Source: Geodermatophilus sp. DSM 45219 (GTDB taxonomy: Bacteria > Actinomycetota > Actinomycetes > Mycobacteriales > Geodermatophilaceae). Taken from it: a DNA stretch of 64,000 nucleotides. The stretch covers positions 62,001 to 126,000 of the forward strand of contig NZ_FNIQ01000008.1 in assembly GCF_900104025.1 (NCBI RefSeq), given 5' to 3'. Positions 1 through 64,000 of the stretch are shown here, in pieces. Positions within the stretch are counted from its first letter, which is position 1; each line of letters starts with the position of its first letter. A model generated the notes under the pieces. It had not been told where the DNA came from. It ran no database searches and saw nothing but the letters and a program-made list of their open reading frames with translations. Position numbers and translations under genes: made by a program.

Positions 1-1
1 C

Positions 2-280
2 TCGCTGGTGCTGCTGGTCTTCGCCTCCGCCCTGCTGTTGGGGATGATCCCCATCACCCCTGGCGGGCTCGGCTTCGTCGAGGCCGGCCTGTACGGAACC
101 CTCACGCTCGCCGGCGTGGCCACCGGTCAGGCGGTCCTGGCCACGCTGATGTATAGGTTGGCCTCCTACTGGCTGCCCATCCTCGCCGGGCCGGTCGCCT
201 ACCTGCTCTTCCGCTCCCGATACGGACCCCGCCGGAAGGCCGGTGGGCTCGCCGGTAGCACGCCAGGGAGCGCGGCATGA
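2..280 (+). CDS. C-terminal part of a YbhN/UPF0104-type membrane protein (5' truncated by window edge)
   Basis: The frame is open from the first bases of the window and ends at TGA 278-280. About 90 residues are visible. They are hydrophobic, with a Pro/Gly-rich turn (PITPGGLGFVEAGL) followed by two membrane segments and a basic tail. The PxTPGGLGxxE turn is characteristic of the lysylphosphatidylglycerol synthase transmembrane domain (YbhN/UPF0104) family, in which it lies near the C terminus. The family are integral membrane proteins, some of them lipid flippases or synthases; the substrate cannot be told from this fragment. The stop overlaps the next start (ATGA), so the two genes are probably co-transcribed and translationally coupled. 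Confidence 0.7.
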   Translation, partial: SLVLLVFASALLLGMIPITPGGLGFVEAGLYGTLTLAGVATGQAVLATLMYRLASYWLPILAGPVAYLLFRSRYGPRRKAGGLAGSTPGSAA

Positions 281-1587
281 GGCCGGTCGCCCGCGGGATC
301 GTCTGGCTGGCGGTGTTCGTCGGGATCTGCCTGGCTCCGCTGGTGTTCGCGCTGGTGGGCACCAACCGGGCGGGACAGGGCTTTTGGACCGACTTCTCCG
401 TCGCGCTCGGCTTTGTCGGGCTGGCGCTGATGGGGGTGGAGTTCGCGCTCGTCGCCCGCATCCGCGCGGTGGCTGAGCCGTTCGGCACCGACGCGGTGGT
501 CCAGTTCCACCGGCACATCGGCTACATCGGACTGACCTTCGTCATGGTCCATGTGGCGCTGTCGGCGGACTGGGGCCTGGTCGCCGCCCTGTTCTCTCCG
601 GACACGCCGTGGCGGGTCCGGTTCGGGGTGGCGGCGGCGCTCGCCCTGCTCGTCCTGGTAGCGACGTCGGTGTGGCGCCGGCGGCTGTGGCTGTCCTACG
701 AGGCCTGGCAGCTGACGCACGCCGTCCTGGCGGTCGTTGCGGTCCTCGCCGCCCTGATTCATGTGTTGCTGGTCAATTATTACGTCGACAGCGTCGGGAA
801 GCAGGTGCTCTGGGGCCTGATGTCGGCGACGTTCGTCGGGCTGCTGATCTGGGTGCGGATCTTGCGGCCGTTGCGGCTGCGCCGCCGGCCCTGGACCGTG
901 GACCGGGTCGTCCCCGAGCCCGGAGGCACCACCGTCCTCGCCCTCCGCGCCGAGGGGCACGACGGACTGCAGTTCGCCCCGGGGCAGTTCGCCTGGATCA
1001 CCGTCGGCCGGTCCCCGTTCACCGTCACCTCCCACCCCTTCTCCCTGGCCTCCAGCGCCGAGGACGGCGGCACGATCGCCGTCGCCATCAAGGCCGCCGG
1101 CGACTTCACCTCCACCGTGGGCGGGGTGGCACCGGGCACCACCGTCTACGTCGATGGCCCGCATGGGGCGTTCTCGATCGACCAGTACGAGGGTGCCGGG
1201 TACGTCCTGATCGCCGGCGGCGTCGGTCTCGCCCCGGCGATGAGCATGGTTCGGACGCTGGCCGATCGCGGCGACGTCCGGCCCGTGGTGCTCTTCGCCG
1301 CCAACAGGGACTGGGACAGTATCCCGTTCCGTGCGGAACTCGACGAGCTGACCGACCGGATGAACCTGCGGGTCGTGCACGTGCTCGAGCAGCCACCTTC
1401 GGATTGGACTGGGGAAACCGGGTACGTCACCGTCGACGTGCTGCGCCGCCACCTGCCTTCCGGGTACCGGCGGTTCCAGTTTTTCGCCTGCGGCCCCAAC
1501 CCGATGCTCGACGCGATGGAAGCCGCTCTTCCCACGATCGGCGTGCCCGCCGACCGCATCCACACCGAACGGTTCGCCTGGGTCTGA
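277..1587 (+). CDS. Ferric-reductase-like transmembrane flavoprotein (FAD/NAD(P)H oxidoreductase)
   Basis: A 436-residue protein. The first ~205 residues form about six membrane segments with histidines in segments near residues 70-85 and 150-165, as in heme-binding ferric reductase/NOX-type domains. A soluble reductase follows: an FAD motif HPFSLAS at about residue 253, a GGVGLAP nucleotide motif near 313, and a C-terminal FACGPNPML motif near 403 typical of ferredoxin-NADP reductase folds. Expected role: moving electrons from cytosolic NAD(P)H across the membrane, possibly to metal ions or oxygen; the acceptor is not shown. The ATG at 277 overlaps the previous stop. A tiny membrane ORF follows and may be a partner. 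Confidence 0.8.
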   Translation: MRPVARGIVWLAVFVGICLAPLVFALVGTNRAGQGFWTDFSVALGFVGLALMGVEFALVARIRAVAEPFGTDAVVQFHRHIGYIGLTFVMVHVALSADWGLVAALFSPDTPWRVRFGVAAALALLVLVATSVWRRRLWLSYEAWQLTHAVLAVVAVLAALIHVLLVNYYVDSVGKQVLWGLMSATFVGLLIWVRILRPLRLRRRPWTVDRVVPEPGGTTVLALRAEGHDGLQFAPGQFAWITVGRSPFTVTSHPFSLASSAEDGGTIAVAIKAAGDFTSTVGGVAPGTTVYVDGPHGAFSIDQYEGAGYVLIAGGVGLAPAMSMVRTLADRGDVRPVVLFAANRDWDSIPFRAELDELTDRMNLRVVHVLEQPPSDWTGETGYVTVDVLRRHLPSGYRRFQFFACGPNPMLDAMEAALPTIGVPADRIHTERFAWV

Positions 1588-1610
1588 ACGCTTACGACGG
1601 AGGAACGACC

Positions 1611-1700
1611 ATGCGCCACGCCTACATGGCTCGCATCACCCTCGGCGCCGGCCTGCTGTTGACCCTGGCCTGCCTGGCGTTTGCTGCCATCCAGAATTGA
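1611..1700 (+). CDS. 29-residue single-pass membrane peptide
   Basis: ATG 1611 is preceded by a clear ribosome site (GGAGGAAC, about 7 bases upstream). It encodes 29 residues: a short basic N terminus (MRHAYMAR) and one hydrophobic stretch of about 18 residues, ending in IQN. It begins 23 bases after the ferric-reductase-like gene, so it could be a small subunit or stabiliser of that protein. This is inference from position and ribosome site. I know of no family match. Confidence 0.45.
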   Translation: MRHAYMARITLGAGLLLTLACLAFAAIQN

Positions 1701-1743
1701 GCGGCCCCGGCGCAGCGGACCAAGACGCGGAGAGGTAGGACCG

Positions 1744-2304
1744 GTGCCCTCGACCCTGTTGCTCCTCAGTGCCGGCGGTGACCTGAGCAGGCGCTACCTT
1801 CTGCCGGCCCTCGCGCATCTGCAGCGCGCGGGCCGACTGCCCGACGCCCTCACCATCATCGGCGTCGGCCGTGAGGATGGGGACGATGACGCCTTCAGGC
1901 AGCAGGCTGCCGCTGCACTCGCCGAGCACGCCGCCGAGGTCGACTTCGCCCATCGGGCGGCGTTGTGCCGCCAGCTGCGGTATGTGGCCGCCGACGTCAC
2001 CTCCGCCGAGGACCTGCGGCCGATCGTGCGGTGCGCCGACGGGCCAGTCCTCGTCTACCTCGCGCTCCCGCACACGCTCTTCGCGGCCACCGTCACAGCC
2101 CTGCTCGCCCTCGGCGGCGACTCGTTGACCGGCTTCGCCCTCGCTCTGATCCTCGGCACCATCGCCGGCACCATCTCCACGGTGTCGGTCGCCGTCCCGC
2201 TCACCGTGGCTTTGGACCGACGCTGGCCGCCGCGGCCCGAGGCTCCGGTCGCCGCCGGGCGGCGGACCTCCAGTCCGCGTCGCGAGGACGGCGCTGTGGT
2301 CTGA
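1744..2304 (+). pseudogene. Chimeric remnant: N-terminal glucose-6-phosphate dehydrogenase joined to SecF-like C terminus
   Basis: GTG 1744 follows an AGAGGTAGGA ribosome site. Residues 1 to about 115 match the start of glucose-6-phosphate dehydrogenase: a GxxGDLxxRxLLPAL nucleotide-binding motif (here SAGGDLSRRYLLPAL), then LRYVAADVT and LVYLALPHTLF in family order. The 'EKPFG' segment and all catalytic parts are absent. After about residue 118 the sequence becomes GGDSLTGFALALILGTIAGT followed by a membrane tail, which resembles the last transmembrane part of SecF/RND-type translocase subunits. The frame is uninterrupted (186 residues), so the join is in frame. It cannot be a working dehydrogenase. 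It is best read as a recombination or deletion scar, although a short membrane protein may still be made. Confidence 0.6.
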
Positions 2305-2394
2305 CTGTTAGGTGAGCAAGGCCGTCCACCGGACCTGTGGGTCTGGAGCGCACCCAGTTACAAAATCATCACGGAGGACGACGCTCCGGTCGAG

Positions 2395-2817
2395 ATGTCG
2401 AGCCTGCTCGTGGTCGAGGCATGCGCTCGGGGGGCCGCCGCCAGCCAGGAAGTCACCATCGGCGACGTCGCCCGCGTGGCCGACGTGGCGCCCTCCACGG
2501 CCAGTCGGCTCGTCGACCGAGCCCAATCGACCGGTCTCCTGCGTGTTCCGTCCACGCTTGACGCTCGAAGAACCGCGCTGATCCTCACCGCGGCCGGCGC
2601 GGGATTGCAGGCTCGCTCCATTCGGGCCCGGCTCGCCTGGTTGGCCGATCGGCTTGACGAGCTTTTCCGCCTCAGGCTGGAAAGACGGCGAGGGCGCGGA
2701 CCGGGCGGAGGGCAGCCAATCGCCTCGACTGGTGGTGTTGTGTGCCAGCGTGTGTGCCACAGCATGGCGTTCACGGTCATCCAGCACCGTTCGCCCCCGA
2801 CCGGCCTGCCTCGTTGA
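2395..2817 (+). pseudogene. MarR-family winged-helix regulator, probably degraded
   Basis: The first ~75 residues after ATG 2395 fit the MarR DNA-binding core: VTIGDVARVADVAPSTASRL for helices 2-3 and the recognition helix, then DRAQSTGLLRV and a wing with DARRTALILTAAG. The usual N-terminal dimerisation helix is missing or very short, and the last ~50 residues (from about 2690) turn Arg/Gly/Pro-rich and no longer look like the family's C-terminal helix. The frame upstream of 2395 is open, so an earlier non-ATG start is possible. It sits in a scar region with other broken genes, hence the pseudogene call. A short functional regulator cannot be excluded. Confidence 0.5.
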
Positions 2818-2921
2818 CCTGCACATCCGTACGGGGGCGGACAACCGCGAACCGCACACCAGCGAACTCGCAATCTGGCGGTTGGTGATTCTGTCCTCGG
2901 CAGTAACGTAGCGACAGGTGG

Positions 2922-3209
2922 TCAATGGCCGGAGCGATACGCATCTCGACGATGGGCGACATCGACGACGGTCACCGTGTGGATGTCCTCGTCAATGCGG
3001 TAGATGACCCGGTAGGTGCCGCGGCGCGCGCTGTGCCGGTCCTCGAGCGGGGGACGAAGCCGCTTGCCGACCCGATGGGGGTTGTCCAGCAGCGGGCCGG
3101 TGATGAACTTATATGCGGCCGCGGCGACCGCCTCGGGCAGGTTCTCGGCGAGCTGGCGGCGGGCGGTCGGCGTGATCGCTAGGTCGTAGTCCGCCCGCTC
3201 CTCGGTCAC
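2922..3209 (-). CDS. RelE/ParE-family toxin
   Basis: A 95-residue basic protein with the RelE fold signature: N-terminal YDLAITPTARRQLAENLP, a central basic segment with GKRLRPPLED and HSARRGTYRVIYRID, and a short β-strand VTVVDVAHRRDAY at the end. RelE-type toxins cut mRNA on the ribosome; the C-terminal His-Arg-Arg-x-x-x-Tyr pattern fits the catalytic end of that family. GTG start at 3209 overlaps the antitoxin stop by four bases (GTGA), the usual antitoxin-first arrangement. The pair is likely autoregulated by the antitoxin. Length is normal for the family (85-95 residues). Confidence 0.85.
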   Translation of the reverse strand: MTEERADYDLAITPTARRQLAENLPEAVAAAAYKFITGPLLDNPHRVGKRLRPPLEDRHSARRGTYRVIYRIDEDIHTVTVVDVAHRRDAYRSGH

Positions 3210-3490
3210 GAACTGGAGCCGAGGCGCCGACGCATGGCCGCGTCCAGCTCCTCGCGCGTCTCCACATCGCCACGGGCCAGCTCGGTATCCGAGGCGTGCA
3301 ATCGCCGCATCGTCTCGGCATCGGCCAGGATCTCGATCGTCTCCTCAAGCGACTCGAGATCCTCCGTCGCCACCAGGACGGCCGACGGCTTGCCGTGGAC
3401 CGTCACGTAGACCCGCTCGTGCTGGCCGCTGACCCGGGCCACAAGGGCCGACAGGTGCGCCTTGGCGTCCGCGAGCGACAGAGTCGTCAT
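3206..3490 (-). CDS. Phd/YefM-family antitoxin
   Basis: About 94 residues from ATG 3490 (MTTLSLADAKAHLSALV...), the start that fits the family; an in-frame extension to 3520 is possible but unlike it. The N terminus holds the Phd/YefM DNA-binding motif (SLADAKAHLSALVARV, then RVYVTVHGKPSAVLVATEDLES, of which the GKPxAVLV strand is diagnostic). The C-terminal half is acidic and helical and would wrap the RelE toxin encoded immediately downstream. It probably represses its own promoter just upstream (3491-3560). Toxin-antitoxin pairs are common on integrated elements, which fits the recombinase and attachment-like site next door. Confidence 0.85.
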   Translation of the reverse strand: MTTLSLADAKAHLSALVARVSGQHERVYVTVHGKPSAVLVATEDLESLEETIEILADAETMRRLHASDTELARGDVETREELDAAMRRRLGSSS

Positions 3491-3647
3491 GGTCGGAAGT
3501 ATGACCAAATAGCCGTGCATCGTCCAGGTGAGCGCATCACGAGCCCCGAGGTGAGGAGGCCGTCCGATCGTCAGCTGCTCAGGCGGCGCTCAACGGTCGG
3601 TCAGGCGGCTGCCGTGTGGTGCCACCATGGTGGCCTGACGACGGTAT

Positions 3648-4579
3648 TCATGGTCGTCCGCAGGAGTCCGCAGATGACAACGCAACCTTCTGACCTGCGC
3701 AAATGAACTCTGGCGTACCGCCCTGGACCCCACTCAGCCGCCCTGGCAGTGTGGGGGTCAGGGGTTCGAGTCCCCTCGGTTCCACCCGATGACCAGGCCG
3801 TTCTCCCTCTGCAGAGCGGCCTGAGTCATCCCTGGTCGTAGTCCGCCCACCCTCACCCGGCAGCAGCAGGCCGCCCATCCGGTCGGCGGCCTCGCGGGCC
3901 AGGGCCGGCATGACGTGGCTGTAGACGTCCATCGTCGTGCGCATCCGGCTGTGGCCGAGCAGCTCCATGACGACGCGCGGGCGGACGTTCTCGCCCAGCA
4001 GCAACGTGGCGGCGCTGTGCCGGCCGTCGTGCAGGCGGACGTGCCGGACGCCGGGGCACCGGAGCAGACGGGCCCAGTCGTCGTGGTCGGGCTTCCTGTC
4101 GACCGGCCGGCCGTTGGGCCGGGCGAAGGCCAGGTCCTCGTCCTGCCACTCGCAGCCGGCCAGCATCCGCTCCCCGAGCTGCGCGGCCTTCGGGCTCTTG
4201 CCCGCGCCGGGCAGGCCGGTCACGAGCAGCCGGGTGCGTCGGCGGGCCACGGCCGTCGGGGACACCGGGTCCTCGTCGTTGCCGGGGACGGTGACGCGCA
4301 GCTGTTCGGCGAGGTCGTCGACGACGAGGGGCTGGAGGTCCTCGTCGAGCACGGTGAGGTCCACCCGACCGGGCTCGGCCGCCAGCGCCGACCGGTACTG
4401 CTCCACGGCGGCTGTCCGGGCGCGGACGGCCGCCGCGGCCGGGCCGGCGCAGTCGGCGTACACCGGGACACCGCGGTCGACGAGCTCGCGCACCCAGGGG
4501 TCGACGTCACCGCCGTAGGCGTGTGGAACTGCCGCTCGAGGTGGGACAGGGCGGTCGCACCTTCTTCCGCCGGCACCAC
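3648..4579 (-). pseudogene. Frameshifted chimera: P-loop ATPase N-terminal part joined to tyrosine-recombinase (integrase) C-terminal domain
   Basis: Reading from ATG 4579 gives MVPAEEGATALSHLERQFHT. The frame then appears to shift near 4520 into a second frame that stays open to 3648. That frame carries a Walker A motif (LLVTGLPGAGKS, near 4200) as in NACHT-like or AAA proteins. It then passes directly into the C-terminal half of a phage-type integrase: a box with the catalytic Arg (HDGRHSAATLLL), the LLGHS box and the nucleophile Tyr (TTMDVYSHV). The first integrase catalytic Arg and the arm-binding domain are missing. The reading frame runs through the tRNA-like attachment fragment. It cannot be a complete recombinase; it looks like the fused remains of two element genes. 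Confidence 0.6.
3752..3786 (+). other. tRNA 3'-end fragment, probable attachment (att) site
   Basis: The stretch holds a perfect T-arm (AGGGG, loop TTCGAGT, CCCCT, 3760-3776) followed by an acceptor-like 3' strand CGGTTCCA (3777-3784). No D arm, anticodon arm or matching 5' acceptor strand (GGAACCG) lies upstream, so this is only the 3' end of a tRNA gene. Integrating elements commonly duplicate exactly this part of a tRNA, and it lies within the 3' end of a recombinase remnant. The identity of the donor tRNA cannot be given from 35 bases. Confidence 0.65.
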
Positions 4580-4710
4580 CGTTCCCTAGAGCAGGCTGGC
4601 GGCGACGTCGTGCCGGGGGCCTCCGTCGGCCGTCGTCAGTCCGGCGTCCGCGAGGCCGTTCCGCTCCACGGCCAGCACGAGTGCGGGGGACGGGTCGCTG
4701 ACCCGCTGCC

Positions 4711-5337
4711 TCAGGTCCGCCGGAGCGCCGCGACCTGCTCGGGCGTCAGCGGCCGCGTCCGCCGCCCGTGCAGCAGCAGGTGGATGCGGGCGGTCTCCTC
4801 GAGCTCCTCGACGGCATCGGCGGCCGACGCGAGGTCGGCGGCGGAGACGACAGGCCCGTGGTTGGCCAGCAGCATGGCGTGCGACGTGCGGGCCGTCCGT
4901 TCCGCCAGCTCCGCGAGCGAGCGGTCGCCCGGAGCGTGGTACGGCAACAGCGGCAGCCGCCCCACCCGCATGACGTAGTAGGCCGTCAGGGCCGGCAGCA
5001 CGTCGCGCGGGTCCAGGTCGGCCAGGCAGGACACCGCAGCCGCGTGGGTGCTGTGCGTGTGCACCACCGCGGCGTCCTGCGGCCGGGCCCGGTAGACGGC
5101 TGCGTGCAGGAACGCCTCCTTGGAGGGCCGTGGCCCGTCGAGGTGGCACCCCTGCAGGTCGACGAGGCTGAGCTGGTCGGTCGACAGCTGCCCGAGGTTC
5201 GACCCGGTCGGGGTCACCAGGAAGCCGCCGGGTACGCGCACGCTCAGGTTCCCCGTACGACCGGCGGTCAGGCCGCGGGCGAACAGCGACGCACCCAGCG
5301 CGACCACCTGCCCGCGCAGCTCCGGATGGTCCGCCAC
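4711..5337 (-). CDS. Class II aldolase/adducin-family protein, OtnC-like (3-oxo-tetronate-4-phosphate decarboxylase candidate)
   Basis: 208 residues, the usual length of bacterial class II aldolases. Zinc ligands are visible as H93 and H95 (VVHTHSTHA) and H160 (LLANHGPVV), with the catalytic acid E74 in PSKEAFLHAAVY. The phosphate-binding GNLS motif (residues 29-32) and TPTGSNLGQL are present. In known pathways the OtnC branch of this family decarboxylates 3-oxo-tetronate 4-phosphate made by a DUF1537 kinase, and such a kinase is encoded 3.4 kb away on the other strand. GTG 5337 starts four bases after the GntR stop, so it is in the regulator's operon. Fuculose- or ribulose-phosphate aldolase activity is an alternative. 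Confidence 0.75.
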   Translation of the reverse strand: MADHPELRGQVVALGASLFARGLTAGRTGNLSVRVPGGFLVTPTGSNLGQLSTDQLSLVDLQGCHLDGPRPSKEAFLHAAVYRARPQDAAVVHTHSTHAAAVSCLADLDPRDVLPALTAYYVMRVGRLPLLPYHAPGDRSLAELAERTARTSHAMLLANHGPVVSAADLASAADAVEELEETARIHLLLHGRRTRPLTPEQVAALRRT

Positions 5338-5341
5338 GTGC

Positions 5342-6229
5342 TCACCCCTCGTCTGCTCGGGGCTGCGGTGACCGCGTACCGAGCAGCAGGGCCAGCTCCT
5401 GGACCAGTTCGCGCACCCGTCCGAGTTCCTCGCCCCCGCCCGCTCCGGGCGGACGGGGCCCGACGTGCGCGTCCACGTCGAACACGGTGTCCGGCCGGTG
5501 CCAGGCGGTGAACCACTCGAGCCCGCGCCCGTACTGGTCCCGGGTCACCCCCTGCAGGAGGAGGACCGGCACGCCGACGCCCAGGTCCAGGTGGGTGGCC
5601 ACGGCCTCGTCCGCGGGCACCGCCTGCAGCTGACGCGGTCCGCCCTGCGGCTCCACACCCCGGGCCCGCATCCAGTCGTGCAGGGAGCCGCCGTCGAGGT
5701 CCTCGGCCGACAGGTGCGGGAAGAGCTCCCTCGGCAACCACGTGCGCATGAACACCAGCGGCTCGTCCTCCACCCGCCGGATCCGCTCGAGGCGCCAGGT
5801 GTCGGTCACCCCGAGCGCGACGGCCGCGGCGGACGGAGCTTCGTCGACCGCCAGCCCGACGATCTCGGTGCGCAACTGGTGGCCACTGGCCTCCACCTGC
5901 TGGCGGAGGCCCCCGGCCTGGTCGGCGCGCCGCCGGTGCTCGGCGCGTGGTGCGACGACGCTGCCGCGGCCGCGCTGACGGACGATCAGTCCGAGGTCGG
6001 CGAGGTCGCCCAGCGCCTGCCGGACCACGCTCCGCGAGACGCCGTAGCGCGCCTGCAGCGCCTCCTCGGTCGGCAGCGGGGCTCCGGGCGGCAGGGAGTG
6101 GCTGTCGATCTGGTGCCGGAGCGCGTCGCGGATCTGCGCGTACAAGGGCACACCGGCGGTGCGGCCGAGCTCCGGCGGCGGCGGGACGTCGTCCGTGACC
6201 TCGGACGCCATGGACCCCTCGACGGACAT
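5342..6229 (-). CDS. GntR/HutC-family transcriptional regulator
   Basis: 295 residues from ATG 6229, chosen because GGAGGAGGG lies just upstream and the winged helix then begins near residue 25. The N-terminal GntR domain reads PLYAQIRDALRHQID, LPTEEALQARYGVSRSVVRQAL (recognition helix) and GSVV (wing tip), with an unusually good consensus. A UTRA-type sensor domain follows (about residues 100-250) with EDEPLVFMRTWLP and a C-terminal RDQYGRGLEWFTAWHRPD, the HutC-subfamily hallmark. It likely binds a phosphorylated or free acid sugar. It is divergent from kdgT, with palindromes in between that are probable operators, and heads a two-gene unit with the class II aldolase. Confidence 0.85.
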   Translation of the reverse strand: MSVEGSMASEVTDDVPPPPELGRTAGVPLYAQIRDALRHQIDSHSLPPGAPLPTEEALQARYGVSRSVVRQALGDLADLGLIVRQRGRGSVVAPRAEHRRRADQAGGLRQQVEASGHQLRTEIVGLAVDEAPSAAAVALGVTDTWRLERIRRVEDEPLVFMRTWLPRELFPHLSAEDLDGGSLHDWMRARGVEPQGGPRQLQAVPADEAVATHLDLGVGVPVLLLQGVTRDQYGRGLEWFTAWHRPDTVFDVDAHVGPRPPGAGGGEELGRVRELVQELALLLGTRSPQPRADEG

Positions 6230-6309
6230 CCCGCCCTCCTCCCGTTGAGCGCCGCGGCGACGCACCGGCGCCGTCCCTCCCAGCATCGTGCCCTGTCCGG
6301 CACAGGGGG

Positions 6310-6371
6310 TTGACGGCGTGGCGCACGTCACCTTACCTTCGTACGGATAAATTGTACGGACACATTGTCCG
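6310..6371 (+). promoter_or_regulatory. Promoter of the permease/RuBisCO-like operon with two candidate GntR operators
   Basis: TTGACG (6310-6315) and TTACCT (6333-6338) are spaced by 17 bases. Directly downstream, over the expected transcription start, lies an inverted repeat CGTAC-N9-GTACG (6340-6358). A second palindrome, CGGACACATTGTCCG (6357-6371), abuts it. Their position at +1 fits repression by the divergent GntR/HutC protein. The promoter assignment is by eye. Confidence 0.6.
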
Positions 6372-6388
6372 GACCCATGGAGGTCACC

Positions 6389-7411
6389 GTGAGCGATGTC
6401 CTGCGGACGAGCCCGTCCACGTTCCCCATGTTCGAGGCGATGCGGCGGGTCCCGGGCGGCCTGATGCTCATCCCGCTGACGCTCGGCGTTCTCATGAACA
6501 CCTTCGCGCCGGACGCACTCGGGATCGGGGGCTTCACCACCGCCCTGTTCAAGGAGGGCGCCCTCGCCCTCATCGCCCTGCTGGTCCTGGCCACCGGGGC
6601 GTCCATCACCGGCACGCACAACGGCAAGGGCGCCGCCGGGACGACGCTGGTCGTCCTCCTCGCCAAGACCCTCATCCCCATCACGCTGTGCGTGGTCCTC
6701 GGACTCACGGTCGGCGTCGACGGGATCCTCGGCGTCTCGATCCTCGGGCTGATCGCCATCTTCGGGAACAGCAACGGCGCCATGTGGCTCGCCTTCGCCG
6801 GCGAGTACGGGGACGAACGGGACCGCGGCGCCTACGTCGCCAGCGCCTTCGACGACGGCCCCTTCCTCGCGCTGGTGTTCCTGGGCGCCTCGGGCCTGGC
6901 CGACATCCCCCTCCTGGCGCTGGTCGCCGCGCTGGTGCCCTTCCTCATCGGCCTGTTCATCGGCGCGGTGGACCGCGAGTGGACCAAGGTCCTGGACGCC
7001 GTGCCGAACGTCGTCATCCCGTTCATGTCCTTCGCGGTGGGTACCGGCATCGACCTGCGGACCGTCCTCACCGGGGGTGCCGCCGGCGCCGTCCTGGGTG
7101 TCGGCGTCGTCGTCCTCACCGGCGGGCTCACCTACCTCGGCTACCGGTTCCTGCTCCGCCGGGGCCGCGAGAGCGGCATCGGCTTCGCGGCCGGCACCAC
7201 CGCCGGCAACGCGGTGGCCGTTCCCGCCGCCGTCGCCGCCGCGGACCCGAACTTCGCGCCCTTCGTCGCCTCCGCGTCCGCCCAGGCCGCCACGGCCGTC
7301 CTCGTCACGGCCCTGCTGGCCCCCACCGTCGCGGCCTGGGTCATGAAGCGGGCGGGAGCCCTCGAGCCCGTCCCCCTGCCCGTGGTCCCGCCGAAACCCC
7401 ACCACGCGTGA
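6389..7411 (+). CDS. 2-keto-3-deoxygluconate permease-like transporter (KdgT family)
   Basis: 340 residues from GTG 6389, preferred because GGAGG (6379-6383) lies five bases before it; an in-frame ATG at 6377 is possible. About ten membrane segments in the KdgT pattern: RVPGGLMLIPLTLGVLMNTF at the start, a central IFGNSNGAMWLAFAGEYGDERDRGA loop with conserved charged residues, and a second-half GTTAGNAVAVPAAVAAADP motif. KdgT proteins import 2-keto-3-deoxygluconate or related acid sugars with protons. As the first gene of the operon it probably brings in the substrate that the following kinase and RuBisCO-like protein use. Confidence 0.85.
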   Translation: MSDVLRTSPSTFPMFEAMRRVPGGLMLIPLTLGVLMNTFAPDALGIGGFTTALFKEGALALIALLVLATGASITGTHNGKGAAGTTLVVLLAKTLIPITLCVVLGLTVGVDGILGVSILGLIAIFGNSNGAMWLAFAGEYGDERDRGAYVASAFDDGPFLALVFLGASGLADIPLLALVAALVPFLIGLFIGAVDREWTKVLDAVPNVVIPFMSFAVGTGIDLRTVLTGGAAGAVLGVGVVVLTGGLTYLGYRFLLRRGRESGIGFAAGTTAGNAVAVPAAVAAADPNFAPFVASASAQAATAVLVTALLAPTVAAWVMKRAGALEPVPLPVVPPKPHHA

Positions 7412-7449
7412 CCGCGCCATCCCACCCGCACCGATCGGAGGACCCCGAC

Positions 7450-8712
7450 ATGCGCGACCCCCGCCGTATCCGCTGCACCTACTACATCGAGGCCGTCGAC
7501 GTCGCACGGGCCGCGGCCGCTCTCGCCGGCGAGCAGTCCAGCGGGACCTTCATCGCCGTCCCCGGAGAGTCCGACCGGATCCGCGAGCGCCATGCGGCCC
7601 AGGTCGTGGAGATCCGCGAGCTCGGCGAGTGCCCGCCCTCCCTGCCGTCGAGGCGCCGGCCGGAGCGGGTGACCGCGGCCGAGGTCGTCGTCGAGTTCCC
7701 GATGGAGAACACCGGTACCGACATCGCGACCCTGCTCACCGCGGTCGCCGGCAACCTCTTCGAGCTCGTCGACCTGTACGCCTGCCGGCTGCAGTCGATC
7801 GAGCTGCCCGACGAGTTCGTCGCGGCCCACCCCGGCCCCGCCTTCGGCGTGGCTGGCACCCGCAAGCTCATGGGCGTGCCGGACGGCGTGCTGATCGGCA
7901 CGATCGTCAAGCCGAACGTCGGCCTGGTGGAGGACGAGTTCCGCGGCGTGGTGCGCGAACTGGCCCGCGCCTCGATCGACCTGGTCAAGGACGACGAGCT
8001 GATGACCGATCCGGCGTACCTCCCCCTGGAGACCCGCGTCCGCGTCGCGCTGGAGGAGATCCGCGACGCCGAGCAGGTCACCGGGCACCGGACGATGTAC
8101 GCCTTCAACATCACCGGGGACCTCGCCGGCCTCCAGCGCCGCCACGACCTGGTGGTCGAGGCGGGCGGGAACTGCGTGATGCTCAACGTCCCGGTCATGG
8201 GCCTGCCGGCGCTCGCGTGGCTGCGCGGGTTCGCCCAGGTGCCGGTCCACGGCCACCGGGCCGGACTGGCCGCCTCGATGCGCTCTCCCGCCCTGGGGGT
8301 GGACTTCACGGTCTGGCAGCAGCTGGCCCGCCTGGCCGGCGCCGACCACGTCCACGCCAGCGGGCTGGGCAGCAAGTTCTACGAGCGGGACGAGCAGGTC
8401 GCGGCGAACATCCGCAGCCTGCAGGCGCCGCTGGGGACCACGATCGCCCCGCTGCCGACGCTGTCGTCCGGGCAGAACGTGCACACGCCGGGTCCGACGT
8501 TCGCGGCGGTGGGGTCGACCGACCTGCTCATGCTGGCCGGCGGTGGGATCGCCGCCCACCCGGACGGGCCGGCCGCCGGTGTCCGCAGCCTGCGCCAGGC
8601 GTGGACCGCGGCGGTGGGTGGGAACCCGTTGGCGGACGCGGCCGCGGCGCACGCGGCCCGTGGTGACTCCGCCCTCGCACACGCGCTGCAGACGTTCCCG
8701 GCAGGTGCCTGA
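7450..8712 (+). CDS. RuBisCO-like protein (form IV large-subunit homologue)
   Basis: 420 residues. RuBisCO landmarks can be matched by spacing: K154 in GTIVKPNVGL (RuBisCO K175), K180-DDE (K201 carbamate lysine with D203/E204), H269-R270 in VHGHRAG (H294/R295), and H302 with K309 seven residues on (H327/K334). The metal and carbamate site is therefore intact, but the second lysine of KPK is Asn and the CO2-fixation loop is diverged, so it is not a carboxylase. RuBisCO-like proteins coded with DUF1537 kinases act on 3-oxo-isoapionate 4-phosphate as decarboxylase or transcarboxylase/hydrolase in D-apiose pathways. ATG 7450 follows a GGAGG-type site, 38 bases after kdgT, and the stop overlaps the kinase start by one base. 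Confidence 0.85.
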   Translation: MRDPRRIRCTYYIEAVDVARAAAALAGEQSSGTFIAVPGESDRIRERHAAQVVEIRELGECPPSLPSRRRPERVTAAEVVVEFPMENTGTDIATLLTAVAGNLFELVDLYACRLQSIELPDEFVAAHPGPAFGVAGTRKLMGVPDGVLIGTIVKPNVGLVEDEFRGVVRELARASIDLVKDDELMTDPAYLPLETRVRVALEEIRDAEQVTGHRTMYAFNITGDLAGLQRRHDLVVEAGGNCVMLNVPVMGLPALAWLRGFAQVPVHGHRAGLAASMRSPALGVDFTVWQQLARLAGADHVHASGLGSKFYERDEQVAANIRSLQAPLGTTIAPLPTLSSGQNVHTPGPTFAAVGSTDLLMLAGGGIAAHPDGPAAGVRSLRQAWTAAVGGNPLADAAAAHAARGDSALAHALQTFPAGA

Positions 8713-9998
8713 TGGCCCGCTTCGGGTTCCTCGCCGACGACCTGACGGGCGCCAGCGACGTCCTCGCGCAGGCGCACGCCCACGGGCTCGACGCCGTGCT
8801 GGTCCTCGACCCCGGACGGTCGGTGCCGGACGACGCCGACGTCGTGGGCATCGCCGGACCGGCCCGCTCGCTGGCCGGCGACGCACTCGACGAGGCGGTG
8901 CGGTCCGGTCTCGCCCCGCTGGCGTCCCTGGACCTGTCCGTGCTGCTCTACAAGGTCTGCTCCACGTTCGACTCCTCGCCCACCGTCGGCAGCATCGGGC
9001 GGGGCATCGAGCTCCTGCACGAGCGGTTCCCCGGGCACGGACCGGTGCCCGTCGTCCCCGCGCAGCCCGGCTTCGGTCGCTACACCGCCTTCAGCCAGCA
9101 CTTCGGCGTCCACGCGGGGGAGGTGTACCGGCTGGACCGGCACCCGGTGATGGCACGTCACCCGTCCACGCCGATGCACGAGGCCGACCTGCGGCTGGTC
9201 CTGGCCGGACAGCTCACGAGCGGGCGCCCCGTCCCGGGCCTGCACCTGCCGGCCCATGCCGACGGCACCTTCGACGACCGGTGGGCGCAACTGCGCGAGG
9301 CGGCGGACGCCGAGGCCTTCGTCGTGGACGCCGTCGACGAGGCGCAGATGGACACCGTCGCCGAGGCCCTGCTCCGGGACCCTCGTCCCGCCGGACCGGC
9401 GCTCGTCGTCGGTTCCGGGGGCATCATGGCCGCGCTGGCCCGCCTCCGTGGCGGTGCCCCCCGCAGGCCGCCGGCTCCCACCGCCTCCCGTGGCCCGACG
9501 CTCGTCGTGTCGGCCTCGGCCTCCACCACGACCGCCGGCCAGATCGACGACGCCGTCCGGCACGGCTGGGTCGACGTCCCGATCCCGGCCGGGGACTTCG
9601 CCGGCGACGTCACACGGAGGCCGTGGTCGGCCGCCGTCGAGGCGGCCCTCCGGGCCGGCCGGGACGTCGTCGCTCACACCACGCAGGGACCGGACGACCC
9701 CCGGCTGAGCGCCGGCTCTGCCACCGCCGCCGCGGTGGGCGGCACCATCGGCCGGCTCGCCGGCGACCTGGCCCGCCGGGGACTGACCCGGGACGTCGTC
9801 GTCTGCGGCGGCGACACCTCCAGCCACGCCCTGCTGGCCATGGGCGTCAGCGAGCTGCGGGTCACCGAGCAGTTCGTCACCGCCGGACCCATCTGCACCA
9901 CCGATGACGCGGCCACCGTCGCCGGCTGCCGCGTCCTGCTCAAGGGCGGCCAGGTCGGCCCCCCCGACCTGTTCCGCCGCTTCGCCGGCCTCGTCTGA
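8712..9998 (+). CDS. DUF1537 four-carbon acid sugar kinase (OtnK/OiaK type)
   Basis: 428 residues, typical of the family. The N-terminal substrate domain opens with GFLADDLTGASDVL, the DDxxGA signature. The C-terminal nucleotide-binding domain holds GSGGIMAAL near residue 235 and VVVCGGDTSSHALLAMGVSEL near 360, the family's ATP-binding Gly-Gly-Asp-Thr motif. Members phosphorylate the 4-OH of 3-oxo or 2-oxo four- and five-carbon acid sugars. Translation is coupled to the RuBisCO-like gene (TGATG). The product would be an oxo-acid phosphate, the expected substrate of either the RuBisCO-like protein or the class II aldolase in this cluster. Confidence 0.85.
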   Translation: MARFGFLADDLTGASDVLAQAHAHGLDAVLVLDPGRSVPDDADVVGIAGPARSLAGDALDEAVRSGLAPLASLDLSVLLYKVCSTFDSSPTVGSIGRGIELLHERFPGHGPVPVVPAQPGFGRYTAFSQHFGVHAGEVYRLDRHPVMARHPSTPMHEADLRLVLAGQLTSGRPVPGLHLPAHADGTFDDRWAQLREAADAEAFVVDAVDEAQMDTVAEALLRDPRPAGPALVVGSGGIMAALARLRGGAPRRPPAPTASRGPTLVVSASASTTTAGQIDDAVRHGWVDVPIPAGDFAGDVTRRPWSAAVEAALRAGRDVVAHTTQGPDDPRLSAGSATAAAVGGTIGRLAGDLARRGLTRDVVVCGGDTSSHALLAMGVSELRVTEQFVTAGPICTTDDAATVAGCRVLLKGGQVGPPDLFRRFAGLV

Positions 9999-10037
9999 GC
10001 CGCGCGGGACACCCCACCGATCGACCAGGAGGACACC

Positions 10038-11087
10038 ATGAAGGCCGTCGTCAAGCACGCAGCCGAGCGCGGCATCCAGGTCCGCGAGGACTGGGCCGAG
10101 CCCGTCGCCGGCCCGGGGCAGGTGCTGCTCGAGGTGGCCGCCGCCTCGCTGTGCGGCACCGACCGGGAGCTCTACGAGTGGACGCCCTCGGCGCAGGCGT
10201 TCGACCTCACCCCGCCGGTGGTCCTCGGCCACGAGGGCTCCGGCACGGTGCTCGCCGTGGGCGCGGGCGTCGAGAACGTGGCCCCCGGCGACCGGGTGGC
10301 GCTGGAGAGCCACCTCATCTGCGGCCGCTGCTACCCGTGCCGGACCGGCAGCGCGCACACCTGCGAGCGGACCGGCATCCTCGGCATGCACATCGACGGC
10401 GTCTTTGCCGAACGAGTCGCCGTCCCGGCGGACATCTGCGTGCCGCTGCCCGGATCGGTGTCGCTCGAGACCGGTGCCCTGCTGGAGTCGGCCGGGGTGG
10501 CCATGCACGCCGTCCAGCGGTCCGGGTACGCCGTGGCCGGGCAGTACGTCCTTGTCAACGGCTGCGGGCCCGTGGGTCTGGTCATCGCGCAGATCGCCCT
10601 CGCCCTGGGAGCGGCGGCCGTCGTCGCCGTGGAACCCAACCCGTTCCGCCGGAAGCAGGCGGAGTCGATCGGCGCCCGGGTGCTCGACCCGTCGGACGAC
10701 GTCGTCGGCGTGTGCCGCGACCTGGCCGGCCCGCGCGGCGGCTTCGACGTCGCCTTCGAGGTCTCCGGCGTGCGCGGAGTGCTGCCGCCGCTGCTGGCGG
10801 CGCTGCGGCGGGAGGCCACGCTCGTGACGGTCGGACACCCGAGCGAGCCGGCCGCGATCGACGTCGCGGCGTTCGTGAACAAGAAGGGCATCACCCTCCG
10901 CGGCATCTTCGGCCGCCGGCTCTGGGACACCTGGGAGCAGTTGCTTCTCCTGCTGCAGTCCGGTCGCATCGACCTGGACTGGCTGATCACCCACCGCCTG
11001 TCCCTCGACGAGGCAGAGGCCGCGGTCGAACTGCTCACCGGCGATGCCGGGAAGGTGCTGCTCGTCCCCGGCGCGAACCGACGGTGA
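10038..11087 (+). CDS. Zinc-dependent medium-chain alcohol/polyol dehydrogenase
   Basis: 349 residues. Catalytic zinc ligands C39 (SLCGTDRE) and H65-E66 (LGHEGSG), structural zinc cysteines C95, C98, C101 and C109, and an NAD(H) motif VNGCGPVGL at about 174-181. It resembles threonine 3-dehydrogenase and L-threonate or sorbitol-type dehydrogenases. A good AGGAGG site precedes ATG 10038, 39 bases after the kinase gene. In this cluster it most likely oxidises a hydroxyl of the incoming acid sugar to the 3-oxo compound used by the kinase; that is inference from order and family. A strong hairpin follows it. Confidence 0.85.
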   Translation: MKAVVKHAAERGIQVREDWAEPVAGPGQVLLEVAAASLCGTDRELYEWTPSAQAFDLTPPVVLGHEGSGTVLAVGAGVENVAPGDRVALESHLICGRCYPCRTGSAHTCERTGILGMHIDGVFAERVAVPADICVPLPGSVSLETGALLESAGVAMHAVQRSGYAVAGQYVLVNGCGPVGLVIAQIALALGAAAVVAVEPNPFRRKQAESIGARVLDPSDDVVGVCRDLAGPRGGFDVAFEVSGVRGVLPPLLAALRREATLVTVGHPSEPAAIDVAAFVNKKGITLRGIFGRRLWDTWEQLLLLLQSGRIDLDWLITHRLSLDEAEAAVELLTGDAGKVLLVPGANRR

Positions 11088-11093
11088 TCCGGC

Positions 11094-11126
11094 GGGGTCG
11101 GGCCGGTACCCCGCCGGCCCGACCCC
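11094..11126 (+). terminator. Intrinsic-type hairpin after the dehydrogenase gene
   Basis: Perfect 13-bp stem GGGGTCGGGCCGG / CCGGCCCGACCCC around a 7-base loop, starting seven bases after the stop codon. There is no U-tract, as is common in high-GC actinobacteria. It separates the catabolic operon from the MFS gene. The remaining 236 bases to the next start show no feature I can support. Confidence 0.7.
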
Positions 11127-11362
11127 GTCCGCGCTGACGCACCGGCTCGTGGTGGTCGCAGTTCCGCTGTGGCGCACCGGGCCGCGGTCGCCGGCTCCGC
11201 CTGCCCTCGGTGCCCGGCCCGGGCCGGAGCGGCGCTGGTCGACCGGACCTCCTCGCCGTCCAGCGCGTCGCCGTGCAGGGTGCAGGCGTCCACGGGCGGA
11301 GCGGGAGCCGAGGTGGTGGACTCGGCCCGTCGGACGGCCGGTGCAGCTGCGGAGGTGGTGTC

Positions 11363-12556
11363 GTGCAGGTGCGGCCACGCGTGCTCGTCCTGCTCGTGGC
11401 GCTCGCCTCCGCCGTCGCCCAGGCCTTCGGTCGCTTCTCGTACGCGTTGCTGCTCCCGGCGATCAACCGCGACCTGCTGGGCTCGTACGCCGTCGCGGGG
11501 CTGGTCGCCACGGCCAACGTCACCGCGTACCTGCTCGGGACCCTGGCCGTGAGCACCCTCTCCCGCCGCGCTCGGCCGGCCGCGCTCATCCAGGCCGGCC
11601 TGGCCTGCAGCGCGCTCGGCCTCGCGCTGCTCACCCGGGCCGACGGTGCGGGGCAGCTGTCCGTCGGACTCACCCTGACCGGCATCGGCGGCGCCTTCAT
11701 CTGGGTGCCGGCTCCCGGGCTCGCCGGCTCGGTCGTCCGCCCGTCGCGCCGCGGGGCCGCGATCGGCGTCGCGGGCTCCGGGATCGGCGCAGGGATCGTG
11801 TTCGCCAGCGCCCTGACCTGGGGTCTGCAGGCCCAGGGCGGTGATGCCTCCTGGCGCACGGTCTACCTGGTCGAGACGGCGATCGCGCTGGTCGCGCTCG
11901 TCCTGCTCCTGCTCCTGCTCCGGCCCGCGCCGCACCGCGACGACGACGCGCCCGTGCGCGCCGCCGCCCTGCGACGGGTCCCCGGCTGGATCGGTCTGAC
12001 GAGCGGCTACGCGGCTTACGGCTTGGCCTACTCCGTCTACACCAGCTACCTGGTGACCGCGCTCGAGGACGACGCCGGCTTCTCGGCCGGCCACGCCTCG
12101 GCGGTCTACACCCTGGTCGGCATCGGCCTGACCGTCGGCGGCGTCCTGCTGGGACCGCTGTCCGACCGGTGGGGTCGCGGCGCCACGCTGGTCGGCGGCT
12201 ACCTGGCCATGGCAGGGGCGATCCTGCTCGTGCCGCTGGGCCTGGAACCCCTGGCCTCGGTGTCGGCCCTGCTGTTCGGCCTGATGATGTCCGGGCTGCC
12301 GGCGGTCATCGCCGCCCACCTGTCGGACTTCCTGACCCCGCGGGAGTTCGCCGGGGCCTTCGGTCGCTGCACCCTGGCCTTCGGGCTCGCGCAGCTGTGC
12401 GGTCCTCCGCTCGGTGGCTTCCTCGCCGAGACGACGGGCGGCTTCCTCGTCCCCTTCCTCCTCGCCGGACTCGTCGCGGCGATCGGCGCCGGCGTCAGCC
12501 TCGACGTCCTCCGCGCCACGTCCACCCGCCGCCAGCCGAACGGCGTCCGCTCCTGA
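11363..12556 (+). CDS. MFS transporter (YbfB/YjiJ-like)
   Basis: 397 residues with about twelve membrane segments. The start is GTG 11363, six bases after GGAGGT (11351-11356); an in-frame open extension upstream has no membrane character. The first helix carries the FGRFSYALLLPAI pattern characteristic of the YbfB/YjiJ branch of major facilitators. The middle loop DRWGRG near residue 255 is the family's motif-A equivalent. The substrate is not known. It lies downstream of the acid-sugar cluster but behind a terminator-like hairpin, so its link to that pathway is only positional. Confidence 0.75.
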   Translation: MQVRPRVLVLLVALASAVAQAFGRFSYALLLPAINRDLLGSYAVAGLVATANVTAYLLGTLAVSTLSRRARPAALIQAGLACSALGLALLTRADGAGQLSVGLTLTGIGGAFIWVPAPGLAGSVVRPSRRGAAIGVAGSGIGAGIVFASALTWGLQAQGGDASWRTVYLVETAIALVALVLLLLLLRPAPHRDDDAPVRAAALRRVPGWIGLTSGYAAYGLAYSVYTSYLVTALEDDAGFSAGHASAVYTLVGIGLTVGGVLLGPLSDRWGRGATLVGGYLAMAGAILLVPLGLEPLASVSALLFGLMMSGLPAVIAAHLSDFLTPREFAGAFGRCTLAFGLAQLCGPPLGGFLAETTGGFLVPFLLAGLVAAIGAGVSLDVLRATSTRRQPNGVRS

Positions 12557-12609
12557 TCCGCACGGACGGTCGACGTGCCGTCCAGTGCCGCCGACAGCGG
12601 CGGATCAGG
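12552..12609. terminator. Bidirectional terminator between convergent genes
   Basis: Nested inverted repeats: outer CCTGATCCGC (12552-12561) with GCGGATCAGG (12600-12609), which include both stop codons, and inner GGACGG / CCGTCC (12564-12569, 12578-12583). The position between the MFS gene and the minus-strand unknown fits shared termination. Confidence 0.6.
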
Positions 12610-12985
12610 TCGCGTCGAAGAGGGTCACCTCGTCCGGCTGGGCGGTGAACGGGTTGGCCCACTCCGACGGCGTGCCGGTGATCGGCTGGGCGTCGGTCAC
12701 GACCACGAACGGCGTGCCCGGGTAGACGGCCAGCACCCGCGAGGTCGAGGACAGCGTCTCGGTGTGCTCGACCAGCTCACCCCGGCGCAGGGAACGCGTC
12801 GTCCGCCGGCCGGACAGCTCCTCACCGACCGAGGCGACCCACTGGGCGCCGTCCTGGCGGAAGGTGATCGACCGGACCCGCCGGCCCGGGGGAGCGGGCT
12901 CGCACCCGGCGAACTCGGCGAGCGCGTCGTAGAGCCGCTCCGCCTGCTCGTCGTCGCTCGCCCGCGGGATGAAGAACGCAGTCAC
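12605..12985 (-). CDS. Unrecognised 126-residue protein
   Basis: GTG 12985 gives VTAFFIPRASDDEQAERLYDAL and runs to TGA 12605-12607. It is soluble, acidic, with mixed α/β character and no signal peptide or membrane segment. I do not recognise the family. Codon use is strongly GC3-biased like its neighbours and the frame is well kept, so it is likely a real gene. A longer in-frame opening upstream is the antisense shadow of the SBF transporter and was left out. A motif shared with the xre promoter region lies about 50 bases upstream. Confidence 0.6.
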   Translation of the reverse strand: MTAFFIPRASDDEQAERLYDALAEFAGCEPAPPGRRVRSITFRQDGAQWVASVGEELSGRRTTRSLRRGELVEHTETLSSTSRVLAVYPGTPFVVVTDAQPITGTPSEWANPFTAQPDEVTLFDAT

Positions 12986-13034
12986 GGGCGCAGTCTCACC
13001 GTCGCTACCGACGGGAGCGCGCGGGTGGTGGTCG

Positions 13035-13048
13035 CCGTACCAGTACCA
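13035..13048. promoter_or_regulatory. Shared motif CCGTACCAGTACCA in a divergent promoter region
   Basis: CCGTACCAGTACCA lies between the divergent unknown gene (start 12985) and the SBF transporter (start 13095). A near copy (CCGTACCAGTATCA) occurs at 23332-23345 upstream of the XRE regulator. The bases before it also match (GGTGGTGGT), so it may be a common operator or promoter element. Confidence 0.35.
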
Positions 13049-13094
13049 CCGCTGCGGTTGTTGCTCGGCGCACCCGCTGTGAGAGTGGCTCCCC

Positions 13095-14075
13095 GTGGAC
13101 GGCATCGCGACCCTGAGTGCGTTCGTCGGGCGCTGGTTCGCGCTCATCGTCGTCGTGGCCGGCGGCATCGCACTCGCGACCCCGGACACCTTCGCCGGGG
13201 GCGGCGCGCTGGTGCCGTACCTGCTGATGGTGATCATGCTCGGCATGGGCATGACCCTGCGGGCGACCGACTTCGCGATCGTGGCGCGGCGGCCCTGGGC
13301 GCTCCTGCTCGGCGTCGCGGCGCAGTACGTCGTGATGCCCGGGGTGGCGTGGCTGCTGACCCAGGCGCTCAGCCTCCCGGCCGCCGTCGCCGCCGGGGTG
13401 ATCCTGGTCGGGGCCGCGCCCGGCGGGACGGCGTCCAACGTGATGGTCTACCTGGCCAAGGGCGACACGGCCCTGTCCGTCGCGATGACGTCGGTGTCGA
13501 CCCTGCTCGCGCCCCTGCTGACCCCGCTGCTGGTGCTGTGGCTGGCGGGGGAGTACCTGCCCGTGGACGCCGGGGGCCTGTTCACCTCGATCGTGCAGAT
13601 CGTCCTGGTGCCGGTGCTGCTCGGGCTGGTCCTGCGGCTCGTCGTCCCGCGGGTGGTCGAGCGGGTCCTGCCGGCCCTGCCGCTGGTCTCGGTCGTCGGC
13701 ATCACCGCGGTCGTGGTCGTCGTCGTGGCCGGCAGCGCGGACACGATCACGTCGGTCGGGCTCGTGGTCGTGCTCGCGGTGGTCCTGCACAACGGCCTCG
13801 GCCTGGCCCTCGGGTACGGCATCGCCCGTGTCACGGGCATGGACGTCTCGGCCCGGCGGGCCATCAGCATCGAGGTCGGCATGCAGAACTCGGGGCTGGC
13901 CGCGGGGCTCGCCACGGTGCACTTCAGCCCCGCGGCCGCGCTGCCGGCGGCGGTCTTCTCGGTCTGGCACAACGTGTCCGGGTCCCTGCTGGCCGGCCAC
14001 TGGGCGCGCAGGGACCCCGCCGCCGGCCGGGTCGACGGCCGGGACGGGGTGCTGGTGCGGGAGACGGAGCGGTGA
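13095..14075 (+). CDS. Bile acid:sodium symporter (SBF/BASS) family transporter
   Basis: 326 residues, about ten membrane segments. BASS features: a first-half GMGMTLRATDF, a central GAAPGGTASNVMVYLAKGD (the crossing-region sodium-site motif) and a second-half EVGMQNSGLAAGLA. These align with the two inverted five-helix repeats of the family. Bacterial members carry pantoate, organic acids or other anions with sodium; the substrate is unknown here. GTG 13095 was taken because the first helix follows within 15 residues. The gene stands alone between divergent and convergent small genes. Confidence 0.85.
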   Translation: MDGIATLSAFVGRWFALIVVVAGGIALATPDTFAGGGALVPYLLMVIMLGMGMTLRATDFAIVARRPWALLLGVAAQYVVMPGVAWLLTQALSLPAAVAAGVILVGAAPGGTASNVMVYLAKGDTALSVAMTSVSTLLAPLLTPLLVLWLAGEYLPVDAGGLFTSIVQIVLVPVLLGLVLRLVVPRVVERVLPALPLVSVVGITAVVVVVVAGSADTITSVGLVVVLAVVLHNGLGLALGYGIARVTGMDVSARRAISIEVGMQNSGLAAGLATVHFSPAAALPAAVFSVWHNVSGSLLAGHWARRDPAAGRVDGRDGVLVRETER

Positions 14076-14085
14076 GGGCGGCCGG

Positions 14086-14433
14086 TCAGGCGGACTGCGA
14101 GCGCCGCGTCTCGGTGCGGTGCGTCCTGTTGTGCACCCACAGCACCAGGCAGCGCAGCGCCGCGTAGCCCTCCGCGGAGGCGTAGCCCTGCTCGAAGCGG
14201 GCCGCCTCGACGAGCTCGTCGCTGTCGACGGTCCCACCGGCGGCGAAGCGGTCGAGCACCTCGCCGGTCAGCGACGTGCTGCGGAACAGGCGGGCGATGC
14301 CGAGGGCCACCGAGTCGGACACCGTGAGGCTGAACGGCGGGTGCGCCATCGCCGCCCGGCGGTCCAGCAGCTGGGCGACCTCGCTGTAGACCTGGACGTC
14401 GGTGGCCGGCATCCCGCGAGCGGCGATGTTCAA
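14086..14433 (-). CDS. Unrecognised 115-residue protein
   Basis: Starts at TTG 14433 with GAGGAG six bases upstream, or possibly at ATG 14412. The protein is helical, with VYSEVAQLLDRRAAMAHPPF, TVSDSVALGIARLFRST and GYAALRCLVLWVHNRTHRTE. There is no clear enzyme motif. The N-terminal arrangement faintly resembles small regulators carrying ANTAR-like helices, but not well enough to assign. It lies convergent with the SBF gene, with only ten bases between. Confidence 0.55.
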   Translation of the reverse strand: MNIAARGMPATDVQVYSEVAQLLDRRAAMAHPPFSLTVSDSVALGIARLFRSTSLTGEVLDRFAAGGTVDSDELVEAARFEQGYASAEGYAALRCLVLWVHNRTHRTETRRSQSA

Positions 14434-14510
14434 CGGAGGCTCCTCGCTGGTCGGTCCGTTCCTCTCGGTCAGGACATCGGCCGTGCGGAGCCGGTACTGA
14501 ACCGGAACCC

Positions 14511-14541
14511 GGCCTCGCCCTCCCTCCGAGGGGGCGAGGCC
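14511..14541 (-). terminator. Hairpin terminator downstream of the FlbD-like gene
   Basis: Stem GGCCTCGCCC (14511-14520) / GGGCGAGGCC (14532-14541), 10 bp, with an 11-base loop, nine bases beyond the FlbD-like stop codon. It probably ends that minus-strand transcript. Confidence 0.6.
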
Positions 14542-14549
14542 CGTTGCGG

Positions 14550-14843
14550 TCAGGGCAACCGGATGGGCACCACGGGTCCGGGGGCGTGCGCCTGGGGTGG
14601 GACGTCGCCGCGACCCAGGCCCAGCGGGTCGGCGTCCTCACCGCGGTCGAGCACGTAGCAGGCGGCGATCACGCCGGCGCGGTCCTCCCGGATCGCCCCG
14701 ATGATCTGACCGAGGCTCTCCCGGACGCAGTAGTGGGCCCCGTCGGTCGTGATGACGACGGTGTCCGCGCCCGCCTCGACCCGCTCGATGTGGTCGGGGT
14801 CCAGGCGGCAGTACTCGCCGGTGCGACGGGTGAGGCCGATCAT
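14550..14843 (-). CDS. FlbD-like protein
   Basis: 97 residues from ATG 14843, with AGGAGGA six bases upstream. The first ~65 residues follow the flagellar FlbD pattern: MIGLTRRTGEYCRLDPDHIE, then a strand TVVITTDGAHYCVRE and a final helix SLGQIIGAIRED. The last 30 residues are Pro-rich and not part of the family. FlbD occurs in flagellar operons of many bacteria, with no settled biochemical role. No flagellar gene is seen here, so this copy may be a stand-alone relative. It is divergent from the methyltransferase gene. Confidence 0.65.
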   Translation of the reverse strand: MIGLTRRTGEYCRLDPDHIERVEAGADTVVITTDGAHYCVRESLGQIIGAIREDRAGVIAACYVLDRGEDADPLGLGRGDVPPQAHAPGPVVPIRLP

Positions 14844-14964
14844 CGCGGTCCTCCTGCTGGGCGGGGCATCGGGCCCCGGGGGCTGCCTCGGTGGTGAGGT
14901 GCCCGTACCTTCGGCGCCGACCGCGGACCGGTTGAGCCCGGACCGCGCAGTCCGCCCCGTCGGG

Positions 14965-15426
14965 GTGAGCCCCCACGGGAGCCCCGTGCCCGCCTCCGAG
15001 CGACTGGCCTGGGCCGCCGGGGTGGTGGCGGCGCGGGCGGGGGAGCGGGTGCTGGAGGCGGGCTGCGGCCACGGCGTCCTGGTGTCCCTGCTCGCCGACC
15101 GCGGGTGCACGGTGCTCGGTGCCGACCTGGGCGCGGGCCCCTTCGACGTGGTCGTGTCCTCCAACCTGCGGGCCTTCCACGACCCCCGGGAGGAGGCGGC
15201 CCGGGACGTCGTCGACCGGGTCCTCGCGCCCGACGGCCGGGTCGTCGTCGCCTCCTCCGTGATGACGCCGGGTGCCGACGCCGCCGTCGTCGGCACGGTG
15301 GCCCGGCTGGCCGCCGGCCGCGGGCTCGCTGTCGCGGTCGTCCACCACGGCGCGACGGCGCCGATGGCGTCGGCGGCGGTCGAGCTGCGCCGCGGAGGCC
15401 GGGGCCAGGCTCCCCCCTCCGGGTGA
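14965..15426 (+). CDS. SAM-dependent methyltransferase-like protein with an internal gap
   Basis: The frame is open from before 14800; GTG 14965 is a guess at the start, placed just before ASERLAWAAGVVAARAGERV. Motif I is clear (VLEAGCGHGVLVSLL). In full-length relatives about 40-45 residues containing the acidic end of strand 2 and motif II follow. Here the sequence passes straight to GADLGAGPFDVVVSSNLRAF, which is motif IV, then to VLAPDGRVVVAS (motif VI). So the SAM pocket lacks a piece. It may be inactive or have changed function. Either an in-frame deletion or a short family variant would explain it. Confidence 0.55.
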   Translation: MSPHGSPVPASERLAWAAGVVAARAGERVLEAGCGHGVLVSLLADRGCTVLGADLGAGPFDVVVSSNLRAFHDPREEAARDVVDRVLAPDGRVVVASSVMTPGADAAVVGTVARLAAGRGLAVAVVHHGATAPMASAAVELRRGGRGQAPPSG

Positions 15427-15531
15427 GGCCGCGGGGTCGCGCTCAAGACGGCCCCGGCCACCGTCGATCACCCGGTCAGGTGACGCCCGGCCTCCCGGTG
15501 GGCGTCGATCCCGAAGCGAGGAGGAGACGTC

Positions 15532-16230
15532 GTGTCCGAGCAGTCCGTGCTCGTCGTCGAGGACACCGAGGAGATCAGGGAGCTGGTCTGCACGGTCCTG
15601 CGCCGGGCGGGGATGGACGTCCGCGCGGTCGCGTCCGGCGCCGAGGCGCTGGCCGAGGTCCGCCGGGCCGCACCGGACGTCGTCGTCCTCGACCTGGGCC
15701 TCCCGGACGCCGACGGCACCGAGGTGTGCCGGCAGATCCGCGCCGAGAGCGAGTGCTACGTCCTCATGCTCACCGCGCGCGCCGAGGAGGTCGACCTGCT
15801 CATCGGGCTGGCCGTGGGCGCCGACGGGTACATGGCCAAGCCGTTCTCGCCGCGCGAGCTGGTCGCCCGGGTGCAGGCCATGCTGCGCCGGCCCCGCGTC
15901 CCCGCCCCGCGCCCCGCGCCGGTGGAGGAGTCGGTGCTGCGGCTGGCCGAGCTCGAGGTGGACGAGGACAGCCGCGAGGTCCGGGTGGACGGCGCCGTCG
16001 TCGACCTGACCCGCACCGAGTTCGACCTGCTCGCCGCGCTGGCCTCCCGGCCCGGTCGGGTGCTGCAGCGCGAGACGCTGCTGCGCGAGGTCTGGCAGAC
16101 CGACTGGGAGGGCAGCGTCCGCCTGGTCGAGGCGCACATGTCCAACCTGCGCCGCAAGCTGCAGGCCGCCGGCCTGAGCTCGCCGGAGATCCGGACGGTG
16201 CGCGGGGTGGGCTACCGGCTCGTCGCCTGA
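15532..16230 (+). CDS. OmpR/PhoB-family response regulator (orphan)
   Basis: 232 residues. Receiver domain with acidic pair E10-D11, phosphorylation site D54 (VVLDLGLPDADG), T81 and K103. A C-terminal OmpR-type winged helix follows from about residue 140: LTRTEFDLLAALASRPGRVL, ETLLREVW and SVRLVEAHMSNLRRKL (recognition helix), ending TVRGVGYRLV. GTG 15532 has GAGGAGG just upstream. No histidine kinase is adjacent: the neighbours are a methyltransferase and a convergent ACT protein. Its kinase must lie elsewhere. Confidence 0.9.
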   Translation: MSEQSVLVVEDTEEIRELVCTVLRRAGMDVRAVASGAEALAEVRRAAPDVVVLDLGLPDADGTEVCRQIRAESECYVLMLTARAEEVDLLIGLAVGADGYMAKPFSPRELVARVQAMLRRPRVPAPRPAPVEESVLRLAELEVDEDSREVRVDGAVVDLTRTEFDLLAALASRPGRVLQRETLLREVWQTDWEGSVRLVEAHMSNLRRKLQAAGLSSPEIRTVRGVGYRLVA

Positions 16231-16281
16231 GGACCCTCGGCTCCTGGACGGGCCGCAGTCGCGCGGAGCACCCGGGGGACG

Positions 16282-16953
16282 TCAGGCCGGCGGCAGGTGG
16301 GCGACGCTGGCGGCTATCCCGGTGAGGTGCACCAGCCGCAGCAGCTCCGAACGGCGGAACGCCGGACCGCCCGAGCGGCCGATCACCACCGCCGTCCCCG
16401 GGCCGAACGGGGTGGCCATCATCTCCAGCGCCATCTCCCGCCAGCGCTCGGGCAGCCAGTCGGCCTCGCTGGGCAGCAGCCGTGGCCCCGTCAGCGGCAT
16501 CCAGGGCAGCGTCATCCCGTCGAAGGTCGGCGCCGCGTCCGACGCGGCGAGCACCTCGCACGGTGCGGACCCGGTGAGCACCACGGCCCACCCGCTGTGG
16601 AACACCCGCGGCAGCTCGGCCGCCAGCAGTTTCACCGCGAGGGCGGGCGGGCCGGGCGTGGCGGCCCGGGCCAGTGCCTCCAGCAGCTCCAGCTCGCGGT
16701 GGGTGTCCAGCGGCCCGTGGAACGGGCGCAGCGACTCCACGTGCACGCCGGGCACGGTCTGCGCGGCGGTGATCAGGCTGTCGGGCAGCCGGTCGGGGGG
16801 GAGGTCGACCACGATGTCGTCGACCGCGACGTCCCCTCCGCGCTCCAGCACGTCGACCGACACGATGTCGATGCCCGCCTCGCCCAGCGCCGTGGCCACG
16901 GCGCCGAGGATGCCGGGGCGGTCCGGCACGACCAGCCGCAGGAGATGGGACAC
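16282..16953 (-). CDS. ACT-domain protein
   Basis: 223 residues from GTG 16953, with GGAGGAA three bases before the start. The first ~75 residues form an ACT domain: LLRLVVPDRPGILGAVATAL, GIDIVSVDVLER, then AVDDIVVDLP. ACT domains bind amino acids and regulate enzymes of amino-acid metabolism. The remainder (to about 220) is a GAF-like α/β region, PALAVKLLAAELPRVFHSGWAVVL...GTAVVIGR, with no catalytic motif I can name. It may be a sensor or regulator. It lies divergent from gatC and convergent with the response regulator. Confidence 0.75.
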   Translation of the reverse strand: MSHLLRLVVPDRPGILGAVATALGEAGIDIVSVDVLERGGDVAVDDIVVDLPPDRLPDSLITAAQTVPGVHVESLRPFHGPLDTHRELELLEALARAATPGPPALAVKLLAAELPRVFHSGWAVVLTGSAPCEVLAASDAAPTFDGMTLPWMPLTGPRLLPSEADWLPERWREMALEMMATPFGPGTAVVIGRSGGPAFRRSELLRLVHLTGIAASVAHLPPA

Positions 16954-17149
16954 GGTTCCTCCGTGCTCGGGGGGGACGGGCCGATCTCCGTCGATCGCGG
17001 GCCGCGACAGCTTCCCCCATCGACGGCCCGGCGGTCGAGCGGCCGCTCCGGCCGACCGGCTCGGCGGGCCCCCCACGTACAGTGGCTGGGTTCCGAACGT
17101 CGTGACGAGCGTCCTCCGCGGCGCCGACGGAGTGGAGTCCCGCCCCAGC

Positions 17150-17527
17150 ATGAGCACCCCCTCCCCGCAGGAGACCGACGCCGTCGTCCCCGAGCCGCAG
17201 GCCCCCGCCGCGCTCGGCCGGGAGGGCACCGCCGGACTCGGCCGTGATGACGTAGCGCACCTGGCCCGGCTCGCCCGGCTGGCCCTCACCGACGAGGAGC
17301 TGGACCACTTCGCCGGCCAGCTGTCCGCGGTGCTCGACGCGGTGGCCGAGGTCGGGAAGGCCGACGTCGACGACGTCCCGCCGATGACCCACGCGGTGCC
17401 GCTGACCAACGTCGCGCGCGAGGACGTCGTCATCCCGAGCCTGCCGCGGGACGTCGTCCTGGCGCAGGCGCCGGCGGCGGAGGACGACCGCTTCCGCGTG
17501 CCGCAGATCCTGGGGGAGGAGGAGTGA
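17150..17527 (+). CDS. gatC: Glutamyl-tRNA(Gln)/Asp-tRNA(Asn) amidotransferase subunit C
   Basis: 125 residues from ATG 17150. The first ~30 are a variable Pro/Ala-rich extension. The family core then follows: [48 protein letters not shown] and LREDV-type contacts ([22 protein letters not shown]), ending FRVPQIL. GatC wraps GatA and GatB and stabilises the complex. Two GGAG sequences lie 13-21 bases upstream and a TACAGT -10-like box lies at 17078-17083. The stop overlaps gatA (GTGA). It is slightly longer than the ~98-residue norm because of the N-terminal extension. Confidence 0.9.
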
Positions 17528-19050
17528 GCACCCTCGACCCGACGTCCCTGGACGTCCCGGCGATCCAGGCGCTGCTGGCGGCCGGCGCGACCGCCGTCGA
17601 CGTCACCCAGGCCTACCTCGACCGGATCGATGCGGTCGACGGTGGGCTCGGCGCGTACCTGCACGTGGCCGGCGAGGCCGCGCTGGCCCGCGCCGCCGAG
17701 GTGGACGCCGCCCGGGCCGCGGGCGGGGAGCTCGGCCCGCTGGCCGGGCTGCCGGTCGCGCTCAAGGACGTCTTCGTCACCGAGGGCGTGCCCACGACCA
17801 GCGGGTCGAGGATCCTCGAGGGCTGGCGCCCGCCGTACGACGCCACCGTCGCAGCAAGGCTCAAGGCCGCCGGCACGGTGGTGCTCGGCAAGACCAACAT
17901 GGACGAGTTCGCGATGGGCTCCTCCACCGAGAACTCCGCCTACCGGCCGACCCGCAACCCGTGGGACCCCGACCGGATCCCCGGCGGCTCCTCGGGCGGC
18001 TCCTCGGCGGCGGTCGCCGGCGGGCTGGCCCCCTGGGCGCTGGGCACCGACACCGGCGGCTCGATCCGCCAGCCGGCCGCCATGACCGGGCTGGTCGGGC
18101 ACAAGCCGACCTACGGCGGGGTCTCCCGCTACGGCCTCATCGCCTTCTCCTCCAGCCTGGACCAGGCCGGCCCGATGGCGCGCACGGTGCTCGACGCCGC
18201 GGTCCTGCACGAGGCGATCGGCGGGTACGACCCGCGCGACTCCACCAGCATCGACGCGCCCGTGCCGGTGCTCGTGAAGGCGACCGGGGAGGGCGCCCGC
18301 GGCGAGCTGGCCGGTCTGCGGGTCGGCGTCGTCCGCGAGCTCGGCGGCGACGGGCACACCGACGGCTACGACGCCGGCGTCCTGGACCGGGTGCGCGAGA
18401 CCGTCGAGCTCCTCGCGGGCATGGGCGCAGAGGTGCGCGAGGTGTCCTGCCCGGCGTTCGACCTGGCGCTGCCCGCCTACTACCTGATCGCGCCCAGCGA
18501 GGCGTCGTCCAACCTCGCCCGCTTCGAGGGCATGCGGTTCGGCCTGCGGGTGGGGGACGACGGCAGCCACTCCCTCGAGGAGGTCATGTCGCTGACCCGA
18601 GAACAGGGCTTCGGCCCCGAGGTCAAGCGACGCATCGTGCTCGGCACCTACGCCCTGTCGGCCGGCTACTACGACGCCTACTACGGGCAGGCGCAGAAGG
18701 TGCGCTCGCTGATCACCCGCGACTTCACCGCCGCGTTCGACGACGTCGACGTGCTGGTCAGCCCGACCAGCCCGACGGTGGCCTGGCCGATCGGCGCGCG
18801 CGTCGACGACCCGCTGGCGATGTACGCCGCCGACCTGTGCACCCTGCCGGCCAGCCTCGCCGGGCTGCCGGCGATCTCGGTGCCCTGCGGGCTGTCCGAG
18901 GGGCTGCCGGTCGGGTTCCAGGTCATGGCGCCGGCGCTGGCCGACGACCGCTGCTACCGGGTCGCCGCCGCGGTCGAGGCCGCACTGGACGCCGCCCGCG
19001 GCGCCCGCTTCCTCGACCAGCTCACCGACCGGACGGGGGCCCCGGCGTGA
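17524..19050 (+). CDS. gatA: Glutamyl-tRNA(Gln)/Asp-tRNA(Asn) amidotransferase subunit A
   Basis: 508 residues. Amidase-signature triad by spacing: K81 (ALKDVF), cis-Ser S156 in [14 protein letters not shown] and nucleophile S180 in [11 protein letters not shown]. GatA frees ammonia from glutamine or asparagine and passes it through a tunnel to GatB. The conserved GMRFGLR and [16 protein letters not shown] segments and the C-terminal [12 protein letters not shown] match the family along its length. Start and stop overlap gatC and the small membrane ORF by four bases each, giving tight coupling. Confidence 0.95.
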
Positions 19051-19226
19051 ACGGCGCGCTCAAGGCCGCGTGGGGCCTCACCGCGTTCGTCGTCCTGGTG
19101 GGGCTGATCGGCTGGATCGCCACCGGCGAGGCATTCTTCGCCGTCTTCATCGTCCTGGGCGTGCTCACCGCCGTCGGCGCCGTGGTGACCGGCCGCTCCG
19201 TCCGCAAGGAGAACGACTCCCGATGA
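19047..19226 (+). CDS. 59-residue two-helix membrane protein between gatA and gatB
   Basis: GTG 19047 overlaps the gatA stop and TGA 19224-19226 overlaps the gatB start, so it is coupled on both sides. The product has two hydrophobic helices ([20 protein letters not shown] and [21 protein letters not shown]) with a short linker and a basic tail [11 protein letters not shown] know no named family for it. The tight overlaps and the AAGGAG ribosome site for gatB placed within its last codons argue it is really translated. What a membrane peptide does in the amidotransferase operon is not clear. Confidence 0.7.
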
Positions 19227-20722
19227 GCGACACCCTCGTCGAGTTCGACGAGCTCCTCACCCGCTACGAGCCGGTCATCGGCCTGGAGACCCACGTCGAG
19301 CTGGGCACCGCGTCGAAGATGTTCTGCGGCTGCTCGACCACCTTCGGCGCCGAGCCCAACACCCAGACCTGCCCGGTCTGCCTGGGCCTGCCGGGCTCGC
19401 TGCCGGTGGCCAACGCCGCCGCCATCGAGGCGACGATCCGCATCGGCCTGGCGCTGGGCTGCCGGATCGCCTCCTGGTGCCGCTTCGCCCGGAAGAACTA
19501 CTTCTACCCGGACATCCCCAAGGGCTTCCAGACCAGCCAGTACGACGAGCCGCTGTGCACCGCCGGCCACCTGGACGTCGAGGTGGACGGCGAGACGTAC
19601 CGCGTGGAGATCGAGCGGGTGCACCTGGAGGAGGACACCGGCAAGAACCTGCACGTCGGCGGGTCCACCGGGCGCATCCACGGCGCCTCGCACTCGCTGG
19701 TCGACTTCAACCGCGCCGGCATCCCGCTGGTCGAGATCGTCACCCGGCCCATCCCGGGCGCCGGCGCCAAGGCCCCCGAGGTCGCCCGCGCCTACGTCAC
19801 CGAGCTGCGCGAGATCCTGCTGGCGCTCGGCGTCTCGGAGGTCCGGATGGAGCAGGGCAACCTGCGCTCGGACGTGAACACCTCGCTGAACCCGATCGGC
19901 GACCTGGAGTGGGGGACCCGCACCGAGACCAAGAACGTCAACTCGCTGCGCAGCGTCGAGCGGGCGGTCCGGTACGAGATGCGCCGGCAGGCCGCCGTCC
20001 TGGACGCCGGGAGCCGGGTGTTCCAGGAGACCCGGCACTTCCACGAGGACACCGGCAGCACCTCGCCGGGGCGGAGCAAGGAGGAGGCGACCGACTACCG
20101 GTACTTCCCCGAGCCCGACCTGGTGCCGGTCGCGCCGGACGCCGCGTGGGTGGCGGAGCTCGCCGCCGGGCTGCCCGAGCTGCCCGCCGCCCGCCGCGTG
20201 CGGCTCCTGGAGGAGTGGGGCCTGCCGGCCACCGAGATGGCCTGGCTGGTGAACGCCGGGGCGCTCGGCCTGGTCAGTGACACGGTGGCCGCCGGGGCCA
20301 CGCCCGCCGACGCCCGCAAGTGGTGGCTCGGTGAGCTGGCCCGTCGCGCCAACGACGCCGGTGTGGAGCTCACCGAGCTGGCCGTGACGCCGCAGCAGGT
20401 CGCCGAGCTGACCCGCCTGGTCGCCGAGGGCACGGTCAACGACCAGCTCGCCCGGCAGGCGCTCGACGGCGTGCTGGCCGGCGAGGGCGACCCGAAGCAG
20501 GTCGTCGAGGCCCGCGGGTTGGCCGTGATGGGGGAGTCCGACGAGCTGGTCGCCGCCGTCGAGGCCGCGATCGCCGGGGCGCCGGACGTCGTCGCCAAGG
20601 TGCAGGGCGGCAAGGTCCAGGCGCTCGGCGCGCTCGTCGGCGCGGTCATGAAGGCCACCCGCGGCAAGGCCGACGCCGCGACGGTGAAGCGGATGCTCGA
20701 GGAACGCGTGGTCAGTAGCTGA
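19223..20722 (+). CDS. gatB: Glutamyl-tRNA(Gln)/Asp-tRNA(Asn) amidotransferase subunit B
   Basis: 499 residues from ATG 19223. The cradle domain opens with [13 protein letters not shown], followed by zinc-site cysteines (MFCGCS ... [13 protein letters not shown]). The kinase-like catalytic region has [30 protein letters not shown] and [17 protein letters not shown]. The C-terminal helical and YqeY-like tail ([20 protein letters not shown]) binds tRNA. GatB activates the γ-carboxylate of misacylated Glu-tRNA(Gln) with ATP and amidates it with ammonia from GatA. Together with a non-discriminating GltX encoded at 44.9 kb this replaces a glutaminyl-tRNA synthetase. Confidence 0.95.
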
Positions 20723-20729
20723 GCAGTCG

Positions 20730-20750
20730 AGCCGGGTACGGCACCCGGCT
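20730..20750 (+). terminator. Hairpin after gatB
   Basis: AGCCGGGT (20730-20737) / ACCCGGCT (20743-20750) around ACGGC, eight bases after the gatB stop. The rest of the 141-base gap to the next gene shows nothing else I can support. Confidence 0.55.
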
Positions 20751-20863
20751 GGGGTGGACCGGTCGCGGGGGCCCGGAGGGTCTCCCGACCGGGACACGGG
20801 CAGCGGCTCCGCGCGACGGGGGGACGGCACGTGGCCGCGGTGTCGGCCGGTAGGCCGACGATG

Positions 20864-22030
20864 TCACAGCGGGGAGTCGGACGCCCCGCCCGGCGGGAAG
20901 ACGCGGAGCACCCGGTCGTCGTCGGCGACCGGGGTGCCGACGCCGTCCCTGTTCGACGTGGTGATCCACAGCGCGCCCTCGGTGTCGAGGACGACGGTGC
21001 GCAGCCGGCCGTAGCGGTCGGTGAGGAACTCGGACGGCTCGTCGGCCAGCGCGCCGGACCCGTCGAGCGGCACCGAGTGCACGCGGCGACCGTCGAGCGA
21101 GCCGAGGAACACCGTGCGCCCGGCGACCGCGCAGCCGCCGAGCCCACCCTCCTCGGCGGGGAACTCCACGACCGGGCCGGTGCTCTCCGCGCCGGCGGTC
21201 GGCCAGCCGGCGTCCCCGCCCTCGGTGACCAGGTCCAGCTCGTCGGTCCCGGTCGCCGACGCGTCGGTGGCGAACAGCGCCTGCTCCCCGCCCAGGCACA
21301 GCGCGGGGACGTCGGCGTGGCCGGTGGCGTAGACCGGGCCGGCACCCTCCACCGGGCGGCCGAAGACGTCGATCCGGAGCACCTTGCCGCCCAGCGAGGC
21401 GCGGTCCTGGGCCAGCGCGGGGTCGCCGGTGTCGCCGGTGCCCACGAACAGCGAGCCGTCGGGGGCGAACACCAGCCCGCCGCCGTTGTGGGTCTCGCCG
21501 CGCGGGATGCCGGTCAGCACCGGGTTGGGCGTGCCGCCCATCGGGAAGCGGACCACCCGGTTGTCGGTGGCCGTGGAGACGTAGGCGTAGAACAGCCCGT
21601 CCTCGGCGAAGGTGGGTGAGAGGGCCAGGCCGAGCAGGCCGCCGTCCCCGGCAGTGTCGATGCCGGGCAGCGTCATGAGCTCCCGGGCGGGGGAGCGGTC
21701 CGGGAAGACCTGCAGCAGTCGCCCGGAGTCCCGCTCGCCGACGACCGCGCTGCCGTCGGGCAGCACGACCAGGCCGGTGGGGACGGTCAGGCCCGAGGCG
21801 ACCACGTTCGGGTCGCCGGCCTCCTCGTCGGCCTCGGGGTCGGCCGGGTCGCCGGGACCGGGTGCCTGCGGGGTCTCCGTGGGCGGGCCCACCTGCGGCG
21901 GCGGGCCCTCCGGCTGCGGCCGGAACGGCCCGGCCGGCTCGTAGCCGTCGCCGCCGCACGCGGTCAGGACGGCGGCCAGCAGGGCGGCGCCGGCCAGCCC
22001 CCGTCCCCGTCGCACCCGCTGCCGGCTCAC
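20864..22030 (-). CDS. PQQ-dependent sugar dehydrogenase lipoprotein (glucose/sorbosone dehydrogenase family)
   Basis: 388 residues from GTG 22030. A lipoprotein signal peptide ends in LLAAVLTACGGD, so Cys is lipidated and the protein sits outside the membrane. A Pro/Glu-rich linker of about 50 residues follows, then a six-bladed β-propeller of the GSDH/soluble glucose dehydrogenase type: GLTVPTGLVVLPDGSAVVGER, DGGLLGLALSPTFAEDGLFYAYVS, and GETHNGGGLVFAPDGSLFVGTGDTG with the catalytic His of HNGG. Such enzymes oxidise aldoses with PQQ; the substrate is unknown. It is the last gene of a minus-strand group with the PH-domain protein 49 bases upstream. Confidence 0.8.
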   Translation of the reverse strand: MSRQRVRRGRGLAGAALLAAVLTACGGDGYEPAGPFRPQPEGPPPQVGPPTETPQAPGPGDPADPEADEEAGDPNVVASGLTVPTGLVVLPDGSAVVGERDSGRLLQVFPDRSPARELMTLPGIDTAGDGGLLGLALSPTFAEDGLFYAYVSTATDNRVVRFPMGGTPNPVLTGIPRGETHNGGGLVFAPDGSLFVGTGDTGDPALAQDRASLGGKVLRIDVFGRPVEGAGPVYATGHADVPALCLGGEQALFATDASATGTDELDLVTEGGDAGWPTAGAESTGPVVEFPAEEGGLGGCAVAGRTVFLGSLDGRRVHSVPLDGSGALADEPSEFLTDRYGRLRTVVLDTEGALWITTSNRDGVGTPVADDDRVLRVFPPGGASDSPL

Positions 22031-22079
22031 CCCACGAACAGTACGTGCGGGCAGCGACCGCGGGCCGGGTCCCGGGTGC

Positions 22080-22466
22080 CTACGGGGGCGTCTCCCCGGG
22101 GCCGGCGGGCGCCGGGATGCGGCCGCCGGAGAGGGCGGCCAGCCGGGGCAGGTCGCGGGCCCGTAGCGCCGGCAACCGCAGCTCGGTGCCGCGGGTGGTG
22201 ACCAGCCACAGGGCACCGCGCTCGGCGACGCGGATGCCCGCCACTTCCGCCCACGGCACCCGCCGGGCGCCCACCAGGGAGCGCACGGTGACACCGCCGT
22301 CGCCGAGGTCCACCCCGGCGCGCAGCACCCACGCCGCGGCCAGCCCGGGGACGAGCAGGAACACCGGCGTCCAGGAGGCCGCGGACGCCAGCGGCACCAC
22401 GCAGATCGCCAGGACGACCACCGGCAGCAGCGCCACCCGGCTCGTCCGCAGTCGCGCCGTCCCCAC
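22080..22466 (-). CDS. PH-domain-like small membrane protein
   Basis: 128 residues. Two membrane segments (LLPVVVLAICVVPLASAA and PVFLLVPGLAAAWVLRAG) are followed by a short β-rich domain: VTVRSLVGARRVPWAEVAGIRV, GALWLVTTRGTELRLPAL. The VPWxEVxxI pattern is typical of the bacterial PH-like domains of actinobacterial low-molecular-weight antigen 6-type membrane proteins. Function is not defined for the family. It is encoded between the sugar dehydrogenase and the XRE regulator, all in the same direction. Confidence 0.7.
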   Translation of the reverse strand: MGTARLRTSRVALLPVVVLAICVVPLASAASWTPVFLLVPGLAAAWVLRAGVDLGDGGVTVRSLVGARRVPWAEVAGIRVAERGALWLVTTRGTELRLPALRARDLPRLAALSGGRIPAPAGPGETPP

Positions 22467-22490
22467 GTCCGCACATCCTCCCAGACCGGC

Positions 22491-23309
22491 TCAGGCCGAC
22501 AGCCGTGCCAGCCGGCCGGCCGCGTCCCCGCCCTCGGCCGCCGTGTACACGACCAGGTGCAGGCCCGGGGCGTCGGCCGGGGTGAGCTGGTGGTGCTCGA
22601 GCAGCAGCGTGCCGACCTGCGGGTGCTCGAAGCGCCGTTCCGAGGAGCTGAACCGGTCGACGTCGTGGCTGGCCCAGCCGGCCCGGAAGTGCGGGCTCGC
22701 CGCCTCCAGCCGGGCGACGAGGTCGACCACCTCCGGGTCGGCCAGCCGCGGCCCCACCTCGGCGCGGAACTGGGTGAGGAACCGGCGGCTGTCGGTCGTC
22801 CAGTCGCCCAGCAGCTCGCGGACGGCGGGGTCGGTGAAGACCAGCCAGAGCAGGTTCCGCTCGGCCGGCGGGACGGCGGCCACCCCTGGGTAGAGCCGCT
22901 CGTAGGCGCGGTTCCAGCCGGTGATGGTCCAGCCCGCGGTGATCGCGTAGGCGGGGGAGGGGCCGAGCGCGTCGAGCAGCCGCTGCACGTGCGCGGGCAT
23001 CCCGTCGGCGGCCCCGGCCGGGGCGGCGCCGTGCCCGGCCAGCCGCAGCACGTACTCGTGCTCGGCCGGTGACATCCGCAGCGTGCGGGCCAGCGCGTCG
23101 ACCACCTGCCGCGACGGGTGGATGTCGCGGCCCTGCTCCAGCCACGTGTACCAGGTGTGGCTCACGCCGGAGAGCAGCGCGACCTCCTCGCGCCGCAGCC
23201 CCGGCGTCCGCCGCGCACCCCCCGCCGGCACCCCCGCCACGCGCGGGTCGACCTGGCGGCGGCGGGAGCGCAGGAACTCCGCGAGCTCGCGTCGGGCGGT
23301 GGCGGACAC
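22491..23309 (-). CDS. XRE-family regulator with MmyB-like ligand-binding domain
   Basis: 272 residues from GTG 23309. The N-terminal helix-turn-helix is [14 protein letters not shown], then [20 protein letters not shown] and [21 protein letters not shown]. This is followed by the MmyB sensor domain: [40 protein letters not shown] and [19 protein letters not shown]. MmyB-type regulators occur in large numbers in actinomycetes, and their domain binds fatty-acid-like ligands in a PAS-like fold. It is divergent from ilvD; a motif repeated at 13.0 kb lies in the shared promoter region. Confidence 0.85.
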
Positions 23310-23331
23310 GGCGGCTCCTCGGTGGTGGTGT

Positions 23332-23345
23332 CCGTACCAGTATCA
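23332..23345. promoter_or_regulatory. Copy of the CCGTACCAGTAYCA motif upstream of the XRE regulator
   Basis: CCGTACCAGTATCA, preceded by GGTGGTGGTGT, lies 23 bases upstream of the regulator start and between it and ilvD. It matches 13035-13048 in 13 of 14 bases. It may be an autoregulatory operator. Confidence 0.35.
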
Positions 23346-23376
23346 GCCGTCTCTGGGCGGGTCCTGCCGACCGGCC

Positions 23377-23382
23377 TAGCAT
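23377..23382 (+). promoter_or_regulatory. -10 element of a probable leaderless ilvD transcript
   Basis: TAGCAT ends eight bases before GTG 23391 and no Shine-Dalgarno sequence lies between, so transcription should start at or next to the start codon. The same arrangement is seen before serA, leuB and the FAH hydrolase gene. Confidence 0.5.
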
Positions 23383-23390
23383 CGCCGGAC

Positions 23391-25094
23391 GTGACCACCG
23401 TGGAGGAACCGCGCACCAGCGCCGACGTCAAGCCCCGCAGCCGCGAGGTGACCGACGGCATCACCCGCGCACCGGCCCGCGCGATGCTGCGCGCGGTGGG
23501 GATGGGCGACGACGACTGGGAGAAGCCGCAGATCGGCGTCGCCTCGTCGTGGAACGAGATCACCCCCTGCAACCTCTCCCTGGACCGGCTGGCCAAGCGG
23601 GCCAAGGAGGGGGTGCACGCCGCCGGCGGCTTCCCGCTCGAGTTCGGCACCATCTCGGTCTCCGACGGCATCTCCATGGGCCACGAGGGGATGCGCGCCT
23701 CGCTGGTCTCCCGCGAGGTCATCGCCGACTCGGTCGAGACCGTCGTGTTCGCCGAGCGGCTCGACGGCACCGTGCTGCTCGCCGGCTGCGACAAGTCGCT
23801 GCCCGGCATGCTCATGGCCGCGGCCCGCCTCGACCTGGCCAGCGTCTTCGTCTACTCGGGCTCGACGCTGCCCGGCAGGCTCGGCGACCGCGACGACCTC
23901 ACGATCATCGACGTCTTCGAGGGCGTGGGGGCCTGTGCCCGCGGGCTGATCAGCCGCGACGACCTCGACGCGATCGAGAAGGCCGCCTGCCCGGGCGAGG
24001 GCTCCTGCGGCGGCATGTACACCGCCAACACCATGGCCAGCGTCGCGGAGGCCCTCGGCATGGCCCTGCCCGGCAGCGCCGCCCCGCCGGCTCCCGACAG
24101 CCGGCGTGACGCCGTGGCGATCGCCTCCGGCGAGGCCGTGGTCAACCTGCTGCGCCACGGCATCACCGCCCGCCAGATCATGACCAAGGAGGCGTTCGAG
24201 AACGCGATCACCGTCGTCATGGCGCTCGGTGGCTCCACCAACGCCGTCTTGCACCTGCTGGCCATCGCGCACGAGGCGCAGGTCGACCTGACCCTCGAGG
24301 ACTTCAACCGGATCGGCGACCGCACGCCGCACCTGGCCGACGTCAAGCCCTTCGGCCGCTTCGTCATGACCGACATCGACCGCGTCGGCGGCGTGCCGGT
24401 CGTGCTGCGGGCACTGCTCGACGCCGGGCTGCTGCACGGCGACGTGCTGACCGTGACCGGGAAGACGATGGCGGAGAACCTGGCCGAGATCGCCCCGCCG
24501 GACCTCGACGGCACGATCGTCCACGCGATGAGCGACCCCATCCACAAGACCGGCGGGCTGACGATCCTCCGGGGATCGCTGTCGCCCGAGGGTGCCGTGG
24601 TGAAGTCCGCCGGCTTCGACGCCGACGTCTTCGAGGGCACCGCCCGCGTCTTCGACGGCGAGCAGGGCGCCATGGACGCCGTCACCGAGGGCACCCTGCA
24701 GCCCGGCGACGTCGTGGTGATCCGCTACGAGGGCCCCAGGGGCGGCCCGGGCATGCGCGAGATGCTCGCCGTCACCAGCGCGATCAAGGGTGCGGGCCTG
24801 GGCAAGGACGTCCTGCTGCTCACCGACGGCCGGTTCTCCGGGGGGACGACGGGGCTGTGCGTCGGCCACGTGGCGCCCGAGGCCACCGACGGCGGCCCGA
24901 TCGCCTTCGTGCGGGACGGCGACCGGATCCGGCTGGACCTGGCCCGCCGCGCCCTCGACCTGCTGGTCGACGACGAGGAGCTGGCCCGCCGCCGCGAGGG
25001 CTGGACGCCGCTGCCCGCGCGCTACACCACCGGCGTCCTCGGCAAGTACGCCAAGCTGGTGAGCTCCGCCGCGCAGGGCGCGGTCTGCGGCTGA
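23391..25094 (+). CDS. ilvD: Dihydroxy-acid dehydratase
   Basis: 567 residues. Iron-sulfur cluster cysteines are C60 (ITPCNLSL), C133 ([12 protein letters not shown]) and C206 in [14 protein letters not shown]. The Mg-binding and carbamate region and the C-terminal [20 protein letters not shown] motif are complete. The enzyme turns dihydroxy-isovalerate or dihydroxy-methylvalerate into 2-oxo acids for valine, leucine and isoleucine. It is encoded 5.8 kb ahead of ilvBNC, with two signalling genes between, and has its own probable leaderless promoter. A copy of the palindromic repeat follows the stop at once. Confidence 0.95.
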
Positions 25095-25095
25095 A

Positions 25096-25162
25096 GAAGG
25101 ACCACCCTTCCCCCCACGCCTCGCGAGCTCGGCGCGGGACCCTGAAGGGTGGCCGTTCCAGT
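25096..25162. repeat. Interspersed palindromic repeat, copy A (after ilvD)
   Basis: Starts GAAGGACCACCCTTC and ends GAAGGGTGGCCGTTCCAGT, with inverted arms CCACCCTTC (25102-25110) and GAAGGGTGG (25144-25152) and an inner CGCGAGCTCGGCGCG. The same sequence is found at 52.6 kb, and a related one after ilvB. It probably also acts as a terminator for ilvD. The following 79 bases to the next start hold no other feature I can support. Confidence 0.8.
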
Positions 25163-25241
25163 CGGTCACCCGCCCCCCGAACGGGTGAGGGCCGGGCCCG
25201 CACCGGTGTCGTGACCCCACCGGCCTGCCGAACACCCCCGT

Positions 25242-27875
25242 GTGGACAGGCTGAGGTGGTGGCTGCTCGGCAGCGCGGTGCCGGTGGGCGCCGCCTGCGC
25301 GGTCGCCGCGGGCGTGTCCGGCGCGGAGGCCGTCGGCGACCTCGCGCTCGCCGCGCTCGGCGTCGCCACCGCCGCGGTGACGTGGGCCGCCGGGCGGTCC
25401 AAGCAGCCGGGCTGGCGCGGCTGGCGGCTGATCGCCGCGGCACCGCTGCTGCCGGTGATCGGCCTGCTCGCGGTCACCGTCGTCGCCCCGGCCGACCCGG
25501 TGGAGCAGGTCGCCCTGCGCTGGCTGCCCACCGTCCCCGCGTACGTGCTCGTCGTCGCCGGCATCCTCACCCTCGTCGCACCCTCCCGGCTGCGGCGCGG
25601 CGCCCGTCCGGCCGTCGAGCTGGCGCTCTTCCTCATCGCCTGCGTGCTCGTCGTGCAGGTGCTGGTGCTCGGTCCCGAGCTCGACTGGCTGGACCTGACC
25701 CCCAGCGGCCGGGCCGTCCTCGCCGCCGCCGTCGTCGCCACCTCGGCCGCCATGGCCGCCGCGCTGCTGCTGCTCGGCGCCATCGAGAGCCGCCGCCAGC
25801 CCATGGCGCTGGTGCTGCTGGCCGCGACCGCCGTGCTGGCCTCCGGTCGCGCGCTGGTCACCTCCGCGACGCTGACCGGCGAGGAGGCCATCGGCGACCT
25901 CGGCCGCTTCCTGGTCGCCGGCGGGATGGTGCTGCTCGGCGCGGCCGTCCTGCTCGACCCGGGCCCGTGCCCCGACGCCGGCCCGCCGCCGTGCAGCGGC
26001 CGCTCCACGGAGTTGCGCCAGCTGCTGCCGCACCTGGCGATGACCGTCGCCTGTCTCGGCGCGGCCGCGGTGTCCCTCGCCGGCCACCGCATCAGCCCCG
26101 TGATCGCGATCGGCGGCTCGGTGTGCGCCGGCCTGGCCGTGCTGCACCGGTGGATGACCGCCCGCGAGGAGCAGCGGGTGGGCGCCCGGCTGCGGCGCAG
26201 CGAGGCCTACTTCCGGTCACTGGTCGCCGCGAGCGGCGACGCCGTCCTCATCCTCGACCGCGGCCTGCGGGTCACCTGGTCCTCGCCGACGCTCGGGACC
26301 ACGCTCGGGGACCCCGACGCGGCCCCGGTGGGCGCCGACCTGCTCGACCTGGTGCACCCGGACGACGTGGCGTCGGTGGTCGCGGCCCTGCGGCCCGACG
26401 GCGGGGACGCCGCCCCGTCCGGGGTGCTGGCGCTGCGGCTGCGGCACGCGGACGGCAGCTGGCGGCACCTGGAGGCCGGCGTCTCCGACCTGCGCACGGA
26501 CGCCGTCGTGGGTGCGGTCGTGCTGCACTGCCGCGACACCACCGAGCGGGTCGAGCGGGAGCGGACCCTCGAGCAGCTGGCCTTCACCGACCCCGTCACC
26601 GGGCTGCCCAACCGGGCCGGCTGCGAGCGCAGGCTGGCCGACGTCCTGGTCGCGGGCGGGCCGTGCCGCAGCCTGCTGCTCATCGAGCTCGACGGCCTCG
26701 ACGAGGTGCGCGAGGACGCCGGCCGCGACGTCGTCACCGCGGTGCTGGTCGAGATCGGCCGGCGGCTGCGGGCCACGGTGCGCAGCGGCGACCTGGTCAG
26801 CCGGGTCGGCGGTGGCGCCTTCGCCGTCCTGGCAGAGGGCGCGCCGCACGCGGTCGACCTGCTGGCCGACCGCTGCCTGTCGGTGATCGAGCAGCCGCTG
26901 GACACCCCCGCGGGGGTCTTCGACCTCAACGCCGGGATCGGCGTCGTGGAGGTGGGTGCCGCGGACTCGGTGGGCGACCTGATGGTCCGCGCCGAGCTCG
27001 CCGTGCGGGCCGCGGCGAGCTCCGGGACCGGCAGCGCGCTGCGCTACCGGCCGGCCCTCGGCAGCGCCGCCGAGCGGCGGGCCCGGCTGCGCGAGGACCT
27101 CCCGGGCGCCTGGGACCGGGGTGAGCTGTCGGTGCTCTTCCAGCCCGTGGTCTCGCTCGGCGAGCAGCGGGCGACCGGCGTCGAGGCGCTGCTGCGCTGG
27201 CAGCACCCCGAGCTCGGCGAGGTGCCCCCCGCGGAGTTCGTGCCGATCGCCGAGCGCGCCGGGGTGATCGGGGAGCTGCAGCGCTGGGCGCTGGAGACCG
27301 CCGCCACCGCCGCGCTGACCCTGCCGCACACCGGCGAGCCGCTGCGGCTGGGCGTCAACATCTCCGCCTCGCACGTCGCCGCCCGGACCCTCGTGCGCGA
27401 CGTCGCCGCGGTGCTCCAGTCGACCGGGCTGCCGCCCGAGCGGCTGATCCTGGAGATCACCGAGGCGACCCTGATGTCCGAGGGCGAGCACGTGGCCGTG
27501 GACGTCGAGGCGCTGCGGCTCATGGGGGTGCACGTCGCGCTGGACGACTTCGGCACCGGCCGTTCCTCGCTGGCGCACCTGACCCGGCTGCCCATCGACG
27601 TGCTCAAGCTGGACCACGCGTTCGTGCTGCGGGTCGACCGCGACCCCAAGGCGCGGGCGCTGTGCGAGTCGGTCGTCGCGATCGCCGCCGCCCTCGGGCT
27701 GGACGTGGTGGCCGAGGGCGTGGAGACCCCTGCCCAGCTCGGCGCGCTGCGCGCGGCCGGCTGCGGGTTCGCGCAGGGCTTCCTGCTGGCCCGGCCGATG
27801 CGCCCCGCGGACCTGGCCGGCGTGCTCGACGACGGTGCCGGCCTGCTGTGGCCCGGTCTGGTCGGATTCCGCTGA
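25242..27875 (+). CDS. Membrane PAS-GGDEF-EAL protein, degenerate GGDEF (likely c-di-GMP phosphodiesterase)
   Basis: 877 residues. About eight membrane helices fill residues 1-300, then a PAS domain (about 315-430, EAYFRSLVAASGDAVLILDR) and a GGDEF domain (about 440-600) whose signature is GGGAF at 523-527. The catalytic Asp-Glu is thus lost and cyclase activity is not expected. The EAL domain (about 610-870) is intact: E648 in VEALLRW, LILEITEATLM, LDDFGTGRSS, DVLKLD and GFLLARP. It should hydrolyse c-di-GMP, perhaps with the degenerate GGDEF binding GTP as a regulator. The gene overlaps the next, paralogous gene by one base. Confidence 0.9.
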   Translation: MDRLRWWLLGSAVPVGAACAVAAGVSGAEAVGDLALAALGVATAAVTWAAGRSKQPGWRGWRLIAAAPLLPVIGLLAVTVVAPADPVEQVALRWLPTVPAYVLVVAGILTLVAPSRLRRGARPAVELALFLIACVLVVQVLVLGPELDWLDLTPSGRAVLAAAVVATSAAMAAALLLLGAIESRRQPMALVLLAATAVLASGRALVTSATLTGEEAIGDLGRFLVAGGMVLLGAAVLLDPGPCPDAGPPPCSGRSTELRQLLPHLAMTVACLGAAAVSLAGHRISPVIAIGGSVCAGLAVLHRWMTAREEQRVGARLRRSEAYFRSLVAASGDAVLILDRGLRVTWSSPTLGTTLGDPDAAPVGADLLDLVHPDDVASVVAALRPDGGDAAPSGVLALRLRHADGSWRHLEAGVSDLRTDAVVGAVVLHCRDTTERVERERTLEQLAFTDPVTGLPNRAGCERRLADVLVAGGPCRSLLLIELDGLDEVREDAGRDVVTAVLVEIGRRLRATVRSGDLVSRVGGGAFAVLAEGAPHAVDLLADRCLSVIEQPLDTPAGVFDLNAGIGVVEVGAADSVGDLMVRAELAVRAAASSGTGSALRYRPALGSAAERRARLREDLPGAWDRGELSVLFQPVVSLGEQRATGVEALLRWQHPELGEVPPAEFVPIAERAGVIGELQRWALETAATAALTLPHTGEPLRLGVNISASHVAARTLVRDVAAVLQSTGLPPERLILEITEATLMSEGEHVAVDVEALRLMGVHVALDDFGTGRSSLAHLTRLPIDVLKLDHAFVLRVDRDPKARALCESVVAIAAALGLDVVAEGVETPAQLGALRAAGCGFAQGFLLARPMRPADLAGVLDDGAGLLWPGLVGFR

Positions 27876-30577
27876 TGCCCGCGGCCCCGACCCGGGCGCC
27901 CGGTGCCGTGCCGGTGCTGGCGCTGCTGGGCCTGCTCGCGGCCGTCACGGCCACCCTGGAGCTGACCGCCCACCCGCTCGCCGACACCCTCGTCCCCGCG
28001 TGCCTGGCCCTCGGGTCCGGGGCGACCGCGGTCGTCGCCCGCGGGGCGGCCGCCGGGCTGCCCGGCCGGTCCGGGCGCCCGTGGTGGGCGCTCGCGCTGG
28101 CCATGGCGCTGCTGGCCGTCGGCCAGGTCCTGGCCACCGTGCGCTCCGGCGCCGACCTGCAGTTCGGCGGCGCGGAGGACGTGCCGACGCTGCTGGCGGT
28201 CCCGGTCGCGGTCCTGGCCTCGGTCCGGCTGCGGCCCGCGCGGTCGCGGCGGTGGCCGGGCTCGCGGACCGTGCTGGACGGCGTCGTCGCCACGCTGGCC
28301 GTCGCCGTCCTGGGCCACCTGCTGCTGCGTGACCTCCTGGCGGGCGTGCAGGGCGCGGCCGACGGGCTCATCGCGGTCGGGTACCCGGCCGTCGGCGCGG
28401 TGCTGGTGGGGGTGGGGCTGATCACCGTCACCGCGGTCAGCGGCGTCCGCCGGGTCACCGCAGGGTGGCTGCTGGCCGCCTCGGTGCTGATGGTCGTGGT
28501 GGCGTTCGGCGGCGCGCTCGGCCGGACGCTGGACAGCACCACCGCCATCGTCGTCACCGAGCAGGCCTGGCTGGCCATGCTCGGCGCGTCGGTGCTGGCC
28601 GTGCGCTGCGACCCCGGCCAACCGGCCACGCCCGACCACGACCGGCCCACCGTCCCGCTGCGCGGCCTGGTGCTGGTCTCGGGCGTCGCCTCCGGCGTCC
28701 TGTTCGTGCTGGTCGCCGGCGTGCTGACCGGGCGGCCGATCGACCACGCGGAGGCCGCCGGGGGAGCGGTGCTGGTCCTGCTCACCTCGCTGCGCACCCT
28801 CCTGTGGGCGGTCGACGGCCACCGCCTCACCCGGCGCCTCGCCCGCACCGAGGGGTACTTCCGCGCCCTGGTCGACAGCGGCGACGCGGTCACCGTGGTG
28901 GTCGACGGCGTGGGCCGGATCGGCTGGGCGTCGGGGCCCGTGGAGGCGCAGCTGGGCTGGACCGACGCCGAGCTCGCCGGCCGGGGCCTCGCCGGCCTGC
29001 TCGACGACGGGGACCGCGACCTGGTCCAGCGGGTCGCCGAGGCCGTCCGCGCCGGCTCGACCCTGGGCGTGCTGCCGGCGACGGTGCGGCTGCGGACCCG
29101 TGACGGCAGCTGGCGAGACGTCGACGTCACCGGCGCCGCGCGGGCCGGTGCCGCACCCGCGGGGGTCTCCGGCCCGGCCGCGCGCAGCGGCCTGGTGCTG
29201 CACCTGCGCGACGTCACCGACCGCAGCTCCAGCCGGCGCGAGCTGGAGCGGATGGCCTACACCGACTTCCTCACCGGGCTGCCCAACCGCGCCCGCTTCA
29301 TGGCCGCGCTGGCCGGTGTCGCCGGCGGGTCGGCCTCCGGCTGCCTGCTGCTGGTCGACCTCGACGGCTTCAAGGCGGTCAACGACGTCGCCGGGCACGA
29401 CGCCGGCGACCGGCTGCTGTGCGAGGTGGCCGAGACGCTGCGCGGCGCTGCTCGGGAGGGCGACGTCGTCGCCCGGCTCGGCGGTGACGAGTTCGCGGTG
29501 CTGGTGCGGGCCGGCCGCGAGGAGGCGACCGCGCTCGCCGAGCGGCTGGTCGTGCTGCTCGACCGCGAGCACCGCCCGCCCGCGCCCGACGGCAGCGTCC
29601 ACGGCGGGTTGGTGCTGCCGGTGTCCGGCAGCGTCGGCGTGGCCGAGCTGCACCCCGGCGGGGACCCGGCCGAGGCGGTGCGCCGCGCCGACCTCGCCCT
29701 GCGGGCGGCCAAGGCCGCCGGCAAGAACTGCGTGCGCACCACCGGGGAGGCCCTGGACCGCGTGGTCGACCGGCGGGCGCGGCTGGCCCGCGAGCTGCCG
29801 GACGCCGTCGCCGGCGGCGGGCTGTCCCTGGTCCTGCAGCCCGTCGTGGGGGTGCAGGAGCGCCGGGTGCTGGGTCTGGAGGCCCTGGTCCGCTGGCGGC
29901 ACCCCGTGCTCGGCGACGTCCCGCCGGAGGAGTTCGTCGGCCTGGCCGAGGACGAGGGCCTGATCGTGCCGTTGCAGCGCTGGGTGCTCGGCGAGGCGTG
30001 CGCCGCGCTGGCGCCGCTGCTGGCCGCCGGGCACGACCTGCAGCTGGGCGTCAACGTCTCCGTCCGGCACCTGCAGGCCGGCTGCCTGGCCGCCGACGTC
30101 GCCCGGGTGCTGGCCGCCACCGGCGTCCCGGCGCACCGGCTGATGGTGGAGATCACCGAATCGGTGCTCGTCGACGCCGAGGACCGGGTCGAGCGGGAGC
30201 TCGCCGCCCTGCGCCGGGCCGGCTGCCTGGTGTCCATCGACGACTTCGGCACGGGCCACTCGACGCTGGCCCGGCTGTCGCGGCTGCCCGTCGACGTCCT
30301 GAAGCTGGACTGCGAGTTCGTCGCGCACATCGAGTCCGACCCGCGCAGCGCCGCCGTCGTCGCCAGCGTCGTGGAGCTGGGCCGCACGCTCGGCATGGAC
30401 GTCGTGGCCGAGGGCGTGGAGACGCCGGGACAGCTGGCCGAGCTGCGCCGGCTGGGCTGCCGCTTCCTGCAGGGCTTCCTGCTGGGCCGCCCGGTGCCCG
30501 TCGAGGAGCTGCCCGCGGTGCTCGCGGCGCCGTACGAGGACGTGCTGGACGGCGACCGCCGGGTTTCCCACGTCTGA
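27875..30577 (+). CDS. Membrane PAS-GGDEF-EAL protein with intact GGDEF and EAL motifs
   Basis: 900 residues from ATG 27875. It has the same layout as the preceding protein: about eight or nine membrane helices, a PAS domain (TEGYFRALVDSGDAVTVVVD), GGDEF and EAL. Here the cyclase signature is intact (RLGGDEF, 536-540), with a LTGLPNR start and a DLDGFKAVND metal site. The EAL domain keeps E669 (LEALVRW), MVEITESVLV, IDDFGTGHST, DVLKLD and GFLLGRP. It could therefore both make and degrade c-di-GMP. The pair is a tandem duplication. No operon partner shows what process they control. Confidence 0.9.
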   Translation: MPAAPTRAPGAVPVLALLGLLAAVTATLELTAHPLADTLVPACLALGSGATAVVARGAAAGLPGRSGRPWWALALAMALLAVGQVLATVRSGADLQFGGAEDVPTLLAVPVAVLASVRLRPARSRRWPGSRTVLDGVVATLAVAVLGHLLLRDLLAGVQGAADGLIAVGYPAVGAVLVGVGLITVTAVSGVRRVTAGWLLAASVLMVVVAFGGALGRTLDSTTAIVVTEQAWLAMLGASVLAVRCDPGQPATPDHDRPTVPLRGLVLVSGVASGVLFVLVAGVLTGRPIDHAEAAGGAVLVLLTSLRTLLWAVDGHRLTRRLARTEGYFRALVDSGDAVTVVVDGVGRIGWASGPVEAQLGWTDAELAGRGLAGLLDDGDRDLVQRVAEAVRAGSTLGVLPATVRLRTRDGSWRDVDVTGAARAGAAPAGVSGPAARSGLVLHLRDVTDRSSSRRELERMAYTDFLTGLPNRARFMAALAGVAGGSASGCLLLVDLDGFKAVNDVAGHDAGDRLLCEVAETLRGAAREGDVVARLGGDEFAVLVRAGREEATALAERLVVLLDREHRPPAPDGSVHGGLVLPVSGSVGVAELHPGGDPAEAVRRADLALRAAKAAGKNCVRTTGEALDRVVDRRARLARELPDAVAGGGLSLVLQPVVGVQERRVLGLEALVRWRHPVLGDVPPEEFVGLAEDEGLIVPLQRWVLGEACAALAPLLAAGHDLQLGVNVSVRHLQAGCLAADVARVLAATGVPAHRLMVEITESVLVDAEDRVERELAALRRAGCLVSIDDFGTGHSTLARLSRLPVDVLKLDCEFVAHIESDPRSAAVVASVVELGRTLGMDVVAEGVETPGQLAELRRLGCRFLQGFLLGRPVPVEELPAVLAAPYEDVLDGDRRVSHV

Positions 30578-30585
30578 CGACACGT

Positions 30586-30646
30586 CGTCCCATGTAATGG
30601 GACGGCCTGGTTGACGACCGGCCTGGTCGGGGCGCACAGTGGCGTC
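30586..30646 (+). promoter_or_regulatory. ilvB promoter with an upstream perfect inverted repeat
   Basis: TTGACG (30611-30616) and CACAGT (30635-30640) with 18 bases between; transcription would then begin at about 30647, the leader-peptide start codon. Directly upstream lies CGTCCCA-TGTAA-TGGGACG (30586-30604), a perfect 7-bp inverted repeat that could be a regulator site. Assigned by eye. Confidence 0.5.
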
Positions 30647-30673
30647 GTGCGCCTGCTCCTCGTAATCGCCTAG
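30647..30673 (+). CDS. ilvB leader peptide (attenuation)
   Basis: GTG CGC CTG CTC CTC GTA ATC GCC TAG encodes MRLLLVIA. Five of eight codons are Leu, Val or Ile, the products of the pathway. It has no Shine-Dalgarno sequence and begins where transcription is predicted to start, so it is probably read as a leaderless peptide. A hairpin and a Rho-independent terminator follow before ilvB. Attenuation of ilvBNC is documented in Corynebacterium glutamicum. Confidence 0.7.
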   Translation: MRLLLVIA

Positions 30674-30738
30674 CGCGTCGATCGTTCCGACCGACGCGCT
30701 GACCCCTCTGTGCCCGCAGGCACGAGGGGTCTTTCGTT
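30672..30738 (+). terminator. Attenuator of the ilvBNC operon
   Basis: Hairpin 1 pairs AGCGCGTCG (30672-30680) with CGACGCGCT (30692-30700) and overlaps the leader stop codon. Hairpin 2 pairs GACCCCTC (30701-30708) with GAGGGGTC (30724-30731), with an inner GTGCC/GGCAC stem, and is followed by TTTCGTTT: a Rho-independent terminator. Stalling on the Leu/Val/Ile codons would alter hairpin 1 and hence the terminator. Bases 30739-30865 hold only the ilvB ribosome site. Confidence 0.7.
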
Positions 30739-30865
30739 TGCGGGCCCCGAACTCTCTCCCGGACGCCGCCGGCCCGCACCCCCGCAGGCACCCGCGCCGC
30801 ACCGACCGACGGCCCCGACCAGGGGCCGGCACGAGGCCCAGACACAGGCAAGGCCAGGAGACGCC

Positions 30866-32737
30866 ATGACCAGCACCACCCCGGGTGGGTCCGCCACCCG
30901 TGAGGCCGCCGAAGCGCTGACCGGGGTCGAGACGACCGCCCGCTCGGTCGAGGAGGCCGCCGCCGAGCCGCACACCGGCATCACCGGGGCGCAGAGCCTC
31001 GTGCGGTCGCTCGAGGCGGTCGGCGTCGAGGTGGTCTTCGGCATCCCGGGCGGCGCGATCCTGCCCGCCTACGACCCGCTGTTCGATTCGAGGGTCCGGC
31101 ACGTCCTGGTCCGCCACGAGCAGGGCGCCGGGCACGCCGCCCAGGGCTACGCCCAGGCCACCGGCCGGGTCGGCGTCTGCATGGCCACCTCCGGACCGGG
31201 CGCGACCAACCTGGTCACCCCGCTGGCGGACGCCTACATGGACTCGGTCCCGATCGTGGCCATCACCGGCCAGGTCCCGACCGCGGCGATCGGCACGGAC
31301 GCCTTCCAGGAGGCCGACATCCGCGGCATCACGATGCCGATCACCAAGCACAACTTCCTGGTCACCGACGCCCGCGAGATCCCGCAGCGGATCGCCGAGG
31401 CCTTCCACCTGGCCTCCACCGGCCGCCCCGGCCCGGTCCTGGTCGACATCCCCAAGGACGTCCTGCAGGCGACCACCGACTTCTCCTGGCCGCCGCGGCT
31501 GGACCTGCCCGGCTACAAGCCGACCACCCGGCCGCACGGCAAGCAGGTCCGCGAGGCCGCCGCGCTCATCGCCGCCGCCCGCCGGCCGGTGCTCTACGTC
31601 GGCGGCGGGGTCCTCAAGGCGCAGGCGACCGCCGAGCTGGCCGAGCTCGTCGAGCTGACCGGTGCTCCCGTGGTCACCACGCTGATGGCCCGCGGCGCCT
31701 TCCCGGACAGCCACCCGCAGAACCTGGGCATGCCCGGCATGCACGGCAACGTCACCGCGGTGACGTCGCTGCAGAAGGCCGACCTGCTGGTGGCGCTGGG
31801 CGCCCGCTTCGACGACCGGGTGACCGGCCAGCTGTCGAGCTTCGCCCCGCACGCCAAGGTCGTGCACGCCGACATCGACCCGGCCGAGATCGGCAAGAAC
31901 CGCAAGGCCGACGTGCCGATCGTCGGCGACGCGCGGGAGACCATCGCCGAGCTGGTCACCGCGCTGCGCGGTGAGCACGAGGCCGGCCGCACCCCGGACC
32001 TGTCGGCCTGGTGGACGCAGCTGGACCGGTGGCGGCAGACCTACCCGCTGGGTTACGACTGGCCCGAGGACGGCTCGCTGTCGCCGCAGTACGTCGTCGA
32101 GCGGCTGGGCGCCCTCGCCGGGCCGGACGCGATCTACGCGTCCGGCGTCGGCCAGCACCAGATGTGGGCCGCGCAGTTCATCAAGTACGAGAAGCCGGGC
32201 ACCTGGCTCAACAGCGGTGGGCTGGGGACGATGGGCTACGCCGTCCCCGCGGCCATGGGCGCCAAGTACGGCGCCCCCGACACCACGGTGTGGGCGATCG
32301 ACGGCGACGGCTGCTTCCAGATGACCAACCAGGAGCTGGCCACCTGCGCCATCGAGGGCATCCCGGTGAAGGTCGCCGTCATCAACAACGGCAATCTCGG
32401 CATGGTCCGCCAGTGGCAGACGCTGTTCTACGAGGGCCGCTACTCCAACACCAAGCTGCACGCGCAGAACGCCGACGGCACGCCCAAGCCGGTGCGCATC
32501 CCCGACTTCGTCGCGCTGGCCGAGGCGCTCGGCTGCGTCGGCCTGCGCTGCGAGTCCAAGGACGACGTCGACGCGGTGATCGAGAAGGCGATGGCGATCA
32601 ACGACGCCCCGGTGGTCATCGACTTCGTCGTCGGCGCCGACGCCCAGGTCTGGCCGATGGTCGCCGCGGGCGCCAGCAACGACGACATCCTGGCCGCGCG
32701 CGACCTGCGCCCGGTCTTCGGCGACGGACAGGTGTAA
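30866..32737 (+). CDS. ilvB: Acetolactate synthase, large catalytic subunit
   Basis: 623 residues from ATG 30866 (CAGGAG six bases upstream). It has a ~35-residue variable N-terminal extension. Thiamine-diphosphate enzyme features: catalytic E85 in [35 protein letters not shown] for the FAD/substrate region, and the TPP-Mg motif G480-D481-G482 ([14 protein letters not shown]) closing with VINN. Mg/TPP-binding [11 protein letters not shown] is present. It joins two pyruvates to acetolactate, or pyruvate and 2-oxobutyrate to acetohydroxybutyrate. It is the first gene of ilvBNC. A palindromic repeat separates it from ilvN. Confidence 0.95.
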
Positions 32738-32796
32738 GGACCCCCTCCCTCCCCACCACCTCGCTCCGCTCGGTGTCGGGCCCCTGGGAGGGGGCC
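32738..32796. repeat. Interspersed palindromic repeat, copy B (between ilvB and ilvN)
   Basis: Begins GGACCCCCTCCCTCCCC directly after the ilvB stop and ends GGGAGGGGGCC. Arms are CCCCCTCCC (32741-32749) and GGGAGGGGG (32786-32794), with an inner CTCGCTCCGCTCGGTG. It is a variant of the element seen after ilvD. It lies inside the operon, so read-through must occur or ilvN expression is lowered. Confidence 0.75.
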
Positions 32797-32838
32797 GCGG
32801 CTGGTGGCGATGCGAATCGAAAGGAACGTTGGGTAGCA

Positions 32839-33366
32839 ATGTCACGCCACACGTTGTCGGTCCTGGTCGAGAACAAGTCCGGCGTCCTGGCCCGCGTCTC
32901 GGCGCTGTTCAGCCGGCGCGGCTTCAACATCGAGTCGCTGGCCGTCGGGCCGACGGAGAACCCGGACCTGTCCCGGATGACGATCGTCGTCGACGCGGAG
33001 AGCCAGCCGCTGGAGCAGATCACCAAGCAGCTGAACAAGCTGATCGAGGTGATCAAGATCGTCGAGCTGGACTCCACGGCGGCGGTCCAGCGCGAGCTGC
33101 TGCTGGTCAAGGTCCGCGCGCCGATGGCCGACCGCACCCAGGTGCTGCAGACCGCCGACCTCTTCCGCGCCCACGTCGTCGACGTCAACACCGACACCGT
33201 GACCCTGGAGGCGACCGGCACCCCGGACAAGCTCCAGGCCCTGCTCGCCGTCCTCGCCCCGCTGGGGATCAAGGAGATGGCGCAGTCGGGCACGGTCGCC
33301 CTGGGCCGGGGTCCGCGCTCCATGTCCGGCGCCGGTACCTTGCGCCCCGTCGAGCGCACCGCCTGA
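32839..33366 (+). CDS. ilvN: Acetolactate synthase, small regulatory subunit
   Basis: 175 residues from ATG 32839. The N-terminal ACT domain reads HTLSVLVENKSGVLARVSALF and GFNIESLAVGPTE, with the Gly-Val and Asn positions that form the valine-binding site. A second ACT-like domain follows (ELLLVKVRAPMADR, VVDVNTDTVTLEATG). It activates IlvB and confers valine feedback inhibition. AAGGAACG lies about 11 bases upstream. The 101-base gap from ilvB is filled mainly by a palindromic repeat. Confidence 0.95.
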   Translation: MSRHTLSVLVENKSGVLARVSALFSRRGFNIESLAVGPTENPDLSRMTIVVDAESQPLEQITKQLNKLIEVIKIVELDSTAAVQRELLLVKVRAPMADRTQVLQTADLFRAHVVDVNTDTVTLEATGTPDKLQALLAVLAPLGIKEMAQSGTVALGRGPRSMSGAGTLRPVERTA

Positions 33367-33386
33367 GACGCCCCACCCGTCACCGA

Positions 33387-34460
<1,074 letters not shown>

Positions 34461-34492
34461 GGCAGGACTCCCTCCCGGGCCAGTACGTCGCC

Positions 34493-34524
34493 AGGGCCCC
34501 GCAGCCGACCGGCTGCGGGGCCCT
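34493..34524 (+). terminator. Terminator of ilvBNC
   Basis: AGGGCCCCGCAGCC (34493-34506) and GGCTGCGGGGCCCT (34511-34524) form a perfect 14-bp stem with a four-base loop, 32 bases after ilvC and 14 before the convergent membrane-protein gene. Confidence 0.75.
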
Positions 34525-34537
34525 GCGCGTCGTGGGC

Positions 34538-34966
34538 TCAGGCGCCGCGGTGGGCGGTGAACCACTCCCGGGACGGCGCCTGCAGCAGCAGCACGATCGC
34601 GCCCACGGCGAGCAGCAGCAGGAGCGCGGGCAGGAAGCTCACGCCCTGGCCCTGCAGGACGCCGACGACGACCCCGGTCAGCGCGACGACCGCGGTCACC
34701 GCCGAGGCGGCGATCAGCGGCCGGCGGTCCCGGCCGCGCAGGACCGAGACCGCGCCCCACAGGCTCGCGGCGGTCAGTGCGAGGTAGAGGACGCCGAAGA
34801 GCGCCAGCAGACCGGCCTGACCGCTGAAGCTGAACGACACCAGCGCCACCAGGAACAGCAGCGTGGCCTGCGCGAAGCCGGCGACACCCGCCATGAGGAC
34901 GTGCGGCGGCCGTGGCTCGCCGTCGGGACGACCGGTGGTGGGCACGGGTGCCCCCTCGCCGGTCAC
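34538..34966 (-). CDS. Small membrane protein, four helices
   Basis: 142 residues from GTG 34966, which overlaps the upstream gene's stop (GTGA). After a polar N terminus there are four hydrophobic helices: VLMAGVAGFAQATLLFLVALV, LLALFGVLYLALTAASLWG, LIAASAVTAVVALTGVVVGV and LPALLLLLAVGAIVLLL. It ends REWFTAHRGA. The layout and ending echo the neighbouring protein (FYAAHRARRAR), so the two are probably paralogues. No named function. Confidence 0.65.
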   Translation of the reverse strand: MTGEGAPVPTTGRPDGEPRPPHVLMAGVAGFAQATLLFLVALVSFSFSGQAGLLALFGVLYLALTAASLWGAVSVLRGRDRRPLIAASAVTAVVALTGVVVGVLQGQGVSFLPALLLLLAVGAIVLLLQAPSREWFTAHRGA

Positions 34967-35697
34967 CGGGCGCGCCGCGCGCGGTGCGCGGCGTAGAACT
35001 GCGCGGCCGGCCGCAGGCAGAGCAGCACGACGATCGCCACGGCGCCGAGGAAGGGCACCAGGGCGAACAGCACCTCCCCGCCGCCGACCTCGCCGGTCGA
35101 GAGCCCGGTCAGGATGCTGAACAGGAACAGCGCCGTCACCGCCACGGCGATCCCGCCGCCCACCAGCAGCAGCACGCGGCTGCGGCCGGTCAGGGCCCGC
35201 ACCGACCCCCAGATCACCAGCACCGTCCAGACCAGCGCCGCGATCCCCGCGCCGATGGCGAAGGCCAGCGCGACGTCGGTGACCTCGCCGAGCTCGCCTG
35301 CGTCCACGTCGGCCAGGGTCGGGTCGCTCGCGATCACGTCCTCGAGGACGGTCCCGAGGAGCGCGCCGCCGAGCAGGAAGGCCAGCGACATCAGGGCGCC
35401 CAGCGCGCCGAACACGAAGCCGAGCACCGAGGCCACCACCACCGGCGTGGGCCGGGCCGGCACCGGTGACTGGCCGTAGGGGCCGTACTGGCCGTACTGG
35501 CCCTGCGGGTACTGGCCGTACTGGCCCTGCGGTGCGTACTGCCCGTAGCCGCCCGGCTGGCCGTACTGCGGCTGCCCGTACTGGGGGTACCCCGACTGCC
35601 CGCCGGCCCCGTACCCGGGCTGCTGCCCGTACTGGGGCGCGGGCTGCCCGGCCCGCGGGTCCGCGCCCGGGCGCGGCTCGTCGTCGTGGGTGCTCAT
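34963..35697 (-). CDS. Membrane protein with a Gln/Tyr/Gly-rich disordered N terminus
   Basis: 244 residues from ATG 35697, with GGAGAC upstream. Residues ~18-75 are an imperfect repeat of (P)QYGQ and QGQYGQYP units, low-complexity and presumably disordered. Four membrane helices follow (VVASVLGFVFGALGALMSLAF; ALAFAIGAGIAALVWTVLV; LLLVGGGIAVAVTALFLF; VLFALVPFLGAVAIVVLLCL), with a ~25-residue acidic loop between the first two. N-terminal Tyr/Gln/Gly/Pro extensions on four-helix membrane proteins are frequent in actinobacteria, but the function is not established. Confidence 0.7.
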   Translation of the reverse strand: MSTHDDEPRPGADPRAGQPAPQYGQQPGYGAGGQSGYPQYGQPQYGQPGGYGQYAPQGQYGQYPQGQYGQYGPYGQSPVPARPTPVVVASVLGFVFGALGALMSLAFLLGGALLGTVLEDVIASDPTLADVDAGELGEVTDVALAFAIGAGIAALVWTVLVIWGSVRALTGRSRVLLLVGGGIAVAVTALFLFSILTGLSTGEVGGGEVLFALVPFLGAVAIVVLLCLRPAAQFYAAHRARRAR

Positions 35698-35844
35698 GGT
35701 CTCCTCCGTCGGCGTCGGCGTCCGCCGACCGTCTCGCGGGCCAGGATCGTCGTCCCGCCCGTACCCGGGCAAGCGACCCCACCCCCCGGTGGGTGCGCGC
35801 TGCGCCGGGGACGGGGCTGGTCGGGCCCGCGGCTGCGAGCGCCC

Positions 35845-35850
35845 TAGGCT
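35845..35850 (+). promoter_or_regulatory. -10 element of a probable leaderless serA transcript
   Basis: TAGGCT lies eight bases before GTG 35859 with no ribosome site between. Confidence 0.5.
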
Positions 35851-35858
35851 GTGCTCCC

Positions 35859-37460
35859 GTGACCACGACCGCGCCCGTCGTCCTGATCGCCGAGGAACTC
35901 GCTCCCAGCGTGCTGGAGGTGCTGGGGCGCGACGTCGAGATCCGCCACGTGGACGGCGCCGACCGGGCCGCGCTGCTGCCGGCGCTCGGCGAGGCGTCCG
36001 CGGTGATGATCCGCAGCGCCACGACGATCGACGCCGAGGCGCTGGCCGCGGCACCGCGGCTCAAGGTGGTCGCCCGGGCCGGCATCGGCCTGGACAACGT
36101 CGACGTGTCCGCCGCGACCGAGCGCGGCGTCATGGTCGTCAACGCGCCGACGTCGAACATCGTGAGCGCGGCCGAGCACGCGGTGGCGCTGCTGCTGGCC
36201 GCCGCCCGGCACATCCCCGCGGCCGACGCGTCGCTGCGCGAGGGCACCTGGAAGCGCTCGAGGTTCACCGGCGTCGAGGTCACCGACAAGGTCGTCGGCG
36301 TGGTCGGCCTGGGCCGGATCGGTCAGCTGGTGGCCCAGCGGCTGGCCGCCTTCGACGTCACGCTGGTCGCCTACGACCCCTACATCCAGCCGGGCCGCGC
36401 GGCCCAGCTCGGCGTCCGCATGGTGTCGCTGGAGGAGCTGCTCCGCGAGGCGGACTTCATCACGATCCACCTCCCCAAGACGCCGGAGACCCTGGGCCTC
36501 ATCGGCGCCGCGGAGCTCGCCACCGCCAAGCGCGGCGTGATCGTCGTCAACGCCGCCCGCGGCGGGCTGGTCGACGAGGCCGCGCTGGCCGACGCGCTGG
36601 CGTCGGGCCAGGTCGGCGCCGCCGGCATCGACGTCTACGCCAAGGAGCCGTGCACCGACAGCCCGCTGTTCGGGCTGCCGAACACCGTCGTCACCCCGCA
36701 CCTGGGCGCCTCGACGACCGAGGCGCAGGACAAGGCCGGCACCGCGGTGGCGCACTCGGTGCGGCTGGCGCTGCAGGGCGAGTTCGTGCCCGACGCCGTC
36801 AACGTGCAGGCCGGCGGGGTCGTCGCGCCCGACGTCCGCCCGGGTCTCCCGCTGGCCGAGAAGCTGGGCCGGGTGTTCACCGCCGTCGCCGGCGGGCTGG
36901 CCCAGTCGGTCACCGTCGAGGTCCGCGGCAAGATCGCCGAGTTCGACGACTCGGTGCTGCAGCTCGCCGTCCTCAAGGGCGTGTTCTCCGACGTGGTCGA
37001 GGAGCAGGTCACCTACGTCAACGCCCCGCTGTTCGCCGAGCAGCGCGGCCTGGAGGTCTCGCTCACCAGCGACGTGGAGAGCCCGGACTACCGCAACCTG
37101 ATCAGCGTCCGCGGCGCGATGGCCGACGGCACCGAGGTGACCGTCTCCGGCACCCTGTTCGGCAAGAACCAGGTGCCCAAGCTGGTCGAGGTCAACGGCT
37201 TCGACATGGACCTCGACGCATCGGGCTACCTGCTGTTCTTCGTCTACACCGACCGGCCCGGCGTCGTCGGCACCGTCGGCGCGGCGCTCGGCGAGGCCGG
37301 CATCAACATCGCCGGCGCGCAGGTCAGCCGCACCACCCGCGGCGGCGAGGCGCTCATGGCGGTCACCGTCGACAGCCCGGTCCCGGCCGAGCTGCTCGGT
37401 GACATCGCCGGCCGGATCGGCGCGCGCGAGGCCCGGTCCGCGGACCTCACCCCGCGCTGA
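35859..37460 (+). CDS. serA: D-3-phosphoglycerate dehydrogenase
   Basis: 533 residues, the long actinobacterial form. NAD motif [18 protein letters not shown] at about residue 146, catalytic Arg in [15 protein letters not shown], Glu in DVYAKEP and His in [15 protein letters not shown]. An intervening domain (ASB, about 315-450) and a C-terminal ACT domain (about 455-533, [20 protein letters not shown] and [11 protein letters not shown]) follow; serine binds the ACT domain for feedback inhibition in homologues. It makes 3-phosphohydroxypyruvate for serine. The gene sits between ilvC and leuB, as in other actinobacteria, and lacks a ribosome site. Confidence 0.95.
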
Positions 37461-37462
37461 CC

Positions 37463-37468
37463 TAGGGT
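37463..37468 (+). promoter_or_regulatory. -10 element of a probable leaderless leuB transcript
   Basis: TAGGGT lies eight bases before ATG 37477, just after the serA stop, with no ribosome site between. Confidence 0.45.
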
Positions 37469-37476
37469 CACACCCC

Positions 37477-38499
37477 ATGCGCCTGGCAGTGATCCCCGGA
37501 GACGGCATCGGCTCGGAGGTGGTGGCCGAGGGTCTCAAGGTCCTCCGCGCGGTCGCCCCCGACGTCGAGAGCACCCCCTACGACCTCGGTGCCGCGCGCT
37601 GGCAGCGCACCGGCGAGCTGCTGCCGGACACGGTGCTCGACGAGCTGCGCGGCCACGACGCCATCCTGCTCGGCGCGATCGGCGACCCGAGCGTGTCGCC
37701 GGGCATCCTCGAGCGCGGGCTGCTGCTGCGGCTGCGCTTCGAGCTCGACCACCACGTCAACCTGCGCCCGGCGCGGCTGTTCGACGGCGTCCGCAGCCCG
37801 CTGGCCGAGCCCGGGCCCATCGACATGCTCTGCGTGCGGGAGGGCACCGAGGGCCCCTACGTCGGCAACGGCGGGGTCCTGCGCCGCGACACACCGCACG
37901 AGGTCGCCACCGAGGTCAGCCTCAACACCGCCTTCGGCGTGGAGCGGGTCGTCCGCTACGCGTTCGAGCGGGCGCTGGCCCGCCCGCGCCGGCACCTCAC
38001 GCTGATCCACAAGACCAACGTGCTCACCCACGCCGGGTCGCTGTGGTCGCGCACCGTCGAGGAGGTCTCCGCGGAGTTCCCCGAGGTCACCGTCGCCTAC
38101 CAGCACGTCGACGCGGCCTCGATGTTCTTCGTGACCGACCCGGGCCGCTTCGACGTCCTGGTCACCGACAACCTGTTCGGCGACATCGTCACCGACCTGG
38201 CCGCGGCGGTCACCGGCGGCATCGGGCTGGCCGCCAGCGGCAACCTCGACGCCTCGGGCACCAACCCGAGCATGTTCGAGCCGGTGCACGGCTCGGCGCC
38301 CGACATCGCGGGGCAGGGCGTGGCCGACCCGACGGCCACGGTGCTGTCGGTGGGCCTGCTGCTCGACCACCTCGGCCGCGCCGACCAGGCCCGCAAGGTC
38401 AACGCCGCGGTCGCCTTCGACCTGTCCACCCGCGACCCGCACGGCCCGGTGCGCACCCAGCAGGTCGGCGACCGGCTCGCCGCGCTCGCCGGCGGCTGA
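37477..38499 (+). CDS. leuB: 3-isopropylmalate dehydrogenase
   Basis: 340 residues from ATG 37477, typical of the short actinobacterial LeuB. It has the N-terminal [17 protein letters not shown], substrate arginines in [19 protein letters not shown], Tyr in [13 protein letters not shown], Lys in LIHKTNVL, metal aspartates in [19 protein letters not shown], and the NAD loop [19 protein letters not shown]. The protein oxidatively decarboxylates 3-isopropylmalate, and in this context could also act on the citramalate-derived 3-methylmalate. The serA-leuB gap is only 16 bases. A 16-bp hairpin follows. Confidence 0.95.
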
Positions 38500-38513
38500 G
38501 GGAGGACCACCCC

Positions 38514-38555
38514 GCACCCCGCCGTCCCCCGCACCTGCCGGGGACGGCGGGGTGC
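38514..38555 (+). terminator. Terminator hairpin after leuB
   Basis: GCACCCCGCCGTCCCC (38514-38529) and GGGGACGGCGGGGTGC (38540-38555) form a perfect 16-bp stem with a ten-base loop, starting 14 bases after the leuB stop. No U-tract. Confidence 0.75.
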
Positions 38556-38572
38556 GTGCTGTACTAGGGGAG

Positions 38573-38605
38573 ATGTCCCGCCCCTGCTCGATCCTCATCG
38601 CCTAG
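38573..38605 (+). CDS. cimA leader peptide (attenuation)
   Basis: ATG TCC CGC CCC TGC TCG ATC CTC ATC GCC TAG encodes MSRPCSILIA. It ends in the same ...I-A-stop as the ilvB leader and has two Ile codons and one Leu codon. GGGGAG lies immediately before the ATG. It is followed by the same hairpin-terminator layout as at ilvB. Isoleucine is the end product of the CimA route. Confidence 0.65.
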   Translation: MSRPCSILIA

Positions 38606-38660
38606 CGCGCAGCCGGCTCCCCGACTGCGCGCAGACCTCCCGTTCCCGGGGGGTCTTTTT
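38605..38660 (+). terminator. Attenuator of cimA
   Basis: Hairpin 1 pairs GCGCGCAG (38605-38612) with CTGCGCGC (38625-38632), starting in the leader stop codon. Hairpin 2 pairs GACCTCCC (38634-38641) with GGGGGGTC (38648-38655, one G-U pair) and is followed by TTTTT: a clear Rho-independent terminator 38 bases before cimA. Confidence 0.7.
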
Positions 38661-38698
38661 CGTGCGCGGGGCGAGTGCGCCGACCTCCGGAGATCCCC

Positions 38699-40273
38699 AT
38701 GCAGACCGCCACCGACTTCCACGTCTTCGACACCACGCTGCGCGACGGCGCCCAGCGCGAGGGCGTGAGCTACTCGGTCGCCGACAAGCTCGCCGTCGCG
38801 CGGCTGCTCGACGAGATCGGCGTCGGCTTCATCGAGGGCGGCTGGCCCGGTGCGCTGCCCAAGGACACCGAGTTCTTCGCCCGCGCCCGCACCGAGCTCA
38901 AGCTGCGGCACGCCCAGCTCGTCGCCTTCGGGGCCACCCGCAAGGCCGGCGTCCGGGTCGAGGACGACGCCCAGGTGCGCGCGCTGCTGGACGCGGAGAC
39001 CCCGGTCGTCTGCCTGGTCGCGAAGTCCGACGTCCGGCACGTGCGCGAGGCGCTGCGGACGACGCTCGAGGAGAACCTGGCCATGGTGCGCGACACGGTC
39101 GCGTTCCTTGTCTCCCACGGGCGGCGGGTGTTCGTCGACTGCGAGCACTTCTTCGACGGGCACGCCGCCGACCCCGCCTACGGCGTCGAGGTGCTGCGGA
39201 CCGCGTTCGCCGCGGGCGCCGAGGTCGGCGTCCTGTGCGACACCAACGGCGGGATGCTGCCGATGGGCGTGGGCCGGGTCGTGGCCGACGTCCGCGCGCG
39301 GGTGGACGGCAGGCTCGGCATCCACTGCCAGGACGACACCGGCTGCGCCGTCGCCAACACCCTCGCCGCCGTCGAGGCCGGGGTCACCCACGTGCAGGGG
39401 ACGGCGAACGGCTACGGCGAGCGCGCCGGCAACGCCGACACCTTCTCCCTGATCGGCAACCTGGTCACCAAGATGGGTCTGCCGGTCGTGCCCGAGGGGT
39501 GCCTGCCCGAGCTCCAGCGGGTGAGCCACGCCATCGCGGAGCTGGCCAACATCGCGCCGGACGACCACCAGCCGTTCGTCGGGGCGTCCGCGTTCGCGCA
39601 CAAGGCCGGCCTGCACGCCAGCGCGATCAAGGTCAGCCCGGAGCTGTACAACCACCTCGACCCGGCGGTCGTCGGCAACGACATGCGCATCCTGGTCACG
39701 GAGATGGCCGGGCGGGCGTCGGTCGAGCTCAAGGGCCGCGAGCTCGGCGTCGACCTCGACGGGCACGCCGACGTCATCGGCCGGGTCGTCGACCGGGTCA
39801 AGGTGCTCGAGGCCGACGGCTGGTCGTTCGAGGCCGCCGACGCCTCCTTCGAGCTGCTGCTGCGCGCGGAGCTGCCCGACGCCCCGGCGCCGCTGTTCGA
39901 GCTGGAGAGCTACCGCACCTCCGTCGAGCACTGGGGCAACGGCGACGTGGTCAGCGAGGCCACCGTGAAGGTGCACGTCGACGGCGAGCGGATCATCTCC
40001 ACCGGCGAGGGCAACGGCCCGGTCAACGCCCTGGACGTCGCGCTGCGCCAGGCCCTGGTCAGCCGGTACCCGCAGCTGGCCGACGTCTCGCTGGCCGACT
40101 ACAAGGTCCGCATCCTCGGCTGGAAGGGCGGCACCAGCGCCACCACCCGGGTGCTCATCGACAGCACCGACGGGGTGGGGGAGTGGACCACCGTCGGCGT
40201 CCACGCCAACATCGTCGAGGCCTCCTGGCACGCCCTGGTCGACGCCCTCACCTACGCCGTCCGCAGCCGCTGA
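38699..40273 (+). CDS. cimA: (R)-citramalate synthase
   Basis: 524 residues from ATG 38699, with CCGGAG eight bases before; the frame is open upstream through the attenuator. The TIM-barrel opens FDTTLRDGAQREGVSYS, with IEGGWPGALPKDTEFF, HCQDDTGCAVANTLAAVEAG (metal-binding) and GTANGYGERAGNADTF. A C-terminal regulatory domain from about 380 has LGWKGGTSATTRVLIDS. The GGWPGxxPKD signature and length identify citramalate synthase rather than LeuA. It condenses acetyl-CoA with pyruvate to start threonine-independent isoleucine synthesis; LeuCD and LeuB finish the path to 2-oxobutyrate. Confidence 0.92.
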   Translation: MQTATDFHVFDTTLRDGAQREGVSYSVADKLAVARLLDEIGVGFIEGGWPGALPKDTEFFARARTELKLRHAQLVAFGATRKAGVRVEDDAQVRALLDAETPVVCLVAKSDVRHVREALRTTLEENLAMVRDTVAFLVSHGRRVFVDCEHFFDGHAADPAYGVEVLRTAFAAGAEVGVLCDTNGGMLPMGVGRVVADVRARVDGRLGIHCQDDTGCAVANTLAAVEAGVTHVQGTANGYGERAGNADTFSLIGNLVTKMGLPVVPEGCLPELQRVSHAIAELANIAPDDHQPFVGASAFAHKAGLHASAIKVSPELYNHLDPAVVGNDMRILVTEMAGRASVELKGRELGVDLDGHADVIGRVVDRVKVLEADGWSFEAADASFELLLRAELPDAPAPLFELESYRTSVEHWGNGDVVSEATVKVHVDGERIISTGEGNGPVNALDVALRQALVSRYPQLADVSLADYKVRILGWKGGTSATTRVLIDSTDGVGEWTTVGVHANIVEASWHALVDALTYAVRSR

Positions 40274-40289
40274 CCCGGACGGCGGCACG

Positions 40290-40847
40290 GTGCAGGTCCT
40301 GGGGGTCGCTCCGGCGACGACCCTGACCGTCGACCTCGCGGCCCGGCGGCTGCACGAACGCCCGACCACGTTCGAGGACTGGGCCGTCGACGGCGTCCCG
40401 CTGCGGCGTCTGGTGGCCGACCGGTGGGGCGTGGACGACCTGCCGATCGAGATGAGCCGGCTCTGGCCGGAGGACCCCTCCGCCGCCGTGGCAAGCCTCC
40501 GGGCCCTCCTCGGCGAGGGGCCGGCCGACTTCGAGGACGGGCGGGGGGCGCTGCTCGTGTGCCCGACCGACCAGGACGTGAGCTGCCGTGCGCTCGGGGC
40601 CCGGGTCCTGATCGGGGAGGGGACGGTCGAGTGGCGGGACGTGGGCTGGCAGGTCGACGTCGAGCCGTTCGTCCCGGCGCCGGACGAGTACGGGCCACTC
40701 CTGCAGTTCCGGTTCGACCGGGCGCAGTACGAGCGGCTCCTGCGTCAGCTGCTCACCGCCTACGAGCGCCGGGGGTCCGAGCAGGCGGCCGCGCTCCCGG
40801 AGCCCGCACCCGAGCGACCCCGCTGGTGCCGACGGTTCCTGCGCTGA
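40290..40847 (+). CDS. Unrecognised 185-residue protein
   Basis: GTG 40290 begins 17 bases after cimA. The protein is soluble and acidic with a basic C-terminal tail (RPRWCRRFLR). Visible segments include TTFEDWAVDGVPLRRLVADRW and GALLVCPTDQDVSCRALGARV. The latter resembles proteins with an immunity-like or DUF fold but no specific family can be claimed. Codon bias matches neighbours. It may be co-transcribed with cimA. A 50-bp perfect palindrome lies eight bases after its stop. Confidence 0.6.
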   Translation: MQVLGVAPATTLTVDLAARRLHERPTTFEDWAVDGVPLRRLVADRWGVDDLPIEMSRLWPEDPSAAVASLRALLGEGPADFEDGRGALLVCPTDQDVSCRALGARVLIGEGTVEWRDVGWQVDVEPFVPAPDEYGPLLQFRFDRAQYERLLRQLLTAYERRGSEQAAALPEPAPERPRWCRRFLR

Positions 40848-40854
40848 GCGGGTG

Positions 40855-40904
40855 GTGTGCACCTGTGGCGCGTTCCCGGCCGGGAACGCGCCACAGGTGC
40901 ACAC
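40855..40904. repeat. 50-bp perfect palindrome
   Basis: Left arm GTGTGCACCTGTGGCGCGTT + CCCGG (40855-40879) is the exact reverse complement of the right arm (40880-40904), with no spacer. It lies between convergent genes (stops at 40847 and 40915), so it can serve as a two-way terminator. Its length and perfection are far beyond the usual hairpins in this window. Confidence 0.85.
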
Positions 40905-40914
40905 TGCTCCGCTG

Positions 40915-41322
40915 TCAGTGCCGGTACTCGTCGAGGCGCCACCACATCGCCAGCGCCATGGCGGGGAGCATCAGCACGTGCCCGGCGGTGAACAGGGACG
41001 ACCCGGACACCGCACCGGCCCAGTAGGGGACCAGCAGGACGGCGAAGGGGACGTACATCGCCGCCGACATCTCCGCGATCGCCGGCCACGAGTGGCCGCG
41101 GAACCGCATCCAGGCGGCCATCGCGATCGCCATGTTGGTGGCCATGACCATGGCGTGAACGTCGACCCGGTCGTCCAGGCCGGGCCAGAGCAGCGCCTCG
41201 AGCGGGCCCAGGACCACCATCCCGACCACCATCGCGACGACCATCTCGAGGTAGTGGCGGACGAGGTGCCAGGTGTGCCGCCCGCGGCTGCGGGTGTGCT
41301 GGGGAGGGGTCTGCGTCGTCAT
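40915..41322 (-). CDS. Met/His-rich four-helix membrane protein
   Basis: 135 residues from ATG 41322 (MTTQTPPQHTRSRGRHTW); an in-frame upstream opening lacks a good start. Four helices: YLEMVVAMVVGMVVLGPLEAL, AMVMATNMAIAMAAWMRF, MYVPFAVLLVPYWAGAV and AGHVLMLPAMALAMWWR. Met and His are strikingly frequent in and near the helices (DVHAMVMATNM). This suggests metal binding, but it is inference from composition. No named family. It is encoded beside, but not coupled to, the two-component pair. Confidence 0.65.
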   Translation of the reverse strand: MTTQTPPQHTRSRGRHTWHLVRHYLEMVVAMVVGMVVLGPLEALLWPGLDDRVDVHAMVMATNMAIAMAAWMRFRGHSWPAIAEMSAAMYVPFAVLLVPYWAGAVSGSSLFTAGHVLMLPAMALAMWWRLDEYRH

Positions 41323-41404
41323 GCCGCAGAGCGTCGGGTCCGGCGCCGTCCCTGCCAGGTGCCGGAGGTCACGATCACCGGTCACGGTCCGACGTGACCG
41401 GTGC

Positions 41405-42058
41405 TCACAGCAGGTCGAGGGCGCGGGCGCGCAGCGCCGCCTGGGTGCGGTCGCGGGCGCCGAGCTTGCCCAGCACGTTGGTCACGTGGTTCTTGACCGT
41501 GCCCTCGGCCAGGAACAGCGCCGTCGCGATCTCCCGGTTGGTGCGCCCGTCGGCCAGCAGGCGCAGGACGTCGAGCTCCCGGTCCGACAGCGGCACGACC
41601 AGCGGCTGTGGCCGGGACCGCGGGGCGTCGTCCAGCTGCGCGAAGCGGGCCACCACCTTGGCCGCGACCGACGGCTGGAGCACCGACTCCCCGCGCGCGG
41701 CGGACAGCACCGCCTCGACGAGCCGGTCGGAGGACACGTCCTTGAGCAGGTAGCCCAGCGCACCGGCCCGCAGCGCGGCGAACACGTCCTCGTCGTCGTC
41801 GAACGTCGTCAGCGCCAGCACCCGGACCCCCGGCTGCTCCACCCGCAGGCGTCGGGTCGCGGCGATGCCGTCGAGCACGGGCATGTGCAGGTCCATGAGC
41901 ACGACGTCGGGCTGCAGCCGGGTCGCCCGCTCCAGCGCCTGCTGCCCGTCGCCGGCCTCGCCCACCACCTGGACCTCGGGCCGGGCGCCCAGCAGGGTGA
42001 CCAGCGCCTCGCGGAACAGCGCCTGGTCGTCCACCACGAGCACGCGGACGGCGCTCAC
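41405..42058 (-). CDS. NarL/LuxR-type response regulator
   Basis: 217 residues from GTG 42058, overlapping the kinase stop by four bases. Receiver domain with D10-D11, phospho-acceptor D56 (VVLMDLHMPVLDG) and K106 (YLLKDVSS). The C-terminal LuxR helix-turn-helix from about residue 150 reads LSDRELDVLRLLADGRTNREI and AEGTVKNHVTNVLGKLGARDR. It is the partner of the upstream sensor kinase. What it regulates is not shown; the Met/His-rich membrane protein downstream and the transporter-free surroundings give no clear target. Confidence 0.92.
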   Translation of the reverse strand: MSAVRVLVVDDQALFREALVTLLGARPEVQVVGEAGDGQQALERATRLQPDVVLMDLHMPVLDGIAATRRLRVEQPGVRVLALTTFDDDEDVFAALRAGALGYLLKDVSSDRLVEAVLSAARGESVLQPSVAAKVVARFAQLDDAPRSRPQPLVVPLSDRELDVLRLLADGRTNREIATALFLAEGTVKNHVTNVLGKLGARDRTQAALRARALDLL

Positions 42059-43182
42059 CCGGGCACCTCGACCCGCAGCTCCGTGCCGCCGCCCGGGACC
42101 GACGCCACGCTCAGGTGCCCGCCGGCGCGCGCCGCGCGCTCCCGCAGCCCGACCAGGCCGAAGGCGTGCGCGTCCTCCCCGCATCGCGGCGTCGGCAGGC
42201 CGCGGCCGTCGTCCCGGACCGTGAGCCGCACCGTGCCGTCCTCGCCGTAGGTCAGGGTGACCCGCGCCGAGGCCGCCCCCGCGTGCTTGCGGACGTTGGT
42301 CAGCCCCTCCTGCGCCGACCGGAAGAGGGACTCCTCGGCCTCCGCCGGCAGCCGCCGCTCGGTCCCGACGACCTCGAGGCCGGCCGGGACGCCGGCCGCG
42401 GAGGCCTCGGCGACCAGGGCCTGCAGGGCGGTGCGCAGCGGCGGTGCCGTCCGGGGCTCGCGCAGCGTGGCCACCGACCGGCGGACCTCGGCCAGCGCCT
42501 CGCTCGCCTGCGCCTGCGCCTTGGCCAGGACGCCGTCGGCACGGGCGGGGTCCGACGACAGCACCGCCCGCGCAGCCTGGACCTGCATCTGCACGACGGT
42601 CAGGTGGTGGCCGAGGCCGTCGTGGATGTCACGCGCCAGCCGGTTGCGCTCGCGCGTGGTCGCCAGCTCCTCGGCCTGCGCGGCGTACCCGCGCAGCCGT
42701 TCGTTGGCCTCCGCCAGCTCGGCGCGCGCCCGCTGCGCCTGCTGCAGGAGCGCGGTGACGACGGCGGTGAACACCGCCGCGCCGAGCAGCCCCAGCGCGT
42801 TGCGGGCGAAGTCGGCCCAGCCCATCCCCAGGTGGACCAGCGGGACGATCGCGGTGACCACCGCCGCCGCCGGCAACGGGAGCAGCAGCACGCACTGGCT
42901 GACCAGCACGAGCAGCAGCAGCGTCGCGCCGACCCCGGCATGGGCCTCGCCGAACAGGAGCGCGCCGAGCGGCAGCTGGAGGCACACGTGGGCGGCGGTC
43001 AGCCAGTACCGGCGGGGAACGGGCTGACCGGCCAGCCACGGGAGCGCCACCAGGGCGTGCGCGGCGTACGTCACCGCGAGGGCGACGGCGAGCAGCGGGT
43101 CGGGGTCGTCGGTCGCCTCGACGGCGACCGTGAGCAGGGCCAGGACGGTCAGCACCGCCAGGGCGCGGTTCACGGTGGTCAC
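42055..43182 (-). CDS. Sensor histidine kinase (HisKA_3/NarX type)
   Basis: 375 residues from GTG 43182. Residues 1-150 form five or six membrane helices with short loops, so the sensing part is within the membrane. A coiled linker (AQRARAELAEANERLRGYAAQ) leads to the dimerisation domain with phospho-accepting H187 in RNRLARDIHDGLGHHLTVVQ. The ATPase domain has SAQEGLTNVRKHAGA (N box), VRDDGRGLP (G1) and GLVGLRERAARAGG (G2). The gene is translationally coupled to the NarL regulator. A terminator lies just upstream. Confidence 0.92.
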   Translation of the reverse strand: MTTVNRALAVLTVLALLTVAVEATDDPDPLLAVALAVTYAAHALVALPWLAGQPVPRRYWLTAAHVCLQLPLGALLFGEAHAGVGATLLLLVLVSQCVLLLPLPAAAVVTAIVPLVHLGMGWADFARNALGLLGAAVFTAVVTALLQQAQRARAELAEANERLRGYAAQAEELATTRERNRLARDIHDGLGHHLTVVQMQVQAARAVLSSDPARADGVLAKAQAQASEALAEVRRSVATLREPRTAPPLRTALQALVAEASAAGVPAGLEVVGTERRLPAEAEESLFRSAQEGLTNVRKHAGAASARVTLTYGEDGTVRLTVRDDGRGLPTPRCGEDAHAFGLVGLRERAARAGGHLSVASVPGGGTELRVEVPG

Positions 43183-43244
43183 TCTCGCGCCGCCGGCGCG
43201 CCGAGGTCAACGACACCGTCGACCCACCGGTCGACACCGCGGCC

Positions 43245-43277
43245 AGGTGCCCCTTCCCGCGGCGGGGAGGGGCACCT
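43245..43277 (-). terminator. Hairpin terminator after the monooxygenase gene
   Basis: AGGTGCCCCTTCCCGC (43245-43260) pairs with GCGGGGAGGGGCACCT (43262-43277) with one G-U pair and almost no loop. It separates the monooxygenase transcript from the kinase gene (both minus strand). Confidence 0.65.
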
Positions 43278-43303
43278 GACGCGTGTCCAGGGGCCGGAGC
43301 CCG

Positions 43304-43633
43304 TCAGCCCCTGGGCTGCACCTCGCCCATCGGGCCGAAGCCGCTCACCTCGGGGGCGTCGATGTAGATGATCTGCGGCTGCTCCGCGACCAGGTCGGAC
43401 ATCCAGTCGAAGGCGGCCTTGGCGTGCGGGGTGGCCACGTGCGAGGCGCCGGCGTCGGAGTCCCGGAAGCCCTCGATGCAGACGAAGGTGTTCGGGTCCT
43501 CCACGCTGCGGGACCACTCGAAGAAGAGGCTGCCCTCCTCGGCGTTCACGTTGCGGGCGTACTCGTCGGCCTTGGCCCGGAACTCGTCGATCCGGTCGGG
43601 GCGGACGGGGAACTTGATGACGATCAGGATCAC
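43304..43633 (-). CDS. ABM-domain monooxygenase (putative quinol monooxygenase)
   Basis: 109 residues from GTG 43633, with AGGAG eight bases upstream; the upstream opening is not coding. The dimeric α+β barrel pattern is VILIVIKFPVRPDRIDEFRA, GSLFFEWSRSVEDPNTFVCIEGF, ASHVATPHAKAAFDWM. The conserved His in AxHxxTPH is typical of antibiotic-biosynthesis monooxygenases such as YgiN, which oxidise quinols without a cofactor. The substrate is unknown. It is encoded 31 bases after the VOC gene on the same strand and likely co-transcribed. Confidence 0.75.
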   Translation of the reverse strand: MILIVIKFPVRPDRIDEFRAKADEYARNVNAEEGSLFFEWSRSVEDPNTFVCIEGFRDSDAGASHVATPHAKAAFDWMSDLVAEQPQIIYIDAPEVSGFGPMGEVQPRG

Positions 43634-43664
43634 GGGGGTCTCCTCTTCTCGGGTTTCCTCGGGG

Positions 43665-44045
43665 TCAGAGCGGGTCGAGCCGGGTGCGCAGCAGGCAGAA
43701 CGGGTTGCCCTCGGGGTCGGCGAGCACGTGCCAGCTCTCGTCACCGGACTGGCCGACGTCCGCCCGGGTGGCGCCGAGGGCGAGCAGCCGCCCGAGTTCG
43801 GCGTCCTGGTCCCGGTCGGTCGCGTTGACGTCCAGGTGCAGCCGCGGCTTCCCCGGCGAGGGCCGGTCGACCGGTGCGAACACCAGGGTGGGGGCGGCGC
43901 CGCCGGAGCCGGCCTCCGGGCCGACCTCGACCGCCCCGTCCTCGTCGCGGCCGAGCACCCGGTAGCCCAGGACCTCGGCCCACCACGAGGCCAGCGCCTC
44001 GGGGTCGCGGCTGTCGACGACGATCTCGCTGAGCCGGCACGCCAT
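43665..44045 (-). CDS. VOC/glyoxalase-like domain protein
   Basis: 126 residues from ATG 44045. It has one βαβββ pair in the Glyoxalase_6 style: [26 protein letters not shown], then [29 protein letters not shown] and [16 protein letters not shown]. The final [10 protein letters not shown] motif is the hallmark of this actinobacterial subfamily. Metal ligands of true glyoxalase I are only partly kept, so the activity is open. Divergent from the FAH hydrolase gene, with about 65 bases between the starts. Confidence 0.75.
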
Positions 44046-44099
44046 GCTGTGACCGTAGGGCCCGACCGGCGCGCCCGCGGCGCGAGGCCCGGAGGTCAG

Positions 44100-44105
44100 T
44101 AGCCT
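44100..44105 (+). promoter_or_regulatory. -10 element of a probable leaderless FAH-gltX transcript
   Basis: TAGCCT lies six bases before GTG 44112 with no ribosome site between. Confidence 0.45.
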
Positions 44106-44111
44106 CGGGGT

Positions 44112-44924
44112 GTGCGCATCGTCCGTTTTGCCTCGCCCTCGGGCATGTCCTTCGGTGTCCTCGACGGCGACGGCCAGGTCGCCCAGATCGAGGGCCACCC
44201 GTTCGGGACCATCTCCTTCACCGGCCAGCGGTTCGCCCAGGCCGACGTGCGGCTGCTGTCGCCGATCCTCCCGAGCAAGGTGGTCTGCGTCGGCAAGAAC
44301 TACGCCGACCACGTCAAGGAGATGAACACCGGGGACGCCCCGGCGCAGCCGCTGCTGTTCCTCAAGCCGTCGACGACGGTCATCGGCCCCGGCGACGCCA
44401 TCCGCGTGCCACCGGGCAGCACGAACGTGCACCACGAGGTGGAGCTGGCGGTCGTCATCGGCGCCCGCGGCGCGCGGAACCTGACCCCGGAGCAGGTCCC
44501 GGGCAGCGTGTTCGGCTACACGATCGCCAACGACGTCACCGAGCGGGACATGCAGAAGAGCGACGGGCAGTGGACCCGCGCCAAGGGCTTCGACTCCTTC
44601 TGCCCGCTGGGCCCGTGGATCGAGACCGACCTGGCGGGCCTCGGCAAGGACCCCGCCGACCTGGCGGTCACCTGCACCGTGGACGGCGAGCTGCGCCAGT
44701 CCGGCCGCACCAGCCAGCTGCTGTTCGACGTCCCGACGCTGGTCTCCTACGTCTCCCAGGTGATGACCCTGCTGCCCGGGGACGTCGTGCTCACCGGCAC
44801 CCCCGCCGGCGTCGGGCCGATCCGCCCCGGCCAGCAGGTCGAGTGCAGCATCGAGGGGCTCGGGACGCTGACCAACGGCGTCTCCGGCGCCGACACGGCC
44901 TCCACCGCGGGTGGCGCACGATGA
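44112..44924 (+). CDS. Fumarylacetoacetate hydrolase-family protein
   Basis: 270 residues from GTG 44112. Family core: [27 protein letters not shown] with the metal-binding Glu pair, a third acidic ligand region [29 protein letters not shown], and [19 protein letters not shown] near the end. Family members hydrolyse or decarboxylate 2,4-dioxo acids such as fumarylpyruvate or oxaloacetate tautomers. The gene is coupled to gltX by a four-base overlap, an arrangement frequent in actinobacteria, with no metabolic reason that I can see. Confidence 0.85.
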
Positions 44925-46423
44925 CGTCTCCCACCGACCCGCCCTCCGCGACCGGTGTGCGCACCCGCTTCTGCCCGTCGCCGACGGGCATGGTGCACGT
45001 CGGCCTGCTGCGCACCGCGCTGTTCAACTGGGCGCACGCCCGGCACACCGGCGGCGCCTTCGTGGTCCGCATCGAGGACACCGACGCCGCCCGCGACTCC
45101 GAGGAGTCCTACCGGCACCTGCTGGACAGCCTGCGCTGGCTGGGCCTGGACTGGGACGAGGGCCCCGAGGTCGGCGGCCCGCACGGCCCCTACCGGCAGT
45201 CCGAGCGGCACGACGTCTACCGGGACGTCGCCCAGCGGCTGCTCGCGGCCGGGCACGCCTACGAGTCGTTCTCGACCAACGAGGAGGTCGAGGCCCGCCG
45301 GCTGGCCGCCGGGCAGGACCCCAAGCTCGGCTACGACAACGCCGACCGGTTCCTGACCGACGAGCAGAAGGCCGCCTTCCGCGCCGAGGGCCGCGAGCCC
45401 GTGCTGCGGCTGCGGATGCCCGACGAGGACCTCGCCTGGACCGACCTGGTCCGCGGCGAGATCCGCTTCGCCGCGGGCTCGGTGCCCGACTTCGTCGTCG
45501 TCCGGGCCAACGGGGCGCCGCTGTACCCGTTCGTCAACCCGGTGGACGACGCCCTGATGGGCATCACCGACGTCCTGCGCGGGGAGGACCTGCTGCCCTC
45601 CACCCCGCGCCAGCTGGCGCTCTACGCCGCGCTCACCGACATCGGCGTCGCGACCGGTACCCCGCGCTTCGGCCACCTGCCGTACGTGACCGGCGAGGGC
45701 AGCAAGAAGCTGTCCAAGCGCGACCCGCAGTCCAACGTCGACGTCTACCGCGAGCGCGGTTTCCTGCCCGAGGGCTTCGCCAACTACCTCGCGCTGCTGG
45801 GCTGGTCGATCGCCGAGGACCGGGACGTGTTCTCGGTGCCGGAGATGGTCGAGGCCTTCGACGTCACGCGGGTCAGCGCCAACCCGGCCCGCTTCGACGT
45901 CCGGAAGGCCGAGGCGATCAACGCCACCCACCTGCGCGCGCTGCCGGTGGAGGACTTCATCGAGCGCGTCACGCCGTTCCTCGCCCGCGCCGGGCTGGTC
46001 GGCGAGCCGCCGACGCCCGAGCAGCAGCAGACCCTGGCCGCCATCGCGCCGCTGGCCCAGGAGCGGATGATCGTGCTCTCCGACGCCGTGGGACTGCTCG
46101 GCTTCCTGTTCACCGACGACGTCGAGCTCGACCCCGCGGCCGCGGCGAAGCAGCTGGCCGGCCCGGACGCGGCCGAGGTGCTCGCCGCCGCCGACACCGC
46201 CCTGCGGGCACTGCCCGACTGGACGACGGCCGGCATCGAGACCGCGCTCAAGGAGGCCCTGGTCGAGGGACTCGGCCGCAAGCCGCGCCAGGCGTTCGGG
46301 CCGGTCCGGGTCGCGGTCAGCGGGCGCACGGTGTCCCCGCCGCTGTACGAGTCGATGGAGCTGCTCGGCCGTGAGCGCACCCTGTCCCGCCTCACCGCGG
46401 CCCGGTCCACCGTCCCCGGGTGA
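44921..46423 (+). CDS. gltX: Glutamyl-tRNA synthetase
   Basis: 500 residues from ATG 44921. Class I motifs: the HIGH equivalent [21 protein letters not shown] (H-V-G) and the KMSKS equivalent KKLSKRDPQ. The zinc-less insertion and anticodon-binding C-terminal helical domain (about 330-490) are present. With gatCAB in the same window and no glutaminyl-tRNA synthetase visible, it should be non-discriminating and charge both tRNA-Glu and tRNA-Gln with glutamate. tRNA-Gln(CTG) and two tRNA-Glu(CTC) genes lie 1.3-1.7 kb downstream. Confidence 0.95.
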
Positions 46424-46427
46424 CCGG

Positions 46428-47759
46428 ATGAGCGCGGCGGCTCCTCCCGGATGGCCCCCGGCGGACGAGGAGCCCTACACCGGGCCGCCGCCGACCGGGC
46501 CCTACGGTGCGCCGCGGTACGTGCCGGGGGCGCTGCACGGGATGCACCCGGCACCGGGCCCGGTGCCCTGGCCGCTCGGGCCGGTGCCGCTGCAGCCCGG
46601 CCCGCACACCGTCCCGCCCGGGGCGCCTCGGACCCTCCCGCCCGTCCCGGCGCCCGGCGTCGAGCCCTGGCAGCTGGCGCCGCCGGACCGGTGGCCGGCG
46701 CCCGGACCGGTCCACCCACCACCGGGCCTGCGGTGGGAGCCGCCGCCGGGCACCCCGCCGCACGACGAGCCCGTCGAGTACCTGCAGGTCATGCGGACCC
46801 GCGACTGGCGCTGGTGGCGGCCATTGCTCGGGCTCTTCCTGTTCACGGTCGTCTACCTGGTCGCGACCGTGCTGGTCTTCCTGGCCGGCTTCGCCGTCGG
46901 GCTGTTCCCCGACCCGACCACGATCGACCCGACCGACCTCACCGACCCCGGCCTGCTGCTGCTCACCAACGTCTCGCTGATGGTCGCGATCCCGTGCGTG
47001 TGGCTGGCGTGGGCGGCCGCGCACGGCAAGGCGATCGACTGGTCGTCGTCGGTGCTGGCCCGGCTGCGCTGGCGCCTGCTGGCGCCCTACACGCTCATGG
47101 CCCTGCCCACTTTGGGGTTGGCCATCGCCGCCAGCCTGGGCCTGTACGTGCTCGTCGAGGGCTGGGAGGTCACCGGCCCGGTGCCCGGCTACGGCTGGCT
47201 GCTGCTCGTGGTCGTGCTGACCACCCCGCTGCAGTCGGCCGCCGAGGAGTACCTGTTCCGCGGCTACCTCAGCCAGGCGGTCGCGGCGTGGGTCGGCCGG
47301 CCGCGGGCGGGGGCGGTGGTCGCCGGGGTGCTGACCGCTGCGCTGTTCTCCGCGGCCCACCTGCCGCCGGACGTCTGGTCCTTCCTCGACCGGTTCGCCT
47401 TCGGGCTCGCGGCGTCGGCCGTCGTCTGGCTGACCGGCGGCCTCGAGGCGGCGATCGTGCTGCACGCGGTCAACAACGTGGTGGTCTTCACGCTGGCCGG
47501 CGGGCTGGGGGAGGGCGTGGCCACCGACGCCGTCCCGGCCGGCACCGGCGTGGTCGTCGTGCTCGTCGACCTGCTGGCCATGGGCGGCTACGTGGCGCTG
47601 GTCGCCCGCTCCCGCCGGCGGCTGCGCCCGGAGTTGCTGACCGCGGCGCTGGACCTGCGAGGACCGTCACCCCGGGGGGTGCCCGGACCACCGCCGGGCA
47701 TCGGGTATGGTGTTACCCGGCGCCGCGAGGCGCAGCACGGCCCTTGGGGTATGGGGTAA
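46428..47759 (+). CDS. CPBP-family intramembrane metalloprotease, stop codon inside tRNA-Gln
   Basis: 443 residues from ATG 46428, four bases after gltX. Residues 1-115 are a Pro/Gly-rich cytosolic region. Eight or so helices follow, with the CAAX-protease motifs: SAAEEYLFRGYLSQAV (Glu-Glu and Arg), AALFSAAHLPPD (His) and VLHAVNNVVVF (His-x-x-x-Asn). CPBP proteins cleave peptides in the membrane; targets vary and are unknown here. The reading frame ends at TAA 47757-47759, 15 bases into the tRNA-Gln gene. The last ~30 residues are polar and probably dispensable. Confidence 0.85.
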   Translation: MSAAAPPGWPPADEEPYTGPPPTGPYGAPRYVPGALHGMHPAPGPVPWPLGPVPLQPGPHTVPPGAPRTLPPVPAPGVEPWQLAPPDRWPAPGPVHPPPGLRWEPPPGTPPHDEPVEYLQVMRTRDWRWWRPLLGLFLFTVVYLVATVLVFLAGFAVGLFPDPTTIDPTDLTDPGLLLLTNVSLMVAIPCVWLAWAAAHGKAIDWSSSVLARLRWRLLAPYTLMALPTLGLAIAASLGLYVLVEGWEVTGPVPGYGWLLLVVVLTTPLQSAAEEYLFRGYLSQAVAAWVGRPRAGAVVAGVLTAALFSAAHLPPDVWSFLDRFAFGLAASAVVWLTGGLEAAIVLHAVNNVVVFTLAGGLGEGVATDAVPAGTGVVVVLVDLLAMGGYVALVARSRRRLRPELLTAALDLRGPSPRGVPGPPPGIGYGVTRRREAQHGPWGMG

Positions 47760-47816
47760 TTGGCAGCCCGACGGTTTCTGGTTCCGTTAGTCTAGGTTCG
47801 AGTCCTGGTACCCCAG
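47745..47816 (+). tRNA. tRNA-Gln(CTG)
   Basis: Acceptor TGGGGTA (47745-47751) pairs with TACCCCA (47809-47815), discriminator G at 47816, CCA not encoded. The U1-A72 pair and G73 are typical glutamine identity elements. The anticodon loop TTCTGGT gives CTG, and the T loop TTCGAGT is regular. The anticodon stem ACGGT/TCCGT has a mismatch at its loop end. The upstream CPBP reading frame overlaps its first 15 bases. Confidence 0.9.
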
Positions 47817-47858
47817 CGAGGAAGCCTGGTTCCTCAGCACCACTTGCACCACCTGCAC

Positions 47859-47931
47859 GGCCCCGTCGTCTAGCGGCCCAGGACGCCGCCCTCTCACGGC
47901 GGTAGCGAGGGTTCGAATCCCTTCGGGGCTA
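47859..47931 (+). tRNA. tRNA-Glu(CTC), copy 1
   Basis: 73 bases. Acceptor GGCCCCG / CGGGGCT with a terminal G-U pair and discriminator A, anticodon loop CTCTCAC with anticodon CTC, T loop TTCGAAT. CCA is not encoded. Followed by a strong hairpin. Confidence 0.95.
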
Positions 47932-47940
47932 CAGCGAGCG

Positions 47941-47970
47941 AGAGCCCCCGGTCACCCGACCGGGGGCTCT
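47941..47970 (+). terminator. Terminator after tRNA-Glu copy 1
   Basis: AGAGCCCCCGGTC / GACCGGGGGCTCT, 13-bp perfect stem with loop ACCC, ten bases after the tRNA. Confidence 0.8.
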
Positions 47971-48037
47971 CGTCGTCCGGGGACCCCGCCCCCGGTGCCC
48001 GGGCGCGGTGCGGCGCGTGGCAGACTGGGCGGTGCAC

Positions 48038-48110
48038 GGCCCCGTCGTCTAGCGGCCCAGGACGCCGCCCTCTCACGGCGGTAGCGAGGGTTCGAATCCC
48101 TTCGGGGCTA
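48038..48110 (+). tRNA. tRNA-Glu(CTC), copy 2
   Basis: Identical to copy 1 over all 73 bases, with the same anticodon CTC, 106 bases further on. It also has the same terminator. Confidence 0.95.
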
Positions 48111-48119
48111 CAGCGAGCG

Positions 48120-48149
48120 AGAGCCCCCGGTCACCCGACCGGGGGCTCT
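48120..48149 (+). terminator. Terminator after tRNA-Glu copy 2
   Basis: Same 13-bp stem and ACCC loop as after copy 1. The following 103 bases to galT hold a possible -10 (TAGCGT, 48196-48201). Confidence 0.8.
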
Positions 48150-48252
48150 CGTCGTCCCTCCGCCCGCCGGAGTGGCCCGGCTGCTGAGGCGGGTCTAGCG
48201 TCGGGACGCCGTTCACGCACAGTGACGAGCGGCGGGAAGGCAGGGCGCACCA

Positions 48253-49359
48253 GTGATCCGGACGAGTCGTCGGCTGGCCGACGGCCGGGAGATCCTCTAC
48301 TTCGACGCCGGGGACGCCGCGCCACCGCGGACCGCCGAGGACCCGCGCGACCTCCCCGCGGTGAGCACCCGGTCGCAGCTGCGCTGGGATCCGCTGCTCG
48401 GCGAGTGGGTGGTGCTGGCCTCGCACCGGCAGACGCGGACCTTCCTGCCGCCGGCCGACCTCTGCCCGCTGTGCCCGACCCGGCCCGGCAAGGAGCCCAC
48501 CGAGGTCCCCGAGACCGACTACGAGGTCGTCGTCTTCGAGAACCGCTTCCCGTCCCTGGCGACGGCGGTCGAGCGGGACGTCCCCGCGACCGCACCCGGC
48601 GCCCCGCTGACCGAGTTGCGCCCGGGCTTCGGCCGCTGCGAGGTCGTCGTCTTCACCAGCGAGCACGACCGGTCCTTCGCCACGCTCGGCGCCGACCGGG
48701 CCCGCCTGGTCGTCGACGTCTGGGCCGAGCGCACCGCGGAGCTGTCGGCGATCGAGGGCGTCGAGCAGGTCTACGTCTTCGAGAACTCCGGCGAGGAGAT
48801 CGGGGTGACCCTCTCCCACCCGCACGGGCAGATCTACGCCTACCCGTTCGTGACGCCGCGGGTGGAGCGGGTGCTCGCCTCGGTCGAGCGGCACCGTCGG
48901 CAGACCGGCGGGGACCTGTTCGCCGACGTGCTGTCCGCCGAGCGCGCCGGGCCGCGCGTCGTCACCGCGAACGAGCACTGGACGGCGTTCGTGCCGGCCG
49001 CCGCGCGCTGGCCCTACGAGCTGCAGGTCTTCCCGCACCGCAGGGTGTCCGACCTGCCCGCCCTGACTGCTGCGGAGCGCGACGCGCTGGCCGCGGTCTA
49101 CCTCGACGTGCTGGGCCGCTTCGCCCGCCGCTTCGACACCCCGATGCCCTACATCGCCTCCTGGAACCAGGCGCCGGTCACCCGCGGCCGCGAGGACTGG
49201 TGGCTGCACCTGCAGCTGTTCTCGCTGCGCCGGGCGCCCGGGAAGCTGAAGTACCTGGCCGGCTCGGAGTCCGGCATGGGCGCGTTCATCAGCGACACGA
49301 CACCCGAGGACGTCGCCGAGCAGCTGCGCGACATGGGTGTGAGGACGACGGTCGAGTGA
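48253..49359 (+). CDS. galT: Galactose-1-phosphate uridylyltransferase
   Basis: 368 residues from GTG 48253. Features of GalT: LRWDPLLGEWVVLASHRQTRTF, CPLCPTRPG (zinc cysteines), YEVVVFENRFPSL, VFENSGEEIGVTLSHPHGQIYAY with the HPH nucleophile motif, and ELQVFPHRR near 255. The last quarter has a second HIT-like part ending GMGAFISDTTPEDVAEQL. It moves UMP from UDP-glucose to galactose-1-phosphate in the Leloir pathway. galK follows after 62 bases and a symporter after that, making a gal operon without galE in view. Confidence 0.93.
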   Translation: MIRTSRRLADGREILYFDAGDAAPPRTAEDPRDLPAVSTRSQLRWDPLLGEWVVLASHRQTRTFLPPADLCPLCPTRPGKEPTEVPETDYEVVVFENRFPSLATAVERDVPATAPGAPLTELRPGFGRCEVVVFTSEHDRSFATLGADRARLVVDVWAERTAELSAIEGVEQVYVFENSGEEIGVTLSHPHGQIYAYPFVTPRVERVLASVERHRRQTGGDLFADVLSAERAGPRVVTANEHWTAFVPAAARWPYELQVFPHRRVSDLPALTAAERDALAAVYLDVLGRFARRFDTPMPYIASWNQAPVTRGREDWWLHLQLFSLRRAPGKLKYLAGSESGMGAFISDTTPEDVAEQLRDMGVRTTVE

Positions 49360-49421
49360 GCATCGCAGGGAGCGCCAGCGACCGAGGAGCGGAGCGAGCC
49401 CGGAGTCGAACGGAGGACCTC

Positions 49422-50579
49422 GTGAGCGCCGCGGACGCGGCCCGCCAGGCCTTCGCGGAGGCGTTCGGCGGGCAGCCCGAGGGCGTCTGGGCCGCACCGG
49501 GCCGGGTGAACGTGATCGGCGAGCACACCGACTACAACGACGGCTTCGTACTGCCGGTCGCCCTGCCCCACACCACCCGCGCCGCGGTCGCCCGCCGCGA
49601 CGACGGGCTGGTCGTCCTGGTGTCCGCGCAGCACCCCGGCGACCGCGTCGAGGTGCCGGTCGCCGAGCTCGCCCCGGGACGCCCGGGCGGCTGGGCCGGC
49701 TACCCGGCCGGTGTCGTCGACGCGCTGCGGGACCGGGTGCCCGGCGGGGTGAGCGTGCTCGTCGACGGCGACGTCCCGGCGGGCATGGGCCTGTCGTCCT
49801 CGGCCGCCCTGTCCTGCTCGGTGGCCCTGGCGCTGCGCGACCTCACCGCCCCCGACCTCGCCACGGCCGACCTGGTCGACGTCGCCCGGCGGGCGGAGAA
49901 CGACTTCGTCGGCGCCCCCACCGGGATCCTCGACCAGTCCGCATCGCTGCTCTGCACGGCCGGGCACGCGCTGTTCCTCGACACCCGCGACCGCAGCACC
50001 GAGCAGGTCCCGCTGGACCTGCGGGCAGCCGGGCTGGAGCTGCTCGTCGTCGACACCGGGACGACGCACGACCACGCGACCGGGGGCTACGGCGACCGCC
50101 GCCGCGAGTGCGAGCAGGCCGCCGAGCGGCTCGGGGTGCGCGCGCTGCGCGACGTCCCCGACGTCGCCGCGCTGGCCCCGCTGGACGACGGCACCCCCGA
50201 GGGCGGGGTGCTGGTGCGGCGCGCGCGGCACATCGTCACCGAGAACGCCCGGGTGCTCGAGGTCGTCGAGGTCCTGCGCGGGACCGCGGGCCCGGCGGCG
50301 ATCGGGCCGCTGCTCACGGCCGGGCACGCCTCGCTGCGCGACGACTTCCAGATCTCCACCGTCGAGCTCGACACCGCCGTCGACACCGCCCTGGCGGCCG
50401 GTGCCACCGGCGCCCGGATGGTCGGCGGCGGGTTCGGCGGCAGCGCCGTCGTCCTCGTCGACACCGACCGGACCGACACCGTCGCGCGGGCGGTCGCCGA
50501 CCGCTTCGCCCAGGAGGGCTTCGCCCCGCCCCGGGCCTTCGCGGTCGTCCCCTCGCAGGGCGCCCGGCGCCTGGCCTGA
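49422..50579 (+). CDS. galK: Galactokinase
   Basis: 385 residues from GTG 49422, with GGAGG seven bases before. GHMP-kinase motifs in order: APGRVNVIGEHTDYNDGFVLP (galactokinase signature), DVPAGMGLSSSAALSCSVAL (ATP loop), and GARMVGGGFGGSAVVLV near the C terminus. It phosphorylates galactose at C1 for GalT. The in-frame region between galT and GTG 49422 is open but has no domain content. It is followed 31 bases later by a sodium/solute symporter, probably in the same operon. Confidence 0.93.
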   Translation: MSAADAARQAFAEAFGGQPEGVWAAPGRVNVIGEHTDYNDGFVLPVALPHTTRAAVARRDDGLVVLVSAQHPGDRVEVPVAELAPGRPGGWAGYPAGVVDALRDRVPGGVSVLVDGDVPAGMGLSSSAALSCSVALALRDLTAPDLATADLVDVARRAENDFVGAPTGILDQSASLLCTAGHALFLDTRDRSTEQVPLDLRAAGLELLVVDTGTTHDHATGGYGDRRRECEQAAERLGVRALRDVPDVAALAPLDDGTPEGGVLVRRARHIVTENARVLEVVEVLRGTAGPAAIGPLLTAGHASLRDDFQISTVELDTAVDTALAAGATGARMVGGGFGGSAVVLVDTDRTDTVARAVADRFAQEGFAPPRAFAVVPSQGARRLA

Positions 50580-50610
50580 CCCACTCCACCGACCCGGAGG
50601 TCCGCAGCCC

Positions 50611-52275
50611 GTGGACGCACTGCGTCTCGATGCCTCGTTCGTCGACTACCTGCTCGTCGCCGCCTACTTCGGTGTCGTGCTGCTCATCGGCTTCGCCGCC
50701 CGCCGGCGGGTGTCCGACAGCCTGGACTTCTTCCTGTCCGGGCGGTCGCTGCCGGCGTGGGTGACCGGGCTGGCGTTCATCTCGGCGAACCTCGGCGCGG
50801 TCGAGATCATCGGCATGTCCGCCAACGGCGCCCAGTACGGCTTCCCGACGATGCACTACTTCTGGATCGGCGCCGTCCCGGCGATGCTGTTCCTCGCCGT
50901 CGTGATGATGCCCTTCTACTACGGCTCCAAGGTGCGCAGCGTCCCGGAGTTCATGCGCCGCCGCTTCGGCACCGGGGCCCACCTGGTCAACGCGATCTCC
51001 TTCGCGCTGGCGCAGGTGCTCATCGCCGGCATCAACCTCTACCTGCTGGCCACCATCGTGGAGGCGCTGCTCGGCTGGCCGCTGTGGATCTCGCTGATCG
51101 TCGCCGCGGCCGTGGTGCTCAGCTACATCACCCTCGGCGGGCTGTCGGCGGCCATCTACAACGAGGTGCTGCAGTTCTTCGTCATCGTCGCGGCGCTGCT
51201 GCCGCTGACCCTCATCGGCCTGAACCGGGTGGGCGGCCTGAGCGGCTTCGTCGACGCGGTGACCGGGACGCCGGGCTACACCGACCCGCTCTCGACCTGG
51301 CCGGCCACCGACCTGTCCGGGTTCGAGAGCCCGGTCTGGTCGGTCCTCGGCATCGTCTTCGGCCTGGGCTTCGTGCTCTCCTTCGGCTACTGGACGACGA
51401 ACTTCGTCGAGGTCCAGCGGGCGATGGCGACCAAGTCGATGTCCGCGGCCCGCAGCACCCCGGTCATCGGCGCCTTCCCGAAGATGTTCATCCCGTTCAT
51501 CGTCGTCGTCCCGGGGATGATCGCCGCCGCGATCGTCCCGGAGGTCCGCGCCCTCAAGGAGGGGGCGGAGAGCCCGATCACGTACAACGAGGCGCTGCTC
51601 GTCCTCATGCGCGACGTGCTGCCCAACGGGCTGCTGGGCGTGGCGATCGCCGGCCTGCTCGCCTCGTTCATGGCCGGCATGGCGGCCAACATCTCCGCCT
51701 TCAACACCGTCTTCAGCTACGACCTGTGGCAGACCTACGTGAAGAAGGACCGGCCCGACGACTACTACCTGCGCATCGGGCGGCTGGCCACGGTCGGCGC
51801 CACCGTCGTCGCCATCGGGACGGCGTTCATCGCGGCCGGCTACAGCAACCTGATGACCTACCTGCAGACGTTGTTCGGCTTCTTCAACGCCCCGCTGTTC
51901 GCCACGTTCATCCTGGGCATGTTCTGGAAGCGGATGACGCCGACCGCGGGCTGGGCGGGCCTGGTCTCGGGCACCGCCGCGGCGCTGGTCGTGTTCGTCA
52001 TGAACGAGACCGGCGTGATCACGCTGCCGGGCCAGGGTGCGGCGTTCGTCGCGGCCGGTGCGGCGTTCGTCGTCGACATCGTGGTCAGCGTCGTGGTCAG
52101 CAGGGTGACCGCGCCCAAGCCGGTCGCCGAGCTGGCGGGGCTGGTCTACTCCGAGACGCCGAGGGAGCAGCGCACCGACCCCGACGCCTCGACCCTGCCG
52201 TGGTACCAGTCGCCCACCAAGCTGGCCGGCATCGCGCTGGTCATGGTCATCGCGCTCAACGTGGCGTTCGCGTGA
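50611..52275 (+). CDS. Sodium:solute symporter (SSS family), candidate galactose transporter
   Basis: 554 residues from GTG 50611 (CCGGAGG upstream). About 14 membrane helices in the SSS pattern: FFLSGRSLPAWVTGLAFISANLGAVEIIGMSANGAQYG at the start, SYITLGGLSAAIYNEVLQFF, a central GYWTTNFVEVQRAMATKSM, and LASFMAGMAANISAFNTVFSYDLWQTYV, the SSS signature with sodium-site residues. It resembles the sodium/galactose transporter (SGLT) branch. Together with galT and galK this suggests galactose uptake. Substrate is inferred from context only. Confidence 0.85.
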   Translation: MDALRLDASFVDYLLVAAYFGVVLLIGFAARRRVSDSLDFFLSGRSLPAWVTGLAFISANLGAVEIIGMSANGAQYGFPTMHYFWIGAVPAMLFLAVVMMPFYYGSKVRSVPEFMRRRFGTGAHLVNAISFALAQVLIAGINLYLLATIVEALLGWPLWISLIVAAAVVLSYITLGGLSAAIYNEVLQFFVIVAALLPLTLIGLNRVGGLSGFVDAVTGTPGYTDPLSTWPATDLSGFESPVWSVLGIVFGLGFVLSFGYWTTNFVEVQRAMATKSMSAARSTPVIGAFPKMFIPFIVVVPGMIAAAIVPEVRALKEGAESPITYNEALLVLMRDVLPNGLLGVAIAGLLASFMAGMAANISAFNTVFSYDLWQTYVKKDRPDDYYLRIGRLATVGATVVAIGTAFIAAGYSNLMTYLQTLFGFFNAPLFATFILGMFWKRMTPTAGWAGLVSGTAAALVVFVMNETGVITLPGQGAAFVAAGAAFVVDIVVSVVVSRVTAPKPVAELAGLVYSETPREQRTDPDASTLPWYQSPTKLAGIALVMVIALNVAFA

Positions 52276-52301
52276 CCGCCGGGTCCGGAGAGGAGAGCCC
52301 C

Positions 52302-52610
52302 ATGGGCAGCAGCGGAGCACAGCCGGACGGCACCGACGGCGGGACGAGGCACGCGGCCGGCGCCTACGACGTCCGCAACGTGATAGCCGGCCTGATCGGC
52401 TTCTACGGGATCGTGCTGGTCGTCGTGGGCATCGTCGGCGACGGCGAGGCCGAGGCGGCCAAGACCGGTGGCCTGGCGGCCAACCTGTGGGCCGGCGTCG
52501 CGATGCTGGTCTTCGCCGCGGGGTTCGCGCTGTGGTCGCGGCTGCGGCCGGTGGTCGTCGACCCGGGCGCCGACGTCGCCGGTGACGAGGACCGGCCGCC
52601 GGCGCACTGA
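52302..52610 (+). CDS. Small two-helix membrane protein after the symporter
   Basis: 102 residues from ATG 52302 (GGAGAGGAG about 8 bases upstream); GTG 52272, overlapping the symporter stop, is an alternative. Two helices: NVIAGLIGFYGIVLVVVGIVG and LAANLWAGVAMLVFAAGFALW, with a loop DGEAEAAKTGG and an acidic tail. Small proteins of this layout are often encoded next to SSS transporters in actinobacteria and could be an accessory subunit. No proven function. Confidence 0.7.
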   Translation: MGSSGAQPDGTDGGTRHAAGAYDVRNVIAGLIGFYGIVLVVVGIVGDGEAEAAKTGGLAANLWAGVAMLVFAAGFALWSRLRPVVVDPGADVAGDEDRPPAH

Positions 52611-52611
52611 G

Positions 52612-52772
52612 GAAGGACCACCCTTCTCCCCGTGAAGGACCCCCTCGCCCCCCACCGCTCGCAAGCTCGCGGCGGGCCCCTGCAAGGGGGCTGTCAGGGC
52701 TCGGCGCGGTTCCCTGAAGGGTGGCCGTTCCAGTACGTCACCAGCTCGGCGCGGGCCCCTGCAGGGGGCCAC
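52612..52772. repeat. Nested copies of the interspersed palindromic repeat
   Basis: An outer copy begins GAAGGACCACCCTTCTCCCC (52612) and ends GAAGGGTGGCCGTTCCAGT (to 52734), matching copy A at 25.1 kb. Its middle is split by a second copy: GAAGGACCCCCTCG (52634) to CAAGGGGGCTGTCA (52698). A right half only of a third copy (AGCTCGGCGCGGGCCCCTGC, 52742 on) follows. One repeat lying inside another points to insertion, as with MITE/REP-like elements. Confidence 0.8.
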
Positions 52773-52793
52773 CCAGGACCGGGCCGCGGCCGG

Positions 52794-53900
52794 TCACCCG
52801 AGGACGGTCACCGGCACCCGCTGCACCAGGTTGTTGGCCATGCCCTGCCGGTTCCAGACCGGCTCGGTGGGCTGGGCGCCCTCGGCGTCGCTCGCGCGGG
52901 CCAGCAGCTCGTGGCTGCCGGGCTCCGCCGTCCACGGGAACTGCCAGGCCCGCCAGGTGAACGGGTGCGCCGGGTCGGCAGGGGCGAGCTCGGCGGCCGA
53001 CCAGGTGGCCCCGCCGTCGGTGCTGACCTCGACCCCGGTGACCGGCGCCCGGCCCGACCAGGCCCGGCCGGTGAGCGTCACGGGGCCCGGCTGCAGGAAG
53101 CGCTCCCGGGTCATGAAGTCGGGCCAGCCGGGCGGCGCGAGCAGCGCCCGCGGCGCGATCCGGGTGACCGGCTCACCCGGATCGCCCGCGTCGACCTTGA
53201 GGCGGTAGGCGGTCGCGTTCTGGAAGCCGTCGAAGGGCCGGTCGAGCACCTCGATGCCGGTCAGCCACTTGACGTGCGCCATCCCGTACCAGCCCGGCAC
53301 CAGCAGGCGCAGCGGAGCGCCGTGCTGGGGTGGCAGCGGCATGCCGTTCATGCCCCAGACCAGCAGCACCTCGGGGCGCATCGCCTCGGCCAGCGGCAGG
53401 CCGCGCGCGTAGTCCTGCTCGACGCCGCGCTCCACGCCGTGGTCGGCCCCGGTGAACGCGACGTCGACCGCGCCGTCGGCGATCCCGGCCTCGGCCAGCA
53501 GCGGGGCCAGCGGGGTACCGGTCCACTCGGCGCTGCCGACGGCCTCGAGCAGCCAGGGCTGGCTGACCGGGCGCGGCTCGTAGCGGGCGCGGCCGTTGCC
53601 GGCGCACTCGAGCAGCACCCGCGAGGTGACGGCGGGGCGGGCCTGCAGGTCCGCCAGGGTCAGCCGCAGCGGCGTGGTGACCGCGCCGCCGAACTCCAGC
53701 GCCCAGGTCGCCGGGTCGACGGCGGGGATGTCGTAGTGGGTGAGCACGTAGTGCAGTCCCGGCGGGGTGACCTCGTAGCGCAGCGCCTCCAGCGGCATCC
53801 CGTGGTTGCGGGTGGCCAGGGCCAGCTCGTCGAGGCCGATGCCCTCGCCGGGCTCGGCGATGCGGGCGCGGCCGCGGTGCGTGGACTCGGTGGCGGTCAT
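52794..53900 (-). CDS. Sulfite-oxidase-family molybdopterin protein
   Basis: 368 residues from ATG 53900. The molybdopterin domain has [19 protein letters not shown], a molybdenum-ligand Cys in [33 protein letters not shown], and [26 protein letters not shown]. The C-terminal Mo-co dimerisation domain has [19 protein letters not shown] and [15 protein letters not shown]. No Tat signal and no heme domain are seen, so it appears cytosolic, unlike MsrP. It may oxidise sulfite or reduce an oxidised substrate. Single gene, bounded by a repeat cluster and a 154-base gap with nothing I can support. Confidence 0.88.
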
Positions 53901-54054
53901 GCGCCCAGTCTCGGCCGTGCGACGGCGGAGGGGAACTGCCCGCCCGGTCAGGGGCGACGTCGGCGTCCGCCCCCGCGCCCGGTGGTCACCGGCGTCCGGC
54001 TGCCCGACCCGCCGACGGGCACGGCCACCCGCCGATGGTCACGGCGGTCCTCGC

Positions 54055-54756
54055 TCAGCGGGCGGCGCGGGAGATGGCGCCGGCGGCCTCGAGCACCGCG
54101 CCGACCACCTCGGGTGCGGGACGGCGGCCCAGCCGCTCCACCGGACCCGAGATGGAGACCGCGCCCAGCACCACGCCCATCGCGTCGCGGACCGGCGCCG
54201 ACAGCGACGCCACCCCGGGCTCCCGCTCGGCGACGCTGTGCGCCCAGCCCCGCCGGCGGACGTCGAGCAGCGTGCGCGCGGTGAAGCTGGCGCTGGGCAG
54301 CAGCGGGGTGACCTCGTCGGCGGGCGCGAAGGCGAGCAGCGCGTGGGCCGCCGAGCCCGCGGTCATCGGCAGCCGCGCGCCGACCGGCACGGTGTCGCGC
54401 AGCCCGTGCGCCCGCTCGGCCGCGGCCACGCACACCCGGCTGGCGCCGTCCCGCACGTAGAACTGTGCGCTCTCCCCGCTGGCGTCGCGCAGCGCCACCA
54501 GGTGCCGGCCGGCCAGGTCGGCCAGGTCGGCGACCCCCCGGCCGAGCTCGGCCAGTGCCGGGCCGGGCGCCCAGGCGCCGGCCGGGGTGCGGCGGAGGAG
54601 CCGGTGCCCCTCGAGGGCCACGGCGAGCCGGTGGGCGGTCGCCCGGGGCAGCCCGGTGCGATCGACGAGCTCGGCGAGGGTCGCGGGCTCGGCGGCGACG
54701 GCGCGGAGGATGGACACCGCTTTGTCCAACACGGCGACCGGGTTAGGCTGTCCCAC
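54055..54756 (-). CDS. IclR-family regulator of leuCD (NdgR/LtbR-like)
   Basis: 233 residues from GTG 54756 ([17 protein letters not shown]); an in-frame GTG at 54777 would add seven residues but overlaps a candidate operator. The N-terminal winged helix is [20 protein letters not shown] and [20 protein letters not shown]. The IclR effector domain follows: [35 protein letters not shown] and [22 protein letters not shown]. In Streptomyces (NdgR) and Corynebacterium (LtbR) the divergently encoded homologue controls leuCD in response to amino acids. Confidence 0.85.
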
Positions 54757-54769
54757 ACAGCAATACTTG

Positions 54770-54788
54770 CATCCCACAGCGTGAGATG
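54770..54788. promoter_or_regulatory. Candidate operator between the IclR gene and leuC
   Basis: CATCCCA-N5-TGAGATG (54770-54788) is symmetrical in six of seven pairs and lies between the divergent starts. Its position fits autoregulation and leuCD control. Confidence 0.4.
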
Positions 54789-54841
54789 GCCAGCGTGGTC
54801 GTCCGCACCGGGTGCGAGCCCCGACCCCGGAGGGACCAGCC

Positions 54842-56263
54842 GTGCCGAAGACCCTGGCGGAGAAGGTCTACGACGCCCACGTCGTGCGCAGCGCCGCGGG
54901 CGAGCCGGACCTGCTCTACATCGACCTGCACCTCGTGCACGAGGTGACCAGCCCGCAGGCCTTCGACGGCCTGCGCGCGGCCGGGCGCACGGTGCGCCAC
55001 CCCGAGCTCACCATGGCGACCGAGGACCACAACGTCCCGACGCTGGAGATCCTCAAGCCCATCGCCGACCCGGTCAGCCGCGCGCAGGTCGAGGCGCTGC
55101 GCCGGAACGCCGCCGAGTTCGGCATCCGGCTGGCCCCGATGGGCGACCGCGACCAGGGCATCGTGCACGTCATCGGTCCGCAGCTGGGGCTCACCCAGCC
55201 GGGCACGACGATCGTCTGCGGCGACAGCCACACCTCGACCCACGGCGCGTTCGGCGCGCTGGCCTTCGGCATCGGCACCAGCGAGGTCGAGCACGTGCTG
55301 GCCACCCAGACCCTGCCGCAGTACCGGCCCAGGCAGATGGCCGTGACGGTGGACGGCGAGCTGCCGGAGGGCGTGTCCTCGAAGGACGTCATCCTGGCCG
55401 TCATCGCCCAGATCGGCACCAACGGCGCCGCGGGCCACGTCATCGAGTACCGCGGCAGCGCCATCGAGGCGCTGTCGATGGAGGCCCGGATGACGATCTG
55501 CAACATGTCGATCGAGGCCGGCGCACGCGCCGGGCTGATCGCACCCGACGAGACCACCTTCGAGTTCCTCAAGGGCCGCCCGCACGCCCCGCAGGGCGCC
55601 GACTGGGACGCCGCCGTCGAGTACTGGCGCACGCTGCGCACCGACGAGGACGCGGTCTTCGACGCCGAGGTCGTGCTGGACGCCGCGTCGCTGACCCCGT
55701 TCGTCACCTGGGGCACCAACCCCGGCCAGGGCCTGCCGATCACGGGGTCGGTGCCCGACCCCGCCGCCATCGCCGACGAGGGCGAGCGCCGCGCCGTCGA
55801 GCAGGCGCTGGCCTACATGGGCCTGACCCCCGGCACGCCGCTGCGCGAGATCGAGGTCGACACCGTCTTCCTCGGCTCCTGCACCAACGGCCGCATCGAG
55901 GACCTGCGGGTCGCCGCCGAGCTGCTGCGCGGGCGGACGATCGACCCCCACACCCGGATGCTCGTCGTCCCCGGCTCGGTGGGCGTGAAGCAGCAGGCCG
56001 AGGCCGAGGGCCTGGACCGGGTGTTCGTCGAGGCCGGCGCGGAGTGGCGGGGTGCGGGGTGCTCGATGTGCCTGGGCATGAACCCCGACCAGCTCAAGCC
56101 GGGGGAGCGGTCGGCGTCGACCAGCAACCGCAACTTCCAGGGCCGGCAGGGCAAGGGCGGGCGCACCCACCTGGTCTCGCCGTCGGTCGCCGCAGCCACC
56201 GCACTCACCGGGCGGCTGACCGCCCCCGCCGACCTGGCGCCCGCCGAGCCGGCCGTCGTCTGA
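54842..56263 (+). CDS. leuC: 3-isopropylmalate dehydratase, large subunit
   Basis: 473 residues from GTG 54842, with GGAGGGA upstream. Aconitase-fold [4Fe-4S] ligands are C347 (GSCTNGR), C407 and C410 ([11 protein letters not shown]). Substrate and active-site motifs include [32 protein letters not shown] and [15 protein letters not shown]. It isomerises 2- and 3-isopropylmalate; with citramalate from CimA it should also yield 3-methylmalate for isoleucine. leuD follows after 17 bases. Confidence 0.95.
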
Positions 56264-56280
56264 GACCGGAGCCCTTCGAC

Positions 56281-56886
56281 ATGGACGCCTTCACCACGCA
56301 CACCGGCACCGCGGCCCCACTGCGCCGCAGCGCCGTCGACACCGACCAGATCATCCCGGCCGAGTACCTCAAGCGGATCACCCGCACCGGGTTCGAGGAC
56401 GGCCTGTTCGTCGCCTGGCGCACCAACGAGCCGGACTTCGTGCTCAACCAGCCGCAGTACGCCGACGCGTCGATCCTCGTCGCCGGCCCCGACTTCGGCA
56501 CCGGCTCCTCCCGCGAGCACGCCTGCTGGGCGCTGCTCGACGGCGGGTTCCGCGCGGTGATCAGCTCGCGGTTCGCCGACATCTTCAAGAACAACTCGAC
56601 CAAGTCCGGCCTGCTGACCGTCGTCCTGCCGCAGGCCGAGGTGGAGGCGCTGTGGGCGGCGGTGGAGGCCGACCCCACCACGCCGGTGACCGTCGACCTG
56701 CAGGCGAAGCAGGTCACCTACGGCGGGCACGGCGTGCCGTTCCAGATCGACGACTACACCCGCTGGCGGCTGCTGGAGGGCCTGGACGACGTCGGTCTCA
56801 CCGAGCGGCACCTGCCGGACATCGAGGCCTACGAGGCGCGCCGCCCGGCCTGGCTGCCGAAGTCGCTGCCGGCACTGCCGGCCTGA
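56281..56886 (+). CDS. leuD: 3-isopropylmalate dehydratase, small subunit
   Basis: 201 residues from ATG 56281. The swivel-domain features are [63 protein letters not shown] (substrate-binding GTGSSRE) and a C-terminal [19 protein letters not shown]. Length and ends are normal. It completes the LeuCD enzyme. A 10-bp hairpin follows 17 bases after the stop. Confidence 0.95.
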
Positions 56887-56902
56887 GCGGGGACCGCTGA
56901 CG

Positions 56903-56938
56903 GGAGGGGCGGGGGCGCCACGGCGTCGCCGCCCCTCC
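56903..56938 (+). terminator. Terminator after leuD
   Basis: GGAGGGGCGG (56903-56912) and CCGCCCCTCC (56929-56938), a 10-bp stem with a 16-base loop. Confidence 0.65.
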
Positions 56939-56964
56939 TGCGTCGCCACGACGGACCGAGACCG

Positions 56965-57000
56965 TGGACACCGTGGATACGACTGTATACAGTCGTATCC
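56965..57000 (+). promoter_or_regulatory. tcuA promoter overlapped by a 26-bp palindromic operator
   Basis: TGGACA (56965-56970) and TACAGT (56988-56993) are 17 bases apart. A perfect palindrome covers 56975-57000: half-site GGATACGACTGTA followed by its reverse complement. It overlaps the -10 box, so a bound regulator would block the promoter. The core GGATAC/GTATCC with GACT recurs at the tctC promoter. The GntR protein encoded in the same operon is the likely binder. Confidence 0.7.
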
Positions 57001-57049
57001 GTCTAGGTGTCCGCAGACGGCGGACCGGCGGCGAGGAGATGAGGCGGCG

Positions 57050-58528
57050 ATGGACGGTAGGACCGACGGGGTGGACGTCGTCGTGGTCGGCGGCGGGAAC
57101 GCGGGCTTCTCCGCCGCCCTGGCCGCAGCCGACCGCGGGCGCCGGGTGGTGCTGCTGGAGAAGGGCGAGCGCGAGCAGGCGGGCGGGAACAGCTACTACA
57201 CCGCCGGGGCCTTCCGGATCGCCCACGACGGCCTGGACAGCGTCGTGGACCTGCTGGACGACGACGAGCGGCTCGCCACCACCGACCTGCCGTCCTACCC
57301 GGCCGACGACTACCTCGCCGACATGGCGAAGGTGACGGAGGGCCGCAATGACCCGCAGCTGACCGCGGCCATCGTCGAGGACAGCCTGGACACCCTCCGC
57401 TGGCTGCACGGCCACGGCCTGCGCTTCCGCCTGATGTACGAGCGGCAGGCCTACCAGGACGACACCTCCGGGCGCTTCGTGTTCTGGGGCGGGCTGGCGG
57501 TCGGCAGCACCGGAGGCGGCAAGGGGCTCATCGCCCAGCACACCGCCGCGGCCGAGGCGGCCGGCGTCGAGGTGCGGTACGGCGTCCGTGCGCACGACCT
57601 GCTCGTCGAGGAGGGTCGCGTGCGGGGGGTCAGCTGGAGCGACGTGCAGGGGGTCCGCGGTGAGCTGCGGGCCGAGTCGGTCGTCCTCGCCGCCGGTGGC
57701 TTCGAGGCCGACGCCGCCATGCGCGCCGAGCACCTGGGGGAGGGGTGGGAGCGGGCCAAGGTGCGCGGCACCCCGCTGAACACCGGCGACATGCTCCGCG
57801 CGGCGCTGGCCGCCGGCGCCCAGCCCTACGGTGACTGGGGCTCCTGCCACAGCGTCGCCTGGGACTCCGGGTTCGCGGCCAACGAGAGCAACCGGGAGCT
57901 GACCAACCAGCTGACCCGTGGCGGCTACCCCCTGGGGATCGTGGTCAACACGCTCGGGCTGCGGTTCGTCGACGAGGGCGCGGACTACCGCAACTACACC
58001 TACGCCAAGTACGGGGCCGCGATCCTCCGCCAGCCCGGAGGCCAGGCGTTCCAGGTCTTCGACGCGGCGACCCGCCCGCGGCTGCGGACCGAGGAGTACG
58101 ACATGCCCGGCGCCTCGGAGATCGTCGCGGACACCGTCGACGGCCTGGCCCGGGCCATGGGCGTCGACGTGGCCGGCTTCTGCCGGACGGTCGAGGAGTT
58201 CAACGCCTCGATCGACCGGTCGGTGCCGTTCGACCCCGCGGTCAAGGACGGCCGGGCGGCGCGCGTCGAGCCGCCGAAGAGCAACTGGGCGCTCCCGCTG
58301 GAGCAGCCGCCCTTCTCCGCCTTCCCGGTCACCTGCGGCATCACCTTCACCTTCGGCGGGCTCCGCGCGGACACCGGCAGCCGGGTCCTCGACCAGGCCG
58401 GCGACCCGATCCCCGGCCTGTTCGTGTGCGGCGAGATGCTGGGCGGGCTGTTCAGCGTCAACTACCCCGGCGGCACCGGCCTCACTTCGGGCGCGGTCTT
58501 CGGCAGGAGGGCAGGATCGCAGGCGTGA
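57050..58528 (+). CDS. tcuA: FAD-dependent tricarballylate dehydrogenase-like protein
   Basis: 492 residues from ATG 57050 (GAGGAGATGAGG upstream). FAD-binding N terminus VDVVVVGGGNAGFSAALAAA followed by a Glu-ended strand VVLLEKGE and GGNSYYTAGAFRIA, the fumarate-reductase/succinate-dehydrogenase flavoprotein pattern. The GGGKGLIAQH and C-terminal LFVCGEMLGGLFSVNYPGGTGLTSGAVFGRRAG motifs fit TcuA, which oxidises tricarballylate to cis-aconitate. The downstream GntR and TctCBA genes support a tricarboxylate role. Other members of the fold act on steroids or fumarate, so the substrate is inferred. No tcuB-like gene is adjacent. Confidence 0.8.
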   Translation: MDGRTDGVDVVVVGGGNAGFSAALAAADRGRRVVLLEKGEREQAGGNSYYTAGAFRIAHDGLDSVVDLLDDDERLATTDLPSYPADDYLADMAKVTEGRNDPQLTAAIVEDSLDTLRWLHGHGLRFRLMYERQAYQDDTSGRFVFWGGLAVGSTGGGKGLIAQHTAAAEAAGVEVRYGVRAHDLLVEEGRVRGVSWSDVQGVRGELRAESVVLAAGGFEADAAMRAEHLGEGWERAKVRGTPLNTGDMLRAALAAGAQPYGDWGSCHSVAWDSGFAANESNRELTNQLTRGGYPLGIVVNTLGLRFVDEGADYRNYTYAKYGAAILRQPGGQAFQVFDAATRPRLRTEEYDMPGASEIVADTVDGLARAMGVDVAGFCRTVEEFNASIDRSVPFDPAVKDGRAARVEPPKSNWALPLEQPPFSAFPVTCGITFTFGGLRADTGSRVLDQAGDPIPGLFVCGEMLGGLFSVNYPGGTGLTSGAVFGRRAGSQA

Positions 58529-59196
58529 CGACGCCACGGCCCGACGCTCGGTCCATCTACGAGGAGCTGCGGGCCGAGATCGGTCGGGGCACCCTGGCTG
58601 CCGGCAGCCCGCTGCGCGAGGTGGCGGTGGCCGAGCGCTTCGGCGTCTCCCGCACCCCGGTGCGGGAGGCGCTGCGCCGGCTGGAGCACGACCGGCTCGT
58701 CGTCCCGGGCGCCCGAGGGCTGCAGGTGCGGGCGGTCGACCCGCAGGAGGTCGTCCAGGTCTACGACGTGCGCATCCTGCTCGAGGCCGAGGCCGCCCGC
58801 GTGGCGGCGCGGGCACGCACCGAGACCGACCTGGTCCAGCTGGAGGGGCTGCTCGCGCGGGATCGTGCGCTGACCGACCCGCCGGACCAGCTCCGCGCCG
58901 AGACCAACGCCGAGTTCCACGAGGCGGTGTGGCAGGCGGCGCACAACCGCGTGCTGTCGGACCTGTTGCAGCGGCTGACCGTCCACCTGGTCCGCACGCC
59001 GCACTCGACCCTGTCTGCGCCCGGGCGCTGGGACGAGGCGCTCGCGGAGCACGAGGAGCTGCTCCGGGCCATCGCCGACGGCGACGGCGAGGCCGCCGCC
59101 CGCGCGGCGGCCGAGCACATGCGTCGGGCCCGGGAGATCCGGCTCAGCCTCCTGCGCTCCGCGGCCTCCGGGCGCACCGGGTCCCCGACCGGCTGA
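58525..59196 (+). CDS. GntR/FadR-family (FCD) regulator
   Basis: 223 residues from GTG 58525, overlapping the tcuA stop. GntR winged helix: RSIYEELRAEIGRGTLAAGS, LREVAVAERFGVSRTPVREAL and RLEHDRLVVP. FCD effector domain: VQVYDVRILLEAEAARVAA, TNAEFHEAVWQAAHNRVLSDLL and LAEHEELLRAIADGDGEAAARAAAEHM, with the conserved Asp/His metal ligands of citrate-type sensors. It probably represses its own operon and tctCBA through the related GTATCC/GGATAC palindromes, and releases them with a tricarboxylate. Confidence 0.88.
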   Translation: MTTPRPDARSIYEELRAEIGRGTLAAGSPLREVAVAERFGVSRTPVREALRRLEHDRLVVPGARGLQVRAVDPQEVVQVYDVRILLEAEAARVAARARTETDLVQLEGLLARDRALTDPPDQLRAETNAEFHEAVWQAAHNRVLSDLLQRLTVHLVRTPHSTLSAPGRWDEALAEHEELLRAIADGDGEAAARAAAEHMRRAREIRLSLLRSAASGRTGSPTG

Positions 59197-59294
59197 GGGA
59201 CCCCGCAGGAGCCCGGCGCCCGGCACCTCGTCGACGTGCCGCGGCGGTCGCTGGAGCGGGTCGGTAACGACTTCGAGACGTCCTGGTCGGTGGC

Positions 59295-59345
59295 TTGACG
59301 AGACGCGCGCCACACGCCAAGGTGGTCGCGTATCCGACTGGATAC
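59295..59345 (+). promoter_or_regulatory. tctCBA promoter with GntR-type operator
   Basis: TTGACG (59295-59300) and CAAGGT (59318-59323) are 17 bases apart. GTATCCGACTGGATAC (59330-59345), a 6-bp inverted repeat around GACT, sits at the expected transcription start. It shares both half-sites and the GACT with the tcuA operator. The earlier 98 bases of this gap show nothing I can support. Confidence 0.7.
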
Positions 59346-59392
59346 AACGGGATGCAGTCCGGTCCCGCCTCGAAGACGAGCGGAGGTCCCCC

Positions 59393-60412
59393 ATGGCACA
59401 GGTCGCACCCGGCACCGGTCGGAGCAGGCTCACGGTGGCGGCGCTGCTGGCCACCGGGCTGGCGGTGACGGGGTGCGCCCCGTCGCAGGACTCCGGCGGC
59501 ACGGACGCGCAGGCGGCCGGCTGGCCCACCGGAGACGTCCGCATCATGGCGCCGGCCGACGCCGGCGGCGGCTGGGACCAGACCTCCCGCGCGCTGCAGG
59601 AGGTCATGTCCGGCCGGGTCGACGTCCCGGTCGAGGTCTACAACGTCGGCGGTGCCGGCGGCACGGTCGGCATCGCGCAGTTCGTCGGGAACGAGGGCGA
59701 CCCGAACGAGCTCATGACCATGGGGTCGATCATGGTCGGGGCCATCGAGACCAACGCCTCGCCGGTCACGCTCGACCAGGTGACCCCGCTGGTCCGCCTG
59801 CTCGGCGAGTACGAGGTCATCGTCGCGCCGACGGCTTCCCCGTTCCAGACCATCGACGACATGGTCGCCGCCATGCAGGCCGACGTCGGGTCGGTCGCCA
59901 TCGCCGGCGGCTCGGCCGGCGGCATCGAGCAGATCCTGGCCGGCCTGGTCGCCCAGGAGATCGGCGCGGACCCCGGCGCGGTCAACTACATCCCGCACAG
60001 CGGTGGCGGCGAGGCGCTGGCCACGATCCTGTCCGGCCGGGTGCAGGCCGGCATCTCGGGGATCAACGAGATCCGCGAGCAGATCGAGGCCGGCCAGGTG
60101 CGCGCGTTGGCGGTCTCCTCGCCCGAGCGGATCGAGGGCATCGACGCCCCGACGCTGACCGAGGCCGGGCTCGACATCGAGCTGGCCAACTGGCGCGGCA
60201 TGGTCGCGCCCCCCGGCATCTCCGCCGAGGAGGAGCAGGCCATCGAGGACGCGCTGACCGACCTGGCGGAGAGCCCCGAGTGGCAGCAGGTCCTGGCCGA
60301 CCGCGGCTGGGACGACCAGTTCCTCGCCGGTGAGGAGTTCGAGCAGTTCCTCGACGAGGAGCAGGAGCGCGTCCGCGGCGTCCTCGAGGACCTGGGCCTG
60401 GTCTCGTCGTGA
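59393..60412 (+). CDS. tctC: Tripartite tricarboxylate transporter substrate-binding protein
   Basis: 339 residues. A lipoprotein signal peptide ends in TGLAVTGCAPS. The mature part is a Bug-type periplasmic-fold binder: VRIMAPADAGGGWDQTSRAL (the PxxxGGxxDxxxR-like start), VEVYNVGGAGGTVGIAQF, and IAGGSAGGIEQILAGLVAQEIGAD with GRVQAGISGINEI. It catches tricarboxylates outside the cell for TctAB. GGAGG lies about 7 bases before ATG 59393; the stop overlaps tctB by four bases. Confidence 0.9.
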   Translation: MAQVAPGTGRSRLTVAALLATGLAVTGCAPSQDSGGTDAQAAGWPTGDVRIMAPADAGGGWDQTSRALQEVMSGRVDVPVEVYNVGGAGGTVGIAQFVGNEGDPNELMTMGSIMVGAIETNASPVTLDQVTPLVRLLGEYEVIVAPTASPFQTIDDMVAAMQADVGSVAIAGGSAGGIEQILAGLVAQEIGADPGAVNYIPHSGGGEALATILSGRVQAGISGINEIREQIEAGQVRALAVSSPERIEGIDAPTLTEAGLDIELANWRGMVAPPGISAEEEQAIEDALTDLAESPEWQQVLADRGWDDQFLAGEEFEQFLDEEQERVRGVLEDLGLVSS

Positions 60413-61017
60413 CCCCGCCGGTGGTCACGTCCGGCGTCCCGGCGGCGGGCCGCCGGGGACGCCGGCGGGTCGACCGGGCCTCGCTCGCACTGGCGGTCCT
60501 GCTGGTGGTGATGGGCGTGACCCTCGCCGTGGACGCCAGCTCCATCCAGGCGCCGCCCGGCAGCGACGGCATCGGGCCCTCGGCCTTCCCCTGGGCCATC
60601 GCGGTGGCGCTCCTGGTCCTGGGGTGCGTGCTGGGCGTGGTGGCCCTGCGAGGCCGCGAACCGCACCCGCACGACGCCGCCCTCGGCCCCCTGCACGCCG
60701 ACGTGCCGCACGACGACGAGGCGGACCGGCCGGCGGTCGAGCCGGTGCCGGTCGGTGACACCGCGCGGCCGGCGCTGCGCGTCCGCCCGGTGCTGCGGGT
60801 GGCGGTGTTCGCCGCCGGGCTGCTCGCGCACGCGCTGCTCGTCGACACCGCGGGCTACGTGGTGGCCGCCCTGGTGCTGTTCGTCGCGGTCGCGCTCGCC
60901 TTCGGGGCGCCGCGCCCGGTCCGGGTGGTGATCGTCGGCCTGGTCCTGACGCTGGTCATCTTCTACTCGTTCACGCTGGGCCTCGGCCTGGCGCTGCCCA
61001 ACTTCGGCGGCGGGTGA
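60409..61017 (+). CDS. tctB: Tripartite tricarboxylate transporter small membrane subunit
   Basis: 202 residues from GTG 60409. Four membrane helices in the TctB pattern ([100 protein letters not shown]), with a ~50-residue Asp/His-rich loop in the middle that is longer than usual. Overlaps tctC and tctA by four bases each. Confidence 0.88.
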
Positions 61018-62531
61018 TGGACGGGTTCGCCCAGCTGCTCGACGGCTTCGGGGCGGCGATCAGCCCGGAGAACCTGCTCTGGGCGCTGATCGGCGTCACG
61101 CTGGGCACCGCGGTCGGCGTGCTCCCCGGCATCGGCCCGGCGCTGACCGTCGCCCTGCTGCTGCCGCTCACCTTCCGGCTCGACGCCACCAGCTCGCTGA
61201 TCATGTTCGCCGGCATCTACTACGGCGGGATGTACGGCGGCTCGACCACGTCGATCCTGCTCAACACACCGGGAGAGAGCGCCTCGATCATCTCCGCGCT
61301 CGAGGGCAACAAGATGGCCAGGGCGGGACGCGGTGCGGCCGCGCTCGCCACCGCGGCCATCGGCTCGTTCGTCGCGGGGACGATCGCGACGCTCGGGCTG
61401 ACCTTCCTGGCCCCGGTCATGGTCGACGTGGCGCTGACCTTCGGTCCGCCCGAGTACTTCGCCCTGATGGTCGTGGCGTTCACGACGGTGGCCGCGCTGC
61501 TCGGGTCGTCGGTGCTGCGGGGCCTGATCGGGCTGGTCATCGGCATCACGATCGGGCTGGTCGGCATCGACGTGCAGTCCGGTCAGGCCCGGCTCACGCT
61601 GGGCGTGCCCCAGCTGCTCGACGGGATCGACGTCGTGATCGTGGTCGTCGGGCTCTTCGCGATCGGTGAGGCCATCACGGTCCTCGCCAGCGGCGAGCGG
61701 CGCAGCACGGTCACCCCGGCGCCGGGGTCGCGGTGGCTCTCCCGCGGCGACTTCCGCCGCAGCTGGAAGCCGTGGCTGCGCGGCACCGCGCTGGGCTTCC
61801 CGATCGGTGCCCTGCCCGCCGGCGGCGCGGAGATCCCGACGTTCTTGAGCTACAGCGCCGAGAAGCGGCTCACCAAGCACCCCGAGGAGTTCGGCCACGG
61901 GGCCATCGAGGGGGTCGCCGGGCCCGAGGCGGCGAACAACGCCGCCGCGGCCGGGGTCCTGGTACCGCTGCTGGCGCTGGGCCTGCCGACCTCGGCGACC
62001 GCCGCGGTCATCCTCGCCGGCTTCCAGAACTACGGCATCCAGCCGGGGCCGCTGCTGTTCAGCTCCAACAGCGCGCTGGTGTGGACGCTCATCGCGAGCC
62101 TCTACATCGGCAACGTGCTGCTGCTGGTGCTCAACCTGCCGCTGGTCGGGATCTGGGTGCGGTTGCTGCAGATCCCGCCGTACTACCTGTACGCCGGCAT
62201 CGCGGTGTTCGCGACGTTGGGCACCTTCGCGATCGGCGGCAGCACCGTCGACCTGGTGGTGCTCTACGTCGTCGGAGCCCTGGGGTTCCTGCTGCGCGCA
62301 GCCGACGTGCCCGTCGCCCCGGCGGTGGTCGGGTTGATCCTCGGTCCGCTCGCCGAGGAGCAGCTGCGCCGGTCGCTGGCGATCTCGCAGGGGGACGTCG
62401 GGGTGCTCGTCTCCTCGCCGTTGTGCATCGCCCTGCTGCTGGTGGCCGCCGCGGCGGTCGTCCTGCCGCCGGTGGTGCGGCAGGTCCTGCGACGGCGGAC
62501 GGCCTCGCAGCAGTTCGACCGGGTCGCCTAG
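61014..62531 (+). CDS. tctA: Tripartite tricarboxylate transporter large membrane subunit
   Basis: 505 residues from GTG 61014. About twelve helices with the TctA landmarks [42 protein letters not shown] (repeat-1 motif), [20 protein letters not shown] (repeat-2 motif) and [33 protein letters not shown]. It forms the cation-coupled translocation path. The convergent mutT1 gene follows with a shared hairpin between. Confidence 0.92.
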
Positions 62532-62535
62532 GGCG

Positions 62536-62576
62536 CCGGTGCGCACGGGCGGGCCGATCCAGCCCCTGCGCACCGG
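62536..62576. terminator. Bidirectional terminator between tctA and mutT1
   Basis: CCGGTGCGCA (62536-62545) and TGCGCACCGG (62567-62576), a perfect 10-bp inverted repeat between convergent genes. Confidence 0.65.
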
Positions 62577-62580
62577 TCGC

Positions 62581-63525
62581 TCAGCGGAGGCCGGTGAAGG
62601 CGGGGTCGTCCGTGTCGGGCCAGAAGTCGTGGTGGTAGTCGGCCGAGAGCGCGCCCGGACATCCGGCCAGCACCCACGTGCTGCCCTTGGCCGCCGGCGG
62701 GTGCAGCGCCCCGGCGACGCCCGCGAAGCGGACGCCGAGGGCCGCCAGCACCGAGGGGATGGCCCCGCCCTGGCTGCAGACGACCGCCACCCCGGGCCGC
62801 TCGCGCGGCGCCAGGAGCCGCTCGACGGCGGTGAGGGCCGCCTGCGGGTCGGCGGCGTACTCCTCCTCGCCGAGCTCGGGCAGCGGGCGGACGTGGAGTC
62901 CGGTCCGCTCGGCCAGCGGTGCCAGCGTCTCCCGGCAGCGGACCCGCTCGGCGGTCAGCAGCTCGACGGGGCAGAAGGACGGCAGCACCTCGGCCAGCCG
63001 GGCGGCCTGCCGGCGCCCCTTGCCGTCCAGCGGCCGCAGCTCATCGGGCCCGTCCCAGTCGGACTTGCTGCCCGCCTTGGCGTGCCGGACCAGCAGCAGG
63101 GTCGGCTCCCGGGGGACGTCGGTGCGCGCGAGGTCGGCCAGCACCGCGCGGTCGTGCGCGTGGCTGACCAGCCCGCAGGCCTCCTCGACCGGCAGCCAGC
63201 GCAGCTCGTCGACCTCGTCGTTGGGCTCGAAGTCCCCGCCGACCACGCGCATCAGCCAGTAGTCGACCCGCTTGGGGCCCTCGAGGACCTCGTACTCGGT
63301 GCGCACGCTGCGCCGGCCGACGACGACCTCCAGCCCGGTCTCCTCGGCCACCTCGCGCACCGCCGTCTGCAGCAGGTGCTCACCCGCGTCGGGCTTGCCC
63401 TTCGGCAGCGACCAGTCGTCGTAGCGCGGCCGGTGCACCAGCGCGGTCTCGATGCCGCCGCCGTCCGCCGGCCGCCACAGGGCGCCGCCGGCCGCGCGGA
63501 CCAGGCGCTGCGGCTCAGCCGGCAT
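62581..63525 (-). CDS. mutT1: NUDIX hydrolase fused to a histidine phosphatase domain (MutT1 type)
   Basis: 314 residues from ATG 63525. N-terminal NUDIX box GKPDAGEHLLQTAVREVAEETGLEV (about residues 41-65), preceded by DDWSLPKGKP. The C-terminal half (about 135-310) is a histidine phosphatase with LLLVRHAKA (the RHG-type catalytic His) and a second AVVCSQGGAIPSVL region. In mycobacterial MutT1 this pairing hydrolyses 8-oxo-dGTP and diadenosine polyphosphates. The start lies 11 bases inside the upstream polyphosphate kinase gene, the usual actinobacterial linkage. Confidence 0.88.
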   Translation of the reverse strand: MPAEPQRLVRAAGGALWRPADGGGIETALVHRPRYDDWSLPKGKPDAGEHLLQTAVREVAEETGLEVVVGRRSVRTEYEVLEGPKRVDYWLMRVVGGDFEPNDEVDELRWLPVEEACGLVSHAHDRAVLADLARTDVPREPTLLLVRHAKAGSKSDWDGPDELRPLDGKGRRQAARLAEVLPSFCPVELLTAERVRCRETLAPLAERTGLHVRPLPELGEEEYAADPQAALTAVERLLAPRERPGVAVVCSQGGAIPSVLAALGVRFAGVAGALHPPAAKGSTWVLAGCPGALSADYHHDFWPDTDDPAFTGLR

Positions 63526-64000
63526 GGTCGACCGCCGCCGCCATCAGCGCCGCCTGGTAGTCGTGCTCGCCGGTGCGGGTCCAGGCACCGTCCACGCCCA
63601 GCTCCCAGCAGCGCACGCCGTCGGCCATCGCCGCGTCGAAGATGTGCTGCAGCTGCCGCTGGGCGGTGTCGTCGCACACCCGCAGCAGCACCTCCACGCG
63701 CCGGTCGAGGTTGCGGTGCATGAGGTCGGCGCTGCCGATCCACCACTCGCCCTCGCCGCCGCCGGCGAACCACATCGCCCGCGAGTGCTCCAGGAAGCGG
63801 CCGACGATCGAGCGCACCCGCACGTTCTCCGACAGCCCGGGGACGCCGGGGCGCAGCGAGCAGATGCCGCGGATGAGCAGCTCCACCGGTACACCGGCCG
63901 CCGACGCCTCGTAGAGGGCGTCGATCATCTCCTCGTCGACCAGCGAGTTGACCTTGATGCGGATGCCGGCCGGCCGGCCGTCCCGCGCGTTGCGGGCCTC
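63515..64000 (-). CDS. ppk: Polyphosphate kinase, C-terminal part (continues beyond the window)
   Basis: About 160 residues are visible; the 5' end lies outside the window. They cover the end of the second phospholipase-D-like domain: GIRIKVNSLVDEEMIDALYEA, PVELLIRGICSLRPGVPGLSENVRVRSIVGRFLEHSR with the conserved His-Ser-Arg, WWIGSADLMHRNLDRRVEVL. It makes polyphosphate from ATP. The coupled mutT1 gene suggests joint handling of nucleoside polyphosphates. Confidence 0.9.
   Translation of the reverse strand, partial: EARNARDGRPAGIRIKVNSLVDEEMIDALYEASAAGVPVELLIRGICSLRPGVPGLSENVRVRSIVGRFLEHSRAMWFAGGGEGEWWIGSADLMHRNLDRRVEVLLRVCDDTAQRQLQHIFDAAMADGVRCWELGVDGAWTRTGEHDYQAALMAAAVDHAG

Follow-up and report, generated by a model that had tools for sequence, protein, structure and literature searches.

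Few reactions have been assigned to RuBisCO-like proteins (RLPs). A transcarboxylase/hydrolase RLP converts 3-oxo-isoapionate 4-phosphate to 3-phosphoglycerate and glycolate, and tetronate pathways with OtnK and OtnC were reportedly described by Zhang et al. in 2016. D-apiose catabolism by way of OiaK and RLPs that are either the decarboxylase OiaX or a transcarboxylase/hydrolase was reportedly described by Carter et al. in 2018 (discussed in PMC6302742). For D-hamamelose assimilation by Ochrobactrum anthropi, Kim et al. 2018, as cited in PMC8914248, reportedly found an RLP oxygenase that gives 3-phosphoglycerate and glycolate.

The cassette described here, found in a stretch of 64,000 nucleotides from Geodermatophilus sp. 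DSM 45219 (hereafter the window), belongs among the known RLP/DUF1537 pathways while varying from them. As in the D-apiose system, the RLP adjoins a DUF1537 kinase and is expected to act on a phosphorylated 3-oxo acid; by contrast, the cassette has a Tdh-like dehydrogenase and a KdgT permease and is without ApsD-like or ApnO-like genes. The cassette probably imports a sugar acid and splits it with the RLP by a route unlike those already worked out. No description of it was found in the open literature searched, by which we do not claim its absence from print.

Gene content, distribution and regulation

An earlier note had named genes for KdgT, an RLP, a DUF1537 kinase, a zinc dehydrogenase, a GntR protein and OtnC, and domain or profile matches place all six where it put them. 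The features are as follows:

4711-5337, minus strand: OtnC-type class II aldolase, 3-oxo-tetronate 4-phosphate decarboxylase family (NF043034)
5342-6229, minus strand: GntR/UTRA protein, presumed cassette regulator (PF00392 and PF07702)
6339-6363, no strand: presumed operator palindrome TTGTACGTAnnAAAnGTACGTACAA, with 5 mismatches of 22 in the window
6377-7411, plus strand: KdgT-family acid-sugar permease (PF03812)
7450-8712, plus strand: RuBisCO-like protein (PF00016)
8712-9998, plus strand: DUF1537 (four-carbon acid sugar) kinase, diverged from OiaK (PF07005 and PF17042)
10038-11087, plus strand: Tdh-like zinc-dependent MDR dehydrogenase, putative acid-sugar C3-dehydrogenase (PF08240/PF00107)
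4692-11132, no strand: block common to the Geodermatophilaceae copies (blastn, 93-96% DNA identity)
11363-12556: MFS gene, within the span given in the earlier note and beyond the shared block

The RLP most likely starts at the ATG at 7450, its stop codon overlaps the kinase start codon by 1 base, and OtnC runs in the same direction as the GntR gene, with a gap of 4 bases between them. While 4711-12556 had been put forward as one cluster, the block common to relatives, whose limits vary among the Geodermatophilaceae (4624-4703 and 11106-11164 by blastn) and lie just beyond OtnC and the dehydrogenase, ends near 11124-11164, short of the MFS gene, which is therefore excluded from the cassette.

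Counting the window, one RLP clade comprises 18 loci, and all of them (18/18) carry genes for GntR, KdgT, the RLP, the DUF1537 kinase and a zinc dehydrogenase of the Tdh-like kind. Nine named actinobacterial genera are represented, among them Arthrobacter, Pseudarthrobacter, Rhodococcus and Kitasatospora with named strains. Since the same five genes co-occur in all 17 other loci, the set is not due to chance. Genes in the relatives' loci were called with a home-made codon-score script, many gene names there were assigned by eye, and L016, which shares a contig with L096, was left out throughout. The cassette is apparently mobile, moving horizontally; one genome (G024) holds two copies of the block that are 99.2% alike with different flanks. 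An all-against-all survey of reading frames in 16 clade loci, which listed families present in at least three loci, yielded cassette shadow frames, frames restricted to the Geodermatophilaceae copies (an integrase-like one among them), SDR-like frames in three loci and, in four Arthrobacter-type loci, a roughly 120-residue frame following KdgT; no other conserved flanking gene family was found among these loci at this threshold. Across the 18 clade loci, enolase, a glycolate-oxidase-like protein, glycerate kinase and pyruvate kinase were each found only in the source locus or not at all; pyruvate kinase adjoins the cassette in 1 of the 18, and glycerate kinases lie near it in 2 of the 18 (Rhodococcus and Leucobacter), one each of two types.

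The GntR relatives in the other clade loci show 47-95% identity, and the operator pattern, derived from the same 18 loci on which it was scored, found its best match in every one of them at 0-7 mismatches of 22, outscoring each of 200 shuffled versions of that intergenic DNA. Through this palindromic site, which is itself observed, the GntR protein would bind and control the cassette. With no more than 2 mismatches allowed, a pattern variant matched 1 site in the 4.97 Mb genome of the window (reversed control, 0) and no further regulon members were found there; in 11 other genomes or records, no operator sites were found outside the cassette, and the reversed control gave one, in G047. With a single operator-like site, the regulon is probably limited to the cassette, which in turn suggests that the RLP products join central metabolism without more dedicated enzymes. 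Rhodococcus sp. DMU1 has a second site, located upstream of a KdgT gene with pyruvate kinase after it, and a pyruvate kinase behind the operator points to lower glycolysis.

The RuBisCO-like protein

The RLP of the window is a member of the RuBisCO superfamily (PF00016, 187.9 bits; cut-off 30.1), and its best NCBIfam match, the OiaX model NF042437, scored 377.4 bits against a cut-off of 700; four other clade RLPs scored 349-356 bits on this model. In a careful tree of 46 rows without long-branch outgroups, which supersedes a quick tree that contained such outgroups, the clade had 100/100 support on a long stem (0.7 changes per site). An AlphaFold2 model (pLDDT 94.2) had as its best solved relative 3nwr, an RLP of Burkholderia fungorum (TM 0.91), with Form III RuBisCO reaching up to 0.88; while 3nwr is the closest solved structure in sequence as well as fold, it shares 42% identity with the cassette RLP in the fold alignment.

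Twelve RuBisCO catalytic residues are retained (E28, T33, N102, K154, K180, D182, E183, H269, R270, H302, K309, and S339), among them K154, K180-DDE, H302 and K309, which align to their RuBisCO counterparts and are intact as the earlier note had claimed. The same 12 residues are present in 18/18 clade RLPs (15 counted at first, with L098, L144 and L145 added later) and in 33/33 ApnO-linked rows, some from Xanthobacteraceae; the comparison with the transcarboxylase/hydrolase RLP is by description, with these 12 RuBisCO-type residues, shared by clade and ApnO-linked rows, assumed to define that family. The active site is unlike that of the D-apiose decarboxylase, in that the three OiaX-annotated rows carry D, G, Q and G/C at positions 28, 102, 302 and 339, where the clade has E, N, H and S. 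Identity of the RLP with OiaX was rejected on its score and these four residues. The exchange of E for D at position 28 in the OiaX rows is a conservative change.

From the retained residues we infer a hydrolytic RLP. Form I RuBisCO has W, K and H where the clade has F34, N156 and L273, respectively; because the ApnO-linked rows likewise depart from Form I at positions 34, 156 and 273, these differences leave the odds of hydrolysis unchanged. N156, P248, L273, A274 and N343 are nearly restricted to the clade and, together with a kinase remote from OiaK, point to an altered substrate.

It seems rather unlikely that the RLP is a plain OiaX-like decarboxylase that turns a phosphorylated 3-oxo acid into CO2 and a ketose phosphate; a C5 acid would then yield erythrulose phosphate, and a C6 acid (e.g., 3-oxo-hamamelonate 5-phosphate) a pentulose phosphate. 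Decarboxylation is the simplest chemistry for 2-hydroxy-3-oxo acids, OiaX is the top NCBIfam match, and a pentulose phosphate likewise needs no extra enzymes; however, the score of 377 of 700 bits, the departure of the three OiaX-annotated rows from the clade-kept residues at the four positions above, the operator ahead of pyruvate kinase in one relative and the finding of no tetrulose-phosphate-processing family among the flank families in at least three clade loci all speak against it.

Kinase, dehydrogenase and permease in relation to known pathways

The DUF1537 kinase scored below the cut-offs of both the OiaK model NF042436 (213.0 of 700 bits) and the OtnK model NF043035 (127.9 of 350 bits); on the former, four clade members scored 192-213 bits, two sisters 246-258 and seven others 426-486. 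The cassette thus differs from the D-apiose system in that its RLP and kinase lie below the OiaX and OiaK cut-offs, respectively. The dehydrogenase scored 266.5 bits on the Tdh model TIGR00692 (cut-off 458.35), and its five best solved relatives bear the name L-threonine 3-dehydrogenase, an enzyme to which it is related. In 17/17 other clade loci, a Tdh-like dehydrogenase gene is located at most 5 kb from the RLP. The permease belongs to the KdgT family (PF03812, 338.2 bits; cut-off 25) and fell below the cut-off for the 2-keto-3-deoxygluconate transporter proper (TIGR00793, 178.1 of 453.8 bits).

Co-occurrence was compared between the 17 other clade loci and 82 other RLP loci, a count from which the rows of distant RLPs and of RuBisCO (L099-L101 and L110-L113) were left out. 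A KdgT-family gene was present in 17/17 and 0/82 of these, respectively, so that KdgT in place of an ABC or TRAP transporter, correctly recognised before, is a marker of the clade. A PGDH_C protein near OiaX, which we take to be the ApnO oxidoisomerase, had a counterpart in none of the 17 clade loci versus 36 of the 82 others. Searches of 14 clade genomes or records found no ApnO-like homologue in 11, the genome of the window included; the remaining three gave two unlinked homologues (41-42%) and one marginal match (E 7.6e-4). The ApsD-like gene, presumably ApsD, was found in 0/17 clade loci versus 15/82 others. The missing ApnO-like and ApsD-like genes make the D-apionate route unlikely. The earlier note had allowed that the RLP might fall in a characterised clade with the same neighbourhood; among the sequences compared it did not, with 377.4 of 700 bits on the OiaX model and the above counts for ApnO-like genes.

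A variant of the known D-apiose/apionate pathway in which only the first part is substituted, so that the RLP substrate would still be 3-oxo-isoapionate 4-phosphate, made otherwise, is consistent with OiaX and OiaK being the best matches of RLP and kinase and with the occurrence of sister RLPs in loci with plant cell-wall enzymes. We nevertheless regard it as unlikely, given the ApnO-like gene missing from 11 of the 14 clade genomes or records, the counts for the ApsD-like gene and the divergence of both RLP and kinase.

The OtnC branch and the proposed route

OtnC scored above the cut-off of NF043034 (271.6 bits; cut-off 250) and carries HTH at 93 and ANHG at 158, which we take to be the His-ligand motifs of class II aldolases. 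It is present in 5/5 Geodermatophilaceae copies and 0/13 other loci; the OtnC branch is accessory and confined in the clade to these copies. The suggestion that both routes stand under one regulator therefore applies to the Geodermatophilaceae copies but not to the 13 other clade loci, whose lack of OtnC also led us to reject it as a core cassette part. The cassette resembles the tetronate pathways in having a DUF1537 kinase and an OtnC above the equivalog cut-off, but differs from them in the low OtnK score of its kinase and in the 13 of 18 clade loci without OtnC. In the genome of the window, OtnC is the sole protein above the NF043034 cut-off and the one further DUF1537 kinase found adjoins a PdxA-like gene (named by eye), which suggests that the natural partner of OtnC is the cassette kinase. 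OtnC may instead be a passenger of the Geodermatophilaceae element, metabolically unconnected with the RLP route, a possibility that we find doubtful but worth weighing: the gene is missing from 13 of the 18 loci and the block appears mobile, whereas all 5 copies have it inside the shared block in the direction of GntR, and among the other RLP loci class II aldolases are more frequent where a zinc dehydrogenase is present (6/12 versus 6/70 without), a count biased by query aldolases and dehydrogenases that in part came from the counted loci.

We tentatively favour, at somewhat below an even chance, a dedicated route in which the imported acid is oxidised at C3 with its skeleton unrearranged, then phosphorylated and split hydrolytically by the RLP, all under GntR control and with OtnC as a second exit in Geodermatophilaceae; its chemistry is deduced from residues, gene content and regulon. 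Counting against it, pyruvate kinase adjoins the cassette in only one clade locus and glycerate kinases in two. The order previously proposed, with uptake first, then oxidation to a 3-oxo acid, phosphorylation and finally cleavage, agrees with the gene content. Judging by its family, the KdgT permease would import the acid sugar, and the Tdh-like zinc dehydrogenase would oxidise the C3 hydroxyl to give a 3-oxo acid directly, so that no ApnO-type oxidoisomerase would be required. The DUF1537 kinase, again by family, would phosphorylate the terminal hydroxyl, and the RLP would split the 3-oxo acid phosphate hydrolytically to 3-phosphoglycerate and a small hydroxy acid (e.g., glycolate or glycerate), either directly or once an internal carboxyl shift, of the kind reported for the transcarboxylase/hydrolase RLP, has taken place. 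In Geodermatophilaceae, OtnC would let the same dehydrogenase and kinase serve four-carbon acids too, by decarboxylating their 3-oxo 4-phosphates to DHAP.

Most named clade hosts are aerobic soil bacteria, which would suit an RLP oxygenase that converts a keto-sugar phosphate and O2 to 3-phosphoglycerate and glycolate. The hamamelose oxygenase of Kim et al. 2018, according to PMC8914248, reportedly acts at a late stage of branched-sugar breakdown and forms products like those proposed here. However, an oxygenase would need a separate decarboxylation or similar step ahead of the RLP; the 13 clade loci from other families than Geodermatophilaceae, in which no separate decarboxylase is found, have neither OtnC nor another conserved extra enzyme; we judge this reading distinctly unlikely. 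OtnC could supply the prior decarboxylation in the window, but is missing elsewhere.

Within the hydrolytic reading, one specific substrate, though very unlikely, deserves mention. The clade might degrade a branched six-carbon acid, for instance 2-carboxy-D-arabinitol (D-hamamelonate), a plant compound that underlies the night-time inhibitor of RuBisCO, with the RLP performing the second half of the RuBisCO reaction. C3 oxidation and C5 phosphorylation would yield the six-carbon intermediate of RuBisCO minus its C1 phosphate, and the RLP would only hydrate this compound and split it between C2 and C3, forming 3-phosphoglycerate and glycerate. If true, a RuBisCO relative would be digesting the skeleton of RuBisCO's own inhibitor.

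RLP reactions bear on the origin of the carboxylation and hydrolysis chemistry of RuBisCO, and this clade combines most of the RuBisCO active site with a minimal three-enzyme set and a common operator. With named strains and so small an enzyme set, the substrate could be identified with a small assay panel. RLP/DUF1537 pairs accept varied front ends, including oxidoisomerase-like proteins, a zinc dehydrogenase and cell-wall enzymes, and this variety may serve as a guide to assigning the remainder.

Gene layout and neighbourhood of the cassette

The RuBisCO-like protein (RLP) gene of the window, which comes from a 4.97-Mb genome, lies among the following features, of which the first six were defined by gene calls and family profiles.

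Features of the cassette and its surroundings
4711-5337, minus strand: OtnC, accessory aldolase
5342-6229, minus strand: GntR/UTRA regulator
6377-7411, plus strand: KdgT permease
7450-8712, plus strand: RLP
8712-9998, plus strand: DUF1537 kinase
10038-11087, plus strand: zinc dehydrogenase
11363-12556: MFS gene, downstream of the cassette, beyond the block common to relatives
13095-14075: PanS-like gene, likewise downstream and beyond that block
3651-4745, minus strand: integrase-remnant-like frame (by eye, C-terminal part of a tyrosine recombinase), adjoining the OtnC end of the block

A contig scan confirmed at least 531 RLP relatives; among the best 80, which were analysed, identity to the window RLP was ≥67% in 12 loci and ≤52% in the remainder. 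With the Rhodococcus sp. DMU1 plasmid, two copies in the Geodermatophilaceae genome G024, and one each in G468 and G052, these 12 form a clade of 18 distinct loci, the window counted in. A carefully built 46-RLP tree, in which 12 rows represent the clade, supports it at 100/100 with a stem length of 0.7 changes per site and with Streptomyces, Kribbella, Microbacterium and one further actinomycete as its sister group. RLPs of this clade are rare. Counting the window's own genome in both surveys, 4 of the 112 family genomes carry one (E up to 1e-100), as do 2 out of 394 sampled from the class, where E was up to 1e-150 and scoring covered only four candidates in each genome.

The gene-neighbourhood search named by the earlier note bore out the five-gene set, as GntR, KdgT, RLP, kinase and dehydrogenase co-occur in 17/17 other clade loci, with KdgT in two subtypes (63-99% or 34-40% identity to the window's). 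KdgT, kinase or dehydrogenase matches split into two pieces (L022 9567-9941, L017 11268-12550, L020 6508-7541 and L027 8912-9945) may be pseudogenes or sequencing errors. Among 82 other RLP loci, many of them short stretches, a DUF1537 kinase lies within 5 kb of the RLP in 77 and a zinc dehydrogenase in 12, a PGDH_C (ApnO-like) gene is present in 36, and KdgT in none. In Rhizobium johnstonii a PGDH_C gene (PF16896) lies two genes away from an RLP annotated as OiaX; this gene is presumably ApnO of the D-apiose/apionate pathway. The window's genome has no PGDH_C homologue; among the 14 clade genomes/records, two carry one unlinked (41-42%) and one gave a marginal match.

RLP and DUF1537 kinase also occur within 11 plant cell-wall loci (L011, L033, L038, L044, L059, L065, L072, L073, L030, L041 and L149), none with an ApnO-like gene; GH127 was confirmed in L073, the other cell-wall enzymes being annotated or named by eye, and these loci may serve the breakdown of aceric acid or apiose derived from rhamnogalacturonan II. 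Distant RLPs adjoining split transketolase-like genes (L112, L113) probably belong to another pathway.

Family assignment and the RLP active site

In profile searches, OtnC exceeded its equivalog cut-off (271.6 vs 250 bits). The RLP (377.4 vs 700 bits for OiaX), kinase (213 vs 700 for OiaK, 127.9 vs 350 for OtnK), dehydrogenase (266.5 vs 458 for Tdh) and permease (178 vs 454 for the strict KdgT model) all fell below theirs; the four operon proteins are thus of known families with no curated equivalog. Scores of DUF1537 kinases against the OiaK model were 192-213 bits for four kinases of the clade, 246-258 for two of its sisters and 426-486 for seven others; judged by these scores, the clade kinase has diverged in step with the RLP.

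With Cupriavidus Form I RuBisCO as residue reference (15 clade rows aligned, then L098, L144 and L145), E28, T33, N102, K154, K180, D182, E183, H269, R270, H302, K309 and S339 are kept in 18/18 clade RLPs and in 33/33 PGDH_C-linked rows; in RuBisCO these positions are catalytic. Three clade residues depart from Form I: F34 (W in Form I), N156 (K) and L273 (H). At 28, 102, 302 and 339 the three OiaX-annotated decarboxylase RLPs carry D, G, Q and G/C, whereas the clade carries E, N, H and S. N156, P248, L273, A274 and N343 are all but restricted to the clade, with S at 156 in most other RLPs and W at 273 in 33/33 PGDH_C-linked rows. An AlphaFold2 model of the window RLP (pLDDT 94.2) matched 3nwr, the Burkholderia fungorum RLP and closest solved structure, with TM 0.91, and archaeal Form III RuBisCO with TM up to 0.88. 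The clade RLP would still be able to hydrate its substrate and cleave a C-C bond, with a substrate unlike that of the apiose enzymes.

OtnC and apparent mobility of the block

With 12 to 21 kb examined per clade locus, OtnC was present in 5/5 Geodermatophilaceae copies and in 0/13 others, so that the earlier proposal of OtnC and RLP routes under one regulator stands for Geodermatophilaceae and does not extend to the rest of the clade. Genome-wide, OtnC exceeded its cut-off in 3/14 genomes/records, all Geodermatophilaceae; an Arthrobacter genome (G047) yielded a 213.7-bit fragment together with a second, small one at another place. OtnC reached ≥150 bits in 2 of the 82 other RLP loci (L069, L095), and a class II aldolase of some kind occurs in 6/12 of those with a zinc dehydrogenase vs 6/70 without, a count skewed by queries that were partly taken from those same loci. 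Firmicutes loci L028, L029, L032, L034 and L052 pair a different zinc dehydrogenase with a class II aldolase; for the two scanned (L028, L034), OtnC was the best model at 115 and 134 bits against 250.

The only other DUF1537 kinase found in the window's genome (L114 8921-11318, contig C8; best model D-threonate kinase, 179 vs cut-off 450) is preceded by a GntP-like transporter and followed by a PdxA-like gene (neighbours named by eye), and looks like part of a separate D-threonate-type route. Since that kinase adjoins a PdxA-like gene and the next OtnC-like match reaches 60.7 bits, the cassette kinase is, from sequence, the likely partner of OtnC.

Copies of the block at about 4692-11132 in the window, in G009 (a genome of the same genus), at two places in G024 and in G468 share 93-96% identity; except in short pieces, their flanks cannot be aligned. 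The two G024 copies (L097 7625-14032, L098 7196-13602) are 99.2% alike within one genome and lie near long frames resembling, by eye, conjugative relaxases. The integrase-remnant-like frame has a 72% relative on a G009 contig.

Presumed operator, proposed products and pathway

A 25-base palindrome lies upstream of the cassette in 18/18 clade loci (0-7 mismatches of 22), matching better than 200/200 shuffles at each, with the pattern drawn from the same 18 loci and the shuffles preserving single-base content only. For a matching pattern, the window's genome has one site at ≤2 mismatches. At ≤3 mismatches (L027 left out) sites were found in 9/11 other genomes/records, at one place in eight (on both strands in Glutamicibacter) and two in Rhodococcus; the more divergent sites of G047 and G050 were missed, and a reversed control pattern matched once, in G047. 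Because sites mostly occupy one place per genome, the regulon probably extends to nothing beyond the cassette, and the RLP-route products are probably central metabolites. The second Rhodococcus site lies upstream of KdgT, followed by pyruvate kinase, which favours 3-phosphoglycerate as product, although in only 1/18 clade loci. Glycerate kinase within 10 kb in Rhodococcus, and one of another type plus enolase within 10 kb in Leucobacter (1/18 each), are suggestive only.

Outside the clade, a pyruvate kinase gene lies near an RLP-kinase pair on a Bradyrhizobium elkanii plasmid (L147 14504-15919). In Microbacterium halimionae (L065 12509-15295) an FAD-oxidase and Fe-S protein (PF02913, PF01565, PF13183), whose domains resemble glycolate or lactate oxidase, directly follow the RLP-linked kinase, which fits a small hydroxy acid product.

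In published passages, 3-oxo-isoapionate 4-phosphate is the substrate of RLPs from A. radiobacter and X. autotrophicus that act as decarboxylase or transcarboxylase/hydrolase (PMC6302742), an Ochrobactrum RLP of hamamelose assimilation is tied to 3-phosphoglycerate and glycolate (PMC8914248), an actinobacterial RLP has no assigned role (PMC7325909), and others offer general remarks or citations (PMC6404388, PMC8920986, PMC10173188, PMC10176493). These open-literature passages on RLPs contain no description of the cassette, and we found no characterisation of it in them. In the proposed flow, an acid sugar would be imported, oxidised at C3, phosphorylated and then cleaved by the RLP. The cassette is genuine and conserved, a variant on the acid-sugar pathways that pair an RLP with a DUF1537 kinase; its OtnC side branch is confined to a single family, the Geodermatophilaceae.
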